Source of the DNA: Halorhabdus utahensis DSM 12940
Lineage (GTDB): Archaea; Halobacteriota; Halobacteria; Halobacteriales; Haloarculaceae
Direction: 5' to 3'
Length of the DNA stretch: 64,000 nt
NCBI RefSeq assembly: GCF_000023945.1
Contig: NC_013158.1
Location: 1,364,001 to 1,428,000 of the forward strand
Positions within the stretch are counted from its first letter, which is position 1. Every line of letters begins with the position of its first letter. A program made the translations under genes and the position numbers. The notes below the pieces were generated by a model, which did not search any database, was not told the origin of the DNA, and worked only from the letters and a program-made list of their open reading frames with translations. Below are positions 1 to 64,000 of the stretch, one piece after another.

Positions 1-440
1 GGTGGGAACTTCCCCCGGCGCTGAACGAGGTTGTGATTCAGGGGCCCCAGCGTGGGCACGGCAACGGCGTGGGCACGACAGTCCGGATCGACGACGCACT
101 CTACACCAGCGGCCACGCCGACGGCGTCCTGATCGCGACGCCGACCGGCTCCACGGCCTACAACTTAAGCGAGGACGGCCCGCTCGTCCACCCTGCCGTC
201 CCGGTGTTCGTCGTCACGGAGATGGCCGCCGAGCGCCCGATGCCGCCGCTGGTTGTCGACGAGGACACCACGATCACCGTGCGCGTCGAGGACGCCGAGA
301 CGGCTTCGATCGTCAGCGACGGGCGGACCACCGAGGAGATCGAACCGCCCGCCCAGATCACGGTCGAGCAGGCCGATCAGCCGGTCCACGTCGCCGGCCC
401 ACCGCTGGAGTTCTTCACGGCCCTCGGGAAACTCGAGTAG
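1..440 (+). CDS. nadK: NAD kinase, C-terminal part (cut by window start)
   Basis: ATP-dependent NAD kinase makes NADP+ from NAD+ in the cytoplasm. Only the C-terminal ~145 residues are present; the reading frame is open at the left edge (codons from base 3) and the GDG motif lies outside. The visible part carries the conserved ALNEV segment and the strongly diagnostic TPTGSTAYNLSEDGP segment, which lines the substrate pocket, followed by the family's beta-rich C-terminal domain ending in FFTALGKLE. Recognition is from these motifs. No neighbour in the window suggests an operon. Confidence 0.9.
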   Translation, partial: WELPPALNEVVIQGPQRGHGNGVGTTVRIDDALYTSGHADGVLIATPTGSTAYNLSEDGPLVHPAVPVFVVTEMAAERPMPPLVVDEDTTITVRVEDAETASIVSDGRTTEEIEPPAQITVEQADQPVHVAGPPLEFFTALGKLE

Positions 441-486
441 GGAGCGGCGAAAACGGTCGGTCGGAGTTGGCCGCGAGAAGTCTGAC

Positions 487-795
487 TCAACTCGGCGTCG
501 CCGACCGTTTGGCGGTCGTATACAGAACAGGTCCGGCCAGCAACAGCACTAGCCCGAAGAACTTGTACTGCATGACCGACCCGAGGAGACTGCCATCGCC
601 GGGCTGGAGGGCACTCCCTGGCGTCATCACCAGAATGAGGCCGAAGCCGATTATCTGCGAGGCGAGCGCCTTCCGTGATCGCAATGCGAGCGCAGCAAGG
701 ATCGACAGACCCAGTAACAGCAACAGGACGTCCCCCACGTTGTAATTGAGGAGGACGCTGTCGACGAGTTGCAACGGCACCAGTGTCCCGGTCAT
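487..795 (-). CDS. Small multi-pass membrane protein, haloarchaeal, unknown function
   Basis: Predicted 102-residue integral membrane protein with three hydrophobic segments (roughly residues 10-35, 42-60 and 70-92) joined by short loops. No catalytic motif is visible. The start at 795 gives a protein beginning MTGTLVPLQ; it is preferred over the in-frame ATG at 840 because the first hydrophobic helix then begins near the N-terminus and a TATA-like AACGTTCAAG lies about 26 bases upstream, as in leaderless haloarchaeal genes. It resembles small haloarchaeal DUF membrane families, but I cannot name a function. Confidence 0.65.
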   Translation of the reverse strand: MTGTLVPLQLVDSVLLNYNVGDVLLLLLGLSILAALALRSRKALASQIIGFGLILVMTPGSALQPGDGSLLGSVMQYKFFGLVLLLAGPVLYTTAKRSATPS

Positions 796-897
796 TGCCA
801 GATACTCGCCCCGACGCGGGCTTGAACGTTCCGCTACCATTCGTATTGGCCGCCACCGCGCGGCACCGCAGGTCATGCTTCGACCGCGTCGGTCCTT

Positions 898-1086
898 CTA
901 TATCCCCGTCATGTCAAGCGGGCGGACCCAGCCGTACCACAGAACGAACATCGTCGCGAGGTAGCCGCCACCCCAGACGAGCATCCCGAGCCGGTCGTAG
1001 CCCGCACTGGCGAGGGCGTGATCCGCCAGCCCGAAGCCGATGACGCCGCCGACCAGAATCGCCATGAACGTGAGTCTCCGGTCCAT
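898..1086 (-). CDS. Small two-helix membrane protein
   Basis: A 62-residue protein with two transmembrane helices (about residues 7-26 and 34-52) and a short charged N-terminus. It has no recognisable domain. It lies between the membrane protein ending at 487 and the zinc-ribbon gene at 1149, all on the minus strand with gaps of 60-100 bases, so co-transcription is possible. The start is the only ATG that leaves a short cytoplasmic leader. Function unknown; reality as a gene rests on the clean helix pattern and haloarchaeal-type codon use. Confidence 0.6.
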   Translation of the reverse strand: MDRRLTFMAILVGGVIGFGLADHALASAGYDRLGMLVWGGGYLATMFVLWYGWVRPLDMTGI

Positions 1087-1148
1087 TCAATTACCCCATC
1101 CTTGGGTCGCCAGTGTCCTGAACCTCACGATTCCGGTACCCCAGTCGC

Positions 1149-1466
1149 CTACCAATCCTTGCAGGCTGCACAGACGAGGTCACCGTCCTGGTACCACCGG
1201 CGGTCGATACTCGCGCCACAGGCGTCACACTCGGCCCCGGCAGGTGCGAACTCGGAGGTCGTCGTCGCCGGCTCGACGGCCTCCTCGGACGCTTCGTCGG
1301 CGCGTTGAGTCTGGGTCGCCGCCTCGTCGTCGGCGGATTCGGACTCGGTCGCCGTCTCGGCGGGAAGCTCGGACCCACTCGCCGCCTCGTCGTCGGCGGA
1401 TTCGGTCGCGGTCGCCGACTCCCCCTCGTCGCCCAGAAATTCGTTTAGGGAGGCATCGTCGCCCAT
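1149..1466 (-). CDS. Acidic protein with C-terminal zinc ribbon
   Basis: A 105-residue protein in three parts: a short N-terminal segment (MGDDASLNEFLGDE), a long Glu/Asp/Ala/Thr-rich linker with the repeated unit ESADDEAA, and a C-terminal zinc ribbon with two CxxC pairs (CDACG and CAACK) about 16 residues apart, ending in CKDW. This architecture is common in haloarchaeal small proteins, some annotated DUF7573; that assignment is from memory. The ribbon likely binds zinc for protein or nucleic-acid contacts. The repetitive linker is encoded by near-repeated DNA at about 1310-1420. Confidence 0.7.
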   Translation of the reverse strand: MGDDASLNEFLGDEGESATATESADDEAASGSELPAETATESESADDEAATQTQRADEASEEAVEPATTTSEFAPAGAECDACGASIDRRWYQDGDLVCAACKDW

Positions 1467-1590
1467 ACCGAAGCGAGTTCGCCGACGCTCTTAGCCCTGA
1501 CGCCGCACGGGCCCTTCGCCGCCCCGCGGGGAGCCCCCGATAGATCGCCGCCGTCCAAGCACCCAAGTACCGGGCGTGTGAACTGCCACC

Positions 1591-1794
1591 ATGATCGTCC
1601 TGTCACTCGTCTCGTTTCTGAACCGACTCGTCGGCAGTATCGGTGAGATGCCGTTTCGATTCGCCGACGTCGTGACGCACGACCCGATCAGCGCCGTGCT
1701 GGTCGGGATGGGCGCGCTGGTGATCGGGCTGACCGTCGGGGCCAGTGCGTATCTGACCCTCGGCGCAGTTGTCGATCTCGTCTCACCGGCGTAG
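1591..1794 (+). CDS. Small membrane protein, unknown function
   Basis: A 67-residue protein with an amphipathic N-terminal helix (MIVLSLVSFLNRLVG) and one clear transmembrane helix (about residues 36-62, rich in Gly, Ala and Val). It stands alone on the plus strand, convergent with the F420 oxidoreductase gene ending at 1832. No domain is recognised. Small single-helix proteins of this kind are frequent in haloarchaea. Confidence is moderate because of the length. Confidence 0.55.
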   Translation: MIVLSLVSFLNRLVGSIGEMPFRFADVVTHDPISAVLVGMGALVIGLTVGASAYLTLGAVVDLVSPA

Positions 1795-1831
1795 CGCCGA
1801 AAAACGACGACAGCGGTACTTTTTCTGGCAG

Positions 1832-2812
1832 TTACGTCGCCGTCGCATCTTCGAGCGCCTCGGCCGCGAGCTCGATCGCCGTCTCCAGATCGGGGCCGAG
1901 CGGCGACGCGGCGACGAAGCTGTCGACATGGTTCATCGCCTCCTCGATCCGATCGGCGACTGTCGCTTTCGTCCCGGCGATCGCGAAGGCGTCGATCATC
2001 TCGGGCGTGACAGCCTCGAAAGCCGTCTCGAAGTCCCCGTGTTGCACGGCATTGCCGATCGCTTCGGCCCGATCGTGGTCCAGCCCGTGTCGATCCAACA
2101 CCGGCGGCGCGGTGCTCCCGACGATGAACGCCACCGGCGGTCGAGCGGCCTCCCGGGCGCGGTCCTCGCTCTCGGCGACGCTGACACTCGCGTAGGCGGC
2201 AACGTCGAGATCGCCACGGTCGTCCGGTCGCTCGGATCGGCCCTCTTCGATCCGGTCGGCCGACCACGAGAGGTCCGCCGGGTGGGACGCGTTGACGAGG
2301 ACGCCGTCGGCGTGTTTCCCGCTCATCCGGAGCATGTGTGGGCCCTGTGCACCCACGTATACCGGGATCTCGCCCACCGCGTAGTTCAGGCTGGCGTCCG
2401 TCGCCCGGAAGGTCCCGTCGTGATCGACGGTGTCGCCCGTCCAGAGCTGCTGGGCGACCTTGAACGTCTCGAGGACGCGCCGCAGGGGCGAGTCGCGCTC
2501 GACGCCGAGGTTGGCGAGCGTCGAGGCGTCACCGGCCCCGATCCCGAAGACGCCGCGGCCGTCGCTGGACTCGTCGAGGGTGGCCATCCGCGAGGCCAAC
2601 CGGACGGGATGGGTCTCGTAGGGATTGACCACGCCGGGGCCAAGTTGAACCGAGTCCGTCGCCGCCGCGATCGACGAGAGGGTCTGGAACGGATCGCGGT
2701 TGTTGTAGTGATTGCTCGCGAAGATGGTGTCGAAGCCGGTGCGCTCGGCGCGCTCGGCCAGTCGTCGTACCTCTTCGACCGGGTGTTCGGGAGTGAGTTC
2801 GATGGCTTTCAT
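1832..2812 (-). CDS. F420-dependent (LLM-class) oxidoreductase, Mer-like
   Basis: A 326-residue luciferase-like TIM-barrel protein of the coenzyme F420-dependent family that includes methylenetetrahydromethanopterin reductase (Mer). It shows the family's N-terminal pattern (HPVEEVRRLAERAERTGFDTI), the central GVVNPYETHPVRLA and FGIGAGD segments and IPVYVGAQGPHMLR. Haloarchaea lack methanogenesis, so the substrate may be a folate or pterin derivative or another metabolite; this is inference. It lies 71 bases downstream of cofE on the same strand, so the cofactor-maturing enzyme and a cofactor user are probably co-expressed. Confidence 0.85.
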   Translation of the reverse strand: MKAIELTPEHPVEEVRRLAERAERTGFDTIFASNHYNNRDPFQTLSSIAAATDSVQLGPGVVNPYETHPVRLASRMATLDESSDGRGVFGIGAGDASTLANLGVERDSPLRRVLETFKVAQQLWTGDTVDHDGTFRATDASLNYAVGEIPVYVGAQGPHMLRMSGKHADGVLVNASHPADLSWSADRIEEGRSERPDDRGDLDVAAYASVSVAESEDRAREAARPPVAFIVGSTAPPVLDRHGLDHDRAEAIGNAVQHGDFETAFEAVTPEMIDAFAIAGTKATVADRIEEAMNHVDSFVAASPLGPDLETAIELAAEALEDATAT

Positions 2813-2883
2813 TGGTCTGTGAATTGTGAGTGCCGTGCTGTGAGTTCGTCGTCAGTCGGTGTCGTCCCGTTTCTCATCTCCGG

Positions 2884-3639
2884 TCACGCGGGGTCGTACT
2901 CGAAGTCGGCGAGTGCCTGCCGGACGAGATCGCCATCACGATCCCGGAACAGATCGTCGTGGCTGTCGTGGTCGCCGAAGTCCCAGTCGCGGACGACCGC
3001 CACTGGCCGGCCGTCGTCGCCCTCGCCCGTGACGAGGTTGGTCGCCGCGGCGAGTTCGTCGACGACGGCCTCGACGGTCGCCGTGAGTTCGCGTCCTTCG
3101 CGGTCGTGTTCGCCCCGCCAGTCCCGCATTGCCGAAATTCCGGCCCAGCCAAGTGCGACGCCGCGCTGGCCCTGCCGAAAGGGGCGTCCCGACGTATCTG
3201 TCACGACGACGGGGACACCGAGCGCGTCGGACAGTCGCTGCGCGCTCGCCGATGGATCCTCGGGCAACAGGAGCAGGTCCGCGCCGGGGACGTTCGAGCG
3301 GTCGATGCCCGCGTTGACGGTGATGTGGCCAAAGTGAGTCACCGCGAGGATAAACGGGGCCTCCATGACGAGTTCCTCGCTCTCCTCGAGGACCGCCTGG
3401 GCGAACCGCGGATCCTTCCGTTCGCCGGCGATCTCGCTGATCCGCTCGGCGATGTCGTGGGCGCGCGCCCCGGGCTCGAAGTCCGACAGATCCGCCCCCC
3501 TGCCTTCGGCCTTCGAGACGACTGTACTGGCGACCGTGAGGACATCGCCCTCCCGTAGGTCGACGCGCTCGTCGATCAGCGCCGCCAGGTCGTCACCCGG
3601 CTCGATTTCCGGAATATCCGGGACCGCGAAGACCTCCAT
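2884..3639 (-). CDS. cofE: Coenzyme F420-0:L-glutamate ligase
   Basis: GTP-dependent ligase that adds gamma-linked L-glutamates to F420-0, finishing the deazaflavin cofactor. The 251-residue length matches the archaeal single-domain CofE. Visible family signatures are the N-terminal LREGDVLTVASTVVSKAEGR, the middle VNAGIDRSNVPGADLLLLP and the metal/GTP-binding VVVTDTSGRPFRQGQRGVALG. It starts at an ATG next to the palindromic element that begins near 3719, and is followed on the same strand by an F420-dependent oxidoreductase. Its promoter must lie within or beside the element's left flank. Confidence 0.93.
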   Translation of the reverse strand: MEVFAVPDIPEIEPGDDLAALIDERVDLREGDVLTVASTVVSKAEGRGADLSDFEPGARAHDIAERISEIAGERKDPRFAQAVLEESEELVMEAPFILAVTHFGHITVNAGIDRSNVPGADLLLLPEDPSASAQRLSDALGVPVVVTDTSGRPFRQGQRGVALGWAGISAMRDWRGEHDREGRELTATVEAVVDELAAATNLVTGEGDDGRPVAVVRDWDFGDHDSHDDLFRDRDGDLVRQALADFEYDPA

Positions 3640-3718
3640 ACCCCGAGTCGGCCCGGAACCGCCAAAAGTCGCCCGGTAGCGTCGCGTTCGTCCGGCGTCG
3701 AAAGCAATCGAGGAGGCG

Positions 3719-4017
3719 GTGTTTAGTTAAGCGATTCCTGGGTGAGATAGCCAGAAAGCCCCGAGTGGCTCCGGTTGAGGGCCTCGCTGCGCTCCTCACT
3801 CCGTTGCGGTGCTTACTTCGGCCGTCTTCCCGGAGCCACTCGCCCCTTTCAGTCCCGCCCATGCCGGCTGACCAACCGGCCTCGGGTGGGACTGAAAGGG
3901 GCCGCGTTCTCAGCAAGCCCCGACGACGCAAGCACCTGCCGGAGCGCAGCGAGTCGCGGCAGCTGAGAGCGCGGGGGCTTTCTGGCTGTTGCAAGCGATT
4001 CCCGCTAAACTAAACAC
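3719..4017. repeat. Four-way-junction palindromic element, copy 1, with outer inverted repeats
   Basis: Core 3749-3987 has four stems that abut without unpaired junction bases: outer stem 3749-3762/3974-3987 (AGCCAGAAAGCCCC with its complement); hairpin 1, 3763-3774/3830-3841; hairpin 2, 3842-3856/3888-3902 (GCCCCTTTCAGTCCC); hairpin 3, 3903-3914/3962-3973 (11 of 12 pairs). Outside lies another inverted repeat, GTGTTTAGTTAAGCG at 3719 and its complement at 4003 (14 of 15), and a direct repeat AAGCGATTCC at both sides (3729 and 3993). The apical regions of hairpins 1 and 3 are related as inverted copies. It fills the 399-base gap between cofE and the phosphodiesterase gene. A second copy is at 45868. 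Confidence 0.85.
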
Positions 4018-4038
4018 GACCATCGAGGACGGCCGCCC

Positions 4039-4539
4039 CTACTCGGACTCGCGGTGGACAGTCACCGAGAGGTCGCCGTCGTTGACCGTCGCCGTCAGCA
4101 TCGTGGCCTCGCTGGCCGGTGATGCCCCGGTGACGCTACCGGGATTGAGCAGCCGAACGCCATCGACGGTCGTATCCAGGCACTCGTGAGTGTGACCCGC
4201 GACGCCGACGGTCGGCCCCTCGCTCCCCTCCTCGGCGACGATGCTCGCGACACGCTGTTCGTAATCGTGGCGCGATCCCGTGCCGTGAGTCACGACGAAC
4301 TCGACACCGCCGAGCGTGACGCGTTCGATCTCGGGCAGACCGAGCGCCCGTGGATCCATGTTCCCGGCGACGGCGGTGAGTCGACTCGCCGCGCCGCGGA
4401 CGTCCGCCAGCGCCGCCGATGCGTCGAAGTCACCGGCGTGGATGACGTGATCGGCCGCGCGGATGCGGTCGAGCGCCCAGTCGGGGATCGCCGGTTCGCG
4501 TGACGGCACGTGTGAGTCGCTGATGATCGCGACGTCCAT
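4039..4539 (-). CDS. YfcE/MJ0936-type metallophosphoesterase
   Basis: A 166-residue calcineurin-like phosphodiesterase. All metal-binding blocks are visible in order: ISDSHVP at the N-terminus (D-x-H), HAGDFD (GD), AGNMD (GN-D), VTHGTG (H) and VAGHTHE (GHTH), then LLNPGSV. The size equals the small archaeal YfcE/MJ0936 family, which hydrolyses model phosphodiesters; the natural substrate is unknown. It is divergent from the NUDIX/eIF2B fusion gene at 4624 with an 84-base shared upstream region. Confidence 0.88.
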   Translation of the reverse strand: MDVAIISDSHVPSREPAIPDWALDRIRAADHVIHAGDFDASAALADVRGAASRLTAVAGNMDPRALGLPEIERVTLGGVEFVVTHGTGSRHDYEQRVASIVAEEGSEGPTVGVAGHTHECLDTTVDGVRLLNPGSVTGASPASEATMLTATVNDGDLSVTVHRESE

Positions 4540-4623
4540 GCCAGGTGACAGGGACTCGATCGGTTTTGCATTGTCGGCTCGCCGCCCCCACGCTTCATTG
4601 GGTGGGGGTGCATACGTCGCGAC

Positions 4624-5868
4624 ATGGACGAGGTCGACATCGTCACCTGCTTCCTCCGGAACCGCGGCCAGGTCCTCCTCCTGCGCCGGAGCGACGCCGT
4701 CGGCTCGTACGCGGGGCGATGGGCGGCCGTGTCAGGGCACGCCGAGGGCGACCCCGACGCCATGGCGCGAGAAGAAATCGCCGAGGAGACCGGACTCGGC
4801 GACGCCGTGACGCTCCGACGGCAGGGCGATCCCTTCGATGTCGTCGACGCCGAGCGCGGAACGCGATGGGTCGTCCACCCCTTCCTCTTCGAAGCCCAGA
4901 GCAGAGGGGTCGAACCCAACGACGAGACGGCCGAGCACGAGTGGGTCCACCCGACGGCGATCCGCCGCCGGGAGACCGTCCCCGACCTCTGGCGATCTTA
5001 CGATCGGGTGCGGCCGACCGTCAAGACCATCCGCGAAGATCGCGACCACGGCTCGGCGTGGCTGTCGCTCCGGGCACTGGAAGTGCTTCGCGACGAAGCG
5101 GGCGTCCGGGCGTGGGGTGGAGAAGACGAGGGCTGGGATGACCTCGCCGTCGTCGCCCGTGATCTTCGGGACGCCCGCCCCTCGATGCCCGTCGTCGCCA
5201 ACCGGGTGAACCGGGTGCTGGCCCGCGCGGACCGATCGCCGGAGGGAGTCGAGGAGGTGGCTCGCGAGGAGATCGAAACCGCCATCTCGGCCGACGACGA
5301 GGCGGCCGAAACCGCTGCCGAGCGGCTCCCGGATCGGATCGCGACGCTCTCGCGCTCGGGAACCGTCTGCAAGGCGATCGAACGAGCCGATCCCGACGCA
5401 GTGTTGGTCGCCAAATCGCGACCGGGCGGTGAAGGGGTCGGTGTGGCCGAAGAGTTGGCCGAGGAGCGAGACGTGACCCTCGCCGGTGACGCCGATCTGG
5501 CGTGGGCGATCCACGAATGGGAGCCGAAAGCGGTCATCGTCGGGGCCGACGCGATCCGACCCGACGGCGCACTCGTGAACAAGGTCGGCACCCGCGGCGC
5601 GGCGCTGGCTGCAGCCCACGAGGGCGTGCCCGTCCTCGTCGCCGCGGCAGCCGACAAGGTGCGTGTCGATGCAGAGGCCGAGATCGAATCCGTCGATCCG
5701 GAGACGATCTACGACGGGCCGGCCGATCTGACCGTTCGATCACCGCTGTTCGACGTGACGCCGCCGAACCTGATCGACGCAATCTGTACGGACCAGGGCG
5801 TGCTTGAACCGGAGGACATCGGGGCGATCGCTGCTGAGCACCGGGCGAACGCCGAGTGGGCGGACTGA
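4624..5868 (+). CDS. NUDIX hydrolase fused to eIF2B alpha/beta/delta-like domain
   Basis: A 414-residue two-domain protein. Residues ~1-130 form a NUDIX domain: after VLLLRRSDAVGSYAGRWA comes the box G-HAEGDPDAMAREEIAEETGL, matching GX5EX7REUXEEXGU with the arginine replaced (AREEIAEETG keeps the catalytic glutamates). Residues ~165-414 resemble the eIF2B regulatory-subunit/ribose-1,5-bisphosphate isomerase/MtnA fold, with the typical IVGADAIRPDGALVNKVGT, AAHEGVPVLVAA and FDVTPPNLIDAICT. The fusion occurs in haloarchaea. The C-terminal domain may act on a phosphosugar or bind a nucleotide, with NUDIX removing a related nucleoside diphosphate; substrates are not known. Confidence 0.82.
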   Translation: MDEVDIVTCFLRNRGQVLLLRRSDAVGSYAGRWAAVSGHAEGDPDAMAREEIAEETGLGDAVTLRRQGDPFDVVDAERGTRWVVHPFLFEAQSRGVEPNDETAEHEWVHPTAIRRRETVPDLWRSYDRVRPTVKTIREDRDHGSAWLSLRALEVLRDEAGVRAWGGEDEGWDDLAVVARDLRDARPSMPVVANRVNRVLARADRSPEGVEEVAREEIETAISADDEAAETAAERLPDRIATLSRSGTVCKAIERADPDAVLVAKSRPGGEGVGVAEELAEERDVTLAGDADLAWAIHEWEPKAVIVGADAIRPDGALVNKVGTRGAALAAAHEGVPVLVAAAADKVRVDAEAEIESVDPETIYDGPADLTVRSPLFDVTPPNLIDAICTDQGVLEPEDIGAIAAEHRANAEWAD

Positions 5869-5981
5869 ATGGCGAAACACACAGGTGGATGGACACCTGA
5901 CAGAGAGACGGTGGCGATGATTATAGACATCGGTTACTGCAGTACTGATAAATTCAATTAGAATCCCTGTGTTGTGGCTAT

Positions 5982-7274
5982 ATGGGAAATCGAGACGAAC
6001 CGTCCCGACGGTACGAACGGGCGCGAGAGAAACTTGATGACGATCACGAGAGCGGGGAACTAACAGACGATGAATACAGCCACATCACCGAATTTCTCGA
6101 TGCAAAAGACCCCGACGTATTGAACGGTCACGGCGACACATTGTCGTATCAGACGTTGCGGGGCTATTGTCGTTTACTCGCCTGTGCAGCCCGACGGCTA
6201 CCCGAAGATACCACACTGACGACAGCGACAGAAGACGACATCAATGGACTCATTTCCCGCTTTGCCAAGGGAAACCACCCCGCGGTCAAAGACGACGGTG
6301 TATCACACGCGACGCAACGACAGTATCAGGCAACGCTTCGAGCGTTCTACAACTACCACGAGGAGCTACCTGCCGATCCCGACGGGATCACACTGAAACA
6401 GATAGATGATTCACCCGTCGATGAGCGGGACATTTTCGACCATGATGATGTGGAAGCGATGCGTGAGGCCTGTTCAAATACCCGTGATCGGGCCATACTG
6501 GAATTGCTTTTGAACACGGGCCAACGCATTCGTGCGATTCAAACGCTCCGTGTGAAGGACGTGAACCTTGATGAAGGTGTGTTCTGGTTGAACGATGAGG
6601 CCGACGGACTCAAACACGCAGAGGGGAAACGACCGTTGCTCGGCGCGAAAGCCCCTGTCCGTCGGTGGTTGGATAATCACCCGGCACCCGAAAACCCGGA
6701 TGCCTATCTTATCACTCATCTCCCGTCATACCGCAATACGGATGCGACGACGCCACTGAATCAAAACTCGATACGGAAGCGCCTTCGGAAGATCGGGAAC
6801 GAGGCAGGGGTTGATAAGCCGACGAATCCTCACAACTTCCGACACTTCGCGGTGACGACGATGTACCGCGATTACGACATGGACGCGGACACGATTCGGT
6901 TCATCATTGGTCATGGCGAGGACAGCCGAATCATGGAAACGACATACCGTCACTTGACCGACGATGATTACATCAAGAAAGCTGAAATTGCGGCAGAGAT
7001 TCGAGAACCCGACGACGATAGTCCGCTATCCCCCAACCGTTGTTTGACCTGTGACGAACCTCTTGCCAAAGACGCGAAGGCCTGTCCAAACTGTGGCCAT
7101 GTGTATACGCCCGATGCGAAGGCGGTTCAGGATACGATTGGCGAGAGTATGAAAGAGTCCTACAAGGACACCGAACCGGGGAGTGACACCCAGGCGAAGG
7201 TCGAACAACTTGATGACTTGTTAGACGATCCGGATGTGAAGGCCGCGCTCTTGGAGAAATTGGCCGACGAGTGA
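5982..7274 (+). CDS. Tyrosine recombinase (XerC/D-type integrase) with C-terminal zinc ribbon
   Basis: A 430-residue site-specific recombinase. An N-terminal SAM-like core-binding domain (about 15-140) precedes the catalytic domain with the expected residues: Arg in NTGQRIRAIQTLR (~183), His and Arg in HNFRHFAV (~285), His in IIGHGED and the nucleophilic Tyr in METTYRHL (~322). After it comes a zinc ribbon (CLTCDEPLAKDAKACPNCG, ~352-372) and an acidic tail. The region 5.93-7.6 kb is visibly less GC-rich than its surroundings, suggesting recent transfer. There are no cargo genes and no tRNA nearby, so it may be a solitary integrase or a remnant of an integrated element. Confidence 0.9.
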   Translation: MGNRDEPSRRYERAREKLDDDHESGELTDDEYSHITEFLDAKDPDVLNGHGDTLSYQTLRGYCRLLACAARRLPEDTTLTTATEDDINGLISRFAKGNHPAVKDDGVSHATQRQYQATLRAFYNYHEELPADPDGITLKQIDDSPVDERDIFDHDDVEAMREACSNTRDRAILELLLNTGQRIRAIQTLRVKDVNLDEGVFWLNDEADGLKHAEGKRPLLGAKAPVRRWLDNHPAPENPDAYLITHLPSYRNTDATTPLNQNSIRKRLRKIGNEAGVDKPTNPHNFRHFAVTTMYRDYDMDADTIRFIIGHGEDSRIMETTYRHLTDDDYIKKAEIAAEIREPDDDSPLSPNRCLTCDEPLAKDAKACPNCGHVYTPDAKAVQDTIGESMKESYKDTEPGSDTQAKVEQLDDLLDDPDVKAALLEKLADE

Positions 7275-7637
7275 GGCTATGTGTGGGTGGTCAGACGAGA
7301 GACTGGGTTGTCGTGATCACAGAGCGGGTGACTGTTTTGAATAATCACATTCTGTCTTTCTTGAAGCGACGTATGTAGGTCAGGTAGATAGAAACGTTAT
7401 TAGTTGCAGACGTGGAATAATTGTATAGTCACGATGTTCGGGTTACGCATCCCGAATTTATCGTGATGATGGTGCGCGATGACGAGCAGTTACCCCCACT
7501 GAGTCCCTTCTGATGAGACGTTCACCCGAGCCACCATCTCACGAGACGGATACGGACTCGTGTCGCGGTCAGTGCTCGTGACGGCAGTTCGTCGCCGACC
7601 GCAAGGACTTATGAGCGACGGCCGCGAGCCCTCGGGT
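7275..7637. other. Intergenic region with an interrupted inverted repeat
   Basis: A 363-base gap between the integrase and the GH43 gene, AT-richer than the surrounding DNA in its first half. The only strong structure is at 7429-7466: arms TCACGAT/ATCGTGA enclosing inner arms TTCGGG/CCCGAA around the loop TTACGCAT. This could be an operator, a recombinase-binding site or the subterminal hairpin of a lost element. No convincing gene is seen. The end of the gap holds the GH43 promoter. Confidence 0.5.
7605..7614 (+). promoter_or_regulatory. TATA box of the GH43 gene
   Basis: GGACTTATGA sits 24-33 bases before the ATG at 7638, the position expected for a leaderless haloarchaeal transcript. This decides the GH43 start: the in-frame ATG at 7611 would lie inside the TATA box itself. 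Confidence 0.55.
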
Positions 7638-9164
7638 ATGCAGTATTCGAATCCAGTGCTTCCGGGCATGCATCCCGATCCGACGATCGCGCGCGCCGGC
7701 GAGGACTTCTACCTCGCCATCTCCTCGTTCGAGTACTTCCCGGGCGTCCCGCTGTTTCACAGCACGGACCTGGTCTCCTGGGAGCGGGTCGGCCACTGTC
7801 TCACCCGCGACAGCCAGCTTGACCTCCGCGGTCGCGAGGCTTCCGACGGGATCTACGCCCCGACCTTGCGCCACCACGACGGCACCTTCTACATGGTCAC
7901 GACCGACGTCGGCGGCGACAACGGTGGCCACTTCATCGTGACCGCCGACGATCCCGCCGGCGAGTGGTCCGATCCGCTGTACGTCGACGCGGGCGGGATC
8001 GATCCCGATCTCTTCTTCGACGACGATGGGACGGCCTACTTCCAGTACACCGACGGCGAGTCCTTGCCGGAGTACCGGGTCCGACAGGCCGAGATCGACC
8101 TCGACACCGGTGAACTCGGCGACGTCCGCCAGCTCTGGCGGGGCATCGAAGGCGGGTTCGCCGAAGCGCCCCACATCTACGAACGCGACGGGACCTACTA
8201 CCTCATCACCGCCGAGGGCGGGACCCACACGGATCACATGGTCACCGTCGGCCGGAGCGACGACCCGACGGGCCCGTTCGAACCCCATCCCGACAACCCC
8301 GTGCTCTCCCATCGCGGTCGGCCGATGCACCCGCTCAGCGCGATGGGCCACGCCGACATGGTCCAGGCCCCGGACGGCTCGTGGTGGATGGTGTTCCTCG
8401 GGATCCGCCAGTACGGCCCGAACCCTGGCGTCCACCACCTGGGCCGGGAGACGTTCCTCGCACCCGTCACCTGGGAGGACGGCTGGCCGATCGTCAACGA
8501 CGGCGAGCCGATCGACCCCGAGATGACCGTCGAGTCGCTGCCCGGCGATTCACCCGGCGGGCTGTCGAGTCCGGCCCGACCGTTCGAGACGACCTTCGAC
8601 GGCGAACTCGACGACAGCTGGCAGTTCCGACGGAACCCGGACCCGGCGACGTATTCACTTTCGGACGACGGACTGTCACTCGTGGGCAAAACCGACAGCC
8701 TCGACGAGTTGGATGCGACGTTCGTCGGCCGCCCGCAGTCCCACTTCGATTGCCGAGCCGAGATCGATCTCGGGTTCGATCCCGACGACGGCGAGGAGGC
8801 CGGTCTCGCGCTCGTGATGAACGAGTCCCACCACTACGAGATCGGCGTGGGTCGTGAGGGTGGCGAGACGGTCGCCCGCGTCCGACTCCGGATCGGCGAG
8901 GTTGCTGACGAGGTCGCAGCTGTCCCCGTCGGGGGCGAGGACCACCGGCTGGTCGTCGACGCGACGACTGAGGAATACACGTTCCGCTACGCCGACGGCG
9001 ACGGCGAACCGACCGAACTCGCCACGGCGGCCACACGGTACCTGTCGACGGAAGTCGCGGGCGGGTTCACCGGCGTCTATATCGGTCCGTACGCACTTGG
9101 AGCAGGAACAGAAACGGCAACGCCGGCCCAGGTCCAGCGCTTCGTATACGAGCCGGCGGAGTGA
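7638..9164 (+). CDS. Glycoside hydrolase family 43 (beta-xylosidase/arabinofuranosidase type)
   Basis: A 508-residue five-bladed beta-propeller hydrolase with a C-terminal beta-sandwich (~330-508), the two-domain plan of GH43 beta-xylosidases. Candidate catalytic residues are Asp14 (GMHPDPTIAR, general base), Asp122 (GGIDPDLFFDDDG, pKa modulator) and Glu176 (FAEAPHIYERDG, general acid). There is no signal peptide, so it probably cleaves imported xylo- or arabino-oligosaccharides in the cytoplasm. It stands alone, without transporter or regulator genes nearby. GH43 activity cannot be resolved further by eye. Confidence 0.88.
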   Translation: MQYSNPVLPGMHPDPTIARAGEDFYLAISSFEYFPGVPLFHSTDLVSWERVGHCLTRDSQLDLRGREASDGIYAPTLRHHDGTFYMVTTDVGGDNGGHFIVTADDPAGEWSDPLYVDAGGIDPDLFFDDDGTAYFQYTDGESLPEYRVRQAEIDLDTGELGDVRQLWRGIEGGFAEAPHIYERDGTYYLITAEGGTHTDHMVTVGRSDDPTGPFEPHPDNPVLSHRGRPMHPLSAMGHADMVQAPDGSWWMVFLGIRQYGPNPGVHHLGRETFLAPVTWEDGWPIVNDGEPIDPEMTVESLPGDSPGGLSSPARPFETTFDGELDDSWQFRRNPDPATYSLSDDGLSLVGKTDSLDELDATFVGRPQSHFDCRAEIDLGFDPDDGEEAGLALVMNESHHYEIGVGREGGETVARVRLRIGEVADEVAAVPVGGEDHRLVVDATTEEYTFRYADGDGEPTELATAATRYLSTEVAGGFTGVYIGPYALGAGTETATPAQVQRFVYEPAE

Positions 9165-9191
9165 TCGCCGCCGCGGTGGACGATCCCGACG

Positions 9192-9515
9192 TCAGCGACC
9201 GTCGCCCATTTCCAGGTTACCGTCCCACCCGTCGACGCCACACGAGAGACTTTCGACTGGACCATCAATACCTTCGTAGGCAGAGACCAGTCGAGCAGCC
9301 TGGATGCTCGCCTGGCCGTGCGCACAGACAGTGACGACCCGATCGGCCCCGTCGAAGCGGTCGACCTCGTTCGTGAGCGTTGCCAGCGGAACGTTCTCGC
9401 TGCCGGGAATGTGACCGCGTTCGAAGGCCGCCGGTGGTCGAACGTCCACGATGCGTACGTCCTGCTCGCCATCCAGCAGCGACCTGAGATCCGCCGCCGA
9501 GCACTCGCCGTCCAT
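9192..9515 (-). CDS. Single-domain rhodanese-like sulfurtransferase
   Basis: A 107-residue rhodanese domain. It shows VRIVDVRPPAAFERGHIPGSENVPL (the CH2A-like DVR-x-x-x-EFxxGHIPGA signature) and the active-site loop CAHGQAS after VVTV, with the catalytic cysteine able to carry a persulfide. It ends in the SCGVDGWDG motif typical of the family. Likely a cytoplasmic sulfur carrier or thiosulfate:thiol sulfurtransferase. It is convergent with the GH43 gene and 123 bases downstream of a NUDIX gene on the same strand. Confidence 0.88.
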   Translation of the reverse strand: MDGECSAADLRSLLDGEQDVRIVDVRPPAAFERGHIPGSENVPLATLTNEVDRFDGADRVVTVCAHGQASIQAARLVSAYEGIDGPVESLSCGVDGWDGNLEMGDGR

Positions 9516-9638
9516 GGGAGTCCGTCACATATCCATCCTCATAACCGCACCGATCGACACTGTACTACACGATCTATCCTGGCGATCCAAGCGCGGCCGG
9601 TCTGTGGCCCATCCGGCCTCCAGCCAGTGACAGCCCGA

Positions 9639-10184
9639 TCAAAGCAACCCGTCTTCCCGGGCAAGCAACAGCGCCTCGATCGTCGCGTCGTTGGCCGGGT
9701 CAGCCCGTGCGCGATCGAGCGCATCTTCAGCTGGGACCGTCGTCACCGAGAGGAACTCGTTGTCGTCGAGATCGGTCTCGACGGGTTCGAGTCCCTCGGC
9801 GAAGACGATCCCGCGCTGGTGGCGCATCGCCCCCGTCGCGACCCAGAAATCCTCCAGCAGGGAGACGCCAGCAGGATCGAATCCGGTCTCCTCGCGGAGT
9901 TCCCGCGCGCCCGCCTCGGTGTAGGATTCGCCGTCCTCGACGATCCCGGCCGGGAATTCGAGGCAGTGCTCCCGGATCGCCGGTCGATACTGCTCGACCA
10001 TCACGACGTCGCCGTCGATCACCGGAACGACGACGACCGCGTCCGGCAGTGCGGCCCAGTAGTAGCGCTTCTCGGTCCCGTCAGGCTGTTCGACCAGATC
10101 GTAGCCCCCATCGTACCACCCGGTTTCGTACTCGACGTGGGATTCGAGAATCGGCCACGCGTGTCGCTCGGATCTCTCAGTCAT
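9639..10184 (-). CDS. NUDIX hydrolase, ADP-ribose pyrophosphatase type
   Basis: A 181-residue protein with a complete NUDIX box: G-IVEDGESYTEAGARELREETGF matches GX5EX7REUXEEXGU. The strand before it, VVMVEQYRPAIREHCLEFPAG, contains the QYR and E-PAG residues typical of ADP-ribose pyrophosphatases, and an acidic loop follows. Probable reaction: ADP-ribose to AMP and ribose 5-phosphate with Mg2+. The ATG at 10184 gives a normal-length N-terminal strand region. Confidence 0.85.
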   Translation of the reverse strand: MTERSERHAWPILESHVEYETGWYDGGYDLVEQPDGTEKRYYWAALPDAVVVVPVIDGDVVMVEQYRPAIREHCLEFPAGIVEDGESYTEAGARELREETGFDPAGVSLLEDFWVATGAMRHQRGIVFAEGLEPVETDLDDNEFLSVTTVPAEDALDRARADPANDATIEALLLAREDGLL

Positions 10185-10245
10185 TATCGTTCAGTTTCAC
10201 TCGCCCGTTGATACGTGCATTGGCTCCGAACAGTGCTGGCAGCGA

Positions 10246-10644
10246 TCAACTGAGCTGGGATATCGTCAGTCGGTAATACCCGTCACCGACCCGGACGAAC
10301 ACCGCGTCCGGGCCGTCGACCGCCGCGGTCGAGCGCTGCTGAAGTGCGGTGAGTTCGTCGAACGGCGAGTGGGTAAAGGCCTCCTTGAAGCCGACGTAGC
10401 CCTTCCAGTACGGCGCGGATTCGCCCACCTCGTCGGTGGTGGCCGCCGCGACGGCAGCCGACGTGTACGGAAACCGCCGGTCGTCGAGATCGGTCGCGTT
10501 GACCGCCGCGTGTTCCTCGACCGGCGTCGCAGTCATGTAATAGGGGTCGCCCGCCTTGATGAATCCCGGCAGTGCGCCCAGTGCGAGCAGGAGGGTCACG
10601 ACGCCGAAAATGGCGAGGACGGCGAGTTTCGTCCGTCTGCGCAT
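10246..10644 (-). CDS. Membrane-anchored haloarchaeal protein, unknown function
   Basis: A 132-residue protein with a positively charged N-terminus (MRRRTK) and a single hydrophobic helix (~7-28), then a soluble domain with a conserved-looking core (DLDDRRFPYTSAAV, YWKGYVGFKEAF, DAVFVRVGDGYYRLTI). It probably faces the exterior. Its ATG directly follows the stop codon of the upstream gene (TGAATG), so the two are translationally coupled. No domain name can be assigned with confidence. Confidence 0.72.
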   Translation of the reverse strand: MRRRTKLAVLAIFGVVTLLLALGALPGFIKAGDPYYMTATPVEEHAAVNATDLDDRRFPYTSAAVAAATTDEVGESAPYWKGYVGFKEAFTHSPFDELTALQQRSTAAVDGPDAVFVRVGDGYYRLTISQLS

Positions 10645-11130
10645 TCAGGTCGCCCCCGGCCGATCGCCGTCCTCGTCAGTTTCAGTCGGCCCCTCGCCGT
10701 GCTCGTCCGCGCTTGTCTCGAGGATGTCCCGGTACAGTCGACCGTACGCCTGCCGTCGGAGCGTCGCGACGGCCGCGTCCTCGGCGTCCTGGAACGTCGT
10801 CGCGACGATCGTCTCGGCAAAGGGCGGCGCGTGCCAGACCACGCCCTCGACGTGTTCGCTGCCGGTCTGGATCACCTCGCCACCGTGGTCGGCACAGAAC
10901 GAATCGAACGCCTCGTGGGTACCGACGTGGACACGAAGCAGCGACGCAAACATCGCATCCTGGGCCGTCAGGACGACGTCGTCGGTGACTCGGCGGTCGT
11001 ACTCCGGGCCGTCGAGATCCATCGCTCGGGCGACCTCCCGGACGACGACTCCGGCAGTTGCGGCGAGAGCGTCGTATCGCTCGCGGGCCGCAGTAGGCGT
11101 CTCGGGTTCGAGCAGCCCCTCAGTATGCAT
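10645..11130 (-). CDS. Haloarchaeal protein of unknown function (DUF5809-like)
   Basis: A 161-residue cytoplasmic protein. It begins with a helical N-terminal segment (LEPETPTAARERYDALAATAGVVVREV) and continues with an alpha/beta region and an acidic low-complexity tail. It resembles the haloarchaeal DUF5809 family and sits where I expect that family, next to a DUF5810-like gene 24 bases upstream; the names are from memory. Its stop codon abuts the start of the membrane-anchored gene. An operon with the neighbouring unknown genes and rimI is likely; function unknown. Confidence 0.72.
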   Translation of the reverse strand: MHTEGLLEPETPTAARERYDALAATAGVVVREVARAMDLDGPEYDRRVTDDVVLTAQDAMFASLLRVHVGTHEAFDSFCADHGGEVIQTGSEHVEGVVWHAPPFAETIVATTFQDAEDAAVATLRRQAYGRLYRDILETSADEHGEGPTETDEDGDRPGAT

Positions 11131-11154
11131 AGGCCGTGATTGGATCTCCGTCCA

Positions 11155-11733
11155 CTATTCCGTTTCGTCCGCGTCAGCGTCGGCCGGCTCCTCGCGAGCG
11201 GGGTCGCGTTCGGCATGCCCGCCATTCGAGTCGTCGCTACGGGACTCCGAAGGGCCGTCCTCGGCTTCGGCGGCCCGCTCGCGGCGCTTGCGCGTCATCT
11301 CGTAGGCCTCCCGGAGAACCTCTTTGGCGTCGGCGTCCAGCGCCGGATCGGACCGCGCCGTCGGACCGCCCCCGAAGTCATCGAACGTCACACCGGGGTC
11401 GTGGTCGTCGGTCGTATGCTGACCCCCACCAGCCAGCTCGCCAGGGTGGTCACCCTCGCCGGTGTGGCCGCGATCAGTGCGGTCTCCGTTGGTTGGAAGG
11501 TCCGTCGTTCCGTGGTCGTGCTCGACCCTGTCCCCGGGAAGCGCAGCGTTCTCAGCGTCCTCGACGATACGCTCGGCGAGCGCCTCGTCGTCCGCCTGCT
11601 CCCACTCCGGCGCGTGTTCGTCGAGCCAGGTCTCGTGCTCGGCGTCACCCAGCAGCGCGGTAAAGGCCAGGTGGTTTGCCAGGTGTTTTGCGTCGACCTG
11701 GGGGGTCTCACACACCGGACACGCGTATCCCAT
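11155..11733 (-). CDS. Zinc-finger protein with long acidic linker (DUF5810-like)
   Basis: A 192-residue protein starting MGYACPVCETPQVDAKHLANHLAF. The N-terminus has a CxxC pair followed by two histidines (C-P-V-C...H-L-A-N-H), a plausible C2H2-type zinc site, then LLGDAEHETWLDEHAPEWE. The middle is a long Asp/Gly/His/Thr-rich disordered stretch, and the C-terminal part has a helix (DADAKEVLREAYEMTRKRRERAAEAE). The frame stays open upstream into rimI, but the start at 11733 gives the conserved N-terminus. It belongs to a minus-strand group of haloarchaeal unknowns. Confidence 0.75.
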   Translation of the reverse strand: MGYACPVCETPQVDAKHLANHLAFTALLGDAEHETWLDEHAPEWEQADDEALAERIVEDAENAALPGDRVEHDHGTTDLPTNGDRTDRGHTGEGDHPGELAGGGQHTTDDHDPGVTFDDFGGGPTARSDPALDADAKEVLREAYEMTRKRRERAAEAEDGPSESRSDDSNGGHAERDPAREEPADADADETE

Positions 11734-11804
11734 ACCTCGATCCACGCACTCGTGCGTGAAAGGTGTTCGCCGAGCGCCCAGGGGATCCAGAAGCTGCTGG
11801 TCGG

Positions 11805-12317
11805 CTACGGCGACCGGAACAACACCAGGGCGTTCTCGCCGTCGTCGTAGTACCCCGGGATCGTCCGCCGGTGGACGAACCCCTCGCTCCGGTAGAGGTG
11901 TCTGGCGGCCGCGTTGCTCTCCCGAACTTCGAGTTTGACCGTGGTAATGCCGCTGGCCCCCAGCATGAGGATGGCACGCTGAAGCAACTGGCGACCGACG
12001 CCGGCGTTCCGGCGGTCGGGATGGACAGCGAGGTCCTTGACGTGGCCGATCGGCGTCCCGTCGTTCGGGACCGCGTCCGCCACGACGTAGCCGATCACGG
12101 ACCCCGCCGTCGGTGGCGTCCGGTCGATCGCGACGAGAAACGCCGGGGCGTCGAGAAAGCGCTCGAACGCGCCAACGGGCCAGGGCTGGGGAAAGGACTG
12201 CTGTTCGATCTCCAGGACACCCAGGAGGTCCTCCCTGGTCGCGGGTCGAACGAGCGGCCGGCCCCCCGGTTCGGACGCGACGGTCGTCACAGGTGTCAAT
12301 ACGTGCCCCTGACACAT
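11805..12317 (-). CDS. rimI: GNAT N-acetyltransferase, RimI-type
   Basis: A 170-residue acetyltransferase of the ribosomal-protein-alanine/archaeal N-terminal acetyltransferase group. It shows VRPATREDLLGVLEIEQQSFPQPWP at the N-terminus, the acetyl-CoA pyrophosphate loop in VHPDRRNAGVGRQLL (R-x-x-G-x-G/A), KLEVRESNAAARHLYRSEGF and the C-terminal IPGYYDDGENALVL typical of RimI. It likely acetylates protein N-termini. It precedes the DUF5810-like gene by 71 bases on the same strand. The ATG at 12317 is chosen; a shorter start near VTTVASE is possible. Confidence 0.88.
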   Translation of the reverse strand: MCQGHVLTPVTTVASEPGGRPLVRPATREDLLGVLEIEQQSFPQPWPVGAFERFLDAPAFLVAIDRTPPTAGSVIGYVVADAVPNDGTPIGHVKDLAVHPDRRNAGVGRQLLQRAILMLGASGITTVKLEVRESNAAARHLYRSEGFVHRRTIPGYYDDGENALVLFRSP

Positions 12318-12593
12318 ACGCGTGGCGGCGCGAGATCACCCGAAGGCACAAGATTGATACCAGCCCATGGGCAAGGATTCACTGCACCCGTTAGGGTGCC
12401 ACCCCACCCCCCATCCCCCACTTTGTTTCGGCGCGGGCAGCCAGGGTTCTGGCTGCTCGCGCGTTTTCGAGCCCGCCAGGGCGACCTGTCTCATCATGCT
12501 TCGAGAACGACGTGACGTCTCCCTTCGAGAGAGCAGCGTGATGTCACCCTTCGAGAGAACGGCGTGTCTTCCCAGTGGACGTGTCCTGAGCGG
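12318..12593. other. Intergenic region with two hairpins and a degenerate triplet repeat
   Basis: This gap between the RimI gene and the next minus-strand gene holds GCACCC/GGGTGC around GTTA (12384-12399). It also holds a strong interrupted stem at 12431-12462: GCGCG, one unpaired base, GCAGCCAG, loop GGTT, CTGGCTGC, one base, CGCGC, then TTTT at 12464. At 12500-12573 three imperfect direct repeats of 24-26 bases each begin TTCGAGA and end in CCC. No protein-coding signal is convincing. The large stem followed by T's could stop plus-strand transcription or be a structured RNA. Confidence 0.5.
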
Positions 12594-12842
12594 CTACTCC
12601 TCGTCGTCGGACTCGTCAACGCTGAGCGCCGAGCCGACGAGTCGACTCGCGATCACTCGCGGGATCTCGCTCGGCGTGATGACGTAGCGTTCGACGGCGA
12701 GAATGAGACCGACGATCCCCAGGAACGCGAGTCCGCCAACGAGTTCGCCCCGGACCAGGAGATCCAGGCTGAGCAACGCGATCGGCGCAACGACGACGAC
12801 CGTTCCGACTCGGCCGATCAGCTCGAGGATCCCGGCGGCCAT
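12594..12842 (-). CDS. Small two-helix membrane protein
   Basis: An 82-residue protein with two hydrophobic helices (~12-30 and 33-52), an amphipathic segment (VITPSEIPRVIASRLVGSAL) and an acidic tail (DESDDEE). It resembles small haloarchaeal membrane families often annotated as DUFs, but no function is known. The start ATG at 12842 lies 52 bases from the end of the PrsW-like gene on the same strand, so the two may be co-transcribed. Confidence 0.7.
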   Translation of the reverse strand: MAAGILELIGRVGTVVVVAPIALLSLDLLVRGELVGGLAFLGIVGLILAVERYVITPSEIPRVIASRLVGSALSVDESDDEE

Positions 12843-12894
12843 GGACGCTACTACGCGTGAAGCCTCATAAATGCACGCCGTTGAGTCGCCGAGG

Positions 12895-13908
12895 CTACGG
12901 GTCGAATTCAGTCAGCTCAGGCTGGAGAGAGCGATCCTTCCGGACAGTGGTGCGCTGGTAGGCCCGGCGATAGGCGCGGAGTTTTCGAACGAGCACGTAG
13001 CCGAACACCCCGTCGTAGACGATCACGAAGCCGACAAAGGCGAAGAAGGGCGAGATCCCTACTACGTCCGCGAGGAACGCCGGGAGCACGGAGACGAGCG
13101 CGTTGTAGGTCCCGTGGACGAACGCGGCGATCAGCAATCCCTTGACGACGATGGGGCCGGCCTGGACCGGGTTGAATTTCGCCAGCCCGAGGTAATACCC
13201 GGCGAACGCCGAGTAGATGACGTGGCCCGGCCCGGCCAGCGCCCGCACGGTGACGACACTCCCACCGGCTGCGAACACACCGACGCCGACGTCACCGGTC
13301 GTCTCGGTGATGTACAGCGCGTTCTCGATGGTCGCAAACCCGAGCCCGGCGATGGCTCCGTAGACGGCCCCGTCGACGACGGCATCGAAACGGACGTCAC
13401 GGAAGGCGTGCAGTCGGACTGCCAGAAGCTTGACGCCTTCCTCGACCGGGCCGACGATCACGTAAAAGACGACCACCAGGCCGAGTGCCTCGACGCCGGC
13501 GGCCTCGGTGAGCACGAACGCGGCAGGGGCGAACATCGCGTTGATGACGGCCGCGAAGCCGGCGAAGAGGACGCCGAGGAGAAAGGTTGCGACTAGGAGG
13601 CCCAACGGCTCGCGGGCGGTGGCGTCAGCCCGCCAGACGTATCCCGCCAGCCCGACAGCGGGCACGACCGAGAGGGCAGTCACCGCGCCGACGGTCGGAT
13701 CCGTGATTGCACCCAGTCCGCCGAGGACGAACTGCGAGAGCAGGATCGAGATCGCAACCAGGACGATCGTCACCCGGGCGAGCGTGAGCGCACTCGCGTG
13801 GAGTATCACCGCGAGCCGATCGAGCCGCCCGCGGACCTCCCAGTCGGCGATATCGTACAGGTCGAGCGAGCCGTCGGCGGCAGTCTCGACGGGATCGCGC
13901 TGTCGCAT
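12895..13908 (-). CDS. PrsW-family intramembrane metalloprotease
   Basis: A 337-residue polytopic membrane protein of the PrsW/CPBP-like glutamic/metallo-protease group. Predicted catalytic motifs are in order: the EE pair in IVGPVEEGVKLLAVR, the glutamate in GLGFATIENALY, the histidine in AGPGHVIYSAFAGYYLG and the histidine in AFVHGTYNALVS. About eight transmembrane helices follow a cytoplasmic N-terminus with an acidic segment. Such proteins cleave membrane-bound anti-sigma factors or signalling proteins in bacteria; the archaeal substrate is unknown. The start at 13908 (MRQRDPVE) is preferred over the upstream ATG at 13953. Confidence 0.85.
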   Translation of the reverse strand: MRQRDPVETAADGSLDLYDIADWEVRGRLDRLAVILHASALTLARVTIVLVAISILLSQFVLGGLGAITDPTVGAVTALSVVPAVGLAGYVWRADATAREPLGLLVATFLLGVLFAGFAAVINAMFAPAAFVLTEAAGVEALGLVVVFYVIVGPVEEGVKLLAVRLHAFRDVRFDAVVDGAVYGAIAGLGFATIENALYITETTGDVGVGVFAAGGSVVTVRALAGPGHVIYSAFAGYYLGLAKFNPVQAGPIVVKGLLIAAFVHGTYNALVSVLPAFLADVVGISPFFAFVGFVIVYDGVFGYVLVRKLRAYRRAYQRTTVRKDRSLQPELTEFDP

Positions 13909-14032
13909 GGGCGTCACTCCGGCGGCTGTCGTCAAGGGCCTGTCGCCGGCCACGGCGGCGGGCAGACCTCGATATCACCCACCCTCGCCACGGAAGGGAG
14001 CGTTTTTCGCGCTCGATCGACTAGGGCCCACC

Positions 14033-14611
14033 ATGACGATTACCGCCGGCGTGATCGCCGTCCAGGGGGATGTGAGCGAACACGCGACCGCCGTCGAGGC
14101 GGCCGCAGCGGCCCACGACCAGACCACCGAGATCGTCGAGATACGCGATTCAGGCCGCGTACCTGACTGTGACGTCCTGCTTGTTCCCGGTGGGGAGTCG
14201 ACGACGATCTCCCGGCTGCTCGCCGAGGAGGGGATCGCCCCGGAGATCCGCGACCACGTCGCGGCCGGCAAGCCCATGCTCGCAACGTGTGCCGGCCTGA
14301 TCGTGGCGGCCCGGGACGCCGGGGACGACCGCGTCGAGACGCTGGACGTTCTGGACGTCGCCGTCGAGCGCAACGCCTTCGGGCGGCAAAAGGACAGCTT
14401 CGAGGCCCCGCTGGACGTCGACGGGCTCGACGATCCCTTCCACGCAGTGTTCATCCGTGCGCCGGTCATCGAGGAGGTCGGCGACGCCGACGTCCTCGCC
14501 ACCTGGGAGGGTCGCCCGGTCGCAGTCCGTGACGGTCCCGTCGTTGGGACGGCGTTCCACCCAGAGTTGACGGGCGATCACCGGATCCACGACCTCGCGT
14601 TCTTCGAGTGA
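14033..14611 (+). CDS. pdxT: Pyridoxal 5'-phosphate synthase glutaminase subunit PdxT
   Basis: A 192-residue class I-type glutaminase that supplies ammonia to PdxS for PLP synthesis. Landmarks are GVIAVQGDVSEH at the N-terminus, PGGESTTISRLL, the nucleophile Cys86 in LATCAGLIV, FIRAP and the His/Glu of FHPELTGDHRIHDLAF. The ATG at 14033 matches the family N-terminus although the frame is open far upstream. pdxS is not in the window. Confidence 0.95.
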   Translation: MTITAGVIAVQGDVSEHATAVEAAAAAHDQTTEIVEIRDSGRVPDCDVLLVPGGESTTISRLLAEEGIAPEIRDHVAAGKPMLATCAGLIVAARDAGDDRVETLDVLDVAVERNAFGRQKDSFEAPLDVDGLDDPFHAVFIRAPVIEEVGDADVLATWEGRPVAVRDGPVVGTAFHPELTGDHRIHDLAFFE

Positions 14612-14654
14612 GGCGAGGATGAACCAAGATTTGCTGCTTTCGCAAAAATAGTTC

Positions 14655-14715
14655 TCGAACCTATAAAATACGTTCGGCTGTTTCCAGCATGCAGGAGGAA
14701 GACCGGTACTTATGC
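14655..14715 (+). promoter_or_regulatory. Tandem TATA boxes ahead of cydAB
   Basis: Two archaeal TATA-like boxes precede cydA: TATAAAATA at about 14661 and GTACTTATG at about 14706. The nearer one is about 30 bases from the cydA ATG, as for a leaderless transcript; the farther one would give a ~50-base leader. Two promoters would suit an oxygen- or redox-regulated oxidase; this is inference. Confidence 0.5.
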
Positions 14716-14743
14716 ACTCGGCATCCGAAGCGCGCGACAACGA

Positions 14744-16213
14744 ATGCAGCCACCCACTCACTTCCTCGACGGCGCGCTCGGGGCGGCGGCGATGCTGGAT
14801 GGGACAGTCCTGTTCCTTCCCGCCGAGTTCGCGAGCCGGGTACAGTTCGGCTGGACGATCAGCGTCCACATCCTGTTTGCCGCCCTCTCGATCGGGCTGG
14901 CACCCTTCATCATCTACTTCACCTGGAAGGATATCCGAACCGGCAGCGAGCGCTACGCCAGGCTACGGTCGTTCTGGCTGAAGGTCTTCGCGGTTGGATT
15001 CGTGATGGGAACGGTCACCGGAATCCCGATGAGCTTCCAGTTCGGGACGAACTTCCCGGGCTTTTCGGCACTCGCGGGTGAGTTGATCGGCGGGCCGCTG
15101 GCTTTCGAGGCGAAGATGGCGTTCTTCCTTGAAGCCGTCTTCCTCGGCGTGTTGCTGTTCGGCCGCGAGAAGGTGAGCGATCGGACGTATTTCCTCTCGT
15201 CGGTGCTGACCGGCTTCGGGGCCTGGCTTTCGGGCTTCTGGATTCTGGTCGTCAACGCCTGGATGCAGACCCCCCAGGGGTACGAGATGATCACGCGAAA
15301 CGGCATGGAAGTCGCCAAGCTGACCGACCCGATTGCCGCCTTTTTCACGCCGCGGATGACCTGGATGTACGTCCATATGATCAACGCGTCAGTGATCTCC
15401 GTGGCGCTGTTGGTCGCCGGCGTCGCGGCGTACATCGTCTGGAAGAAACGCGACGCCAAAGCCTGGCACACGGCACTGAAGATAGCTGTCCTCCTCCTGA
15501 TCGTCGCCGCGCCGCTGCAGGCAGTCCACGGTGATGCGTATGGCCGCCACGTCGAGGACACCCAGCCACAGAAGTTCGCCGCGATGGAGGCCCACTACGA
15601 GACGGGAACCGCCGATCTGCACCTCTTTGCGATCCCGACGAGCCCTGACGCGATCATGAATCCCAGCGAGGAGAATCTCTTTGCGATCAGTCTTCCCAGG
15701 GTCGGGTCGTTTCTCGCAAGCGGGGGTGACTTCGACGCGGTCGTGAAAGGCCTCGACGAGTACGAACAGAACCCGCCAGTTCCGCTCGTGTTCTGGTCGT
15801 TCCGCATCATGGTCGGACTCGGGTTCCTGTTCATCGGGCTGGCCTTCTGGGGTGGCTATCTCATCTATCGCGATCGATTGTCCGACAGCAGCCTGTATCT
15901 GCGAGCGATGATCGCCGCCTCGCCGCTTGGGTACGCCGCCCTGCTCACGGGGTGGTACGTCACCGAGATCGGCCGCCAGCCCTGGGTCGTCCAGGGTGAA
16001 CTCAAGACCGGCGAGGCCGTCTCCTCGACGCTGTCCTCGACGGAGGCGACCCTGAGTCTGGCGGCATTCGTGGTCATCTATATCGGCCTCGTCGTGGCCG
16101 CGCTGTACACCCTCCGGTGGCTGATCGAGGACGAACTCGACGAATTGGGTGCCGAACCGGCCCCGGACGATCACTGGTACGGACCGATCCCGGGGGTGAC
16201 CAGCGATGACTAA
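14744..16213 (+). CDS. cydA: Cytochrome bd-type quinol oxidase subunit I
   Basis: A 489-residue polytopic membrane protein, the heme-bearing subunit of the bd oxidase that reduces O2 to water with quinol electrons. It shows the N-terminal haem ligand region (SRVQFGWTISVHILFAALSIG), MAFFLEAVFLGVLLFGRE, the Q-loop region and the highly characteristic GWYVTEIGRQPWVVQG. The Q-loop appears short, as in non-enterobacterial CydA. It overlaps cydB by 8 bases. High-affinity bd oxidases help respiration at low oxygen, expected in brine. Confidence 0.95.
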   Translation: MQPPTHFLDGALGAAAMLDGTVLFLPAEFASRVQFGWTISVHILFAALSIGLAPFIIYFTWKDIRTGSERYARLRSFWLKVFAVGFVMGTVTGIPMSFQFGTNFPGFSALAGELIGGPLAFEAKMAFFLEAVFLGVLLFGREKVSDRTYFLSSVLTGFGAWLSGFWILVVNAWMQTPQGYEMITRNGMEVAKLTDPIAAFFTPRMTWMYVHMINASVISVALLVAGVAAYIVWKKRDAKAWHTALKIAVLLLIVAAPLQAVHGDAYGRHVEDTQPQKFAAMEAHYETGTADLHLFAIPTSPDAIMNPSEENLFAISLPRVGSFLASGGDFDAVVKGLDEYEQNPPVPLVFWSFRIMVGLGFLFIGLAFWGGYLIYRDRLSDSSLYLRAMIAASPLGYAALLTGWYVTEIGRQPWVVQGELKTGEAVSSTLSSTEATLSLAAFVVIYIGLVVAALYTLRWLIEDELDELGAEPAPDDHWYGPIPGVTSDD

Positions 16214-17222
16214 CCCGCTCCTGTTGCCGGTCGATACCTACCTCGTCGACTCGCTACCGGAGATCTGGTTCGGCGTCATCATGTTCGCGCTGGCGATGTA
16301 CATCGTCCTCGACGGCTTCGACTTCGGGATCGGGATGCTGTATGCGACCCGCGAGGACGATCACGACCGGGAGACGTTACTCGCGGCGTTCGGGCCGATC
16401 TGGGACGCCAACGAAGTGTGGCTGATCGCGTTCGGGACGATGTTGCTCGCGGCGTTCCCGGACGTCTACTCGCGACTGCTCGCCGACAACTACCTGATCG
16501 CACTCGGGTTCGTGCTCGCCCTCCTGTTCCGCGGCGTCGGCCCGGAACTGCGCGAACAGCGTGAAGACGAGTCCTGGCAGCGGGCCTGTGACTGGTCGTT
16601 CGTCGGTGGCAGCGCGCTCGCGCCGTTCCTCTTCGGCGTCCTGGCCGGCTCGTGGGTGTTCAGCGTGGGCGCGGTCTCGCTGCCCGCCATCCTGACGGGC
16701 GTCGGCCTGGTCGCCGTCTCGGCCGTCACCGGCGCGGCGTTCCTGGCCGCCAAAACCGGCCCCGCCCTCGCCGGCGAGATGCGCGACCTCGGCATCCTTG
16801 CGACAGTCGCATACCTCGCCGGCGTGGTCGTCCTGCTCGCAGTCGTCATCGTGACCGACGCCGGCGGGACTGCCGGGACGATCCTCTCGATCCCCGGGAT
16901 CGCCATCGTCGGCCTCTCCGTGGTCGCGGGCCTCGGCGGGATCGTGCTCGCGCTCCGTGACAGTTACCGGGCGTGGCTCGTGAGCGCGCTTGCCCTCCCC
17001 ACACTGTTGAGCGCGCTGGTCGCACTCCTGCTGTACCCCGCGATCTATCCGGCGACGGCATCGGGGGCGGAGCTGACCGTCGAGACGGCCGTGGTCTCGC
17101 CGCTGGCGCTCAATCTCACGACCGTCCTCGGGTTCCCGGTGCTCGTCGTCGTGCTGTGGTACTTCAAGTTCCTCTACGGCGTCTTCAGCGGGCCGATCGA
17201 GGCTGAAGGGTACGGCGCGTAG
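16206..17222 (+). CDS. cydB: Cytochrome bd-type quinol oxidase subunit II
   Basis: A 338-residue eight- to nine-helix membrane protein that pairs with CydA. The signature at the N-terminal third is clear: YIVLDGFDFGIGMLY followed by FGPIWDANEVWLIAFGTMLLAAFPDVYS. It begins within the last codons of cydA (8-base overlap), so translation is coupled. No cydX- or cydDC-like gene follows; the next gene is a potassium transporter with its own start after 77 bases. Confidence 0.95.
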   Translation: MTNPLLLPVDTYLVDSLPEIWFGVIMFALAMYIVLDGFDFGIGMLYATREDDHDRETLLAAFGPIWDANEVWLIAFGTMLLAAFPDVYSRLLADNYLIALGFVLALLFRGVGPELREQREDESWQRACDWSFVGGSALAPFLFGVLAGSWVFSVGAVSLPAILTGVGLVAVSAVTGAAFLAAKTGPALAGEMRDLGILATVAYLAGVVVLLAVVIVTDAGGTAGTILSIPGIAIVGLSVVAGLGGIVLALRDSYRAWLVSALALPTLLSALVALLLYPAIYPATASGAELTVETAVVSPLALNLTTVLGFPVLVVVLWYFKFLYGVFSGPIEAEGYGA

Positions 17223-17299
17223 CTCGGGGGCGTCACAGTCGCCGAACCGCCGGGTTCGAAACGGCCATTTATCCCCCGCCCGAGGATGTCGAACATCCG

Positions 17300-18850
17300 A
17301 TGGTAACCGCGTCGGCCCGCACGTACGTCGATTACCGGGTGAGCGTCGCCTATGTCGGGACCGTTCTGAAGTTCATCGGCATCACCCCGGCGTTCCCGTT
17401 CGTCCTGTCGCTGTTCTACGGCGAGGATCCCCTTCCGTTCGTCGTCGCGTGCGTCGTCATGGTACTGGGCGGCGGGCTACTCGAAGCGGTCGACTCAGGG
17501 GGAGACCTCGGCAATCGCGAGGCGTTCCTGCTGGTGAGTCTCGCGTGGCTCGTCGTCCCGCTCGCGGGAACGATCCCCTATCTCGTCGCGGGGACGGGAT
17601 CGGTTGCGGGCCCCGTCAACGCCCTCTTCGAGAGCATGAGTGGCTTCACCACGACCGGCGCGACCGTCCTCGAAAAGATCTCGGTCGATCGCCACGGCCA
17701 CGCCATGATGCTGTGGCGACAGCTCACCCAGTGGCTCGGCGGCATGGGTATCCTCGTCCTGATGGTCGCGATCCTCCCCGAACTGTCGGTCGGTGGCGCG
17801 CAGGTTATCGACCAGGAAGCGCCCGGCCTCTCCCTGGAGAAGCTGACGCCACGGATCCAGGTGACGGCCCGGGCGCTGTGGGGGATCTACGCCGGGTTCA
17901 CCGTCCTCGCGGCGCTCGTCTACTACGGGCTCAACGTCGCGGGGATCGCCCCCAACATGGGCCTCTACAACGCGGTCGCCCACGCACTGACGACGCTGCC
18001 GACCGGCGGGTTCTCGCCGGAAGCCAGGAGCATGGAGGCGTTCGTCCCCGCCGTCCAGTGGGCGGTGATGGTGTTCATGCTCGTCGCCGGGACCAACTTC
18101 GCGCTGTTCTGGTACGTCCTCCGTGGCGATCCGCGGGAACTGATCGACAACACCGAGTTCCGGTCGTACCTGCTCGCCGCCGCCGGGGTGGGAGCCCTCA
18201 TCTCGGCGCTGCTGTTCGCCGGCGTCGGGCTCAGCGGGACGCCCGAAAACGTCGGGACGATCGTCGGCAACGTCGAGAACTCCCTCCGGCAGGGGCTGTT
18301 CCAGGCGATCGCCGTCGTGACGACCACCGGCTACGCCAGCATGGACGTCAACACCTGGCACCCCGTCGCCCAAACGACCCTGCTGTTCGCGTACTTCCTC
18401 GGCGGGTCGGCGGGCTCGGCCGCCGGCTCGATCAAGATCGTCCGGTGGGTGTTGGTCACGAAGGGGATCGACCGGTCGCTGTTCACGTCGATTCACCCCG
18501 AGGCAGTCCGGCCGATCCGGCTTGGCAAGGAGATCGTCGACGACGAGACCGTCCGGGACGTCTTCGCGTTCATCGCGCTGTTTCTCGGGATCTTCGTCGT
18601 CTCGACGGTCCTGTTGTATCTGGACAGCCTCCGGACGCCCGCGGTGACGCTGTCGGGGCTGGACGCGATGAGCGTCGCCATCGCGACGCTTGGCAACGTC
18701 GGTCCCGGGTTTGGTGACGTCGGCCCGATGGACAGCTTTCTGCAATTCTCCGACCTCGGGAAGCTCTACATGACGTTCCTGATGTGGATCGGCCGCCTGG
18801 AGGTGCTCTCGGTGCTGGTGATCTTCACGCCGTCGTTCTGGCGGAGTTGA
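17300..18850 (+). CDS. trkH: TrkH/KtrB-family potassium uptake protein
   Basis: A 516-residue K+ translocating subunit with four pore-loop repeats, whose filter-like segments are visible: SMSGFTTTGATVL, TTLPTGGFS, VVTTTGYASMD and ATLGNVGPGF. The protein ends with MWIGRLEVLSVLVIFTPSFW, the typical family C-terminus. It would import K+ for the salt-in osmotic strategy. The partner TrkA/KTN gating subunit is not beside it, so it must be encoded elsewhere. Confidence 0.93.
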   Translation: MVTASARTYVDYRVSVAYVGTVLKFIGITPAFPFVLSLFYGEDPLPFVVACVVMVLGGGLLEAVDSGGDLGNREAFLLVSLAWLVVPLAGTIPYLVAGTGSVAGPVNALFESMSGFTTTGATVLEKISVDRHGHAMMLWRQLTQWLGGMGILVLMVAILPELSVGGAQVIDQEAPGLSLEKLTPRIQVTARALWGIYAGFTVLAALVYYGLNVAGIAPNMGLYNAVAHALTTLPTGGFSPEARSMEAFVPAVQWAVMVFMLVAGTNFALFWYVLRGDPRELIDNTEFRSYLLAAAGVGALISALLFAGVGLSGTPENVGTIVGNVENSLRQGLFQAIAVVTTTGYASMDVNTWHPVAQTTLLFAYFLGGSAGSAAGSIKIVRWVLVTKGIDRSLFTSIHPEAVRPIRLGKEIVDDETVRDVFAFIALFLGIFVVSTVLLYLDSLRTPAVTLSGLDAMSVAIATLGNVGPGFGDVGPMDSFLQFSDLGKLYMTFLMWIGRLEVLSVLVIFTPSFWRS

Positions 18851-18923
18851 ACGAGTGGAGTGGTTGTGCTGACCCGACGGCCGCTTCGACGCGCTTAGGG
18901 GCCAGCCCCGCGTGAACTCGGGC

Positions 18924-19217
18924 ATGACCGACGACGAGGCGATACTCGACGAACTGTTCGCGGTGATCGAGGACCGCAAGGAGAATTTGCCCGAGGACTC
19001 CTACACCGCATCGCTGTTCACCCACGAGAAAGGTGAGAACGCCGTTCTGGAGAAGTTGGGCGAGGAGTCGACCGAGTTATTGCTTGCGGCCAAGGACGAC
19101 GACCGTGAGGAGATCGCCCACGAGAGTGCCGACATCGTCTATCACTTGTTGGTGCTGCTCGCGATGAAGGATATGGATCTGGAGGACTTGCGAGCGGCGT
19201 TGCGGGAAAGACGGTGA
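18924..19217 (+). CDS. hisE: Phosphoribosyl-ATP pyrophosphatase
   Basis: A 97-residue all-alpha MazG-like enzyme of histidine biosynthesis that hydrolyses phosphoribosyl-ATP to phosphoribosyl-AMP. It matches HisE in length and motifs: NLPEDSYTASLFTHEKGENAVLEKLGEESTELLLAAK with the metal-binding EE-x-x-E, then HESADIVYHLLVLLAMKDMDL. The start at 18924 (MTDDEAIL) is preferred over 18912. The last 14 codons (MDLEDLRAALRERR and stop) are duplicated downstream at about 19341. Confidence 0.94.
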   Translation: MTDDEAILDELFAVIEDRKENLPEDSYTASLFTHEKGENAVLEKLGEESTELLLAAKDDDREEIAHESADIVYHLLVLLAMKDMDLEDLRAALRERR

Positions 19218-19284
19218 TCGTACGGCGCGAAGCGCCGTTTCGCTGCTCGCTCGCCTTGCTTGCGAGCAGGAAGTTTTTGGTCCA
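19170..19284 (+). repeat. 115-bp direct repeat, copy 1 (hisE tail plus hairpins)
   Basis: This segment comprises the last codons of hisE, the hairpin CGGCGC-GAA-GCGCCG (19223-19237), the inverted repeat CTGCTCGC/GCGAGCAG (19243-19250/19262-19269) and AAGTTTTTGGTCC. It recurs at 19337-19451 with two mismatches, both synonymous in the hisE codons. Confidence 0.9.
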
Positions 19285-19332
19285 GCTTTTGCGACGAGTG
19301 GGTCGCAAGCGACCCCGAGGAGTAAAAGGTGG
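19284..19332 (+). repeat. 49-bp hairpin module, copy 1
   Basis: The module starts AGCTTTTGCGACGAG, contains the palindrome GGGTCGCAAGCGACCC and ends GAGGAGTAAAAGGTGG. It recurs at 19556-19604 with four differences, two of which swap the hairpin's centre (AA to TT) and leave the palindrome intact. Confidence 0.85.
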
Positions 19333-19336
19333 AAGC

Positions 19337-19451
19337 GATATGGATCTGGAGGACTTGCGGGCCGCGTTGCGGGAAAGACGGTGATCGTACGGCGCGAAGC
19401 GCCGTTTCGCTGCTCGCTCGCCTTGCTTGCGAGCAGGAAGTTTTTGGTCCA
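19337..19451 (+). repeat. 115-bp direct repeat, copy 2 (orphan hisE tail)
   Basis: This second copy of 19170-19284 is offset by 167 bases. It re-encodes the hisE C-terminus MDLEDLRAALRERR and stop without a gene in front. CGA/CGG and GCG/GCC are the only differences in the coding part. It is evidence of a recombination or insertion event at the 3' end of hisE. Confidence 0.9.
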
Positions 19452-19604
19452 CCGGTAGAGCAAGCTCTACCGAGCCTTGTCACCGAAAATCGGAGATTTT
19501 CGGGATGACGAGAGAGCTTCGCTCTCTCGAACCAACTCGCTTCGCTTGCCAAGACAGCTTTTGCGACGAGCGGGTCGCTTGCGACCCCGAGGAGTAAACG
19601 GTGG
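19451..19604. repeat. Run of perfect short hairpins and second 49-bp module
   Basis: Three consecutive 9-bp perfect hairpins with 2-3 base loops are seen: CGGTAGAGC/GCTCTACCG (19453-19472), CCGAAAATC/GATTTTCGG (19483-19503) and CGAGAGAGC/GCTCTCTCG (19509-19529). They are followed by CTCGCTTCGCTTG and the second 49-bp module (19556-19604) with palindrome GGGTCGCTTGCGACCC. The 392-base gap between hisE and the STAS-like gene is made almost wholly of such structure; no gene is seen in it. Confidence 0.85.
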
Positions 19605-19609
19605 CCAGT

Positions 19610-20011
19610 CTACTGCTCGGCGAGCCACTCGCGGGCTTCGTCCATGTCGTCGGTCATGAAGTTCTCGAACGGTTCGTCTTCGAGCGGATCGACAGTCTCC
19701 TGCATGTCCATCTCCGCGATGACACTTTCTCGGTGAACGTTGACGGAGGCGGCGAGACCAACATCGATCATGTTGGGGAGCCAGACTTCCTGCAGCCACT
19801 GCTTGTCCTCCTCGTCGTGGGCTTTGACTTCGGTCGTGTCGATGATCAGTTTCGAAACGTCGCGCTCCGTAAAGACGGAAAGCAACTCGTTGGCACCCTC
19901 ACGGAACGTCTCACCGCTCGAAAACGTGTTCCAGGTGTGGATGAGTGCATTCAGTTCATCGTCGTATTCGATCGTGTGCGTATCCTCATCTCTGAGTGTC
20001 TCTACCGACAT
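19610..20011 (-). CDS. STAS/SpoIIAA-like domain protein, paralog A
   Basis: A 133-residue acidic cytoplasmic protein. The pattern DDELNALIHTWNTFSSGETFREGANELL...VSKLIIDTTEVKAHDEEDKQWLQEVWLPNMIDVGL...MDMQETVDPL resembles the SpoIIAA-like/STAS-type fold seen in haloarchaeal proteins (strand, helix after EEFR, strand LIID, helix). It shares most of its residues with the gene at 20232, so they are tandem paralogs. Such domains act as small regulatory or lipid/protein-binding modules; the function here is unknown. A TATA-like TTTAATAC lies about 28 bases upstream. Confidence 0.78.
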   Translation of the reverse strand: MSVETLRDEDTHTIEYDDELNALIHTWNTFSSGETFREGANELLSVFTERDVSKLIIDTTEVKAHDEEDKQWLQEVWLPNMIDVGLAASVNVHRESVIAEMDMQETVDPLEDEPFENFMTDDMDEAREWLAEQ

Positions 20012-20070
20012 AATCTAACCATCCTATATTCAAGTATTAAATCCACCCCCCAAAATATCGTATCTGATAT

Positions 20071-20090
20071 TCGGGTGATATCTCACCCGA
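20071..20090. promoter_or_regulatory. Candidate operator palindrome between STAS-like paralogs
   Basis: TCGGGTGA-TATC-TCACCCGA is a perfect 8-bp inverted repeat with a 4-base centre. It sits about 35 bases upstream of the TATA-like box of paralog A (near 20036) in an otherwise AT-rich 220-base gap. The position fits a regulator-binding site; no factor is known. Confidence 0.5.
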
Positions 20091-20231
20091 TACGTCCGAA
20101 GAATATCGATTCACCTGCCGGTTGCGTATCCCAAGGAGAAGACCACCCGGTCGAACGCGTCCCGACCTTCACACGGAGTAGACTCATCGAGAAGGGGCGA
20201 TCCATGGGCGAGGTCACGCGGGTGGATCTGA

Positions 20232-20633
20232 CTACTGCTCGGCGATCCACTCGCGGGCTTCGGCCATGTCGTCGGTCATCATGTTCTCGAACGGGAGGTC
20301 TTCGAGTGGATCAACGGTCTCCTGCATGTCCATCTCGGCGATGACGCTCTCGCGGTGCACGTTCGCGGAGTACTCCATGCCGGCATCAACCATCTTCGGG
20401 ATCCACTCCTCCTGGAGCCACTGCTTGTCCTCCTCGTCGTGTGCCTTGACCTCCCGGGTGTCGATGATCTCCTTCGAGACGTCGTACGCTTTGAGGGCCT
20501 CGTACAGCGCGTTCGCACCTTTCCGGAACTGCTCGCCGCTCGAAAACATCGTCCAGGTGTGGATGAGCGCGTCAATGTCGTCGTCGTATTCGATCCGGTA
20601 CCAGTCCGCTTCTTCAACCACTTCTGTAGCCAT
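20232..20633 (-). CDS. STAS/SpoIIAA-like domain protein, paralog B
   Basis: A 133-residue paralog of the gene at 19610, identical in length and closely similar throughout, with the core VKAHDEEDKQWLQEEWIPKMV and the nearly identical tail MQETVDPLEDLPFENMMTDD. It has its own leaderless-type promoter (GCTTATTGAAG about 30 bases before the ATG). Differences concentrate in the N-terminal 60 residues, while the second half is almost unchanged; this could mean a shared partner surface. Recent duplication followed by divergence of promoters is the simplest explanation. Confidence 0.78.
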   Translation of the reverse strand: MATEVVEEADWYRIEYDDDIDALIHTWTMFSSGEQFRKGANALYEALKAYDVSKEIIDTREVKAHDEEDKQWLQEEWIPKMVDAGMEYSANVHRESVIAEMDMQETVDPLEDLPFENMMTDDMAEAREWIAEQ

Positions 20634-20739
20634 AGTCGACAGTTCCCAGAGTGCTTCAATAAGCGTTCGGGCGGGAGTATCTTGGCTGATAATCGGACTG
20701 GCCGAATAGGATCAACCGGAAACCATTGAGCGAACGCTT

Positions 20740-22935
20740 TTGGCCCCCAGCGACCAAGCACTGCCCGTGGCGTCCGATCCCGACTACGCACGGTTCTTCC
20801 CCTACGAGGAGCCATACGACCACCAGCGTGAGGCCATCGAGGGCATCGGGGACGCACTCGAAGATGGATCGGACGTCTTGCTTGAGGGGGCGACAGGGAC
20901 GGGCAAGACCCTCGCGGCCCTGACGCCGGCCCTGGAGTTCGCCCGCCGGACGGACAAGACAGTCGTGATCACGACCAACGTCCACCAGCAGATGCGTCAG
21001 TTCGTGGCGGACGCGCGCCAGATCACGGAACAAGAGCCGATCCGCGCGGCCGTCTTCCGCGGGAAAGGCTCGATGTGTCACATCGACGTGGGCTACGAGG
21101 AGTGTCAAGCGTTGCGGGAGACGACCCGCGATCTCGTCGACAGCGAAGCCGAACAGGCCGAGCTGGAGCGTCGCCAGCGCGAACTTCTGGACGCGAGTCA
21201 AGAAGGGGACAGCGAGGCTGCCGAAGCACGCTCAGCGGTCATGGACGAACTCGACGCGGTCGCCGAGGAGATCGAGACGCTCAAAGAGGAGCAGGCGACC
21301 TGTGACCACTACTATCGGAATCTCACGACCGATACCGACGAGTTCTACGCGTGGCTGTACGACGACGTTCGCACGCCCGATCAGGTCTATGAGTACGCCG
21401 AACGCCAGGGGCTCTGTGGGTACGAACTCTTGAAAGAGGGGATCGACGGCGTCGATCTGGTCATCTGTAACTACCATCACCTGCTGGATCCGTTCATCCG
21501 CGAGCAGTTCTTCCGGTGGCTCGGCCGGGATCCCGAGGACGTGATCGCCGTCTTCGACGAGGCCCACAACGTCGAGGACGCAGCCCGCGAACACGCCCGC
21601 CGGACGCTGGCCGAACCGACGCTCGAACGTGCACTCGATGAACTCGGGGAAGTCGACGATCCCCGCGCCGGCCCGGCGGGAAACGTCCTCGAGACGATCC
21701 TGACCGCACTCCGGGAGACCTACGACGACGCGCTCGGGTTCGGCGAGCGCGAGACGGTCGAGGAAGACTGGACCGACCTCGCGATCGACAACGACGACCG
21801 CCGGGACGACCTCACGCTCTCGATCCTGCAAAATTACACCGGACAAGGCGTCCACGAGGACTTAGAGGAAGCCGTCGCGCTCGGGCAGGCGCTCGACCAG
21901 CAGTACGACGAGGCCTACAAGGACGGCGAAACGAGTGTCCGCAAGGAGTGTCCCACCCTCCAGGCGGCCACCTTTTTCGACGGGTGGTTCGAAGACGGCG
22001 AGCAGACCGGCCTGTATCCAGTCGTCAGTGTCCGGCGGGAGGACGGGGACGGCGATCTTTACGGCAGGGCCGAACTCTATACCGCCATCCCCGAACGCGT
22101 GACGCGGACACTGTTCGACGATCTCTACGCCTCGGTGCTGATGAGCGCAACCCTACGCCCCTTCGACGTGACCGAGGACGTCCTGGGCCTCAAGGAACCG
22201 GAGACGATGGCCTACGGCCCACAGTTCCCCGAGGAGCGCCGTCGGACTTACACCGTCGATGTCCCGTCGCTGTTCGCCAGCCGGCGGGACGACCCCGAAC
22301 TCCAGGACACCGTCGCGAGTGTCGTCGAGGACGCCGTCCGATTGACGCCCGGGAACACGCTCGCGTTTTTCCCCAGCTATGCGGAGGCCGAGCGCTACCA
22401 CGATCGGGTCGACGTCGAGGCGACGAAATATCTTGACGAACCGGGCACACGCGCCCAAGAACTGCGCGAGACCTTCACCGACGGCGACGACGGCGTCCTC
22501 TTTACGTCGCTGTGGGGCACCCTCGGCGAGGGCGTGAGTTACGACGGTGACGACGCCCGGACGGTCCTTGTCGTCGGCGTCCCGTATCCCTACCTCGACG
22601 ACCGGATGGATGCCGTCCAGGACGCCTACGACGCGGCCTTCGACGCCGAGGAGGCCGGGTGGCGCTACGCCGTCGAGATCCCGACGATCCGCAAGACGCG
22701 CCAGGCGATGGGACGGGTCGTCCGCTCGCCCGATGACTTCGGTGCGCGGGTACTGGTCGATCGGCGCTACACCGAAAAAGCCGAGATCGAGTCCCCGGAG
22801 TACGCCGTCCGGGGCACCTTCCCGCCGGTCGAGCGCGGCGAGATGATCGACGTCGATCCGGACAAACTCAAGTTCGGATTGCTCAACTTCTACGCCGACA
22901 TGGACGCCTACGACGGCGATCCACCGGCTCCCTGA
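20740..22935 (+). CDS. Fe-S DNA helicase of the Rad3/XPD-DinG family
   Basis: A superfamily 2 5'-3' DNA helicase of ~731 residues. Motif I is LLEGATGTGKTLAAL, motif II is VFDEAHNVED, motif III-like VLMSATL follows, and the C-terminal motifs include LGEGVSYDGDDARTVLVVGVP and QAMGRVVRSP. Four cysteines between motifs I and II (MCHIDVGYEEC, ATCDHYY, GLCGYE) can bind a 4Fe-4S cluster. A role in repair or recombination is likely. The start is uncertain: TTG at 20740 is the first option, GTG at 20767 (VASDPDYARFFPY) is equally plausible; no ATG fits. Confidence 0.88.
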   Translation: MAPSDQALPVASDPDYARFFPYEEPYDHQREAIEGIGDALEDGSDVLLEGATGTGKTLAALTPALEFARRTDKTVVITTNVHQQMRQFVADARQITEQEPIRAAVFRGKGSMCHIDVGYEECQALRETTRDLVDSEAEQAELERRQRELLDASQEGDSEAAEARSAVMDELDAVAEEIETLKEEQATCDHYYRNLTTDTDEFYAWLYDDVRTPDQVYEYAERQGLCGYELLKEGIDGVDLVICNYHHLLDPFIREQFFRWLGRDPEDVIAVFDEAHNVEDAAREHARRTLAEPTLERALDELGEVDDPRAGPAGNVLETILTALRETYDDALGFGERETVEEDWTDLAIDNDDRRDDLTLSILQNYTGQGVHEDLEEAVALGQALDQQYDEAYKDGETSVRKECPTLQAATFFDGWFEDGEQTGLYPVVSVRREDGDGDLYGRAELYTAIPERVTRTLFDDLYASVLMSATLRPFDVTEDVLGLKEPETMAYGPQFPEERRRTYTVDVPSLFASRRDDPELQDTVASVVEDAVRLTPGNTLAFFPSYAEAERYHDRVDVEATKYLDEPGTRAQELRETFTDGDDGVLFTSLWGTLGEGVSYDGDDARTVLVVGVPYPYLDDRMDAVQDAYDAAFDAEEAGWRYAVEIPTIRKTRQAMGRVVRSPDDFGARVLVDRRYTEKAEIESPEYAVRGTFPPVERGEMIDVDPDKLKFGLLNFYADMDAYDGDPPAP

Positions 22936-22975
22936 CGCGGAGAGACTGGATCCAGACGGTTTCGACAGTCCGGGA

Positions 22976-23434
22976 TCACTCGATCGGGATCGTCCGAGAG
23001 TCACCGGCGTCGGGTTGCTCCTTCGGGAGTTCGACCGTGAGAACCCCGTGCTGATAGCTCGCCGCCGTGCCGTCTTCGTCGACTGGTTCGGGCAGCGAGA
23101 CCGCCCGGCTCGTCGCCGTCCGGCGACGCTCGCGTCGGATAAACACGCCGTCATCGGGATCGCTGTGCTCGGATTCGGTCGCGTCGGTGCGCTCGGCACT
23201 GATTCGCACCGTCGTCGGGTCAGGCAGTGTCACGTCGATGTCGTCGCTGTCGTAGCCCGGCACGTCGGCCGTGAGGACGAACCGGTCGCCCTCGTCGACG
23301 ACGTCGACGGCGATCCCGCCGGCCGAACCGGTGACCGCGCCGGCGACCTCTGTCGGATCCAGGGCCTCGAACTGGTCGCTCATCCGGTCGAACATCCGCT
23401 CGATCTCGTCGAAGGGGTTGGGTTTCGAAGGCAT
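22976..23434 (-). CDS. Hsp20/alpha-crystallin family chaperone
   Basis: A 152-residue small heat-shock protein. The alpha-crystallin domain covers about residues 45-140, with FVLTADVPGYDSDDIDVTLPDPTTVRI and the exposed-strand motif FIRRERR, then GVLTVELPKEQP (the conserved G-VLTV-LPK). The N-terminus (PFDEIERMFDRMSDQFEAL) resembles haloarchaeal Hsp20. It holds unfolding proteins for refolding. The IxI-type C-terminal anchor is RTIPIE at the end. The TATA-like GTTAAG on the minus strand (23464-23469) lies ~30 bases upstream of the ATG. Confidence 0.92.
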   Translation of the reverse strand: MPSKPNPFDEIERMFDRMSDQFEALDPTEVAGAVTGSAGGIAVDVVDEGDRFVLTADVPGYDSDDIDVTLPDPTTVRISAERTDATESEHSDPDDGVFIRRERRRTATSRAVSLPEPVDEDGTAASYQHGVLTVELPKEQPDAGDSRTIPIE

Positions 23435-23592
23435 CGTCTCACCGACAGTACGTCGCCGGCGGACTTAACGTTCACTTCGAGTGTCGTATGTTCGACAGCG
23501 TCAGGAGATGACAACAGATCTCGCCGAAACGTGCGAAGAGACAGTTCAACAGGCATAATCCATTTGAACTGCCCGCTCATATTCCAGAGGGC

Positions 23593-24567
23593 ATGGAATA
23601 CACCACACTCGGCTCGACGGGGATGGAGGTCAGTCAGCTCTGTCTCGGGGCCATGAGCTTCGGCAGCGAGGAGCCCTGGATGCTCGGGAAAGAGGAAAGC
23701 CGCGAGATTATCGAGCGGGCGATCGATCTGGGCGTGAACTTCTTCGACACCGCAAACGCCTACTCAGCGGGCGAGAGCGAGGAGATCTTGGGGGACGTCC
23801 TTTCGGAGTACGACCGGGACGAGCAGGTCGTCGCCACGAAGGTCCGCTTCCCGGTCGGCGAGGATACGCCCAACGCCTCGGGGCTCTCCCGAAAGACGAT
23901 CCAGCAGGAACTCGACGCGTCCCTGGATCGGCTCGGCATGGACACGATCGACCTGTATCAGACCCACCGGGTCGATCCGAACACCCCGCCGGAGACGACC
24001 TTGCGGGCGCTTTCCGATGCCGTTCGCGCCGGCAAGGTTCGCCACGTCGGCACCTCCTCGATGTTCGCCCACCAGCTCTCCGATCGACTCCGGACCAGCG
24101 AGCGCGAGGACCTCGTGAGTTACGAGACGATGCAGAACCACTATCACCTGGCGTATCGCGAGGAGGAACGCGAAATGCTCCCCCTCACCGAGAAAGAGGA
24201 CATGGGCGTCATCCCGTGGGGGCCGCTGGGCCAGGGCTTCCTGACGCGCCCGATCGACGAACTCGAATCGACCGCGCGTGGCGATCCCGAGAACTTCCAC
24301 AACCCGACCGACGAGTACACTCGCGGCGGCGGTCGCGAGATCAACGAGCGCGTCGAGGAACTCGCCGACGATTACGGCGTGACGATGGCCCAGATCGCGC
24401 TGGCCTGGCAGTATCAAAACGAGTACGTCACCGCACCGATCGTCGGTACGACCAGCGTCGAGCACTTGGAGGATGCCGTCGAAGCCATGGAGATCGACCT
24501 CTCGGATTCTGACGTCGAGTACCTCGAAGCCCCCTACGAGCCACAGCCGATCGTCGGCCACGAGTGA
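23593..24567 (+). CDS. Aldo/keto reductase
   Basis: A 324-residue (beta/alpha)8 NADPH-dependent oxidoreductase. The catalytic tetrad is visible: Asp and Tyr in FFDTANAYSAGESEEILG, Lys in VVATKVRF and His in IDLYQTHRVD. The C-terminal segment IVGTTSVEHLEDAVEAMEIDLS binds the cofactor phosphate. It resembles the YhdN/GSP69-type general stress AKR group, which reduces aldehydes; the physiological substrate is unknown. It starts with ATG at 23593, divergent from hsp20 over 158 bases. Confidence 0.92.
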   Translation: MEYTTLGSTGMEVSQLCLGAMSFGSEEPWMLGKEESREIIERAIDLGVNFFDTANAYSAGESEEILGDVLSEYDRDEQVVATKVRFPVGEDTPNASGLSRKTIQQELDASLDRLGMDTIDLYQTHRVDPNTPPETTLRALSDAVRAGKVRHVGTSSMFAHQLSDRLRTSEREDLVSYETMQNHYHLAYREEEREMLPLTEKEDMGVIPWGPLGQGFLTRPIDELESTARGDPENFHNPTDEYTRGGGREINERVEELADDYGVTMAQIALAWQYQNEYVTAPIVGTTSVEHLEDAVEAMEIDLSDSDVEYLEAPYEPQPIVGHE

Positions 24568-24649
24568 CGCCTCGACGTGCTGAACGGTTCCGGTGATGGG
24601 AGCGGCCGAACTTCGAGATTTTCAAGTCCCCGCTCGGCAAACCGCCGGT

Positions 24650-24925
24650 GTGGACCGGACGCAACTCGAATCCCAACTGGTCGAGACCTTCGACGCCGAG
24701 TCGGAAATCGCCCGGATCGTCGCCCGCCAGGCGACTGATCTTGGTGACTCCGCGCAGTACGCAGCCGACTTCGAGGGGCCGCTGACCGTCGAAATCGTCG
24801 TCGACAACCTGCGTGACGCACCCGAGGACTCCGATCTGATCGAACGCTGGAACTGGTGGCTCGGGGCGCTCGAACTCTCTCACGGCGGCTACCAGCGATT
24901 TCGCGTGCGACCGGACGTGGTCTGA
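24650..24925 (+). CDS. Small haloarchaeal protein, unknown function
   Basis: A 91-residue acidic protein that I do not recognise. It is predicted to be alpha-rich at the N-terminus (RTQLESQLVETFDAESEIARIVARQATDLGDS) with a beta strand (GPLTVEIVVDNL) and a Trp-rich helix (LIERWNWWLGALELSHGGY). The GTG at 24650 is chosen as the start because a TATA-like GATTTTCAAG lies about 30 bases upstream; an ATG at 24593 would put that box inside the gene. It is monocistronic between the aldo/keto reductase and the ABC transporter. Confidence 0.62.
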   Translation: MDRTQLESQLVETFDAESEIARIVARQATDLGDSAQYAADFEGPLTVEIVVDNLRDAPEDSDLIERWNWWLGALELSHGGYQRFRVRPDVV

Positions 24926-25011
24926 CTCGTTTTCTCCCTGCCGCGTGCCACAACCGGCGGCACCTGAGGAAACCGAAATCATCATCTGGTATTGGTGTAA
25001 CGTACCGAGCG

Positions 25012-25728
25012 ATGGCAGAACCAGCGGTGACGGTCTCCGCCTTGGAGAAACGATACGGCGACGTACAGGCCCTCCGCGGCGTCTCCTTTACCGTCGAGCC
25101 CGGCGAGATCTACGGGCTCGTCGGGCCGAACGGCGCGGGCAAAACCACGACCCTCCGGACGCTCTCGACGCTGTTGACTGTCGGCGACGGCGACGTGACC
25201 GTCTTCGGTGCCGACGTCGAGGCCGAACCCAACGAGGTCCGCAAGCGCATCCGGTATCTCCCCGAGGACGCCGGGTCCTACGACAACCTCTCCGGCCGAC
25301 AGTACCTGGAATTTGTGGCGGACTTCTACGACGGCGATCCCGACGCGACCGTCGAGCGGGGCGTCGAAATCGCCGATCTGGCCGACCGGATCGAGAGCAA
25401 GACCAGCGAGTACTCCAAGGGGATGACCCGCAAGCTCTTGCTGGCGAGTACAATCATGACCGAACCCGACCTGGCGATCTTGGACGAGCCAACCTCGGGG
25501 CTGGACGTCGAAAACGCCCGGGCGATCCGGGACATCATCAAGGATTTCCCCGGCGCGAACCGGAGCGTCCTGCTTTCGAGTCACAACATGCTCGAAGTCC
25601 AGTATCTGTGTGACCGGATCGGGCTGCTCAACGAGGGCGAGATCGTGGCCGAAGGCCCGCCAGAGGAGATCATCGAGCGCTACGACGCCGAAAACTTGGA
25701 GGAGGCCTTCCTGGAGGCGGTCGCATGA
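25012..25728 (+). CDS. ABC-2 type exporter, ATP-binding protein
   Basis: A 238-residue ABC ATPase of the NatA/CcmA-like class. It has the Walker A GLVGPNGAGKTTTLRTL, signature SEYSKGMTRKL (a degenerate LSGGQ with SKGM, normal in NatA-like proteins), Walker B LAILDEPTSGLD and the H-loop histidine in LLSSHNM. It overlaps the permease start by 4 bases (ATGA), so one two-gene transporter is made. NatAB-type pumps export Na+ or small molecules; the substrate is not evident. Confidence 0.93.
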   Translation: MAEPAVTVSALEKRYGDVQALRGVSFTVEPGEIYGLVGPNGAGKTTTLRTLSTLLTVGDGDVTVFGADVEAEPNEVRKRIRYLPEDAGSYDNLSGRQYLEFVADFYDGDPDATVERGVEIADLADRIESKTSEYSKGMTRKLLLASTIMTEPDLAILDEPTSGLDVENARAIRDIIKDFPGANRSVLLSSHNMLEVQYLCDRIGLLNEGEIVAEGPPEEIIERYDAENLEEAFLEAVA

Positions 25729-26972
25729 ATCAGTTCTGGCGACTCCTCTGGAAGGAGACCCGGGAGTTACTCCGACCGCGGTATCTCCTGCCGATCCTGA
25801 TGATCCCCATCATCTTCGTCGCGATGGGGCAAGGGATCGGCGGGATCGAAGACAGCGCCGGCGAACAACCGTCGATCGGGATCATCAACGAGGACGGCGG
25901 GGAGTACGGCGATCTCGTCAACGCGTCGATCTCACACAATGCCTCAGTCGTCTACTACGCCGAGTCAGGTGATCCCGCAACGGCGATGGAAACCGTTTCC
26001 GAAGCGGGTGGAGACGCCCTGATCGTCATTCCCGACGGCTTCACCGAACGGATCCAACAGCGGACGGCCGGCAGCGTCAACGTCCATTCAGTCGTTCGCT
26101 CGCTCAGCCTCTCGGGGATCACCTCCTCGGCACAGATCGACCAACAGATCGGGCGAGCGGGGACCGTCCTGACGCTGAACGTCACCGGCACGACCCCGGC
26201 GATGCTCAATCCGATCCAGTCCGAGCACACGACCTACCTGCAGGACAAGACCCTCAACGGGACGTCACCCGGTGCACTCTCGGGGAGCTTCGCCACGCAG
26301 TTCATCTTCATCCCCGTCGTCATCATGTTCGTCATCCTCTTCTCGGGCCAGATGGTGATCAACTCGATGGGTGGCGAAAAGGAGAACAAGACCCTCGAAA
26401 CCCTGCTGACGATGCCGGTCAAGCGCTCGACGATCGTCGCCGCGAAGCTGATCGGCAGTGCCTCGATCGGGTTGCTCGGCGCAGCGCTGTACACCGTCTC
26501 CATCTACTACTACCAGTCGTCGTTCACCGACGGCGGAGCGAGTGCGGCGCTGAGCCTGGGAATCGTCGACTACGCGATCGTCGGCGTCTCGTTGTTCCTC
26601 TCGCTGGTCGGCGTCCTGGCGCTGGCGCTCATCCTGGGCGTGTTCGCCGGCGACCGCCAGGGGGCCCAGATGCTGCTGTTCCCCATCTCGATTCTGGCGG
26701 TGGTCCCGATGCTCGCGACGATGTTCACTGACGTCGCCCAGCTCTCGCTGCCGCTCCGGGCAGTACTGCTCGCGATCCCATTCACCCACCCCGCGATCGC
26801 CCCCAAGCGACTGCTGTTGAACGACACGGCGATGGTCTTCGGCGGGATCGTCTACCAGGCGATCTTCGCCGTCGGCATGATCTGGCTGGCGATCCGCGTG
26901 TTCAACTCCGACCGGCTGGTCACGGGCAGTTCCGGCCGCGTCGGTCGGTGGCTGAGTCGCCTCCAGCAGTAG
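25725..26972 (+). CDS. ABC-2 type exporter, permease
   Basis: A 415-residue membrane protein with one N-terminal helix, a large extracytoplasmic domain (~45-180) and five further helices after residue ~190. This is the layout of NatB/ABC-2 permeases. GQMVINSMGGEKENKTLETLLTMPVKRSTIVAAKL is the characteristic ABC-2 amphipathic segment contacting the ATPase. It is translationally coupled to the ATP-binding gene. Likely a homodimeric exporter. Confidence 0.9.
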   Translation: MNQFWRLLWKETRELLRPRYLLPILMIPIIFVAMGQGIGGIEDSAGEQPSIGIINEDGGEYGDLVNASISHNASVVYYAESGDPATAMETVSEAGGDALIVIPDGFTERIQQRTAGSVNVHSVVRSLSLSGITSSAQIDQQIGRAGTVLTLNVTGTTPAMLNPIQSEHTTYLQDKTLNGTSPGALSGSFATQFIFIPVVIMFVILFSGQMVINSMGGEKENKTLETLLTMPVKRSTIVAAKLIGSASIGLLGAALYTVSIYYYQSSFTDGGASAALSLGIVDYAIVGVSLFLSLVGVLALALILGVFAGDRQGAQMLLFPISILAVVPMLATMFTDVAQLSLPLRAVLLAIPFTHPAIAPKRLLLNDTAMVFGGIVYQAIFAVGMIWLAIRVFNSDRLVTGSSGRVGRWLSRLQQ

Positions 26973-27081
26973 CGTGGCGACCAGTTCCTGCATCTGGCCA
27001 CGACCGGACATCGCACGACAGCATCGGTGTTGTCGAGGGTACGCAATACTGTTATGTGTCCCCCCGTCCAACCCTCGAACG

Positions 27082-27648
27082 ATGACAGATCAGGACTACG
27101 CCGAGCGGATCCGCGAGCAGCGAGACGAGAAAGAGACGTATTTCGCCGAACATCCCCGATCACCCATCCCGCAACACGCTGAGTTCGCCGGGCTGGACTT
27201 TTTCGCGGTCGACCCCGACTATCGGTACGAACTGTCCCTGGACGAACACGACGACAAGGAGTCGGTGACCGTCGAGACGACCGCCGACGGGAGTCAGGAA
27301 TACGTCCGCTGGGGGGAGTTTTCCGTCGAGATAGCAGGCCAAGACGTGACGCTACAGGCGTACAAGCCGGCGTCGGGCGAGGAGCGCTTGTGGGTCCCGT
27401 TCCGCGATAAGACCTGTGGCGAGGAGACCTACGGGGCCGGGCGGTATCTCGACCTCGAACCCGACCGGCATCAGACGGGCGACGAAACCTGGATACTCGA
27501 TCTCAACCTGGCGTACAACCCGACGTGTGCGTACAACGAAGCCTACGAGTGTCCGCTGATTCCGATGGAAAACTGGCTCGACATCCGGGTCGAGGCCGGC
27601 GAAAAGGCGTATCCGGGCGAGACCATCGGTCACGATACCGATCACTGA
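27082..27648 (+). CDS. DUF1684 family protein
   Basis: A 188-residue protein of the widely distributed DUF1684 family. Recognised from the N-terminal YAERIREQRDEKETYFAEHPRSPI pattern, the central FRDKTCGEETYGAGRYLDLE and the C-terminal LDLNLAYNPTCAYNEAYECPLIPMENWL, which holds invariant Tyr/Asn/Cys residues. Function is not established for the family. The ATG at 27082 fits the family N-terminus; upstream reading-frame extension is not supported. Confidence 0.88.
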   Translation: MTDQDYAERIREQRDEKETYFAEHPRSPIPQHAEFAGLDFFAVDPDYRYELSLDEHDDKESVTVETTADGSQEYVRWGEFSVEIAGQDVTLQAYKPASGEERLWVPFRDKTCGEETYGAGRYLDLEPDRHQTGDETWILDLNLAYNPTCAYNEAYECPLIPMENWLDIRVEAGEKAYPGETIGHDTDH

Positions 27649-27727
27649 TCGGCGAAGACGGTCCTGACCGTCTGAGCCTGCTGAAGGGACCGACACGCAT
27701 TTGAAGGCAGTCCTGTCAGTACCGTGC

Positions 27728-28021
27728 ATGGACCTCGACCGTAGCGACCTTACCGTCTTCGTGTACAACTGGGGCGTCGTGCTTTCGGGCGGGTACATCG
27801 CCCTCACCTACGACATGACGACCACGGACCTCGGACTGTTCTCGCTAGTGCTGGGCGTCCTCTGGACGATCTACTACCGGCTTGTAATGGAGGACAAACT
27901 CCCGCCGTTCGACGAGCAAACGCAAGAGATCGACGAACGGGAACTGCCGAACCGGGAGGACGAACCGATCGACCACGACGAACCGCCGGAACAGGGGGGC
28001 CCGGACGCGCCCTGGGAGTGA
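27728..28021 (+). CDS. Small membrane protein with acidic tail
   Basis: A 97-residue protein with two hydrophobic helices (~7-26 and 34-51) followed by a hydrophilic, Asp/Glu/Pro-rich cytoplasmic tail (~55-97). The ATG at 27728 leaves a short N-terminus MDLDRSD before the first helix. It is not recognised. It is convergent with the glutamate synthase-like gene (28037), with only 15 bases between stops. Confidence 0.65.
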   Translation: MDLDRSDLTVFVYNWGVVLSGGYIALTYDMTTTDLGLFSLVLGVLWTIYYRLVMEDKLPPFDEQTQEIDERELPNREDEPIDHDEPPEQGGPDAPWE

Positions 28022-28036
28022 CCCCTCGCTCGGCCC

Positions 28037-29680
28037 CTACTCGGTAAGGATCGCTTTGGCTTCCCCGTCGTAGGCTTCGGTCAACAGCGGCAGATCGGTG
28101 ACGCGGGCGGTCTCTTCGTTTGCAGCCATGAGGTCGTCGCGTTCGAGCGCGTCGATGTTGAACGTCCGGGCCCCGGCCATGAGCTGTTTGAGCCCGGCAC
28201 CGAGCTTGTCGGTGAGGTTCCACAGCGCGACTGCGCCGTAGGGGATGTCCGCGACGTCACGCGCCTCAAGTTCGTCCTGGACGTCCTGCCAGCCGGCGAA
28301 GATTTCCTCGGGGCTGTCGCCGTATTCGGTGACCGTGGGGGGCAGTTCCTCCCAGTTGCCGTTGATCGCCTCGCGACGCTCGGGTTCGAGCGCGCCCTCG
28401 ATGTTCGTCCCGACGAACCCGGGGATCATCAGCGCCCGACCCATACAGACCAGCTTGACGTACGGCGAACCGATCGCGAGCGCCTTGAAGATCTGGTCCT
28501 CGGTGGCGATTCCGCCGGCGAAGGCCAGGTCGGGCACGGTCAATCCCTCCTCGTCCATCAGTTCGGCGTATTCGAGGGCCTTGCTGTGGAGGTGGACCGA
28601 CGGCGTGCCCCACTCGTTCATCATGTTCCAGGGGGACATGCCCGTGCCGCCACCGGCCCCGTCGATGGTGAGGAGATCGAGGTCCGCCTCGCTGGCACAC
28701 CGCATCGCCAGCGCGAGATCCTTGTTGGCGTACGCGCCGGTCTTGAGCGTGATCCGCTCGAAGCCGAGTTCCCGGAGGTACTCGACGGTCTCGAGGAAGC
28801 CGGCTTTGACGTCTTCGGGTTCGGGTGCGCTGGTCGCGCCCAGACGACTGTGGCGGGCGAAGCTCTCGATGTTCCCGGCCTCGTAGGCGTCCTGGACCGC
28901 CTCGTCGTAGGGATCGGGATCGACGACGTAGTCCCGGTCGGCGAGGAACTGGGCGTACTCGATGGAGTCGACCTGGATCTCGCCGCCGATGTCTTTCGCG
29001 CCCTGGCCCCACTTGAGTTCGATGATGACGTCGTTACCGTGCTCCTCGGCGACGTACTCGGCGACGCCGTTTCGCTGGTCCTCGACGTTCATCTGGACGA
29101 TGATCGCCCCGTATTCGTCGTCAGCGTACTCCTGATATGTCTCGATGCGGCGATCGAGTTCCGGCGCGTCGACGACGCGGCCGTCCGCCATCGTCGATTC
29201 CTGGTCGACGGCGACGACGTTCTCGCCGATCACGATCGGGAACCCGCGCAGGGCCGCGCCCACCGCGAAGGACTCCCAGTACTTCTCGGCGATGAACGTC
29301 GAGCCGAGCGCACCGGTCATCAGGGGCATTTTGCACTTGGTCGTCCGTTCGGCCCCGAACTCGGTCTCGAGGTCGACGTTCGTATAGAGGGCGTCGTCGG
29401 GATCGGCCGAGACATCCTCGGGAAGGCCCTCCGCGCCGTGTGCGTACCCCTGGATACGGAGTGACTCGTAGCTCACACCCTCGGGCGTCGCGTTTCGTGC
29501 GCCCGCCGTGATGTCCCCGTATCGACGGGGATAGAGCATCTCGCGGCCGCGAAGCGACGACTGCCACGTCTCACACTTCCCGACACAGTCGGACGTACAC
29601 AGCGTACAGAGTCCCGACTCGGCCGGGTCCCCGCGGTTGCTGGTGTCCAGTACGTCGTCCCGTGACTCGTATTCCGGCAT
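28037..29680 (-). CDS. FMN-binding glutamate synthase-like protein (GltB-type domain)
   Basis: A 547-residue protein containing the FMN/synthase domain of glutamate synthase without the N-terminal glutaminase. Diagnostic segments are IELKWGQGAKDIGGEIQ, DLLTIDGAGGGTGMSPWNMMNEWGTP (flavin phosphate loop) and LAFAGGIATEDQIFKALAIGSPYVKLVCMGRAL. The N-terminus has a Cys cluster (LCTLCTSDCVGKCETW) that may hold an Fe-S centre. Archaeal homologs are called glutamate synthase alpha-domain 2, but the absence of a glutaminase means the ammonia donor and even the reaction are uncertain. Confidence 0.85.
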   Translation of the reverse strand: MPEYESRDDVLDTSNRGDPAESGLCTLCTSDCVGKCETWQSSLRGREMLYPRRYGDITAGARNATPEGVSYESLRIQGYAHGAEGLPEDVSADPDDALYTNVDLETEFGAERTTKCKMPLMTGALGSTFIAEKYWESFAVGAALRGFPIVIGENVVAVDQESTMADGRVVDAPELDRRIETYQEYADDEYGAIIVQMNVEDQRNGVAEYVAEEHGNDVIIELKWGQGAKDIGGEIQVDSIEYAQFLADRDYVVDPDPYDEAVQDAYEAGNIESFARHSRLGATSAPEPEDVKAGFLETVEYLRELGFERITLKTGAYANKDLALAMRCASEADLDLLTIDGAGGGTGMSPWNMMNEWGTPSVHLHSKALEYAELMDEEGLTVPDLAFAGGIATEDQIFKALAIGSPYVKLVCMGRALMIPGFVGTNIEGALEPERREAINGNWEELPPTVTEYGDSPEEIFAGWQDVQDELEARDVADIPYGAVALWNLTDKLGAGLKQLMAGARTFNIDALERDDLMAANEETARVTDLPLLTEAYDGEAKAILTE

Positions 29681-29979
29681 ATTTTGCTGTTTGTGAACCT
29701 CTGCTTATAAATTATCCGGTATTTGTTGCTGGTTCCCTCGTTTTACCACCCAAAATTGGCCAATCATCCATACTGTCTCGGTAGGTTGCCTGGAGCGCCG
29801 CCGATAGACAGTCAAAACGCCGTCTTTGGTATTTCTGGGTGTGAAAACCGGATATACGTCAATCCAATCTCGCCGCAGGACAGTTCAGTGGGTTGGAGCG
29901 TGATAATCCACACTGAGGAGATACCCCGGAGTTGTGCGGCCACCACAATTCTTTACGGAGTCGGCGTCAAAGCTTCCCT
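29681..29979. other. Divergent intergenic region
   Basis: A 299-base gap between two divergent oxidoreductase genes, AT-richer than average. A TATA-like CTTATAAATTAT near 29703-29714 serves the glutamate synthase-like gene on the minus strand; TTCTTTACGG near 29950 is ~28 bases from the flavoprotein ATG. The remaining ~200 bases show no strong repeat. The open frame that crosses it on the plus strand lacks haloarchaeal coding bias. Confidence 0.5.
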
Positions 29980-31332
29980 ATGTCCGAGCGATTTCTCGTC
30001 ATCGGCGGCGACGCGGCGGGGATGAGCGCGGCCAGCAAGGCCAAGCGGGAGGATCCGGACCGCGAGGTCGTCGTCCTCGAACGGAGCGAATGGGTGTCCT
30101 ACGGGGCCTGTGGCCTTCCATACTACGTCAAGGGGGAGATCGACTCTCTCGACGATCTCATCGCGATCCCGGCCGATCGCTTCCGGGAGGAGCGGAACAT
30201 CGACCTCCGGACCGGTCACGAAGCGATCGGGATCGACCGGAGCCGAAAGGAAGTCACGGTCGAGACCGACGCTGGTGAGGAATACGGGATCGGCTACGAC
30301 GATATGCTGATCGCGACCGGCGCAGGCGCGCTTGAACCACCGATCGATGGCCTGGACGCCGAGAACGTCTTCACCCTCCAGGAGATGAACGCAGGGCGAA
30401 CGCTCAAGGAGGCTATCGAGACCGGCGCGTACGACCGCTTCGGCATCATCGGCGGTGGATACATCGGCATCGAGATGGCCGAGGCATTCCGGGGCCGGAG
30501 CATCGACGTGACGTTGTTCGAGATGCGCGACCACGTCCTCCCGCCGTTCGGCGCGTCGGCCGCCGAGACCGTCGCAGGCGAACTCGAAGACAACGGTGTC
30601 GACGTGCGGACGAGCACGCGCGTACAGGCCCTGGAAGGCAAGAACGCCGTCGAGCGGATCGTCACCGACGATGGCGCGGTCGAGGTGGACGCAGTGCTGG
30701 TCGCGGCCGGCGTCGACCCGAACGTCGAACTGGCCGAACAAGCGGGGATCGACCTGGGACCGACGGGCGCGATCGCCACCGACGCGTACGGCCGGACCAG
30801 CGACGACGCCGTCTACGCGGCGGGCGATTGCGCGGAGATGACCCACGCCGTGACGGACGAGCCAGCCCACGTCCCGCTGGCGCTGACGGCCAACCGGGCC
30901 GGGCGCGCCGTCGGCGCGACGGTCGGCGGCGACCCGACGCCGGTCGGCGACATCGCCGGGACGGCCGTGCTCAAGGCGTTCGATCTTGCCGTCGCCCGGA
31001 CGGGGATGCTGGACGAGGAGGAACTCCGTGACGCCGGTTTCGACCCCGTGTCGGTGACGATCACGTCAGCCTCGCGGGCCCACTACTACCCCGGCGGCTC
31101 GGAGATCGAGGTCACGCTGGTCGGCGACGCCGAGTCGGGCCGCGTCCTGGGAGCGAGCATCGTCGGGCACGAGGGCGTCGCCAAGCGGATCGACCCCATC
31201 GCGACGGCGATCCAGTCCGACCTGACCGTCGAGGACGTCGAATATCTCGATCTCTCGTACGCGCCGCCCTTTGGGCCGACCTGGGATCCGATACTCACGG
31301 CGGCGAAGGTTCTCAACGGGAAACTCGACTGA
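29980..31332 (+). CDS. CoA-disulfide reductase/NADH oxidase-like flavoprotein
   Basis: A 450-residue FAD- and NAD(P)H-dependent oxidoreductase of the pyridine nucleotide-disulfide family. It shows the FAD fold at the N-terminus (VIGGDAAGMSAASKAKRE), the single redox cysteine in SYGACGLPYYVKG that defines the CoA-disulfide reductase/NADH oxidase group, a NAD fold GIIGGGYIGIEMAEAF, VYAAGDCAEM and the C-terminal dimerisation domain. It may keep CoA or gamma-Glu-Cys thiols reduced or reduce oxygen; the substrate cannot be chosen by sequence. Confidence 0.88.
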   Translation: MSERFLVIGGDAAGMSAASKAKREDPDREVVVLERSEWVSYGACGLPYYVKGEIDSLDDLIAIPADRFREERNIDLRTGHEAIGIDRSRKEVTVETDAGEEYGIGYDDMLIATGAGALEPPIDGLDAENVFTLQEMNAGRTLKEAIETGAYDRFGIIGGGYIGIEMAEAFRGRSIDVTLFEMRDHVLPPFGASAAETVAGELEDNGVDVRTSTRVQALEGKNAVERIVTDDGAVEVDAVLVAAGVDPNVELAEQAGIDLGPTGAIATDAYGRTSDDAVYAAGDCAEMTHAVTDEPAHVPLALTANRAGRAVGATVGGDPTPVGDIAGTAVLKAFDLAVARTGMLDEEELRDAGFDPVSVTITSASRAHYYPGGSEIEVTLVGDAESGRVLGASIVGHEGVAKRIDPIATAIQSDLTVEDVEYLDLSYAPPFGPTWDPILTAAKVLNGKLD

Positions 31333-31359
31333 GACCGTGGGGCTCACGCCGGCCAGCGT

Positions 31360-32202
31360 TCACCGCTCGCGTTCGACGACGAAGTTCGCCAGGTCACGGA
31401 GATACTCGACCGCCTGTTCGTTTTCGACCGGGACGGTCTCCAGTTGGTCGAGGGCGGCGTCGGCCTCACTGCGAGCACGTTCGGTGGCCTCCGCCGGCGA
31501 AAGATCGGTGACCTGGACGATCGATGGACGGTCCATTTCGGCGTCGTGGCCGGCGGGCTTCCCGAGTTGTTCGGCGTCACCCGTCGCGTCGAGGACGTCG
31601 TCACGGATCTGGAAGGCAATGCCGACCTGTTCGGCGTACTGCCCGAACGCCTCGACCGTGCGTGCGTCGGCGTCGGCCGCAATCGCGCCGAGTTCGGCCG
31701 CGGCCCGAAACAGCGCGCCGGTCTTTCGTCGGGCGAGTTGTCGGTAGGCGTCCTCGGAGTCGGGCATCGCGGCGAGTTCGGTGGCTTCGCCCTCGCCGAG
31801 TTCGACCATCGCCTCGGAAACGGCTCGCATCGCACGCTCGTCGGTCGAGAACAGGGCGAACGCCTCGCCGATCAGGCCGTCACTGGCGATGAGTGCCGGC
31901 CCGTGGCCAAAGGCCGACCAGGCACTGGGTGAGTCACGCCGGCGGTCGGACTCGTCGATGATGTCGTCGACGACCAGCGACGCGTTGTGGACGAGTTCGA
32001 CGCCGACCGCGAAGTCGACGGCGTCCTCCGGTTCCGCGCCGACGGCTTCACAGACCAGCAACGACACGGTCGGTCGAACCCGCTTGCCGCCCGCCAGGAC
32101 GACGTTTTCGAGTTCGCTCGACAGTTCGGCCGGGTCGACCGACGCCAGGACGTCTTCGAGTCGGGTTTCGATGAGGTCCCGCCGTCGCTCCAGGTACTCC
32201 AT
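31360..32202 (-). CDS. idsA: Short/medium-chain polyprenyl diphosphate synthase
   Basis: A 280-residue all-alpha trans-prenyltransferase that condenses IPP with allylic diphosphates to make geranylgeranyl or farnesyl diphosphate for archaeal lipids. It has the first Asp-rich motif DDIIDESDRRRDSPSAW (with HNASLVVDD before it) and the second DDVLDATGDAEQLGKPAG. GGKRVRP near residue 48 binds IPP. A bulky residue near the first motif controls chain length; by eye it fits C15-C20. The start MEYLERRRDL at 32202 is preferred to an upstream ATG at 32229. Confidence 0.9.
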   Translation of the reverse strand: MEYLERRRDLIETRLEDVLASVDPAELSSELENVVLAGGKRVRPTVSLLVCEAVGAEPEDAVDFAVGVELVHNASLVVDDIIDESDRRRDSPSAWSAFGHGPALIASDGLIGEAFALFSTDERAMRAVSEAMVELGEGEATELAAMPDSEDAYRQLARRKTGALFRAAAELGAIAADADARTVEAFGQYAEQVGIAFQIRDDVLDATGDAEQLGKPAGHDAEMDRPSIVQVTDLSPAEATERARSEADAALDQLETVPVENEQAVEYLRDLANFVVERER

Positions 32203-32280
32203 CGGGCGTTCTAGGTGTCGGTGAGACAAGTACGTGACGACCGCGGATGGCTGTCGACGCCGCCGATCGGCGTCGACGAA

Positions 32281-33615
32281 TCAGTCGCCGTCACCGTCAT
32301 CGTCCGGGAGCGAAATCAGGTTTTCCCGACCGATGCGGAGTTTCTCGACGCGGCCCGCCTCGGCCATCGCCGAAAGCAACTGCGAGACTTTCGCGTTCGA
32401 CCACCCGGTCTCGGTGACGATGTTCGCCTGTTTCATCCGGCCGCCGTTCCGGTCGATGAGCGCCTCGACGTACTCCTCGTCGCTCAGCAACTCCCCATCG
32501 AGCGGCGGCTGGTCGTCCTCGGTCCCACTCGTCTCCGAGTCAACATCCCCGCCGGACTCAGTGGCTGTATCCCCGCCGGCCTCAGTGGTTGCATCCCCGC
32601 CGGACTCAGTGGCTGTATCCCCGCCGGACTCAGTGGCTGTATCCTCACCGGACTCAGCGGTGGTACCCGAGTCGCCGGGCGGCGAACCGTCCGGCTGGTC
32701 GTCACCGTCCGTCCGGGCCGTCGCTCCGTCGTCATCGGCAGCTGAACTCGACGGGAGCAGATCGCCATGACGGGAGAGATACACGCCGCCCGCAATCACG
32801 GCGACCAGGGCGACGATGATCGCCACCGGGGATATTCCACCACCCTGAGACGGGCCTGTCACCGTCGTCTCGGTCGACGTGGTCGGCTCAGTCGTCGGCG
32901 TGGTCGGCGTCGGGGTCGCCGTGGGTGTCGTCGGCCCGGCCGTCCGGGTGGGCGTGTCCGGCGGGGTGGGGTTGACGTCGTAGGTGATCTCGAAGTCGGC
33001 TGGTTGGAACGTCGTCGGTCCGTCCCACCGTATCGTCCGATTCGTGTACCCCTTGGGCGCGCTCGTGATGTCGAAAGACTCGGGGACGGCAACGACGAGC
33101 TGTTGATCGGCAGTCAGCCCCTTGAGCCACAGGCCGTCGGGCCCGGTGAACGCCGCTGCAACGTGGACCGTCGATCCGTCACGTCGGCCGAATTTCTCCC
33201 AGGTGAATGATAGTTCGAGACGCCCAGTCCCGTTTCCCAGCGTGGCGTTGCGTTCCACGTCGGTCAGTTGCATGTCTCGACTGGTCGAGTTGTCCGCGAG
33301 TCGGACGTACCGGCGGAACGTCGCCGTCGGCAGGACGTCACTCTCGTTTGCCCGGAAGGACGTGGCGAGGTCCCGGAAGGAATCAACTGCCGCCTGGTCG
33401 GGCAGCGTGGCGACCATCGACACGTTCCAGTGAGCGTCACCCCCTTCACCGAGTTCGATCCAGATCGTGGTCGAGGCGTTGAGCGTCTCGGCGGTCGAAA
33501 CGTCTGCCATCGAGCCGCTGGCGGGACCACCCGGTTGGGCGACGACGACAGCACTACCCCCGAAGATCGTCAGGAGGGCGAGGAGTGCGGCGACGACTCG
33601 CACAGACGGGGACAT
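32281..33615 (-). CDS. Membrane-anchored protein with cytoplasmic winged helix
   Basis: A 444-residue protein in five parts: signal/anchor helix (~6-28), extracytoplasmic beta-rich domain (~35-215, many NxS/T sequons), Thr/Pro-rich stalk (~220-260), one transmembrane helix (~275-292), then a cytoplasmic part. This last part is a low-complexity linker with the repeat ESGGDTAT and, at ~375-444, a winged-helix domain (EEYVEALIDRNGGRMKQANIVTETGWSNAKVSQLLSAM). The haloarchaeal names DUF7345 and DUF7343 probably apply. It looks like a one-component transmembrane sensor/regulator, divergent from a secreted protein gene. Confidence 0.8.
   Translation of the reverse strand: MSPSVRVVAALLALLTIFGGSAVVVAQPGGPASGSMADVSTAETLNASTTIWIELGEGGDAHWNVSMVATLPDQAAVDSFRDLATSFRANESDVLPTATFRRYVRLADNSTSRDMQLTDVERNATLGNGTGRLELSFTWEKFGRRDGSTVHVAAAFTGPDGLWLKGLTADQQLVVAVPESFDITSAPKGYTNRTIRWDGPTTFQPADFEITYDVNPTPPDTPTRTAGPTTPTATPTPTTPTTEPTTSTETTVTGPSQGGGISPVAIIVALVAVIAGGVYLSRHGDLLPSSSAADDDGATARTDGDDQPDGSPPGDSGTTAESGEDTATESGGDTATESGGDATTEAGGDTATESGGDVDSETSGTEDDQPPLDGELLSDEEYVEALIDRNGGRMKQANIVTETGWSNAKVSQLLSAMAEAGRVEKLRIGRENLISLPDDDGDGD
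32540..32659 (+). repeat. Five 24-bp tandem repeats inside the winged-helix gene
   Basis: Five units of 24 bases (core GCCGGACTCAGTGGCTGTAT on the plus strand, with few substitutions) encode the eight-residue linker repeat ESGGDTAT/ESGEDTAT on the minus strand. In-frame gain or loss of units would change the linker length between membrane and DNA-binding domain. Confidence 0.88.
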
Positions 33616-33774
33616 GTCGTTTCGGTCTCGACGTGCCGGGTGCAAAACGCTTTCCATCCACAAATAAAACGTTAGCGGCGGGGATGAAAGATATCGGCGC
33701 GTCTCAGGTCGTCAGACGCACGTCATAACCGGAGGTAGATGGCTTTTTGTGTTTGCCTCTCCAACACTTCGCCG

Positions 33775-35001
33775 ATGCGCAGGCCCCCGTCTATCGTCAC
33801 GCTCCTCTCGACCCTCCTCGTCGTCGTGGCTATCTTCGGGGCCGGTTCCGCACTGGCCGCGACAGCCGGCGACGATCCGGGCACCCCCCACGCAGTGACG
33901 ACCGAGAACGATACCGTCGGACGGCTCACCGTCCCGGACGGGGCGGCGACCGGCGAGTCCGCCACAGCAGATCTGTCGAGCGCGCTGTCCGGCCAACAGG
34001 AACGGCTGCAATCGACCCTCCAAACAGGACAGTTCAGGAGCGCCTTCGAGTCCGCCCGGAACGAGTCCGCAAAGTCCGCAGTCATCGACGCGACGCTCGA
34101 TCGCCTCGAAGCGCGAGCAATGACGCTACGAGATCAACGCCAGACTGCAATCCAGTCTTTCACCCGGGACGAGATGACCAGTTCCGAACTGTTCCGTGAG
34201 CTTGCCCGGATTCGGATCGCGTCCGAGGAGATCAACCAACAGGTCGCTGTCCTCGAAACAGTCGTTCAGGAGTCCTCGGTGGTCTCACTCTCCGACGACG
34301 CCACGGCAACCCTAGCCGCCATCGATGGCGAAGTTATCACGTTGCAGGGGCCGATCACAGCGCGACTCACAGCAAGTCTCCGAGGGATCGCACCCCCACG
34401 ATCGATCGGCGTCATCAGTAGCGAGTCGGGTGCCGTCCTCACGGCAATCGACGGCGGAACGTTCCTGCGTGAGGCGACGCTCTGGAGCGAGCGTCTCGAT
34501 TCCGGAGCCAACCAGTTCGAGCAGGGAGACACGGCCCCACTTTCGAGAGCTTACCAGCAGGTCCAGGGCGCGTATCCGTGGGCCGTCGAGAACCTGGTCT
34601 CGGGGCTGAGTGTCACCGGCTTCGGCGAGTCGACGGTCTACGCCGTCGAACTCACCCACAGCCACGGCGACCTCCAGACGTATCTCGACGGCCGGACGAC
34701 GAACGTCTTCTATGAGGTTCAACAGCTGCAGTTATCGAGTCTGCCCACGGGGACAGTCGCGGCGAACACGACCGACGGAGTCCTGCTGGAAGTGAATGCG
34801 ACCGCAGTCGGACCCAGCGCGGTCACGGTACGGAACGCAACGACCGGCAAGCGAGTGATCGCCGAGATCACCGTCGAGACCGCGACACGGAACCGATCGA
34901 CGATCGGAAGTCGGCTCTGGCTCCTCGAAACGGACGAAACACGGACTATCACGGCTCGTCGCCCTGATGGAACGACGGTGGCAGTCACAGTCGGTTCGTG
35001 A
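33775..35001 (+). CDS. Secreted/membrane-attached haloarchaeal protein (DUF7096-like)
   Basis: A 408-residue protein with a Sec-type signal (MRRPPSIVTLLSTLLVVVAI...ALAATA), a helical N-terminal half containing Gln/Arg/Glu-rich coiled-coil-like stretches and a beta-rich C-terminal half ending with TVAVTVGS. There is no C-terminal anchor. It resembles proteins named DUF7096 in haloarchaea (from memory). The start at 33775 is preferred; an ATG at 33739 has GGAGGT only two bases upstream and would give a poor signal peptide. It is divergent from the membrane winged-helix gene, the classic place for its target. Confidence 0.75.
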   Translation: MRRPPSIVTLLSTLLVVVAIFGAGSALAATAGDDPGTPHAVTTENDTVGRLTVPDGAATGESATADLSSALSGQQERLQSTLQTGQFRSAFESARNESAKSAVIDATLDRLEARAMTLRDQRQTAIQSFTRDEMTSSELFRELARIRIASEEINQQVAVLETVVQESSVVSLSDDATATLAAIDGEVITLQGPITARLTASLRGIAPPRSIGVISSESGAVLTAIDGGTFLREATLWSERLDSGANQFEQGDTAPLSRAYQQVQGAYPWAVENLVSGLSVTGFGESTVYAVELTHSHGDLQTYLDGRTTNVFYEVQQLQLSSLPTGTVAANTTDGVLLEVNATAVGPSAVTVRNATTGKRVIAEITVETATRNRSTIGSRLWLLETDETRTITARRPDGTTVAVTVGS

Positions 35002-35062
35002 GTGACTCCGCCTGTCCTGCGGGTCGCAGGTTTATATACGATCCCGCGACCAGCCCATCGCG

Positions 35063-35527
35063 ATGGCTGACCGTGCCGTCTCCCCCGTCGTCGGCGTCAT
35101 CCTGATGGTGGCCCTGACCGTGCTGTTCGGGGCGACCGTCGGGACCATGGTACTCGGGACGGCCACGCCCGACCGCGGGACGACAGTTCGACTCTCGGCG
35201 AATGCCGACGCGGCGGGGAACACGATCGCACTCACGCACGAGGGCGGTGACCCGATCGACGTCTCGACGATCGACGTGGCGATCACCGTCGACGGAACGC
35301 CTCTCGACGACCAGCCGCCGGTCCCGTTCTTCGCGGCGACGGGGTTCGTGAGCGGCCCGACCGGCCCGTTCAACAGCAGGTCGACGGGCGAGTGGACTGC
35401 CGGCGAGACCGCGACCCTCGAACTCGCCACGACGAACGACCCACTACTCACAGAAGACGTGCGCGTGACGGTCACCGTCTCAGAGGCGGACACCGTACTC
35501 GCCAGACTCGAAACGACCGCAGCGTAG
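35063..35527 (+). CDS. Type IV pilin-like protein
   Basis: A 154-residue haloarchaeal pilin. The N-terminus MADRAVSPVVGVILMVALTV is the standard archaeal prepilin: a short charged leader and then the hydrophobic helix. PibD-type cleavage is expected after the Arg, giving AVSPVVG. The globular part is beta-rich and Thr-rich, fitting an adhesive or structural minor pilin. It is not part of an archaellum operon. A TATA-like TTTATATACG lies at about 35031-35040, ~27 bases before the ATG. Confidence 0.85.
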   Translation: MADRAVSPVVGVILMVALTVLFGATVGTMVLGTATPDRGTTVRLSANADAAGNTIALTHEGGDPIDVSTIDVAITVDGTPLDDQPPVPFFAATGFVSGPTGPFNSRSTGEWTAGETATLELATTNDPLLTEDVRVTVTVSEADTVLARLETTAA

Positions 35528-35539
35528 CCGGTGAGTCGA

Positions 35540-36157
35540 TCAGGCCGGGACGCGCGCGACAGTCGTGATCGCGATCTCCGGATTGTAGCCCGGCCCCATG
35601 GTGACGTGTTCGACATCGTCGAAGCCAGCCTCGGCGAACATCCGGTCGGCGTCCTCGGCGTCGTAAAACAGCATGATCGCGTCCGCGAGTTTCTGGAAGA
35701 TTGACGACCGCGGGTAGTTCGGGCCGACGACGAGCACCTGCCCGCCGGGTCGGGCGACGCGGCGACACTCCCGGAGTGCACTGACAGGGTTGGGCCAATA
35801 TTCGATCGACCCCGATGACCAGACCACGTCGAAAGAATCGTCCGCGAACGGCAGGCGTTCGGCATCACCGAAACAGAACTGGACGGGATCGTCACCGAGT
35901 TTCGTCGTGGCTTTCTCGAGCTGGTGGGGACTCTGATCGAGCCCGTAGACGTCGTCGGTGTGTTCGAGAATGCCTTCGGTCCCGAACCCGGTTCCACACC
36001 CGACGTCGAGGACGCGATCGTCGGCGTCGATGTCGAGGAGGTCCAGTGCCTCGGTGCGCATCCGTTCGTTCCAGATGAAGGGGTTTACGCGGTCGTAGAC
36101 CCGCGAGAGGTACTTATAAAACAGCCGTGCCCGCGACTTGTCTTCGAGGATGCCCAT
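35540..36157 (-). CDS. SAM-dependent methyltransferase, MPBQ/MSBQ methyltransferase-like
   Basis: A 205-residue class I methyltransferase. SAM motif I is VLDVGCGTGFGTEGI and the acidic loop is YGLDQS; post-I FGDAERLPFADDSFDVVWSSGSIEYWPNP resembles plant and cyanobacterial MPBQ/MSBQ methyltransferases of quinone biosynthesis (the WPNP segment is typical). A quinone methylation role for menaquinone or a related compound is inferred. It is divergent from the ATP synthase operon, consistent with an energy-metabolism role. Confidence 0.83.
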   Translation of the reverse strand: MGILEDKSRARLFYKYLSRVYDRVNPFIWNERMRTEALDLLDIDADDRVLDVGCGTGFGTEGILEHTDDVYGLDQSPHQLEKATTKLGDDPVQFCFGDAERLPFADDSFDVVWSSGSIEYWPNPVSALRECRRVARPGGQVLVVGPNYPRSSIFQKLADAIMLFYDAEDADRMFAEAGFDDVEHVTMGPGYNPEIAITTVARVPA

Positions 36158-36238
36158 CGTGGGCGTATTGGACCTTCGTCGGCATAACTCCCCGGATCAG
36201 GCAGGGGTTGCCGCGAGCGCGTGAGTACTTCGCAACGC

Positions 36239-36247
36239 CCATATAGG
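36239..36247 (+). promoter_or_regulatory. TATA box of atpHI
   Basis: CCATATAGG lies 26-34 bases before the atpH ATG at 36273, fitting a leaderless start. It drives the first ATP synthase transcript. Confidence 0.5.
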
Positions 36248-36272
36248 CGGTGTCGCAAATCACGATTGACAA

Positions 36273-36605
36273 ATGCCCAGGCCCGAGGTTCTCGACCGCA
36301 TCAAGGAGGCCGAGCGGGAAGCTGACGAAATCGTCGCCGAGGCCGAAGAGGAGCGTGAACAGCGCCTCGAGGAGGCGCGCGAACGGGCCGAGGAGATCCG
36401 TGAGCAGGCCCACACAGACGCAGACGAGTTAGCAGAGGAGCGACTCGCAGACGCGCGCGAGGAGATCGATGCCGAACGCGAGGCGATCCTCGAGGACGGA
36501 ACCGAACAACGGGAGCGACTCGAATCCCAGGCCGAGGACCGCGTCGACGACGTCGTCGACGACGTCCTCGAGGCCTTCGCGGAGGAGGTACATGCTCAGA
36601 CCTGA
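36273..36605 (+). CDS. atpH: A-type ATP synthase subunit H
   Basis: A 110-residue, highly charged coiled-coil protein (heptads across residues 5-105, rich in Glu/Arg) forming, with subunit E, the peripheral stalk of the archaeal ATP synthase. It is the first gene of the operon, as in other haloarchaea. Its end overlaps the atpI start by 14 bases. The gene is recognised from its position and composition together. Confidence 0.85.
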   Translation: MPRPEVLDRIKEAEREADEIVAEAEEEREQRLEEARERAEEIREQAHTDADELAEERLADAREEIDAEREAILEDGTEQRERLESQAEDRVDDVVDDVLEAFAEEVHAQT

Positions 36606-38772
36606 GCGGATGAGCCGGGTCTCGGTCGCCGGCGCAAAGCGCGTGATGACCGACGTCATCGAGACCGTCCACGACCTCGATGTCCTCCACATCACGGAGT
36701 ACGACGGTTCCTTCGAGGGGTTCGACCCTGGCGACCCGACCGACGGGGCCGACGACGCCTCGGACAAGCTCGTGACGGTCCGGGCGCTCGAATCGACGCT
36801 CGGGGTCGAACCCGAGGACGCCGGCCCGACCCGGCTGGTGACCGACGAAGCCCTCGAATCGGACCTCGAGGAGATCCGCCAGGAAGTCAACGAACTCGAC
36901 GACCGGCGCGACGCGCTCCGAAACGACATCCGGGACGTCGCGGAGGACATCGAGCGAATGGAGTTCTTCGTCGACCTCGGCATCGACCTGGATCTGCTCG
37001 CCGGGTACGACTCGCTGTCGGTCGCCGTCGGCAACGGGGATCCGGACAGTGTCGAAGCGGCGCTCGAATCGGCCGACGCCTTCGACGCCACCGAGGTGTT
37101 CGGCGAGGGCACGACGCTCGCGGCGTTCGCCTATCCGGCCGACGACGAGGCGCTCGAAGACGCACTCGTCGGGACCGACTTCGCGGCCGTCGAGGTTCCC
37201 GACGGCGACGGGGATCCCGAGACGTATCTCAGCGAACTACGACATCGCCGCCAGCAACTCAACTCGCGGCTCTCGACGGTCGAAAACGAGTTCGAGGAAC
37301 TCAAACTCGACGTGGGCGGGTTCCTGCTGGCGGCCGAGGAGAAACTCACCGTCGAGGTCCAAAAGCGGGAAGCGCCGCTGACGTTCGCGACGACGGACAA
37401 CGCCTTCGTCGCCGAGGGCTGGATCCCGACAGAGGACGTCGACCGCTTCGAGTCGGAACTCCGGTCGGCTGTCGGCGATCATCTCGAGATCGACGAGCTC
37501 GAGCGCGCCGACTACGATGACGAGGGCCATCCCACCGAGCGAGAGCCGGTCGAGGGCGCTGGTGGGCAAGAGGCGGACGAGTCGGCCGAGGAGGTCGCCG
37601 CGGACGGCGGCCAGACTGTCGGCCCGCTCACGATGAGCGAGGGACACCCGCCCGTCGTCCAGGACAATCCCGGCGGGATCAAGCCCTTCGAGTCGCTGGT
37701 CGAGGTCATCAACCGGCCGAAGTACAGCGAGCTCGACCCGACGCTCGCGCTGTTTCTCTCGTTCCCACTGTTCTTCGGGTTCATGATCGGCGACCTCGGG
37801 TACGGAGTCCTGTACTTCATCGCGGGGTATGGCATCTGGAGCCGACTGGACAATCCGACACTGAAGAGTCTCGGTGGCGTCGGCATGTGGGCCGGCGGCT
37901 TCACTGCCGTCTTTGGCGTGCTGTACGGCGAGATCTTCGGGCTCCACCAGCTCGGCGAGATCGTCTGGAACGGCCACCCGCCGATCCACAAGGGCCTCCA
38001 GCCCCACTACGTCGCCTTCGCCCAGGCGTGGCTGGTGGCGAGTCTCGTCGCCGGCGTACTCCACCTGATCGTCGGCCGGGTCATCGACTTCGCGAACAAT
38101 CTCCACCACGGGCTGTGGGAGGCCTTCGCCGAGAGCGGCTCCTGGATCATGCTCACCGCCGGGCTCTGGCTGTGGGTGTTCAGCACGCAGGCCAGTGGCC
38201 CCAAGCCCGACTTCATGTTCAGTGCCTTCGGCAGCGGCGAGGCGGCGGCCATCCCGCTCGGGTTCACCGGGTTCTCGCCGACCGTCGGGACGGTCGGACT
38301 GGTGTTGGCTGTCGTCGGGTTCGCGCTGGCGATCTACGCCGAGGGCGGGATCGCCCTGGTCGAGAGCATCACGCAGGCGTTCGGTCACGTGGTGTCCTAC
38401 ACCCGGCTGGCGGCCGTCCTGCTGGCGAAAGCCGGCATGGCGCTGGTCGTCAACCTGCTGGTGTTCGGTGCGACGCTGCACAACGGTGAGTTTCACTTCA
38501 TCTTCTTCATGGAGGGCGCGCCCAATCCCGACTACGTCGTCTTCGCGGGTCTGGTCAACGGGAGCGAGCCCGTGATGATCGCGCTTGGCTGGATCGCCGG
38601 CATCGTCGTCCTGGTGGCCGGCCACCTGGTCGTGCTGGTGCTCGGCGTCTCCTCGGCCGGCCTCCAGGCCGTCCGTCTCGAATACGTGGAGTTCTTCGGG
38701 AAGTTCTACGAGGGCGGCGGGACGGCGTATCGGCCGTTCGGGCACGAGCGCGAGTACACGGCTGCGGATTGA
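36592..38772 (+). CDS. atpI: A-type ATP synthase subunit I (a-subunit)
   Basis: A 726-residue protein equivalent to the V-ATPase a-subunit. The cytoplasmic N-terminal domain (~1-400, with coiled coils and an acidic insert around 310-360) is followed by ~7 transmembrane helices. The functional arginine is in the late membrane part, SYTRLAAVLLAKAGMALVVN, a typical motif facing the rotor ring. It conducts protons across the membrane. ATG at 36592 lies inside atpH; an upstream in-frame start is not needed. Confidence 0.93.
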   Translation: MLRPERMSRVSVAGAKRVMTDVIETVHDLDVLHITEYDGSFEGFDPGDPTDGADDASDKLVTVRALESTLGVEPEDAGPTRLVTDEALESDLEEIRQEVNELDDRRDALRNDIRDVAEDIERMEFFVDLGIDLDLLAGYDSLSVAVGNGDPDSVEAALESADAFDATEVFGEGTTLAAFAYPADDEALEDALVGTDFAAVEVPDGDGDPETYLSELRHRRQQLNSRLSTVENEFEELKLDVGGFLLAAEEKLTVEVQKREAPLTFATTDNAFVAEGWIPTEDVDRFESELRSAVGDHLEIDELERADYDDEGHPTEREPVEGAGGQEADESAEEVAADGGQTVGPLTMSEGHPPVVQDNPGGIKPFESLVEVINRPKYSELDPTLALFLSFPLFFGFMIGDLGYGVLYFIAGYGIWSRLDNPTLKSLGGVGMWAGGFTAVFGVLYGEIFGLHQLGEIVWNGHPPIHKGLQPHYVAFAQAWLVASLVAGVLHLIVGRVIDFANNLHHGLWEAFAESGSWIMLTAGLWLWVFSTQASGPKPDFMFSAFGSGEAAAIPLGFTGFSPTVGTVGLVLAVVGFALAIYAEGGIALVESITQAFGHVVSYTRLAAVLLAKAGMALVVNLLVFGATLHNGEFHFIFFMEGAPNPDYVVFAGLVNGSEPVMIALGWIAGIVVLVAGHLVVLVLGVSSAGLQAVRLEYVEFFGKFYEGGGTAYRPFGHEREYTAAD

Positions 38773-39078
38773 GCGAGCCGCGGAGGCGTTCGGCTGGGGA
38801 GTGGGCCACCCGCGGAAGGTTGTGATTTTTGCCGCGAACCTTCGTTCGCGTCTAACCCCCATCAGCCGGCCGAATTCGACCACCCGAGTGTCTGGCCACT
38901 CGACTGCTTTGAGAAGCTTTATGATGGTTGTGATCTGAATCCCAGATGCTCGAAAACCAATGTTCCTGAACCGAACAGGAGCTATTCGCAAACCCATGAG
39001 TGAAACACTACTGTCGACCGACGGTGACACCGTATCGCGTTCCGAACTAGCTGGCCGGTTCACGGAGGGGTACTGAAC
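38773..39078 (+). promoter_or_regulatory. Internal promoter and leader of atpK operon
   Basis: This 306-base gap holds GAAGGTT/AACCTTC arms near 38814-38842 (possible atpI terminator), a TATA-like GCTTTATGATG at 38916-38926 and a ~130-base leader. Within the leader are a 7-codon reading frame (ATG 38946, peptide MLENQCS) at about the expected transcription start and a 38-codon frame (38960-39076) ending two bases before atpK. GGAGGGG at 39064-39070 is a good Shine-Dalgarno site for atpK. Confidence 0.5.
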
Positions 39079-39285
39079 ATGGTCGTTCTCGAACCGCTTT
39101 CGGCTGCGGCACTTGGCGTCGGCTTTGCGGCACTCGCAGCGGGGTATGCCGAGCGAGGCATCGGATCGGCGGCCGTCGGCGCGCTCGCCGAGGACGACAG
39201 TCTGTTCGGACAGGTGCTGATCCTGACCGTCCTCCCGGAGACGCTCGTCATCCTGGCACTGGTCGTCGTGTTCCTGACGCTGTAA
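39079..39285 (+). CDS. atpK: A-type ATP synthase subunit K (proteolipid)
   Basis: A 68-residue two-helix c-type ring subunit. Helix 1 (~6-24) and helix 2 (~45-66) are joined by a polar loop (AEDDSLFGQ). The ion-binding glutamate lies in helix 2, LTVLPETLVILALVVVF. Rotation of the ring driven by ion entry via subunit I turns the central stalk. Protons are the likely ion in haloarchaea. A strong Shine-Dalgarno site precedes it, unusual in a mostly leaderless genome but useful for producing many ring copies. Confidence 0.93.
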   Translation: MVVLEPLSAAALGVGFAALAAGYAERGIGSAAVGALAEDDSLFGQVLILTVLPETLVILALVVVFLTL

Positions 39286-39303
39286 TCGGGGTTCTCGATA
39301 TTC

Positions 39304-39927
39304 ATGAGCCTCGAAACGGTCGTCGAAGACATCCGGGAGCAAGCCCGTTCGCGTGCGAGAGAGATCACGGAGGCCGCTGACGAGCAAGCCGAATCGATCG
39401 TCAGCGAGGCCGAGGACGACGCCGAGTCGATCGTCGCCGACCGTGAGCGCGAGATCGAACGCCAGATCGCCCAGGAGCGCGAGCGCCGGCTCTCCAGTGC
39501 CAAACTCGAAGCCAAACAGGAGCGGCTCAACGCACGCCGGGAAGTCCTCGAAACGGTTCGCGACCAGGTCGAAGACGGGCTCGCAACCCTCGAGGGGGAC
39601 CGACGCGAGACGTTGACCCGCGAGCTCCTCGAGGACGCGCTCGAAGAGTTCGAGGGGAGCGAGGTGCGCGTCTTCGGACGGTCCGAGGACGCCGAGTTGC
39701 TCGAATCGATCCTCGCGGACTACGACGCGTCCCTGGCAGGCGACGTGGACTGTCTCGGCGGCGTGGTCGTCGAGAGTGACCAGTCCAGGGTCAGGGTGAA
39801 CAACACGTTCGACTCGGTACTCGAGGACGTCTGGGAGGATCAGATCAAGGCGATCAGCGATCGCCTCTTCGAAGACACCGACGTCGACGGCGACCTCGCC
39901 GCCGACGCCGAGACAACCGAGCAATGA
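39304..39927 (+). CDS. atpE: A-type ATP synthase subunit E
   Basis: A 207-residue peripheral stalk subunit: a long N-terminal coiled coil (~5-100, EDDAESIVADREREIERQIAQERERR) and a C-terminal alpha/beta domain ending in DTDVDGD. It pairs with subunit H to hold the A3B3 head. It follows atpK by 18 bases and overlaps atpC. Confidence 0.92.
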   Translation: MSLETVVEDIREQARSRAREITEAADEQAESIVSEAEDDAESIVADREREIERQIAQERERRLSSAKLEAKQERLNARREVLETVRDQVEDGLATLEGDRRETLTRELLEDALEEFEGSEVRVFGRSEDAELLESILADYDASLAGDVDCLGGVVVESDQSRVRVNNTFDSVLEDVWEDQIKAISDRLFEDTDVDGDLAADAETTEQ

Positions 39928-40997
39928 GTCCCATGAGAAACCCCAGCGGAGCGAAAAGCAACTACGAGTACGTGGTCGCTCGGGTTCGCTCCCGGCGAGC
40001 CTCGCTGTTCGACGAGGACGATTACCGCAAGCTCGTCCGGATGGGGACCGGGGAGATCGCCCGGTTCATGGAGGAAAGCGAGTACGAACGCGAGATGAAC
40101 GCCCTGGGCTCGCGCCACTCCGGGGTCGACCTCATCGAGTACGCGTTGACCCGGAACATGGCGAAGCACTTCGAGGACCTGCTGTCGTGGTCGGAGGGGC
40201 AACTCTACGATTACGTCGCCAGGTACCTCCGGAAGTTCGACGCCTGGAACGTCAAGACGGCGCTTCGGGGGATCTACTCCGAGGCGGACGCCGAGGCCAT
40301 CGAGGCCGACTTCATCCGGGCGGGCGAACTCACCGAGGAGGATCTCGATCAGCTGGCGACGGCGGAGTCGATCGAGGGCGTCATCGAACGACTGGAAGGG
40401 ACGATCTTCCAGGAGCCCCTCGAGGATGCATTCGAGGAGTTCGAGGGGACGGGACTGCTGGTTCCCCTGGAGAACGCCGTCGACCGGACGTTCTACGAGG
40501 CGCTGCTCGCCGGACTTCCGGACACCGCAGAGACGGGCAGTGCGATCGGCTACTATCTCGAGTTCCTCCGGGCCGAGATCGACTTCCGGAACCTCCGGAA
40601 CGCGTTGCGACTGGTCCGGACTGGCGCGGACATGGATCCCGCCGAGTACTACATCGAGGGTGGCCAACTCTTCGATGCGGCGGAGGTTCGCCAGCTCGTC
40701 GAGAACGAGGAGCAGTTGCTCGATCACATTCGTGAGAGTCAGTACGGTAGCGAGCTGTCGTCGGCGCTCGATGCGCTGGATTCGGCGGAGGAGTTGATCG
40801 GCTTCGAGCACGCCATCGACGCGGCGTTGCTCGAATACGCCGACCGGCTGTCCTATCGGTATCCGGTGTCGATCACGGCGGTGCTTTCGTACGTCCTCGC
40901 GAAGGAACGTGAGATAGACAACATCCGGGCGATCGCCCGCGGCACCGAGAGTGGCCTCTCGCCCGAGGAGATCCAGCGGGAGCTGGTGATGCTATGA
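39924..40997 (+). CDS. atpC: A-type ATP synthase subunit C
   Basis: A 357-residue all-helical subunit (V-ATPase d homolog) that couples the central stalk to the membrane ring. Family features are the N-terminal YEYVVARVRSRRASLFDEDDYRKLVRM and repeated helical triads ending RYPVSITAVLSYVLAKEREIDNIRAIARG. It overlaps atpE by 4 bases (ATGA); an in-frame ATG at 39933 is an alternative. The final codons overlap atpF. Confidence 0.92.
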   Translation: MSPMRNPSGAKSNYEYVVARVRSRRASLFDEDDYRKLVRMGTGEIARFMEESEYEREMNALGSRHSGVDLIEYALTRNMAKHFEDLLSWSEGQLYDYVARYLRKFDAWNVKTALRGIYSEADAEAIEADFIRAGELTEEDLDQLATAESIEGVIERLEGTIFQEPLEDAFEEFEGTGLLVPLENAVDRTFYEALLAGLPDTAETGSAIGYYLEFLRAEIDFRNLRNALRLVRTGADMDPAEYYIEGGQLFDAAEVRQLVENEEQLLDHIRESQYGSELSSALDALDSAEELIGFEHAIDAALLEYADRLSYRYPVSITAVLSYVLAKEREIDNIRAIARGTESGLSPEEIQRELVML

Positions 40998-41317
40998 GCA
41001 AAGAGATCGCAGTCATCGGCAGTGCGGATTTCACGACCGGGTTCCAGCTGGCTGGCATCCGGACGTTCGCCACCATCTCCGAGGATCCCGAGACCGAGGA
41101 GGTCGACGAGGCGGTCACGACGATGCTCGAAGACGACGACGTCGGCATCGTCGTGATGCACGATCCGGACCTGGAACACCTCTCGCGGTCCGTCCGCGAG
41201 CGCGTCGAGACGAGTGTCGATCCGGTGTTGGTGACGCTCGGCGGCGGAGCCGGGAGTGGCGGATTGCGCGACCAGATCAAACGTGCGGTCGGTATCGACC
41301 TGATGGAGGAAGACTAA
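40994..41317 (+). CDS. atpF: A-type ATP synthase subunit F
   Basis: A 107-residue Rossmann-like central stalk subunit: IAVIGSADFTTGFQLAGIRTF at the N-terminus, VGIVVMHDPDLEHL in the middle and a C-terminal tail (RDQIKRAVGIDLMEED) that can extend along the rotor. It overlaps atpC by 4 bases and is followed by atpA after 3 bases. Confidence 0.93.
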   Translation: MSKEIAVIGSADFTTGFQLAGIRTFATISEDPETEEVDEAVTTMLEDDDVGIVVMHDPDLEHLSRSVRERVETSVDPVLVTLGGGAGSGGLRDQIKRAVGIDLMEED

Positions 41318-41320
41318 CGT

Positions 41321-43084
41321 ATGAGTCAAGCGACAACGTCCGACGTCCGTGAAGACGGCGTCATCGAGAGCGTGAGCGGTCCCGTCGTCACGGCGACGGG
41401 CCTGCAGGCCCGGATGAACGACGTGGTTCGCGTCGGTCGGGAGGGCCTGATGGGAGAGATCATCGAGATCGAAGGTGACCTGACGACGATCCAGGTGTAC
41501 GAGGAGACCTCCGGCGTCGCGCCGGGCGGCCCCGTCGAGAGTACGGGTGCGCCGCTATCGGTCGACCTCGGCCCTGGACTGCTGGACAACATCTACGACG
41601 GCGTCCAGCGCCCCCTCGAAGGGCTCGAAGAGAAGATGAACTCGGCATTCCTCGACCGTGGGGTCGACGCCCCCGGGATCGACATCGAGAAGACCTGGGA
41701 GTTCACCCCCGAGGTCGAGGCAGGCGAGGAGGTCACCGCCGGCGACATCGTCGGGACCGTTCCAGAGACCGAGAGCATCGACCACAAGGTGATGGTGCCG
41801 CCCGACTACGACGGCGGCGAGGTCATCGACACCAAGAAAGGGAACTTCACCGTCGAGGAGACGGTCGTCGAACTCGATACCGGCGAGGAGATCCAGATGC
41901 GCCAGGAGTGGCCGGTCCGGCAGGCCCGGCCCGCCGGCGACAAGGAGACGCCGACCGATCCGCTGGTGACGGGCCAACGCATCCTCGACGGCCTCTTCCC
42001 CGTCGCGAAGGGCGGGACGGCCGCGATTCCGGGGCCCTTCGGCTCCGGGAAGACAGTCACCCAGCACCAGCTCGCCAAGTGGGCCGACGCGGACATCGTC
42101 GTCTACGTCGGGTGTGGCGAGCGTGGCAACGAGATGACCGAGGTCATCGAGGACTTCCCGGAGCTCGAGGACCCGGTGACCGGCAAGCCGCTGATGAGCC
42201 GGACGAGTCTGATCGCCAACACCTCGAACATGCCCGTCGCGGCGCGTGAATCGTCGGTGTACACCGGCATCACGATGGCCGAGTACTATCGGGACATGGG
42301 TTACGACGTCGCGCTGATGGCCGACTCCACCTCGCGGTGGGCCGAGGCCCTCCGGGAGATCTCCTCGCGGCTCGAGGAGATGCCCGGCGAGGAGGGGTAT
42401 CCCGCCTATCTCGGGGCTCGCCTCAGCGAGTTCTACGAGCGTGCGGGGTACTATCAGAACGCCAATGGCACCGAGGGATCGGTCACCGTGGTCGGTGCCG
42501 TCTCGCCGCCCGGCGGTGACTTCTCGGAGCCGGTCACCCAGAACACGTTGCGGATCGTCAAGACGTTCTGGGCGCTGGACGCCGACCTGGCCGATCGCCG
42601 GCACTTCCCGGCGATCAACTGGGACGAATCGTACTCGCTGTATCGCGATCAGCTCGACCCGTGGTTCGAGGCGGAGGTCGCCGACGACTGGGCCGAGATC
42701 CGCCAGTGGGTCATCGACGTTCTCGACGAGGAAAGTGACCTCCAGGAGATCGTCCAGCTGGTCGGGCAGGACGCGTTGCCGGCCGACCAGCAGCTCACCC
42801 TGGAGGTCGCCCGGTACATCCGGGAGTCATATCTCCAGCAAAACGCGCTCCACGACGTCGACACCTACTGTGAGCCCGAGAAGACCTACCGCATGATGGA
42901 GGCGATCCGGACGTTCAACGACGAGGCCTTCGACGCGCTGGACGCGGGCGTCCCGGTCGACGAGATCACGGACATCGACGCCGCGCCGCGGCTCAACCGG
43001 ATCGGGACGACCGAGGAGTACGACGAGTTCGTCGCCGAGCTCGAAGACGACATCGAATCCCAGCTCAGGGGGACCTACCAATGA
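41321..43084 (+). CDS. atpA: A-type ATP synthase catalytic subunit A
   Basis: A 587-residue catalytic subunit. The P-loop is [13 protein letters not shown] and the catalytic region continues [15 protein letters not shown], with [16 protein letters not shown] and [18 protein letters not shown] downstream. The non-homologous insert of A-subunits is present before the P-loop (~115-190). There is no intein (length is normal). The last codons overlap atpB by 4 bases. Confidence 0.97.
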
Positions 43085-44496
43085 AAGAATATCAGACGAT
43101 CACCGAGGTCAGTGGGCCGCTCGTGTTCGTCGAGACAGACGAGCCGATCGGGTACGACGAGATCGTCGAGATCGAAGTCGGCGACGGCGACACCCGTCGC
43201 GGACAGGTGCTCGAATCGACCAGCGATCACGTCGCGATCCAGGTCTTCGAGTCCACCCAGGGGATCGACCGAGAGTGTTCGGTCCGGTTCCTCGGCGAGA
43301 CGATGAAGATGCCCGTCACCGAGGATCTCCTGGGACGGGTACTCGACGGGACCGGCCGGCCGATCGACGGCGGGCCGGACATCGTGCCCGAGCAGCGCCA
43401 GGACATCGTCGGCGCGGCGATCAACCCCTTCTCCCGGGAGTACCCCCGGGAGTTCATCCAGACGGGGATCTCCGCCATCGACGGCATGAACACCCTCGTC
43501 CGGGGCCAGAAGCTGCCGCTTTTCTCCGGGTCGGGGCTGCCCCACAACGAACTCGCCCTCCAGATCGCCCGGCAGGCCGAAGTGCCCGAGGAGGACGACG
43601 ACGAGGAAAGCGAGTTCGCCGTGATCTTCGCGGCGATGGGGATCACCGCCGAGGAGGCCAACGAGTTCATGGACGACTTCGAGCGTACCGGCGCACTCGA
43701 GCGGTCGGTCGTCTTCATGAACCTCGCGGACGACCCCGCCGTCGAGCGGACGATCACGCCGCGGCTGGCGCTCACCACGGCGGAGTACCTGGCCTTCGAG
43801 AAGGGGTATCACGTCCTGACGATCATGACGGACATGACCAACTACTGTGAGGCCCTCCGGGAGATCGGGGCCGCCCGCGAGGAGGTTCCGGGTCGCCGGG
43901 GCTACCCCGGGTACATGTACACCGACCTGGCGAACCTCTACGAGCGGGCGGGCCGGATCGAGGGCGTCGAGGGGTCGATCACCCAGATCCCGATCCTGAC
44001 GATGCCCAGCGACGACGACACCCACCCGATCCCGGACCTGACAGGGTACATCACCGAGGGCCAGATCTACGTCGATCGTGGCCTCAACAGCCAGGGCGTC
44101 CGGCCGCCGATCTACGTGCCGACCTCGCTATCGCGACTCATGGACGAGGGGATCGGCGAGGGGCTGACCCGCGAGGACCACGGTGACGTCCAGTCACAGC
44201 TGTATGCGGCCTACGCCGAGGCCGAGGACCTGCGTGACCTGGTGAACATCGTCGGTCGCGAAGCACTCAGCGAGCGTGACAACAAGTATCTGGACTTCGG
44301 CGACCGCTTCGAGAGCGAGTTCGTCGACCAGGGCTACGACACCGCCCGGTCGATCGACCAGACGCTGGACATCGCGTGGGATCTGCTCTCGGACCTGCCC
44401 AGAGAGGAACTCAACCGTATCGACGAGGAGTTCATCGAGACCTACTACGACGAGGGGTCGGACGCGACGGTCGAAGCCGCCGAAGCCGACGACTGA
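43081..44496 (+). CDS. atpB: A-type ATP synthase subunit B
   Basis: A 471-residue non-catalytic nucleotide-binding subunit that alternates with A in the head. It lacks a Walker A lysine loop ([25 protein letters not shown] instead), as expected for [27 protein letters not shown] is the diagnostic block. The C-terminus is acidic. It is the last gene of the continuous part of the operon. Confidence 0.97.
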
Positions 44497-44523
44497 AGCC
44501 GATCGCGTTTCCGCTCCTCACAC

Positions 44524-44721
44524 ATGGTCGAAGCCGACCCACTCGTTCGCGCCGCCCGGAACGGGTTTCTCGCGACAATTCTTCTGCTGGTCGCCATCGG
44601 TGGCTATCAGTTCGCGACGGGCGGGACCGTCACGACGCCGGTCGTGGCGACGTGGGTCGTCGCCGTCCTCACGTTCTACGCCTCGAAGTACTACTATCGC
44701 CGGCGTGACGACGGTAGCTGA
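44524..44721 (+). CDS. Small two-helix membrane protein downstream of atpB
   Basis: A 65-residue protein with two hydrophobic helices (~12-30 and 38-55) and a positive C-terminus (YYYRRRDDGS). It starts 28 bases after the atpB stop on the same strand, so it may be an accessory of the ATP synthase operon. No family is recognised. The arrangement invites a test whether it is made with the ATP synthase. Confidence 0.65.
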   Translation: MVEADPLVRAARNGFLATILLLVAIGGYQFATGGTVTTPVVATWVVAVLTFYASKYYYRRRDDGS

Positions 44722-44740
44722 CGGCGAGGGCCGACCCAAC

Positions 44741-44749
44741 GGTTTTGCA
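44741..44749 (+). promoter_or_regulatory. TATA-like box before the Brp/Blh gene
   Basis: GGTTTTGCA is centred about 27 bases ahead of the GTG at 44772. It supports a separate leaderless transcript and the GTG as start rather than TTG at 44745. Confidence 0.4.
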
Positions 44750-44771
44750 CCTGCCCATCGAGTTCGAACGC

Positions 44772-45824
44772 GTGCAACAGCCGACCGAGCGGGGCGGGTT
44801 CGACGGGTCGGTGGCCGCCAGCCTCGGGGTCTTCCTCCGGTGGACCGGGTGGCTGCCGCTACTCGCACTCGCCGTCGTCGTCCCACTCCTCGCCCCGCTA
44901 CCGGAGTCCGTCCGCTACCTCCCGCTGGTCGCGAGCGTCGTGGTCTTTGGCCTGCCCCACGGCGCGCTGGACTACGTCGCCCTGCCGCGGGCACTGTCCG
45001 GCCGGGTTGATGCGCGGGGACTCACGATCGTGGGCGTCCTCTATGCAATTCTCGGCGGGGGCTACCTCGTGGCGTGGCTGATCGTACCCGTCCCGGCCGC
45101 CGTGGTGTTCATCGCGCTGACGTGGTTCCACTGGGGGCAGGGCGAGTTGTTCGTGCTCCGGGACGCCTTCGGCGGCGGCCACCTCGACGATCGCATCCAG
45201 CAGGCGCTGACGACGGTGGTCCGCGGCGGATTGCCGATGGCGGTTCCGCTGGTCGGGTTTCCCGAGCGGTATCTGGCCGTCCTCGAAACCTTCGTCGAGC
45301 CCTTCGGCGGGTCGATCGGGTCGGCGTGGCTGTTCGAGCCGAGCGGGCAAGCGATCGTAGCGGTCGGGTTCGGGCTGGTGACCGTCGTGACGCTGTGGCG
45401 CGGGTGGCGGCTGGCGAAGGCGAACGGTCGTCGGCAGAGCGACAACGGCGGTTGGCGACTCGACGCGGCCGAGACGGCACTGCTTTGGGTGTTTTTCCTC
45501 CTCGTCGAGCCAGTGCTCGCCATCGGGGCGTACTTCTGTCTGTGGCACTCGCTGCGTCACATCGTCCGGGTCGGACTGCTCGACGAGCGGACAGTCTCCG
45601 CGCTTTCGGCTGGCGAGTGGCTCCGGCCGGCCGGACGGCTGGCGGTCGAGGCGTTGCCGACGACGCTCGCTGCCGGCGGTTTCCTGTGGGCGCTGTACGT
45701 CCTGACGCCGGCGAGCGAGGGGGTCGCGAGCGCGATCGGGGTCTACCTCGTTGGCATCGCCGTCCTGACCCTGCCCCACGTGGTGATCGTCACCTGGATC
45801 GACCGTGAGCAAGGGTTCTGGTGA
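44772..45824 (+). CDS. blh: Brp/Blh beta-carotene 15,15'-dioxygenase
   Basis: A 350-residue polytopic membrane enzyme that splits beta-carotene into two retinals, the rhodopsin chromophore. The family histidines are visible: FGLPHGALDY, WFHWGQGE, LWHSLRHIVR and LPHVVIVTW, an iron-binding set. The gene is placed between atpB and atpD, so retinal supply and ATP synthase genes are neighbours; no opsin is in the window. GTG at 44772 is chosen from the TATA position; the longer form from TTG 44745 adds nine residues. Confidence 0.88.
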   Translation: MQQPTERGGFDGSVAASLGVFLRWTGWLPLLALAVVVPLLAPLPESVRYLPLVASVVVFGLPHGALDYVALPRALSGRVDARGLTIVGVLYAILGGGYLVAWLIVPVPAAVVFIALTWFHWGQGELFVLRDAFGGGHLDDRIQQALTTVVRGGLPMAVPLVGFPERYLAVLETFVEPFGGSIGSAWLFEPSGQAIVAVGFGLVTVVTLWRGWRLAKANGRRQSDNGGWRLDAAETALLWVFFLLVEPVLAIGAYFCLWHSLRHIVRVGLLDERTVSALSAGEWLRPAGRLAVEALPTTLAAGGFLWALYVLTPASEGVASAIGVYLVGIAVLTLPHVVIVTWIDREQGFW

Positions 45825-45867
45825 GGCGTTACGTGGGTGGATTCGGATATGCAGGCCCGACTGTGAA

Positions 45868-46129
45868 CAGCATGAAAGCCCCGAGCCGTTCGAGTCGGGA
45901 GGCTCGTTGCGCGCTTCCCTCGCTTCGCTCGGTCCAGTGCTTACGTCGCCCGCCGTCCCCGAACGGCTCGCCCCTTTCAGTCCCACCCGCGTGTCCTGGC
46001 TGGGCAGCCGAAACGGGTGGGACTGAAAGGGGCCGCTCGCTCGACCTGGCCCGGACGAAGTAAGGACCGCAACGGAGTGAGGACCGCAGCGAGTCCCGGA
46101 CAGTCGAGCGAGCGGGGGCTTTCATGCTG
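45868..46129. repeat. Four-way-junction palindromic element, copy 2
   Basis: Outer stem 45868-45882/46115-46129 (CAGCATGAAAGCCCC, fully complementary); hairpin 1, 45883-45892/45960-45969 (GAGCCGTTCG); hairpin 2, 45970-45989/46014-46033 (20 perfect pairs starting GCCCCTTTCAGTCCC); hairpin 3, 46033-46045/46103-46115 (CCGCTCGCTCGAC). Stems abut or share an end base, leaving no junction bases unpaired. It shares only hairpin 2 and the inner half of the outer stem (GAAAGCCCC) with the copy at 3749; stems 1 and 3 differ but remain paired. It occupies most of the 398-base gap between the Brp/Blh gene and atpD. Confidence 0.88.
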
Positions 46130-46190
46130 GTCTCATATCTGTCAGACCTAAAGTAGCGTATCAGAGCTCTATCTCATACCGACTGAAAAG

Positions 46191-46199
46191 CGTTAACTG
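46191..46199 (+). promoter_or_regulatory. TATA box of atpD
   Basis: GCGTTAACT lies 24-32 bases before the atpD ATG (46223), so atpD has its own leaderless-type promoter just beyond the palindromic element. Confidence 0.45.
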
Positions 46200-46222
46200 A
46201 GTGGCTCGGTTATCGGGTGGTA

Positions 46223-46900
46223 ATGGCCCAGGACGTCAAGCCGACGCGAAAGAACCTCATGCAGATCGAGGACCGGATCGAACTCTCCGAGCGGGGCCAC
46301 GACACGCTCGAGCAGAAGCGTGACGGCCTCATCATGGAGTTCATGGACATCCTCGACCAGGCCCAGAACGTCCGTGCGGATCTCGAAGAGACCTACGACC
46401 GCGCCCAGGCCCGCATCGACATGGCGCGGGCGATGGAGGGCGACGTCGCGGTGCGAGGCGCGGCGGCGGCCTTGAAGGAACACCCCGAGATCACCACCCA
46501 GTCGAAGAACATCATGGGCGTCGTCGTCCCCCAGATCGAATCGACGAAGGTGCGCAAGAGTCTGGACGAACGCGGGTACGGCGTCCTCGGGACGAGCGCC
46601 CGGATCGACGAGGTCGCCGAGGCCTACGAGGAACTCTTAGAACAGATCATTCTCGCTGCGGAAGTCGAGACCGCGATGAAGGAACTGCTCGACGAGATCG
46701 AGACCACGAAGCGGCGTGTCAACGCCCTGGAGTTCACGCTGTTGCCCGATCTCCGATCGAGTCAGGACTACATCGAGCAGAAACTCGAAGAGCAGGAACG
46801 CGAAGAGATCTTCCGGATGAAAAAGATCAAAGCCAACAAGGAAGCCGAGGAGAAGGCCGAGCGCGAGGCCGAAGAGGACGCCGAATCCGCGTCTGCGTGA
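46223..46900 (+). CDS. atpD: A-type ATP synthase subunit D
   Basis: A 225-residue central rotor shaft subunit made of two long helices (~10-75 and ~125-205) around a small domain. It starts [40 protein letters not shown], the classic D-subunit N-terminus (K-x-L-x-x-L/KRDGL). The Lys/Glu-rich tail is haloarchaeal. It is separated from atpB by 1.7 kb containing two other genes and a repeat element and has its own promoter. The upstream GTG at 46217 is less likely than ATG. Confidence 0.95.
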
Positions 46901-46988
46901 GGGCTTCGGAACTCAGTTGCGGTATCGAGTGGCAGTTGGCGTGTTATCAACCCCCATAGCTATTGCGCACGGCATCGTAGCCCTCAGT

Positions 46989-48110
46989 ATGGACGAGGAT
47001 CGCGACTGGGCGGCGGTTCTCGGCGTCAGGAGTGCGGAAGTCGATTCGGTCCTCGCGGCGTTCGAGGAGAGCGTCTTCGAGGGGCGGCGCTACCGCCACC
47101 TCTCGGCTGCCCGCCACGGGATCGAGCGCGGAACGGCGATCGTCGACGGGACCGTGATCCGTGGGTTTCCGTCGATCCCGCGGACGCTTGTGCTCGACCC
47201 GGGGATCGTCGAGCACTTCGACGGGCGAGTGACGATCGAGGAGAAACGCAACGGGTACAACGTCCGCGTCGCCCGGATCGACGGCGACGTCCTGGGGTTC
47301 ACCCGGAGCGGATACGTCTGTCCGTACACCACCAGCAAAGTCAGGGAGCTACTCGACCCCGACTCGTTTTTCGACGCCAATCCCGAGCGCATGCTCTGTG
47401 GCGAGTTGATCGGCCCGGAGAACCCCTACACGCCACACGAGTATCCCGACGTCGAGTCCGCGGCTTTCGAGGTGTTCGACGTCCGCGATCGAGAGACGGG
47501 CCGGCCATTGGCGGTCGATCACCGGCGGGACCTCTGTGCGCGCCACGACCTGGCGACGGTTCCCGCGTTCGGCGAGTGCGATCCGGTGGAGGCGGCCGAG
47601 GCCGTCCGGGAGGTGATCGCCGACCTGGACCGGGCAGGCAAAGAAGGGGTCGTGATGCAGTCGATGGACGGTACCCGGCAGCTGAAGTACACGACCTCGG
47701 CGACGCATCGAGCCGATTTGGAACACGCGTTCTCGCTCCCCTTCGACTACGGGCGGGACTTCGTCTTTCCGCGGGTTCTCCGGGAGGTGTTCCAGGCCGT
47801 CGAGCTGGATCGAACGAGGGGCGAGTCCCGCCAGCGAGCCCAGGAACTCGGGGAGTCGATCCTCTTGCCCGCGGTCGAAACCGTCAGGGCGGTCGAGCGC
47901 GGCGAGACTGTGGGGGAGGAACACACCGTCCGGGACGACCCTGCCGTGATCGAGGCACTCCTCTCGCACTTGCAGGAAATGGGCATCAAGCTCGAAATCC
48001 AGCAGGATCGAGACGAGAACGGCGAGCGCGTCGTCTCGTTCGTGAAAGTATCACAGTCGACCCGTGACAACGTCGAAAACTATCTCGACGGACAGGTGAT
48101 CGACGAGTGA
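46989..48110 (+). CDS. ATP-dependent RNA ligase (archaeal Rnl3/Pab1020 type)
   Basis: A 373-residue nucleotidyltransferase that seals 5'-phosphate and 3'-OH RNA ends. The nucleophile is Lys86 in IEEKRNGYNVRVA (motif I KxNG). Motif III-like MLCGELIGPENPY, motif IV KEGVVMQ and motif V QLKYTT follow, and the C-terminal helical dimerisation domain of the Pab1020 family is present (~250-373). Suggested roles are RNA circularisation or repair. It starts at ATG 46989; longer in-frame options have no support. Confidence 0.88.
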   Translation: MDEDRDWAAVLGVRSAEVDSVLAAFEESVFEGRRYRHLSAARHGIERGTAIVDGTVIRGFPSIPRTLVLDPGIVEHFDGRVTIEEKRNGYNVRVARIDGDVLGFTRSGYVCPYTTSKVRELLDPDSFFDANPERMLCGELIGPENPYTPHEYPDVESAAFEVFDVRDRETGRPLAVDHRRDLCARHDLATVPAFGECDPVEAAEAVREVIADLDRAGKEGVVMQSMDGTRQLKYTTSATHRADLEHAFSLPFDYGRDFVFPRVLREVFQAVELDRTRGESRQRAQELGESILLPAVETVRAVERGETVGEEHTVRDDPAVIEALLSHLQEMGIKLEIQQDRDENGERVVSFVKVSQSTRDNVENYLDGQVIDE

Positions 48111-48137
48111 GCGAGCGTGGCTATCGCTTGGGTGCGA

Positions 48138-49979
48138 TCAGTGGACGGCAGCCGCTTCCTCGCCGAGGATCGACGCGAGGACTGCCTCGGGATCCTCGCT
48201 GGGTTCGTTGTTCAACAGGACGTCGATCGGCAGCGTCGGCGCGCCGCTGACGAGGTTTTCGAGGATCACAAGTCGCTCGCGGGCACGGGAGAGTCCAACG
48301 TAGAAGACCCGGCGCTCGTTGTCGGTCAGCGTCGGGACCGGATCGGTGTGTTTGGTGAACTCATCGACAGCGGGCACGTCGATCTCGTTGCGCTCGACGG
48401 TCGCGGCCATCTGCTCGACGACCTTCTCGGTGAGGTCGGTCGCGACGAAGACGTGATCGGCCTCCCGACCCTTCGCGCTGTGGATCGTGCCGAGGCGAAC
48501 CCGGCCAGGGTCCATCCCCTCGTAGTCGCCGGCGAAGTACGCGTCGATCGTCTGTTCCTGGAAGCTGGTGACTTTCCGAACCATGTCGGCGGCAGCCGGC
48601 GGTTCCGGCAGGAACGGCGCGTGATCGCGGATGAGATCCGGCTCGACCTCGATCTCGGTGAGGTCGTCCGTCTCGGCGGCCTCCTGGCGATCTTCGAGAT
48701 CGTCGAAGAGATCGTCGCGTTCGCCGGTACCGAACGCCGTGTCTTCGAGCATGTCCGCGAGCCGTCGCCCCTCCAGAGCCGTCAGGGGTTCGTCCGCCGC
48801 GAGGGCCTCGATCCCGTTGACGTAGTCCGTAAGGCGATCGGTCCACATCCGCTGGTCGGTCATCGTCCGGAAGGGGATGCCCTCGTCGATGAACTCGTCG
48901 ATGAACTGGAACATCTGGTAGCGCGCCCGGAACAACACCATGATGGTGCCGTCGTCCTCCTCGACGGTCCCCCGGACGTTCCGGACGAGATCGAGCATCG
49001 AGGGGTTCCGGACGGCCTCGACGTTGCCCCCCTGCTTGCGCGGCGAGAGGTTCTTCTCCTGGCGCTGGTCGATGTGGGTGACCTCGCGCTGGACGACCTC
49101 CAGGATCTCCGAGGGAAGTCGATGTGAGGTGTCGAGGATGACGTCCTCGCCCTCCTCTTCGAGCAGCAGGTTGGGGTCGGCTCCCTGCCAGGCGTAGACG
49201 ACCTGGTCGTCGTCGCCCGCGATCAGTGCGTGGTCGACGTGGGCTTTCCACTCCTCGTAGACGTCGTATTGCAGCGTCGTGATGTCCTGAAACTCGTCGA
49301 TCGCGAGGTAATCGACGCTGGGGAGCAGCGAGCGCTGTTTGACGCGTTCGAGCATGTCGGCGAACCCGACCAGCCCGTGTTCGCCCTTATACGACCGCCA
49401 GGCGCGGATGACCTCCGGGACGTCGATCCGGTCGTCATCACTGGGCCACGTCGGGGTGTACTTGTTGCCCGTCTGGGCGTTCTCGTCGATCTCCGGCGGC
49501 AGTCGGACCTTCTCGTCGTTCCACTTGAAGGGGACGTCGTACCAATCGGCGACGTCCCGGCGAGTGCGCTGGAGCCACTGGCTCGTGGCGATGATCTTGT
49601 TGCCGATGGTCGTCGAACGGGCCGTCCGCCGTCGGCCACCCTCGTACTGGTCTTCGTACTCGATGCCGTACTCCTCGGCGAACTCCTGTTTGTCGGACTC
49701 GCCCACGACGTCGCCACGCGAGAGGTTCAACAGTTCGTAGGCCTTGGCGTGCATCGTACAGACGTTGCCCTTGAGCGAGCGGGGCGAGACGTCGAGTCGC
49801 TCGGCCAGCCGTTCACGGACCTCGGCAGCAGCAGCCCGGGTGTAGGAGACGACGAGGACGTCCCGAACGTCGACATCGTCGTCTTCGAGGAGTTCCTCGA
49901 CGCGGTCGAGCAACGCCGTCGTCTTCCCGCTGCCAGGCCCGCCGAATAATCTAGTTACCTTCGAGGTCGGTTCGGTCAT
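48138..49979 (-). CDS. UvrD/Rep-type superfamily 1 helicase
   Basis: A 613-residue 3'-5' DNA helicase. Motif I is RLFGGPGSGKTTALLDRVEELL, motif II YLAIDEFQDIT (DEFQ, the UvrD/Rep form), motif III GDDDQVVYAWQGA, and LGTIHSAKGREADHVFVATD and FYVGLSRARERLVILE are motifs V and VI. A role in repair or recombination is expected. It is convergent with the RNA ligase gene, with 27 bases between stops. It ends with a short tail (SILGEEAAAVH) and no nuclease domain. Confidence 0.93.
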   Translation of the reverse strand: MTEPTSKVTRLFGGPGSGKTTALLDRVEELLEDDDVDVRDVLVVSYTRAAAAEVRERLAERLDVSPRSLKGNVCTMHAKAYELLNLSRGDVVGESDKQEFAEEYGIEYEDQYEGGRRRTARSTTIGNKIIATSQWLQRTRRDVADWYDVPFKWNDEKVRLPPEIDENAQTGNKYTPTWPSDDDRIDVPEVIRAWRSYKGEHGLVGFADMLERVKQRSLLPSVDYLAIDEFQDITTLQYDVYEEWKAHVDHALIAGDDDQVVYAWQGADPNLLLEEEGEDVILDTSHRLPSEILEVVQREVTHIDQRQEKNLSPRKQGGNVEAVRNPSMLDLVRNVRGTVEEDDGTIMVLFRARYQMFQFIDEFIDEGIPFRTMTDQRMWTDRLTDYVNGIEALAADEPLTALEGRRLADMLEDTAFGTGERDDLFDDLEDRQEAAETDDLTEIEVEPDLIRDHAPFLPEPPAAADMVRKVTSFQEQTIDAYFAGDYEGMDPGRVRLGTIHSAKGREADHVFVATDLTEKVVEQMAATVERNEIDVPAVDEFTKHTDPVPTLTDNERRVFYVGLSRARERLVILENLVSGAPTLPIDVLLNNEPSEDPEAVLASILGEEAAAVH

Positions 49980-50054
49980 TGCACAGTAACTAGGACTGGT
50001 GCCTCATAAGCGACGTGACTTTTCTCCGGCCCTGCCAGCGGCGTTCAACGGTGG

Positions 50055-50357
50055 CTACCGATACAGCGAGACGTACAACATGGCGAAGCCGATGATGAAC
50101 GGAACGGTCTGGGCCATGTCGAAAAACAGCCGGGCGCGGGGGGCCGGCTGGGTGGTGAACATCTGTGAGACGATGTTACTGACCGCCACCCCCATACTGA
50201 TGAACGCGAAGCCGATGAACGCGTATTGGAGTCGCTCGCTTCGTCGTTTCTGGTAGGCCTGAAAGCTGATGAGCGTGATCCCGAGCGTGAGCCCGAACAG
50301 CACGAGCCGTAACAACACCAGCGCCCCCTGTCCGTACTGCACCACGGTGTCGACCAT
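50055..50357 (-). CDS. Haloarchaeal three-helix membrane protein (DUF7521-like)
   Basis: A 100-residue membrane protein with three helices (about 10-28, 40-62, 76-98). Its pairing with a winged-helix regulator gene on the same strand just upstream is seen in many haloarchaea, where the membrane partner is called DUF7521 (from memory). This suggests that the regulator and membrane protein work together, perhaps sensing the membrane. The gap between the two genes is 72 bases. Confidence 0.72.
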   Translation of the reverse strand: MVDTVVQYGQGALVLLRLVLFGLTLGITLISFQAYQKRRSERLQYAFIGFAFISMGVAVSNIVSQMFTTQPAPRARLFFDMAQTVPFIIGFAMLYVSLYR

Positions 50358-50429
50358 AGTACACTCACCTCCCGATTGACAACCTCACTATATTAAGGTA
50401 CTCAAAATGCTGCGAACGGCGAGCCCTGC

Positions 50430-50780
50430 TCACTCCAGGTTGAGATCGTCCCAGAGTTGACTGAACCGGTCTGGCAGGTTCTCCGAGCGATAGATGCGAA
50501 CCTGGTATTCGTCGTCTTCGAGTCGGATGACCGTACTTTCGAAGTTCGACTCGTAGACCTTGTAGTGGTTGCCGTCTTCGGCAACGCTTGTCTGGTCGGA
50601 AACCAGCTCGTGCTCCTCGAGGATCTCGAGGCGACGATAGACTGTCGGCAGCGACAACTCGAGTTCCTCGCTCAGTTGTTTGGCCGACTTGGGTGACTGA
50701 CTGACTGCCGCCAGTACCTCGCGCGCGTGTTGATCCCCGATCGTGTCCAGCACCTCTTCGATGGGGCGTTTTTCGTCCAC
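50430..50780 (-). CDS. Winged-helix transcriptional regulator (ArsR-like)
   Basis: A 116-residue DNA-binding protein. The winged helix covers ~5-85: IEEVLDTIGDQHAREVLAAVSQSPKSAKQLSEELELSLPTVYRRLEILEEHELV is a clean helix-turn-helix with recognition helix LPTVYRRLEIL, followed by a wing (DGNHYKVYES). The C-terminus has an acidic beta/helix region (RSENLPDRFSQLWDDLNLE). There is no metal-binding cysteine pair. It precedes the membrane protein gene and may regulate it. Confidence 0.88.
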   Translation of the reverse strand: MDEKRPIEEVLDTIGDQHAREVLAAVSQSPKSAKQLSEELELSLPTVYRRLEILEEHELVSDQTSVAEDGNHYKVYESNFESTVIRLEDDEYQVRIYRSENLPDRFSQLWDDLNLE

Positions 50781-50883
50781 TGACAGGGAGTATTCTGGCA
50801 GTGCTCAAAAATGTTGGGAGACACGACGCGGATCGCCGCACGGCGGCGATCCCGTCAAACAGCCCACATTCGAGGGGCCAGGC

Positions 50884-51069
50884 CTAGCTCGATCTCGCCG
50901 GCGACCACTCACATACCGAGCATTGTGTGGCGGTGGTCTCGTGTAACCCGCCACACTCGGGACATTGCTTTTTGTTATAGCTCTCGTCCCATCCGACCGC
51001 GTCCGTTTCGTGCCCACGCTGGGCGAGGAACTGGTCGATCACGTCGTCAGTGCTCGGTGCGGTCGCCAT
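50884..51069 (-). CDS. Small zinc-finger protein, HVO_0416-like
   Basis: A 61-residue protein with N-terminal STDDVIDQFLAQRGHETDAVGWDESYNKKQ and then CPECGGLHETTATQCSVCEW, a CxxC...CxxC zinc ribbon, and a short tail. The sequence closely recalls the haloarchaeal HVO_0416 zinc-finger family (recalled, not searched). Such micro-proteins may regulate transcription or translation. ATG at 51069 gives the family N-terminus; a longer form starting at 51135 is unlikely. Confidence 0.8.
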   Translation of the reverse strand: MATAPSTDDVIDQFLAQRGHETDAVGWDESYNKKQCPECGGLHETTATQCSVCEWSPARSS

Positions 51070-51186
51070 ACATGACATGGTATACCACACCAGCATATAG
51101 GTTTGTTGGTTTAGACAGGTGTTACCATACCGCAATAGAGCACTCGAATGGCGTGACTTTTGATGGGTGCTCGCGTATGCAGTGGT

Positions 51187-51534
51187 ATGTCATCCCGTGA
51201 GCGGCGGCAGGGGGGATCCGATTCGGGGAACCGAAAGCATCTCGCGGACATCCTGCCGATCGACCGGGCTGCGATCGAATCGCTGAGTTGGGCACTCGGC
51301 ACGCGCGTGACGGGTGCTGGTGCGACCCGGCTGTTCGAGGCGGCCAATCCGTCGACCAGGAGTACGCTTTCGGTCTTCGAAGCCACTGAATACACCTGTA
51401 TCGTCCGATTCCGGACGCCTGTCGGCCGCGAGAAGTTCTTCGGTGTCGCCGCTTCGGATCTTCGGCCAATGCTTGAAGAACTACTCGAGCATGAAGACTG
51501 GCAATCGCGGGACGGACAGATCGAGAACGTGTAG
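51187..51534 (+). CDS. Unrecognised protein beside the CRISPR array
   Basis: A 115-residue protein with a polar N-terminus (MSSRERRQGGSDSGNRKHLADILPIDRAA) and a compact domain (~28-105) with the pattern TGAGATRLFEAANPSTRSTLSVFEATEYTCIVRFRTPVGREKFFGV. It looks alpha/beta and has no catalytic signature that I can see. It is divergent from the zinc-finger gene and points toward the old end of the CRISPR array 70 bases away. Start ATG at 51187 is preferred to 51160. Could be a chromosomal gene of unrelated function. Confidence 0.6.
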   Translation: MSSRERRQGGSDSGNRKHLADILPIDRAAIESLSWALGTRVTGAGATRLFEAANPSTRSTLSVFEATEYTCIVRFRTPVGREKFFGVAASDLRPMLEELLEHEDWQSRDGQIENV

Positions 51535-51606
51535 GGTTCGGTTGCAATCAGAGTGATATTCCCGGGTGGTCGGAAACGCCATTCCGTCACAGTGCTGGTG
51601 TTGGAG

Positions 51607-51700
51607 GTATTCGCCCCACGAAAGTCCGCCCTGAACTTGTGGACTGCGCCGATGTTTCTCCCTCGTCTGGTTCCAACCCAACAAAGGGTCCTGCTGAAAC
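51607..51700. repeat. Two decayed CRISPR repeats at the trailer end
   Basis: 51607-51636 matches the array repeat at about 20 of 30 positions (CCCCACGAAAGTCCGCCCTG core); 51670-51700 is closer but carries a one-base insertion (core CAACCCAACAAAGGGTCC). Their 63- and 68-base spacing equals one repeat plus one spacer, so they are former array units. Decay increases away from the array. Confidence 0.75.
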
Positions 51701-51737
51701 ACGATCACGGCGACGACCACGACCACAGTCACGCCGA

Positions 51738-54700
51738 GTTTCAACCCCACAAGGGTCCGTCTGAAACCAGTCGAGCAGGCGCTCGGCCCGGTCCTGAATC
51801 TGGAGCTTCAACCCCACGAGGGTCCGTCTGAAACGAGTACAGTAACGACGTCTCAGGGTTGAATACTGTCCGCTTCAACCCCACGAGGGTCCGTCTGAAA
51901 CGCCCCGACCCCTGGGGGAGCAATCACAATTGCCAGCTTCAACCCCACGAGGGTCCGTCTGAAACCCTTTTCGCCAACCGGACGCCGGCCCTGAAAATCG
52001 GGCTTCAACCCCACGAGGGTCCGTCTGAAACGCGACCATGCCGCCGAACATCACCGTCGACAGGAGCTTCAACCCCACGAGGGTCCGTCTGAAACGCGCT
52101 CGACGCGATCAAGAACGGCGCGACTGAGAGCGCTTCAACCCCACGAGGGTCCGTCTGAAACGAATACTCAAACGACGTTTCAGGGCTGAATACCATCCGC
52201 TTCAACCCCACGAGGGTCCGTCTGAAACTGTCGTCGGTCCGGGATCGACCCTCGATGACTGCAAGCTTCAACCCCACGAGGGTCCGTCTGAAACAATACT
52301 CAAACGACGTTTCAGGGCTGAATACCATCCGCTTCAACCCCACGAGGGTCCGTCTGAAACGGTGATGACGCTATTACTCATCTCCCTAAACGCGATGCTT
52401 CAACCCCACGAGGGTCCGTCTGAAACTGGTCGCGCTGTCGGCCCCGTCGATCGCCGTGATCGTGCTTCAACCCCACGAGGGTCCGTCTGAAACTGGGCAT
52501 GATCCAGGCTTTCGACTTCCACGTCCGGGCTTCAACCCCACGAGGGTCCGTCTGAAACCTGCCTCACGTTCGCTATCCACGAAACCCCAGTCCTGCTTCA
52601 ACCCCACGAGGGTCCGTCTGAAACCTGCCTCACGTTCGCTATCCACGAAACCCCAGTCCTGCTTCAACCCCACGAGGGTCCGTCTGAAACCCGAAGCGGG
52701 CCTGGGTGATCGCCAGAGCAGCCAGGCTTCAACCCCACGAGGGTCCGTCTGAAACGATCGCATCACCTTCATCGGGGAGCGTGCCCCGCTCGCTTCAACC
52801 CCACGAGGGTCCGTCTGAAACCAGTCAGGTCGGTGTGGTGAACGTCGAACTCACCGGCTTCAACCCCACGAGGGTCCGTCTGAAACCCTGTTTTCACAGA
52901 CGGAGTTCTGGGTTCGAATCCAGCTTCAACCCCACGAGGGTCCGTCTGAAACGCCGAGTTCTATGCTCGATGGCCCGCCGATTCAGCCGCTTCAACCCCA
53001 CGAGGGTCCGTCTGAAACCGGCTCGGTGACTGTCTTGATGCCGAGATCCTCGTCGCTTCAACCCCACGAGGGTCCGTCTGAAACTCGGTCTCGACGCCGA
53101 CGAGTACCGCGAGCAACTCGCTTCAACCCCACGAGGGTCCGTCTGAAACCGGAATCGGCTCTGGCACCGTCGAGAAGCTCCGCGAGCTTCAACCCCACGA
53201 GGGTCCGTCTGAAACCCGACGTCGGCTTTGCCGAAGCCCTCTCCGCTGGCTTCAACCCCACGAGGGTCCGTCTGAAACCCGGGTGGAGGTCCTTGCCGGT
53301 GTGCCCGACGACCGCTTCAACCCCACGAGGGTCCGTCTGAAACCCAGCATGGAGGCCGGCCCGTCGAACTACCCGACGCTTCAACCCCACGAGGGTCCGT
53401 CTGAAACCAGCCAGTCACGTCGCGCTTACAGGTATCGCAATAGCTTCAACCCCACGAGGGTCCGTCTGAAACTGGAACGTCAACGTCTTCGGTCCAGGTC
53501 ACAGAGTCGGCTTCAACCCCACGAGGGTCCGTCTGAAACCGGGCAAGAAGACTCGGTAGCCGTCGCCCTCGGCCTCGCTTCAACCCCACGAGGGTCCGTC
53601 TGAAACTAGTCCGCAAGTTCCAGCATTCGCGAGTCGAGCATCGCTTCAACCCCACGAGGGTCCGTCTGAAACGATTCGGATGTCTTTATGCCCTCGATCA
53701 AAACCAAGCTTCAACCCCACGAGGGTCCGTCTGAAACTCGACGAGCTCGAGGAGAAGGTCGACCAGGTCCGCGAGCTTCAACCCCACGAGGGTCCGTCTG
53801 AAACGGCTCGACGACGCATGACGCACGCACTGATCGCCGCGCTTCAACCCCACGAGGGTCCGTCTGAAACGAGACGACTTGCGGACCGTCGTCGGTCGGT
53901 GCCTCGCTTCAACCCCACGAGGGTCCGTCTGAAACATACCGGGATCGGGATCGACCCAGATCCGCCGCTTGCTTCAACCCCACGAGGGTCCGTCTGAAAC
54001 CCGTCGACGCGATCGTCGCCCAGACCGAACCGATCGAGCTTCAACCCCACGAGGGTCCGTCTGAAACAAATCCCACACGATGCCATGGTTGTGATTGTCT
54101 TGGGCTTCAACCCCACGAGGGTCCGTCTGAAACGACCTCCACGCCGAGGAGGGGCCGATCCCCGTGAGGCTTCAACCCCACGAGGGTCCGTCTGAAACAT
54201 CGCCAGGTCGAGCTGGTCCTGCTGCAGCTCCCAGCTTCAACCCCACGAGGGTCCGTCTGAAACATGCACTCGCCACCGTCGACGATCCCGGACGTCGCGC
54301 TTCAACCCCACGAGGGTCCGTCTGAAACCGACGACGGCGCATATGACGAGTTCGCCCGAATCCTCGCTTCAACCCCACGAGGGTCCGTCTGAAACTGCTG
54401 GAGATCCTCGCCCCTGGCGACGTCGAGACGCAGCTTCAACCCCACGAGGGTCCGTCTGAAACGCCCGAGGACGTCTACCGCGAGCACATCCTCGCGACGC
54501 TTCAACCCCACGAGGGTCCGTCTGAAACCATCGCCCGCCTTCTGGTCGACCGCGCGGAGAATCTCGCTTCAACCCCACGAGGGTCCGTCTGAAACCCGCG
54601 ACCGCCCCGATCGCCGTCGACGACCCGACGCTTCAACCCCACGAGGGTCCGTCTGAAACGGCCGGCGTCTGGGCGAGCGTGTCCTGGAGTGCAGGCTTCA

Positions 54701-55119
54701 ACCCCACGAGGGTCCGTCTGAAACTCCGACGCACGGGACCTGTACGTGGTCGGAACTCCTGGCTTCAACCCCACGAGGGTCCGTCTGAAACTTAGAAATC
54801 ACCCCCGAGATTCATGACAGTCTGCTTGCTTCAACCCCACGAGGGTCCGTCTGAAACGATGTCGGAGATGTTCGAGAGGGTCCGGCTCATTAGCTTCAAC
54901 CCCACGAGGGTCCGTCTGAAACCCGCAGTGAACGCACTCCGACATCGTTAGGCCTCCAGCTTCAACCCCACGAGGGTCCGTCTGAAACCCACTGAAATCA
55001 AAGTCCGACTCCTCTCCGGATCGGCTTCAACCCCACGAGGGTCCGTCTGAAACCGCGATATATAATATATATGCTCGCGTCCTGAACGTGCTTCAACCCC
55101 ACGAGGGTCCGTCTGAAAC
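51738..55119 (-). CRISPR. Type I-B CRISPR array, 52 repeats and 51 spacers
   Basis: The 30-base repeat begins GCTTCAACCCCAC and ends GTCCGTCTGAAAC on the plus strand. All copies are identical by eye except the first (51738), which has T for C at position 2 and A for G at position 14. Spacers are 33-37 bases. Haloarchaeal type I-B crRNAs carry a 5' tag ending TTGAAGC, so the crRNA strand is minus, the leader lies at the high-coordinate end beside cas2, and repeat degeneration at the low-coordinate end agrees. Identical spacers occur at 52559 and 52625; related spacers at 51835, 52162 and 52295. Confidence 0.98.
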
Positions 55120-55221
55120 CATGGCCGAAACCGGCCATATAGCACGTGATACCACTGCCTGGGAGTTAGTGTTTTCGTCGACCGTCAATAGCCCACGAAA
55201 CCCGGGGGGTCGATGACGACA
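55120..55221 (-). promoter_or_regulatory. CRISPR leader between cas2 and the first repeat
   Basis: This ~100-base leader is read on the minus strand. Next to the first repeat is a 7-bp hairpin, ATGGCCG-AAAC-CGGCCAT (55121-55138). TATA-like boxes on the minus strand are CTATAG at the cas2 stop (55220-55225), GCTATTGAC (55184-55192) and CTATAT (55137-55142). The first two would start transcription upstream of the array; the last would start it inside the first repeat. New spacers should enter at 55089/55120. Confidence 0.7.
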
Positions 55222-55485
55222 CTATAGAAATTGGCTGTCCTCGGTCGGATCCTCGCCGTAGACAGTACGCGAGACATACTGTTCGGAACTCATCCGGTAG
55301 ACGATCACCGACTCGCCGGGCTCTAGCATCGAATCAAGTTTTCCCTTGACCTCTTCGAGATCGCCCTCTGTGATTTCACCCTCAAACACCGAGTTCTGTA
55401 CGTGTGTGAGATACCGACGCAAGAAGTTCAGAAAGAGGTAGGTTCGGTCCGCTTCGACGTCGTAGACGGCGACAACATACACCAT
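55222..55485 (-). CDS. cas2: CRISPR-associated endonuclease Cas2
   Basis: An 87-residue ferredoxin-fold protein that forms the spacer-integration complex with Cas1. The N-terminus MVYVVAVYDVEADRTYLFLNFLRRYLTHVQNSVFEG contains the conserved Asp of the first strand (VYDVEADR) and the QxSVFEG motif. It is the last gene of the cas operon, one base after cas1, and its stop codon abuts the leader. Confidence 0.97.
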   Translation of the reverse strand: MVYVVAVYDVEADRTYLFLNFLRRYLTHVQNSVFEGEITEGDLEEVKGKLDSMLEPGESVIVYRMSSEQYVSRTVYGEDPTEDSQFL

Positions 55486-55486
55486 G

Positions 55487-56479
55487 TTACCACCACCGCT
55501 CGAAGGACTCGTAGGACTCGCCAGTCAACAAGTGCTTCTTGAGTTTGTACGCCTCGACCCGAAGGAGATACTGATAACTGACCTTCCGGTTGAGATTTGG
55601 GTGTTCGATCGTCCGATCGAGCGTCTGCTCGAACTCCTTCGAGAACGTCTCCCGGCCACTCTCGGTGAGCAGACACGCGTTCATCTCCGAATCGAAATCA
55701 TCGTCGGACAACTGCCCTCGATTCACGAGTCGGAAGACGACGCGATCAGTCAGGACGGGTTTGAAGAGATCGGCAAGATCCAGCGCCAGTGAGTACCGTC
55801 GCTCGCCAGGCTCGTGGAGATAACTGATCGTCGGATCGAGTGCCGTGGCCCGGATTGCCGAGACGATATTCGCGTAGACCAGGCTGTTCCCGAACGAGAT
55901 CAGGCTGTTCACCTTGTTGTTTGGCGGATTGTACTTTCGACCCCCGAAGACGAAGGCGTCGGGAAGAATCTGATCGAAGATCGCGTAGTAGGCACGTCGC
56001 GCACTCGCTTCGACGCCCATTGCTTCCTCGACTGACGCCACGGACTTGATCTCGTCACGTCGACGATCGAGTGACTCGAGTGTCGCGCTGAGGTCGTAGT
56101 CCCGGTTGTCGTAATAGGTGACGTTCGCCCGCATGTTGTGGATGCTTCCCGCCACGATCTCACGGGCGATGTTGCCACGATGGGCTTCGTCGTCGTAGGC
56201 CCGGACCTGTTCGACGACCGTTTGACCCGACGTCTGGCCACGCTCAGGCATGATCGAGCCCGAATAGTAGTCGTTCCAGCCGAAGACGTGCATCGCGACA
56301 CCGTGATCGTCGAGAAACGAGATCACTCGCGTATTGAAGTCGATCTGCCCGTGGAGGTACAGCGCCTCGGCGTTCTCGATCGGGAGGTACTTCTTCTCGT
56401 CGTCCTCGGTGACGAGCCGTACCGTGTCGTTGTGGCGCTCGACCCGTCCGTCCGAGAAGATGTGGTAGTTGTCGTTCAT
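55487..56479 (-). CDS. cas1: CRISPR integrase Cas1, type I-B
   Basis: A 330-residue spacer integrase. The N-terminal beta domain (~1-85, YHIFSDGRVERHNDTVRL) is followed by the helical catalytic domain. Metal-binding residues are Glu in MGVEASARRAYYAIFD, His in ISYLHEPGERRYSLALDLADLFKP and Asp in the same segment. The length is normal for subtype I-B. It lies in the operon after cas4 with 3 bases between and one base before cas2. Confidence 0.97.
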   Translation of the reverse strand: MNDNYHIFSDGRVERHNDTVRLVTEDDEKKYLPIENAEALYLHGQIDFNTRVISFLDDHGVAMHVFGWNDYYSGSIMPERGQTSGQTVVEQVRAYDDEAHRGNIAREIVAGSIHNMRANVTYYDNRDYDLSATLESLDRRRDEIKSVASVEEAMGVEASARRAYYAIFDQILPDAFVFGGRKYNPPNNKVNSLISFGNSLVYANIVSAIRATALDPTISYLHEPGERRYSLALDLADLFKPVLTDRVVFRLVNRGQLSDDDFDSEMNACLLTESGRETFSKEFEQTLDRTIEHPNLNRKVSYQYLLRVEAYKLKKHLLTGESYESFERWW

Positions 56480-56482
56480 GGA

Positions 56483-57061
56483 TCAACAGCTCCAGCAGAA
56501 GTCGTAGTACGCACACGACTCACAGAACGGCTTTTCCGTCGCGGGCGGTGGCGTCTCGCTTCGAACGACGTCGTAAATCCCGCGAATCGCGTCCTCGACT
56601 TGCTGTACAGTTTCGTCTGTCAGCTCGACCGATTCGCGCTTGCGTTCGGTCGGATGAGCCAGAACACCCTCTTTCTCGACGCCGACGACCCGATCGAGAT
56701 ACCAGAGGTAGTACAGCAACTGGAGGCGTGCCGGCTCGACCAGCGTCGAGGACGGCTTTACCTCGACGACGCGCCCGTCGTCCAGCAGATCGGGCGCGAT
56801 CCGACCGTCGATACTCAGGTTCCGTCGTTTCTCGTCGTAGGCCGTCTCGTCGACGTGCGTTCCCCGGACGACGTTCGGGTTCTCCCGGTCGATCTCGATG
56901 TTGCGGCTCTCGAACCAGAGTTCGCGCTCACACACTTCATAATATTGCATCATCACACCAGTGACGTGAAACGACGACTCGACGGCCTCGTCGCGTGCTG
57001 ATTCGAGGAGGAGATCGACGGGATCGGTTTCGCCGGTCCGCTCGTCAGTGTGTCCACTCAT
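56483..57061 (-). CDS. cas4: CRISPR-associated exonuclease Cas4
   Basis: A 192-residue RecB-like Fe-S nuclease that trims prespacers and selects the PAM side. The iron-sulfur cysteines are one near the N-terminus (YEVCERELWF) and three at the C-terminus (CESCAYYDFCWSC). The nuclease core includes H-VDETAYDEKRR, ISIDGRIAPDLLDD-like SIDGRIAPDLL, and the E-x-K motif VVEVKPSS, followed by QLLYYLWYL (QxxxY). Overlaps the cas3 stop by 4 bases. Confidence 0.94.
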   Translation of the reverse strand: MSGHTDERTGETDPVDLLLESARDEAVESSFHVTGVMMQYYEVCERELWFESRNIEIDRENPNVVRGTHVDETAYDEKRRNLSIDGRIAPDLLDDGRVVEVKPSSTLVEPARLQLLYYLWYLDRVVGVEKEGVLAHPTERKRESVELTDETVQQVEDAIRGIYDVVRSETPPPATEKPFCESCAYYDFCWSC

Positions 57062-59652
57062 AGGAACTGGTGATCGACGCTCGCCTCGGGAACGACGAAG
57101 CCCGTCGTTCGGTCGAAGTGTGACGGATTCTGCTGCACGTCGAGTTCATATATGCCTTCGTCTTCGACGAGTGGCGGAAGATCCGTGATGGCATCGGCGG
57201 TTTCGCTATCCTCGGAGTAATACGGGACAGAAATACGCAGCGGCTTCGTCTCGTCGACCAACTGGCCAAGCGTCTCGAATTCGAAGTTGCGTTGAGCGTT
57301 CCGTATCGCTTCCGCCCGCTCCCGTTCAGCAGGCGTTCGGGTAACGACGATCTCTGCCGAAAGCTGTTCGTCGATGAGCGAAATGGTCCCGAGTTCTTTC
57401 GCTTTCGCGTCGTCAACCCAGTCGGCATACGTTTGCTTCCCGACATCCTTGTCTTCTCGCAGCCGTTCGAAATACCACTCTACGCCCCTTCGAGCTACGT
57501 CAGTCTCGGAAAGCGATCCGGATTCGTCCCGGATCTGTCGGAGCGTGTCTGCGACAGTAGGAAGCAGCGTCGTCCCGCGATTGTACACGGCTTCTGCCGG
57601 CGTCTTCGACTGCTCGTCGGGCACGTCGAGCCACCAGACAGTGACGACTCCCTGTTCGCGCTCGAAGGAACGGTTACACCGCCCGGCTGCCTGAACGATA
57701 CTGTCGATCGGAGCGAGGTCGCGAAACACACGATCGAAGCTGATGTCGACGCCGGCCTCGACGAGTTGCGTCGAGATCGCGAGCGTCGGATGGCCCCGTT
57801 CGGTGAGCGCTTTCGCCGTCTCGATCAACGTGAGCCGATCCGCAGGCCGAAGTCGAGTCGACAGGTGAAGGAGTGCATTGTCGTCGGTCGCTGCAACGCG
57901 CTTCGCGAGTTCGACAGGATCAACGTCGTCAGCTGACCCTGCTTCCTGTAGTTCGTCGTCGTAAAGACGACCAACGTCGACAAAACTACCGTCGCCGACT
58001 TGCTCTGTGAGTTCTCTCGCACTGTCGATAGTGTTGCAGACAGCGAGCGTTGTCTGTCCCGATTCAACAGCCGCACGGAGTTCGTTGGCGGCCGCCGCGT
58101 AAGATTTTGGCTCGCTCTGAGACTCGATGTAGCGCTCGGTCGAATCGTCGAGTTCGTAGGAAACGCGACGGACGACTTCGAAATATCGGTCCGGGTCGTC
58201 CACGAGTTCGAATTCGTCCTCGAACAGTCGTGGCTGGGTGGCAGTCATCGCGATAACCGTCGCGTTGTATTGCTCGGTAAGCACGTCCACAAGTCGAGGG
58301 ACGAGTTTCCACCAGTCCAGCGGGAGGCTCTGTGGTTCATCGAGAACCACGACGGCGTCACGGAGGGCAGGGAGTTTCATCGACTGCCTGTTTTGCGGTC
58401 CGGCCAGGCTCTCGAACAACTGGACGAACGTCGTGACTGTCACGCCCGCCCGCCAGCTTTCACCCAGCATCCCTGCGACGTCGTCGTTCCGATCAGCATC
58501 GTCGGCAGACTGGTCGTCCGTATCACGAATTGTCGTTTCGGAGAGGTGATGGTGCGCAGTAAGGAGCCGGCCTGCAGTATCTGTCTCGTAGATTTCCTGG
58601 ATTTCGTCGACGACCTGATCGATGATGCTCGTGAACGGAAGGCCATACACCACGCGATTGCCACCGAGGGCGTCTCTGAGTGCGAAAGCGGCCGACAATC
58701 CGGTCAGCGTCTTGCCCATCCCCGTCGGGAGCGTGAGCGTCGCGACGCCGCCACCACTCTCGGCGAACGACGCCACGTTGTCGAGCACATTTTTCCGGGC
58801 GTCCGATCGATGGTAGTTCAGGCGCTCGGTTTTCGTCCCGGCCTTGTCGGCATCGACACCTGCCTCCAGATCCTCGATATAATCGGAAATCGTCTCGAAT
58901 CCCGGTTGACTGGGTGCGTACGTCTCCGATTCGTTTGCCGCACCGGCGGCACTGGTTTTGTCCGCGAGCACGAGTGCACTCCAGCACTGCAAGACGAGCC
59001 CGTAGCACGACGAGGAGAGTGCATCCGGATCGACGCCGCGACCGGCCGTCTGCGTTCCCACCGTCTCCTCGATCTCACTCAGCAGCGACCCCGACTGATA
59101 GCTTCGCACGAACGATTCCCAGCCCCCGGAACCACCAGTCGCGTTCTCGAACACCGTCTCCGCGAGGTCCGGGACAGTGTCGTGGATGTCCCCGATCTGT
59201 TTGAGGACCACCGTCTGACGCTTTTCGACGCTATTCTGTCTCGAATCACCGTCTCGTCGGTGTGTTCGATCGACGACGTACTCCGCGACGTTCGGGAGTC
59301 TGCCGTGATGTTTCGCCACGGCGACGAAGCCTGCCAGACACGTTTCGGTATCGAACCCCTGCGTATCGAGGGCATGGTATGCCGCGAACGACCCGATCGG
59401 AGCGTGATGCCGTAACATAGGCGGGTCAGCCTCACTGTCTTCGAGGAGGTACTCCTGGAAGTAGGTCGTCGCTTTCCCGAAGTCGTGAACCCAGGCCAGC
59501 GTTTCGACGACAGACCGCAGTGATCCGTCCGTCGGAGTCGTCGCATCGTCAGGGACGACGTGTGCCACCCGGTCGGCGACGTCGGCGAGGTGGACTTCGA
59601 GTGCGACCCCCTCCCGCCCGCCCTCGGGCGGATGGGAATACCGTTCCGCCAT
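57058..59652 (-). CDS. cas3: CRISPR nuclease-helicase Cas3
   Basis: An 864-residue effector that unwinds and degrades DNA after Cascade recognition. The N-terminal HD nuclease has LAWVHDFGKATTYFQEYL (HD pair) and LRHHAPIGSFAAYHAL. The SF2 helicase has motif I LTLPTGMGKTLTGL, motif II VVLDEPQSLPLDWW (DEPQ in place of DEAD/H), MTATQPR and, in the C-terminal half, STQLVEAGVDISFDRVFRD and QAAGRCNR. Both HD and helicase are in one chain, as normal for I-B. It seems intact. Confidence 0.96.
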   Translation of the reverse strand: MAERYSHPPEGGREGVALEVHLADVADRVAHVVPDDATTPTDGSLRSVVETLAWVHDFGKATTYFQEYLLEDSEADPPMLRHHAPIGSFAAYHALDTQGFDTETCLAGFVAVAKHHGRLPNVAEYVVDRTHRRDGDSRQNSVEKRQTVVLKQIGDIHDTVPDLAETVFENATGGSGGWESFVRSYQSGSLLSEIEETVGTQTAGRGVDPDALSSSCYGLVLQCWSALVLADKTSAAGAANESETYAPSQPGFETISDYIEDLEAGVDADKAGTKTERLNYHRSDARKNVLDNVASFAESGGGVATLTLPTGMGKTLTGLSAAFALRDALGGNRVVYGLPFTSIIDQVVDEIQEIYETDTAGRLLTAHHHLSETTIRDTDDQSADDADRNDDVAGMLGESWRAGVTVTTFVQLFESLAGPQNRQSMKLPALRDAVVVLDEPQSLPLDWWKLVPRLVDVLTEQYNATVIAMTATQPRLFEDEFELVDDPDRYFEVVRRVSYELDDSTERYIESQSEPKSYAAAANELRAAVESGQTTLAVCNTIDSARELTEQVGDGSFVDVGRLYDDELQEAGSADDVDPVELAKRVAATDDNALLHLSTRLRPADRLTLIETAKALTERGHPTLAISTQLVEAGVDISFDRVFRDLAPIDSIVQAAGRCNRSFEREQGVVTVWWLDVPDEQSKTPAEAVYNRGTTLLPTVADTLRQIRDESGSLSETDVARRGVEWYFERLREDKDVGKQTYADWVDDAKAKELGTISLIDEQLSAEIVVTRTPAERERAEAIRNAQRNFEFETLGQLVDETKPLRISVPYYSEDSETADAITDLPPLVEDEGIYELDVQQNPSHFDRTTGFVVPEASVDHQFL

Positions 59653-60447
59653 TCAGACGAACACCACGGTCCGGTCGTCGACGCGCGAGGTTGGTACGTC
59701 CCTGACCTGCAACGGCTCTGCGTCGGGATTGTATGTATACGTGGTGTACTCCGTGGTCGTCCGTCCGCTACCGTCGGACGCCATGAACGCCGGCGACTGT
59801 TCGATCTGGCAGCGCGTTTCGGGATCGAGGACGACATCGTCCATCGCGTCGGGCACCGCCGAGTCGACGGCGATGGTCCCAGAAGCCGGGCCAGGTTTGA
59901 CGTCGAACTCCCCGAGGTAGTCGATCTCGGCGAGGTACTCGGAGAGACCGAGACTCGGGACGTAATGAGATTTCCCGGCAGCCAGCGTTTCTCGAAGCTG
60001 TTCGTACCGCTCGTCGTCAGCGAGCGCAACGTCGATCCTGTAGGCAGGGTCGACGAGGACCTCGTAGTTGTGTTGTTGGCGGAGCTTCGTGGGGTTGGGG
60101 AGTTTGATGCTGATCTTCCCGCGTGGATTGAGCGAAGTGAGGTCTCCCGCTGCCGTCGAGAGGGTATTCATCGGCATGTTGACCGTCCGCAGTTCCTCGA
60201 CGGGCTGGATGGCAATCGCGGATACTTCCGGCCCGAACAGATCGTAATACCCGTCCCGGTCGATGCCCAGCACCGCCGCGATCAACCCGGCGACGGTCGT
60301 TCGTGGAACGATCCGGTAGGTCTGTTTGACAACGTTCCCCTCGACGCGCCGGAAGTGTCCCCACGGACCCCGGATCTCGAAGGACAGACAACGATCCAGA
60401 TCGCTGCCGTCCGTCCCAGTCCTCCCATTCGACGATTCCTGGTCCAT
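59653..60447 (-). CDS. cas5: CRISPR-associated protein Cas5 (type I-B)
   Basis: A 264-residue RAMP protein that caps the 5' end of the crRNA in Cascade. It has the family N-terminus CLSFEIRGPWGHFRRVEGN and the early segment TYRIVPRTTVAGLIAAVLGIDRDGYYDLF, typical of Cas5h/Cas5b. The start is ATG 60447; GTG 60453 would overlap the cas7 stop by 4 bases and is equally possible. It ends at the base before the cas3 start. Confidence 0.94.
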   Translation of the reverse strand: MDQESSNGRTGTDGSDLDRCLSFEIRGPWGHFRRVEGNVVKQTYRIVPRTTVAGLIAAVLGIDRDGYYDLFGPEVSAIAIQPVEELRTVNMPMNTLSTAAGDLTSLNPRGKISIKLPNPTKLRQQHNYEVLVDPAYRIDVALADDERYEQLRETLAAGKSHYVPSLGLSEYLAEIDYLGEFDVKPGPASGTIAVDSAVPDAMDDVVLDPETRCQIEQSPAFMASDGSGRTTTEYTTYTYNPDAEPLQVRDVPTSRVDDRTVVFV

Positions 60448-60449
60448 GG

Positions 60450-61529
60450 TCACTCGCCGGTGCTCTGTGGCAGCGTTTCAGGATACTCGTCGTAGACATC
60501 GACGACATCGACTCGGTCCGGTCCGATTGCCGTTCGAAGCGCGTCGTACAGGAGGTCCGGCCCACCGCTGTCGGTCCCGTGAGAGAGTTCCAGGACGTCG
60601 CTCGCGACCACCCGGATGCGTTCGATCTGGTCGCTGGCGTTCGAGATCCGATCCACGAAATCATCGATCTCCAGCGTAAGATCGCGGATGTTTCGGAGTT
60701 CGTCGTGGTCCTTCGAGGCCTCGTCGTCAAGGGTGAGATCCTTGTCCAGGCCGCCGAGATGGTAGCTTTCCTCGCCGTATTCGACGCGACAGTAGAGACG
60801 TGGCTCCTGGCCGACTTTGCTCCGACTGATGGTCTGGTTCTTGATCGCCCGCCAACAGAGTGTATCGAGACGCTCTACGTCCGCTCGCGTGAGATTCGTG
60901 TCGGCGGCCCCGTGTTCGTCGACGAGTCCGTGGAACCGAATGAGCCCGTACTGGATGCGGTGGTCGTCGAGGTCGAACCCACCCTGTTCTTTCCCCTCCT
61001 GGGTGGCGATCACGCTGGTGAGACTGTCATATTCCTCGTTTTCGTTGACAGCGTGGATCGACTTGCCTGGCGAGAACTGAACTGGGCCAGTGAAGTGGTC
61101 CGGGAGATGTTTCGCGTACGCATTGTCAGTATCGACAGACATCGTCGCGCCGAAGTAGCGTACGTCGGCACTCTCTTCGAGGTATTCCCCGAAGACGTCG
61201 TCCCGGAACTGCGCCGCTGCCTCGTCGTCATCGAGGTCGTAATCGTCGGGATCGACGGCCTTCAGCCTGTCTTCGAGGAGTTCGGCGCGTGTGTACTGCG
61301 TGCCCTCTTCCTGAACGTTCCGGATGTAGACGCCGTGGCCGTCGTCGTCCAGCTGGTCGCGGAGGTACCGCTTCAGCCGAACGTCCGTGACGATCGCCTG
61401 CTGGGTCTGGGGATCGATCCGCGGCCTGTTCGATCCGCTCAGCGGATTGCCGTTCGGGTTCGCGTCGACGGCATCGTACAGGAACACGATCTCGGAACGG
61501 TTCTCGACGGTCTGTGTGGGTTCGCTCAT
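60450..61529 (-). CDS. cas7: CRISPR-associated protein Cas7 (Csh2)
   Basis: A 359-residue backbone subunit of the type I-B Cascade. The N-terminus RSEIVFLYDAVDANPNGNPLSGSNRPRIDPQTQQAIVTDVRLKRYLRD is the hallmark of Csh2/Cas7 (DxxxxNPNGDP-like block). Multiple copies line the crRNA. The gene starts two bases after the cas8b stop. Confidence 0.96.
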   Translation of the reverse strand: MSEPTQTVENRSEIVFLYDAVDANPNGNPLSGSNRPRIDPQTQQAIVTDVRLKRYLRDQLDDDGHGVYIRNVQEEGTQYTRAELLEDRLKAVDPDDYDLDDDEAAAQFRDDVFGEYLEESADVRYFGATMSVDTDNAYAKHLPDHFTGPVQFSPGKSIHAVNENEEYDSLTSVIATQEGKEQGGFDLDDHRIQYGLIRFHGLVDEHGAADTNLTRADVERLDTLCWRAIKNQTISRSKVGQEPRLYCRVEYGEESYHLGGLDKDLTLDDEASKDHDELRNIRDLTLEIDDFVDRISNASDQIERIRVVASDVLELSHGTDSGGPDLLYDALRTAIGPDRVDVVDVYDEYPETLPQSTGE

Positions 61530-61530
61530 G

Positions 61531-63702
61531 TTAGATGTCCTCCTCGGTGTCTTCAGTCGTGGAATCCCATTCGGGATGGTCGTTCAATCCGTACGTCACG
61601 CCGAGGGCGTAGTAGAACCGGAGGTCCTCGGTGTCGATGTCCCAGTCGTCGGGGTCCGGGTTGACGATCGTCTTTCGAAGTTCCTCGACGACGTGTTCGA
61701 ATTTCGTTCCCGGGAAACTGCCGCCGCTTTTCTTCTCTTGACGGGTGTAGGTGAGCGTCTTGCCGATCGCTTCGCGTGTGACTTTCTTCACCCGGGATTG
61801 CGTGATCGACTTCACCGGGAACTGATCGACAAGTGTCGTAGATCGGTCTTCGCTGTACTCCTGATAGCTCCCGACCTCACCGACGAGAGCGCCGAGCATG
61901 AACGCACCTCGACGCTGGTTTCTGACCGACTGGCGTCGCTCGGCGTCCGCCTCGTCGAGCGCGTCGTCTGCGTCTGACTGTCGCGCGATCGCAGGCGTCT
62001 CTTCGATGAACGATTCGAGTTTCGGTGCGGCGGGATGGCCGCCGTCTGGGATGATCTGAATGTCTTCGAGTGATTCCATCGTGTCTACCTCGTAGTCTGG
62101 TTCGATCGTAATCGGTCGCTTCCCTGGGTCGTCGGTCGTCAGGAGATCGAGTGTCTCGGTCGCCAGAGCACACAGTTGGGCGAACTGTGAGGCGACACGG
62201 AACGACGGGAACCCCTCGACCTCATCGTCGTCTTCGTCTGCGATGATCCGGTCGACGTACTCCGAGAGGAGCGTCTCAACGGCGATCGCGTCCCCGCCGA
62301 GAACGCTGACGAGTGCCTCGATCCGGGGGTCGTCGGCGTCGGCTTCGTCGTCGTCACGCTCGCCAAACGTCTGGTAGAAGTACCACCCCGACGAGACGGA
62401 GTGGAGTGCTTCGTCGTCTGCTGTCAGCAGCCCCCAGTTCTCGTTGGTCGGCAGCGGCGCGCTCCAGTCAGTGTCGGTGTTGAACGCCGAAGTGTCGCTG
62501 ACGATCCGATTGTGATGCCTCGCGAGGTCCCGAGGATAGAGCAGTCGGCCGTTCAGTGTCTCACCGAAGACGTCGTAGCGAGACATCTGGTGTGGCATGA
62601 CTGCCGAGACGTAGAACCTGAGCGACGTGTCATCGTTCCCCTGAAAGTCCTCGTAGGCCTTCTCGACAGGTGTGAGATCGTCATCGTCTGTCGCTGCCTG
62701 GTACAGTAGGTTGTACAATTCGTAGATTTCCTCGGTCGAAGCCCGACCGAAGAAGTACGGCAGATAGTACACCTTCGCCCCGAAGGTTCGATACGTACAG
62801 GCCTCGACGAACGTCTCGGCGTTCATCACCGTCACGGCCGCATCTTCGGAGATGGAATGGGTTCGCCAGGCTTCCTCGATGTCAAGGCCCGGGAACTTCT
62901 CCAGTTGCTTGCCCAGGAAGTAGTTCTGTGGGTCTTCGGACGTGCCAACGGTCCGTGTTCGCTGCCCGGTGACGAGATCCGTGGCCTCGCCAGAGGAATC
63001 ATCGGCCTTGTTCTTGGTGACGAGTTTCGAGAGCTTGCGCTGACGCATCGCCTCGTTGAACACGTCGAGATCGCCGGGCCACTGGTATCCACCGTCGGGC
63101 TCGGTTTTGACCTGGACAGTGAGCAACGCGGTCGTGGACTCACCGCCGAGTTTGGTGGTAAGGTCGTCCTCGATACGATCGAGTGCGTCGTCGTCTTCGC
63201 CCAGCGTTGCCAGTGCCTCGACGATCCAACCGTCCTCGTGATCGGCTGCCGCTTCCTGAACGACAGAATCGGTCGCCCACTTCGTGAGACGCTCTTTCGC
63301 GTAGCGGGCGAGTTTCTCGGGATCGCTGTTCCGACCCGCCTGGTGAGTGACACTGTGGTCGATGCCCCGCGCTGCCGGATACTTGCAGTGGCCGACGCGT
63401 TCGACCAAGTCGGCGCTGTAGCGGCTGACCTCGACGGGACCGCTGCCGTTCTTGGCGAGCGCCGGCTCCTCGCCGCTTAGATCCACTCGGACGACGATCA
63501 GGCTGTCGTCGGTATCGATGAGATCACCCGCTTCGTCCGGCGTGAGATAGGGGCCGTACGTCCCACCGCCCGCCGTCGCGAGCGTGTAGAGCTTTCCGTA
63601 GAGGTACTGGATCGTCCGGAGCGACGTGATCGGTATTTCGGGAAGTTCGTCGTCCAGTCGCTCCGGTGGGTACTCCTCGCGAAATTCATCGGGCGAAAGC
63701 AT
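61531..63702 (-). CDS. cas8b: CRISPR-associated protein Cas8b (large subunit)
   Basis: A 723-residue haloarchaeal Cas8b, the PAM-recognising large subunit of type I-B Cascade. It is recognised by position between cas6 and cas7, by size and by haloarchaeal segments such as YYLPYFFGRASTEEIYELYNLLYQA and RFYVSAVMPHQMSRYDVFGETLNGRLLYPRDLA. The start at 63702 (MLSPDEFREEYPP) overlaps the cas6 end by 17 bases and has GGAGGGT just upstream; an ATG at 63726 lies further inside cas6. Confidence 0.92.
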   Translation of the reverse strand: MLSPDEFREEYPPERLDDELPEIPITSLRTIQYLYGKLYTLATAGGGTYGPYLTPDEAGDLIDTDDSLIVVRVDLSGEEPALAKNGSGPVEVSRYSADLVERVGHCKYPAARGIDHSVTHQAGRNSDPEKLARYAKERLTKWATDSVVQEAAADHEDGWIVEALATLGEDDDALDRIEDDLTTKLGGESTTALLTVQVKTEPDGGYQWPGDLDVFNEAMRQRKLSKLVTKNKADDSSGEATDLVTGQRTRTVGTSEDPQNYFLGKQLEKFPGLDIEEAWRTHSISEDAAVTVMNAETFVEACTYRTFGAKVYYLPYFFGRASTEEIYELYNLLYQAATDDDDLTPVEKAYEDFQGNDDTSLRFYVSAVMPHQMSRYDVFGETLNGRLLYPRDLARHHNRIVSDTSAFNTDTDWSAPLPTNENWGLLTADDEALHSVSSGWYFYQTFGERDDDEADADDPRIEALVSVLGGDAIAVETLLSEYVDRIIADEDDDEVEGFPSFRVASQFAQLCALATETLDLLTTDDPGKRPITIEPDYEVDTMESLEDIQIIPDGGHPAAPKLESFIEETPAIARQSDADDALDEADAERRQSVRNQRRGAFMLGALVGEVGSYQEYSEDRSTTLVDQFPVKSITQSRVKKVTREAIGKTLTYTRQEKKSGGSFPGTKFEHVVEELRKTIVNPDPDDWDIDTEDLRFYYALGVTYGLNDHPEWDSTTEDTEEDI

Positions 63703-64000
63703 TCTTACCCTCCATCGCGGATTCACCTGGGCCGGTTTTGTCGACGATGTTCACGAACCCAAACCCGAGCGAATTCCGTTCGCCGATACCCACGTCCAAC
63801 AGCAGGTTCAGGTGTCGCCGATGGTCATCATTCCGAACAGTGTACTCGAAACGCCACTTGCTCAACACCCACGTCTCAGTCTCGCCGGTGGTCGGCGTGA
63901 CCGGAATCGCGAACGTCTTGAGCAACTCGTAGCCGTCGAACAACTCGCCGTCGACCTCGCTCGGTCCGGGCAGGTACTCCGGACAGAACAGATCATGTTT
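63686..64000 (-). CDS. cas6: CRISPR endoribonuclease Cas6, C-terminal part (cut by window end)
   Basis: The last 104 residues of the repeat-cleaving nuclease; the gene continues beyond base 64000. The Gly-rich loop GIGERNSLGFGFVNI, diagnostic of Cas6, is complete, preceded by WVLSKWRFEYTVRNDDHRRHLNLLLDV. The catalytic histidine of the N-terminal half lies outside. It overlaps cas8b, so it belongs to the same operon and is probably near the 5' end. Confidence 0.93.
   Translation of the reverse strand, partial: KHDLFCPEYLPGPSEVDGELFDGYELLKTFAIPVTPTTGETETWVLSKWRFEYTVRNDDHRRHLNLLLDVGIGERNSLGFGFVNIVDKTGPGESAMEGKNAFAR

Follow-up and report, generated by a model that had tools for sequence, protein, structure and literature searches.

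Paired inverted hairpin units between genes are known from bacteria as REP/BIME repeats. In Haloquadratum walsbyi, short non-coding MITEs share their terminal repeats and the length of their target duplication with the transposon that supplies the transposase, and mobility of a MITE has been reported although every matching transposase copy is broken (PMC3119063). The PATEs of the same species derive from IS200/IS605 elements and have neither terminal inverted repeats nor a target duplication, and no target duplication accompanies its SMR-A repeats of about 110 bp (PMC3119063).

Here, we analyzed a window of 64,000 nucleotides from Halorhabdus utahensis DSM 12940 (NC_013158.1, positions 1,364,001 to 1,428,000), in which a hairpin-rich element lies between brp/blh and atpD. 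We assign this element to the MITEs, a known kind of mobile element, as a member with IS6-type ends and an unusual, modular construction from hairpins. Its family has terminal repeats and an 8-bp target duplication in common with haloarchaeal insertion sequences of the IS6 family (PMC7986276; L104, L108 and L113), but contains no transposase gene, and no likeness was seen beyond the ends. Compared by description, it differs from the H. walsbyi MITEs in having as its core a symmetrical four-way junction whose arms can be exchanged. The family is palindrome-rich and transposase-free like PATEs and SMR-A, and its half units are a little like SMR-A, but the presence of terminal repeats and target duplications places it outside the PATEs. 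With bacterial REP/BIME repeats it shares the paired inverted hairpin units between genes; it differs from them in its IS6 ends, its 8-bp duplications and a number of Y1 transposases that is not tied to copy number.

The four-way-junction core of the focal element occupies positions 45868-46129 of the window, without an assigned strand, and consists of an outer stem and three hairpins. In the outer stem, CAGCATGAAAGCCCC (45868-45882) pairs perfectly over 15 bp with GGGGCTTTCATGCTG (46115-46129). The left hairpin arm (45883-45969) has a perfect base of 10 bp (45883-45892/45960-45969), and the adjoining middle hairpin (GCCCCTTTCAGTCCCACCCG...CGGGTGGGACTGAAAGGGGC, 45970-46033) is paired over 20 bp (45970-45989/46014-46033) and represents the most conserved part of the repeat family. 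The stem of the right hairpin arm (46034-46114) measures 13 bp (46033-46045/46103-46115), but effectively 12 bp, because both end bases are common to the neighbouring stems. Every pair in the four stems is Watson-Crick. Folded as DNA, the element reaches -91.3 kcal/mol (z = -8.4); 200 dinucleotide-shuffled versions gave -57.6 +/- 4.0, and not one of them (0/200) folded as well. The four perfectly paired stems of 15, 10, 20 and 13 bp, which the first-pass annotation had described from the letters, were thus confirmed in position and pairing. The same holds for their location between the two genes: brp/blh (44745-45824, + strand; start codon uncertain) matches Pfam BCD (6.5e-69), and atpD (46217-46900, + strand; ATG probably at 46223) matches ATP-synt_D (1.5e-57).

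In the 3.1-Mb genome of H. utahensis, about ten other places match the core, many of them on both strands because the core is two-fold symmetrical; matches were also present in 41 of 60 relatives. Among 84,980 genomes, at least 120 stretches contained an exact copy of the middle hairpin, and the matches listed all came from halophilic archaea according to their record titles. This exact hairpin was carried by 33 of 294 genomes sampled from the class and, in a sample of the phylum, by no genome outside the order. The repeat family was found only in Halobacteria. Its presence is patchy inside one genus, where carriers have five to eight exact middle hairpins and the sister species G006 has the most (eight). 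Haloarchaeal plasmids bear mostly half units, phage records contained no match to the family, and no viral contig carried an exact 17-mer. A literal search of the open literature with the sequence returned no relevant match, just unrelated mammalian and fish papers; the family may already be named in ISfinder.

A complete unit of the family has a length of about 300-400 bp. Outermost is the 8-bp target duplication; inward from it come the terminal repeat GGNNNTGTTYAGWTWAG, a spacer of about 15-20 nt and AACAGCNN-GAAAGCCCC. The first hairpin arm is next, then the middle hairpin and another arm that is inverted, and the unit closes with a mirror image of its first end. The outer stem runs on into AACAGCNN. 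Within this arrangement, two half units face each other, each composed of GAAAGCCCC, a hairpin arm and GCCCCTTTCAGTCCC, and the middle loop joins them. The interior of the arms is conserved (roughly CTCGCTGCGCTCCTC ... TGCGGTGCTTGCGTCG) and the basal stems are variable, with 154 different 8-mers in 226 arms. These stems are nevertheless paired: the commonest count of perfect pairs is exactly 12, and the mean is 9.0 in comparison to 2.6 in mispaired controls. A second composite, made of one half unit and, behind it, a structured tail of another kind (CCTCCCCAGCC ... TCCCTCGCAC ... GCGCGCGCC) with variable hairpins of its own, occurs in several haloarchaeal families (L038, L043, L046, L048, L054, L057 and L059).

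The ends of the units were analyzed in 113 distinct full elements, corresponding to 226 flanks. A match to the end motif of at least 11/14 was present in 63 of these flanks, mostly 39-40 nt from GAAAGCCCC, and was never found in the control window. Both flanks reached at least 10 matches in 26 of the 113 elements, with 0 in the control, and the motif keeps one fixed spacing across many genera. Target duplications of at least 7/8 bp abutted the ends in 12 of the 26 elements with both ends, compared with 0.3% in mispaired controls, and a motif-independent search for 8-bp direct repeats yielded 38 matches versus 5.3 in mispaired flanks. On the side of the insertion sequences, the transposase fragment of L104 scores above the cut-off of the NCBIfam IS6 model, and two intact relatives reach 191.6 and 189.3 bits (cut-off 125). 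The L104-type motif flanks 17 of 20 IS240-domain loci of the genus on both sides at a spacing of about 697 bp. The family therefore combines terminal inverted repeats common with a known IS family, a target duplication of parental length, and short cores (about 230-510 bp) that lack a transposase gene and occur in several copies per genome. IS6-family transposition leaves such shared ends and 8-bp duplications.

One further full copy lies in the same window, as the first-pass annotation had implied by numbering the focal element as the second. This copy 1 is a complete MITE of 307 bp (3715-4021, no strand assigned) with both IS6-type terminal repeats; it starts with GGCGGTGTTTAGTTAAGCG, finishes with GGTCGTGTTTAGTTTAGCG and is enclosed by ATCGAGGA at 3707-3714 and 4022-4029, a target duplication that is exact over 8 bp. 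Its terminal repeats match both ends of the IS element L104, located in the congener G005, over 19 nt. The 307-bp unit was found again in the sister species G004 and G006 with unchanged limits, and all 307 aligned bases are identical between H. utahensis and G006. Constraint was rejected as the cause of this identity; since the flanks are likewise 97-100% identical, it reflects recent shared ancestry or transfer. The G006 orthologue (L244) additionally contains, in one arm, two blocks of 53 and 56 nt that are absent from H. utahensis; both are built of small perfect hairpins and represent either a gain or a loss. A perfectly clean empty site was not among the comparisons of copy 1, L257 and L037: at the copy 1 site of G004 the element is absent and the short spacer has diverged, and the flanks differ for the G006 copy L257 (compared with H. 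utahensis and G004) as well as for L037 (compared with the outgroup G007).

At the atpD site, the element is present at the same position in three sister species (H. utahensis, G004 and G006), which form one clade on the atpD tree (support 0.996). The congeners G001, G002, G003 and G005 and the outgroup G007 have brp followed by atpD without the element. Thus, the comparison of relatives that had been proposed in the first-pass annotation supports mobility, together with the IS6-type ends and target duplications of the family, and an element at exactly this place in all relatives, which would have spoken against recent insertion, was not what we observed. Being carried by three sisters and absent from four congeners and the outgroup, the focal copy is an old insertion in one clade, most simply explained by a single event in the common ancestor of the carriers; losses in the non-carriers are possible but demand more events. 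A possible eroded left terminal repeat (GGGTGGATTCGGATATG, 45835-45851, + strand) matches at 10/14 positions and sits at 39 nt, the spacing usual in the family, but is weak alone, and a possible right one (46157-46173, - strand) is uncertain, with 9/14 matches that are not significant alone and a spacing of 50 nt that is unusual for the family. No target duplication was found at the ends of this copy. Since its own termini are eroded, its family membership rests on core homology and on the presence/absence pattern.

The family has matching termini, target duplications, whole units that recur with the same limits and presence/absence at orthologous sites. We consider it likely that the element is a member of a Halobacteria-wide MITE family moved in trans by IS6-family DDE transposases, and that the atpD copy inserted once, its termini eroding afterwards. 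As short non-coding transposons, the MITEs would depend on the transposase of matching IS6 elements acting on their ends. Following one insertion in the ancestor of the three sister species, the termini would have decayed while the hairpins stayed perfect. The species with the most copies have few IS6 transposases or broken ones: in G006 none was detected, and in H. utahensis the frame is split. The H. utahensis element concerned (L105, G000:C1:1100840-1101145) has two recognisable ends. Half units and the composite with the other tail mostly lack IS6 ends, and the IS6 model by itself does not account for them.

The core itself has been rearranged at the focal site. In G004, it is reversed relative to atpD (REARRANGEMENT in place): the left arm of H. 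utahensis is 98% identical to the right arm of G004 and 69% to its left arm, and the identity of the two cores is 90.9% when flipped versus 78.5% unflipped. G006 and G004 also differ by the flip, because the right arm of G006 matches the left arm of G004 (95% identity). On these alignments, one of the three carrier species has undergone an in-place inversion of the focal core. The right arm of H. utahensis is unlike both sisters; its closest counterpart (89%) is an arm at a further copy within the same genome (L002), which is a hint, though no proof, of arm exchange between copies. This arm may have been replaced by conversion from the other copy, and recombination at the constant junction sequences could underlie both the flip and the replacement. 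Candidates for the upkeep of pairing are template switching that corrects palindromes, gene conversion and a role in transposition. A more far-reaching idea treats the core as a DNA-hairpin cassette in active rearrangement: the four-way junction would be extruded as a cruciform, the constant sequences at the junction would allow arms to flip, swap between copies and gain hairpins, pairing would be restored each time and the transposon ends would only be the carrier; we regard this as conceivable but rather improbable.

Besides the IS6-type MITE, the core could be an independent mobile element of the REP/PATE kind, moved by a single-stranded DNA route with a Y1-type transposase, with IS6 ends gained by a subfamily only. 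In favour of this reading, half units lacking IS6 ends are widespread, most full elements have no recognisable IS6 ends, and Y1 transposases are present in the genus. However, old elements such as the focal copy are expected to lack ends, and the fixed spacing of the IS6 ends in many genera is what an original feature would produce. Moreover, G006, with the most exact copies in the genus, has no Y1 match, and the other genomes of the genus have 0-4 matches whose number is not correlated with copy number. Such an origin therefore appears unlikely to us.

The element had also been suggested as a possible insulator or terminator of transcription separating the retinal gene from atpD. Strong, perfectly paired hairpins placed between genes of the same direction would suit a selected terminator or insulator, as would arms that are 95-98% conserved between the sisters compared with 65-90% in the immediate flanks. 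Nevertheless, a terminator scan revealed no hairpin with a T-tract at the element on either strand, and the core flips its orientation. Using rough gene calls, 59 family members lie in 35 tandem, 18 divergent and 6 convergent gaps, in comparison to 156, 86 and 45 background gaps; this background-like context with few convergent sites indicates no preference for gene 3' ends. The TATA box assigned to atpD directly beyond the element stands as a promoter-like block (CGACTGAAAAGCGTTAAC, 46180-46197, + strand), but not as a companion of the element, as it is also conserved in congeners without it. With the element absent from most of the genus and this block intact there, the suggestion of insulation or termination is left without support and selection for such a function is very improbable.

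It is also very unlikely that the element encodes a structured non-coding RNA whose folding is under selection, although the variable arms retain pairing and the interior sequence is conserved. A-C and G-T departures from Watson-Crick pairing are nearly equal (189 vs 187) and not concordant within elements (p = 0.33), so there is no sign of pairing kept as RNA on one strand. In addition, the two-fold symmetry leaves no preferred strand, presence is patchy within one genus, and an Rfam search of the window gave CRISPR repeats only, with no match in the element. The hairpin pairing is thus probably kept at the level of DNA and not as folded RNA. Finally, the proposal that the element marks a recombination which parted atpD from the other genes of its operon is refuted: the element sits at that junction in three species, but brp directly precedes atpD without it in the four congeners and the outgroup, and inspecting the sequence of G040 from another family showed this order there too. 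The element gave atpD neither its promoter nor its split from the operon, no regulatory role at atpD is indicated, and its link to ATP synthase is incidental.

The window contains further repeats. A CRISPR array of about 52 repeats (51672-55119; Rfam CRISPR-DR24) includes two identical adjacent repeat-spacer units (52529-52594 and 52595-52660) and several near-duplicate spacers (region of 51835, 52162 and 52295). One spacer (52887-52922) ends in GTTCTGGGTTCGAATCCA, resembling the T-arm end of a tRNA gene, and may stem from the attachment site of an integrated element; no tRNA was found in the window. Tandem duplications of 75-98% identity (families D6, D9, D12 and D20) are located at 19170-20613, and a 24-bp tandem repeat, whose unit is a multiple of three, at 32524-32667.

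Taken together, the analysis gives an identity to a hairpin-rich repeat of many haloarchaeal genomes that has no match to a curated RNA family, and removes a tempting but wrong link to the regulation of ATP synthase. The in-place inversion, the suggested exchange of arms and the clean differences in hairpin blocks between near-identical haplotypes provide natural material for studying the maintenance and reshuffling of perfect palindromes in archaea.
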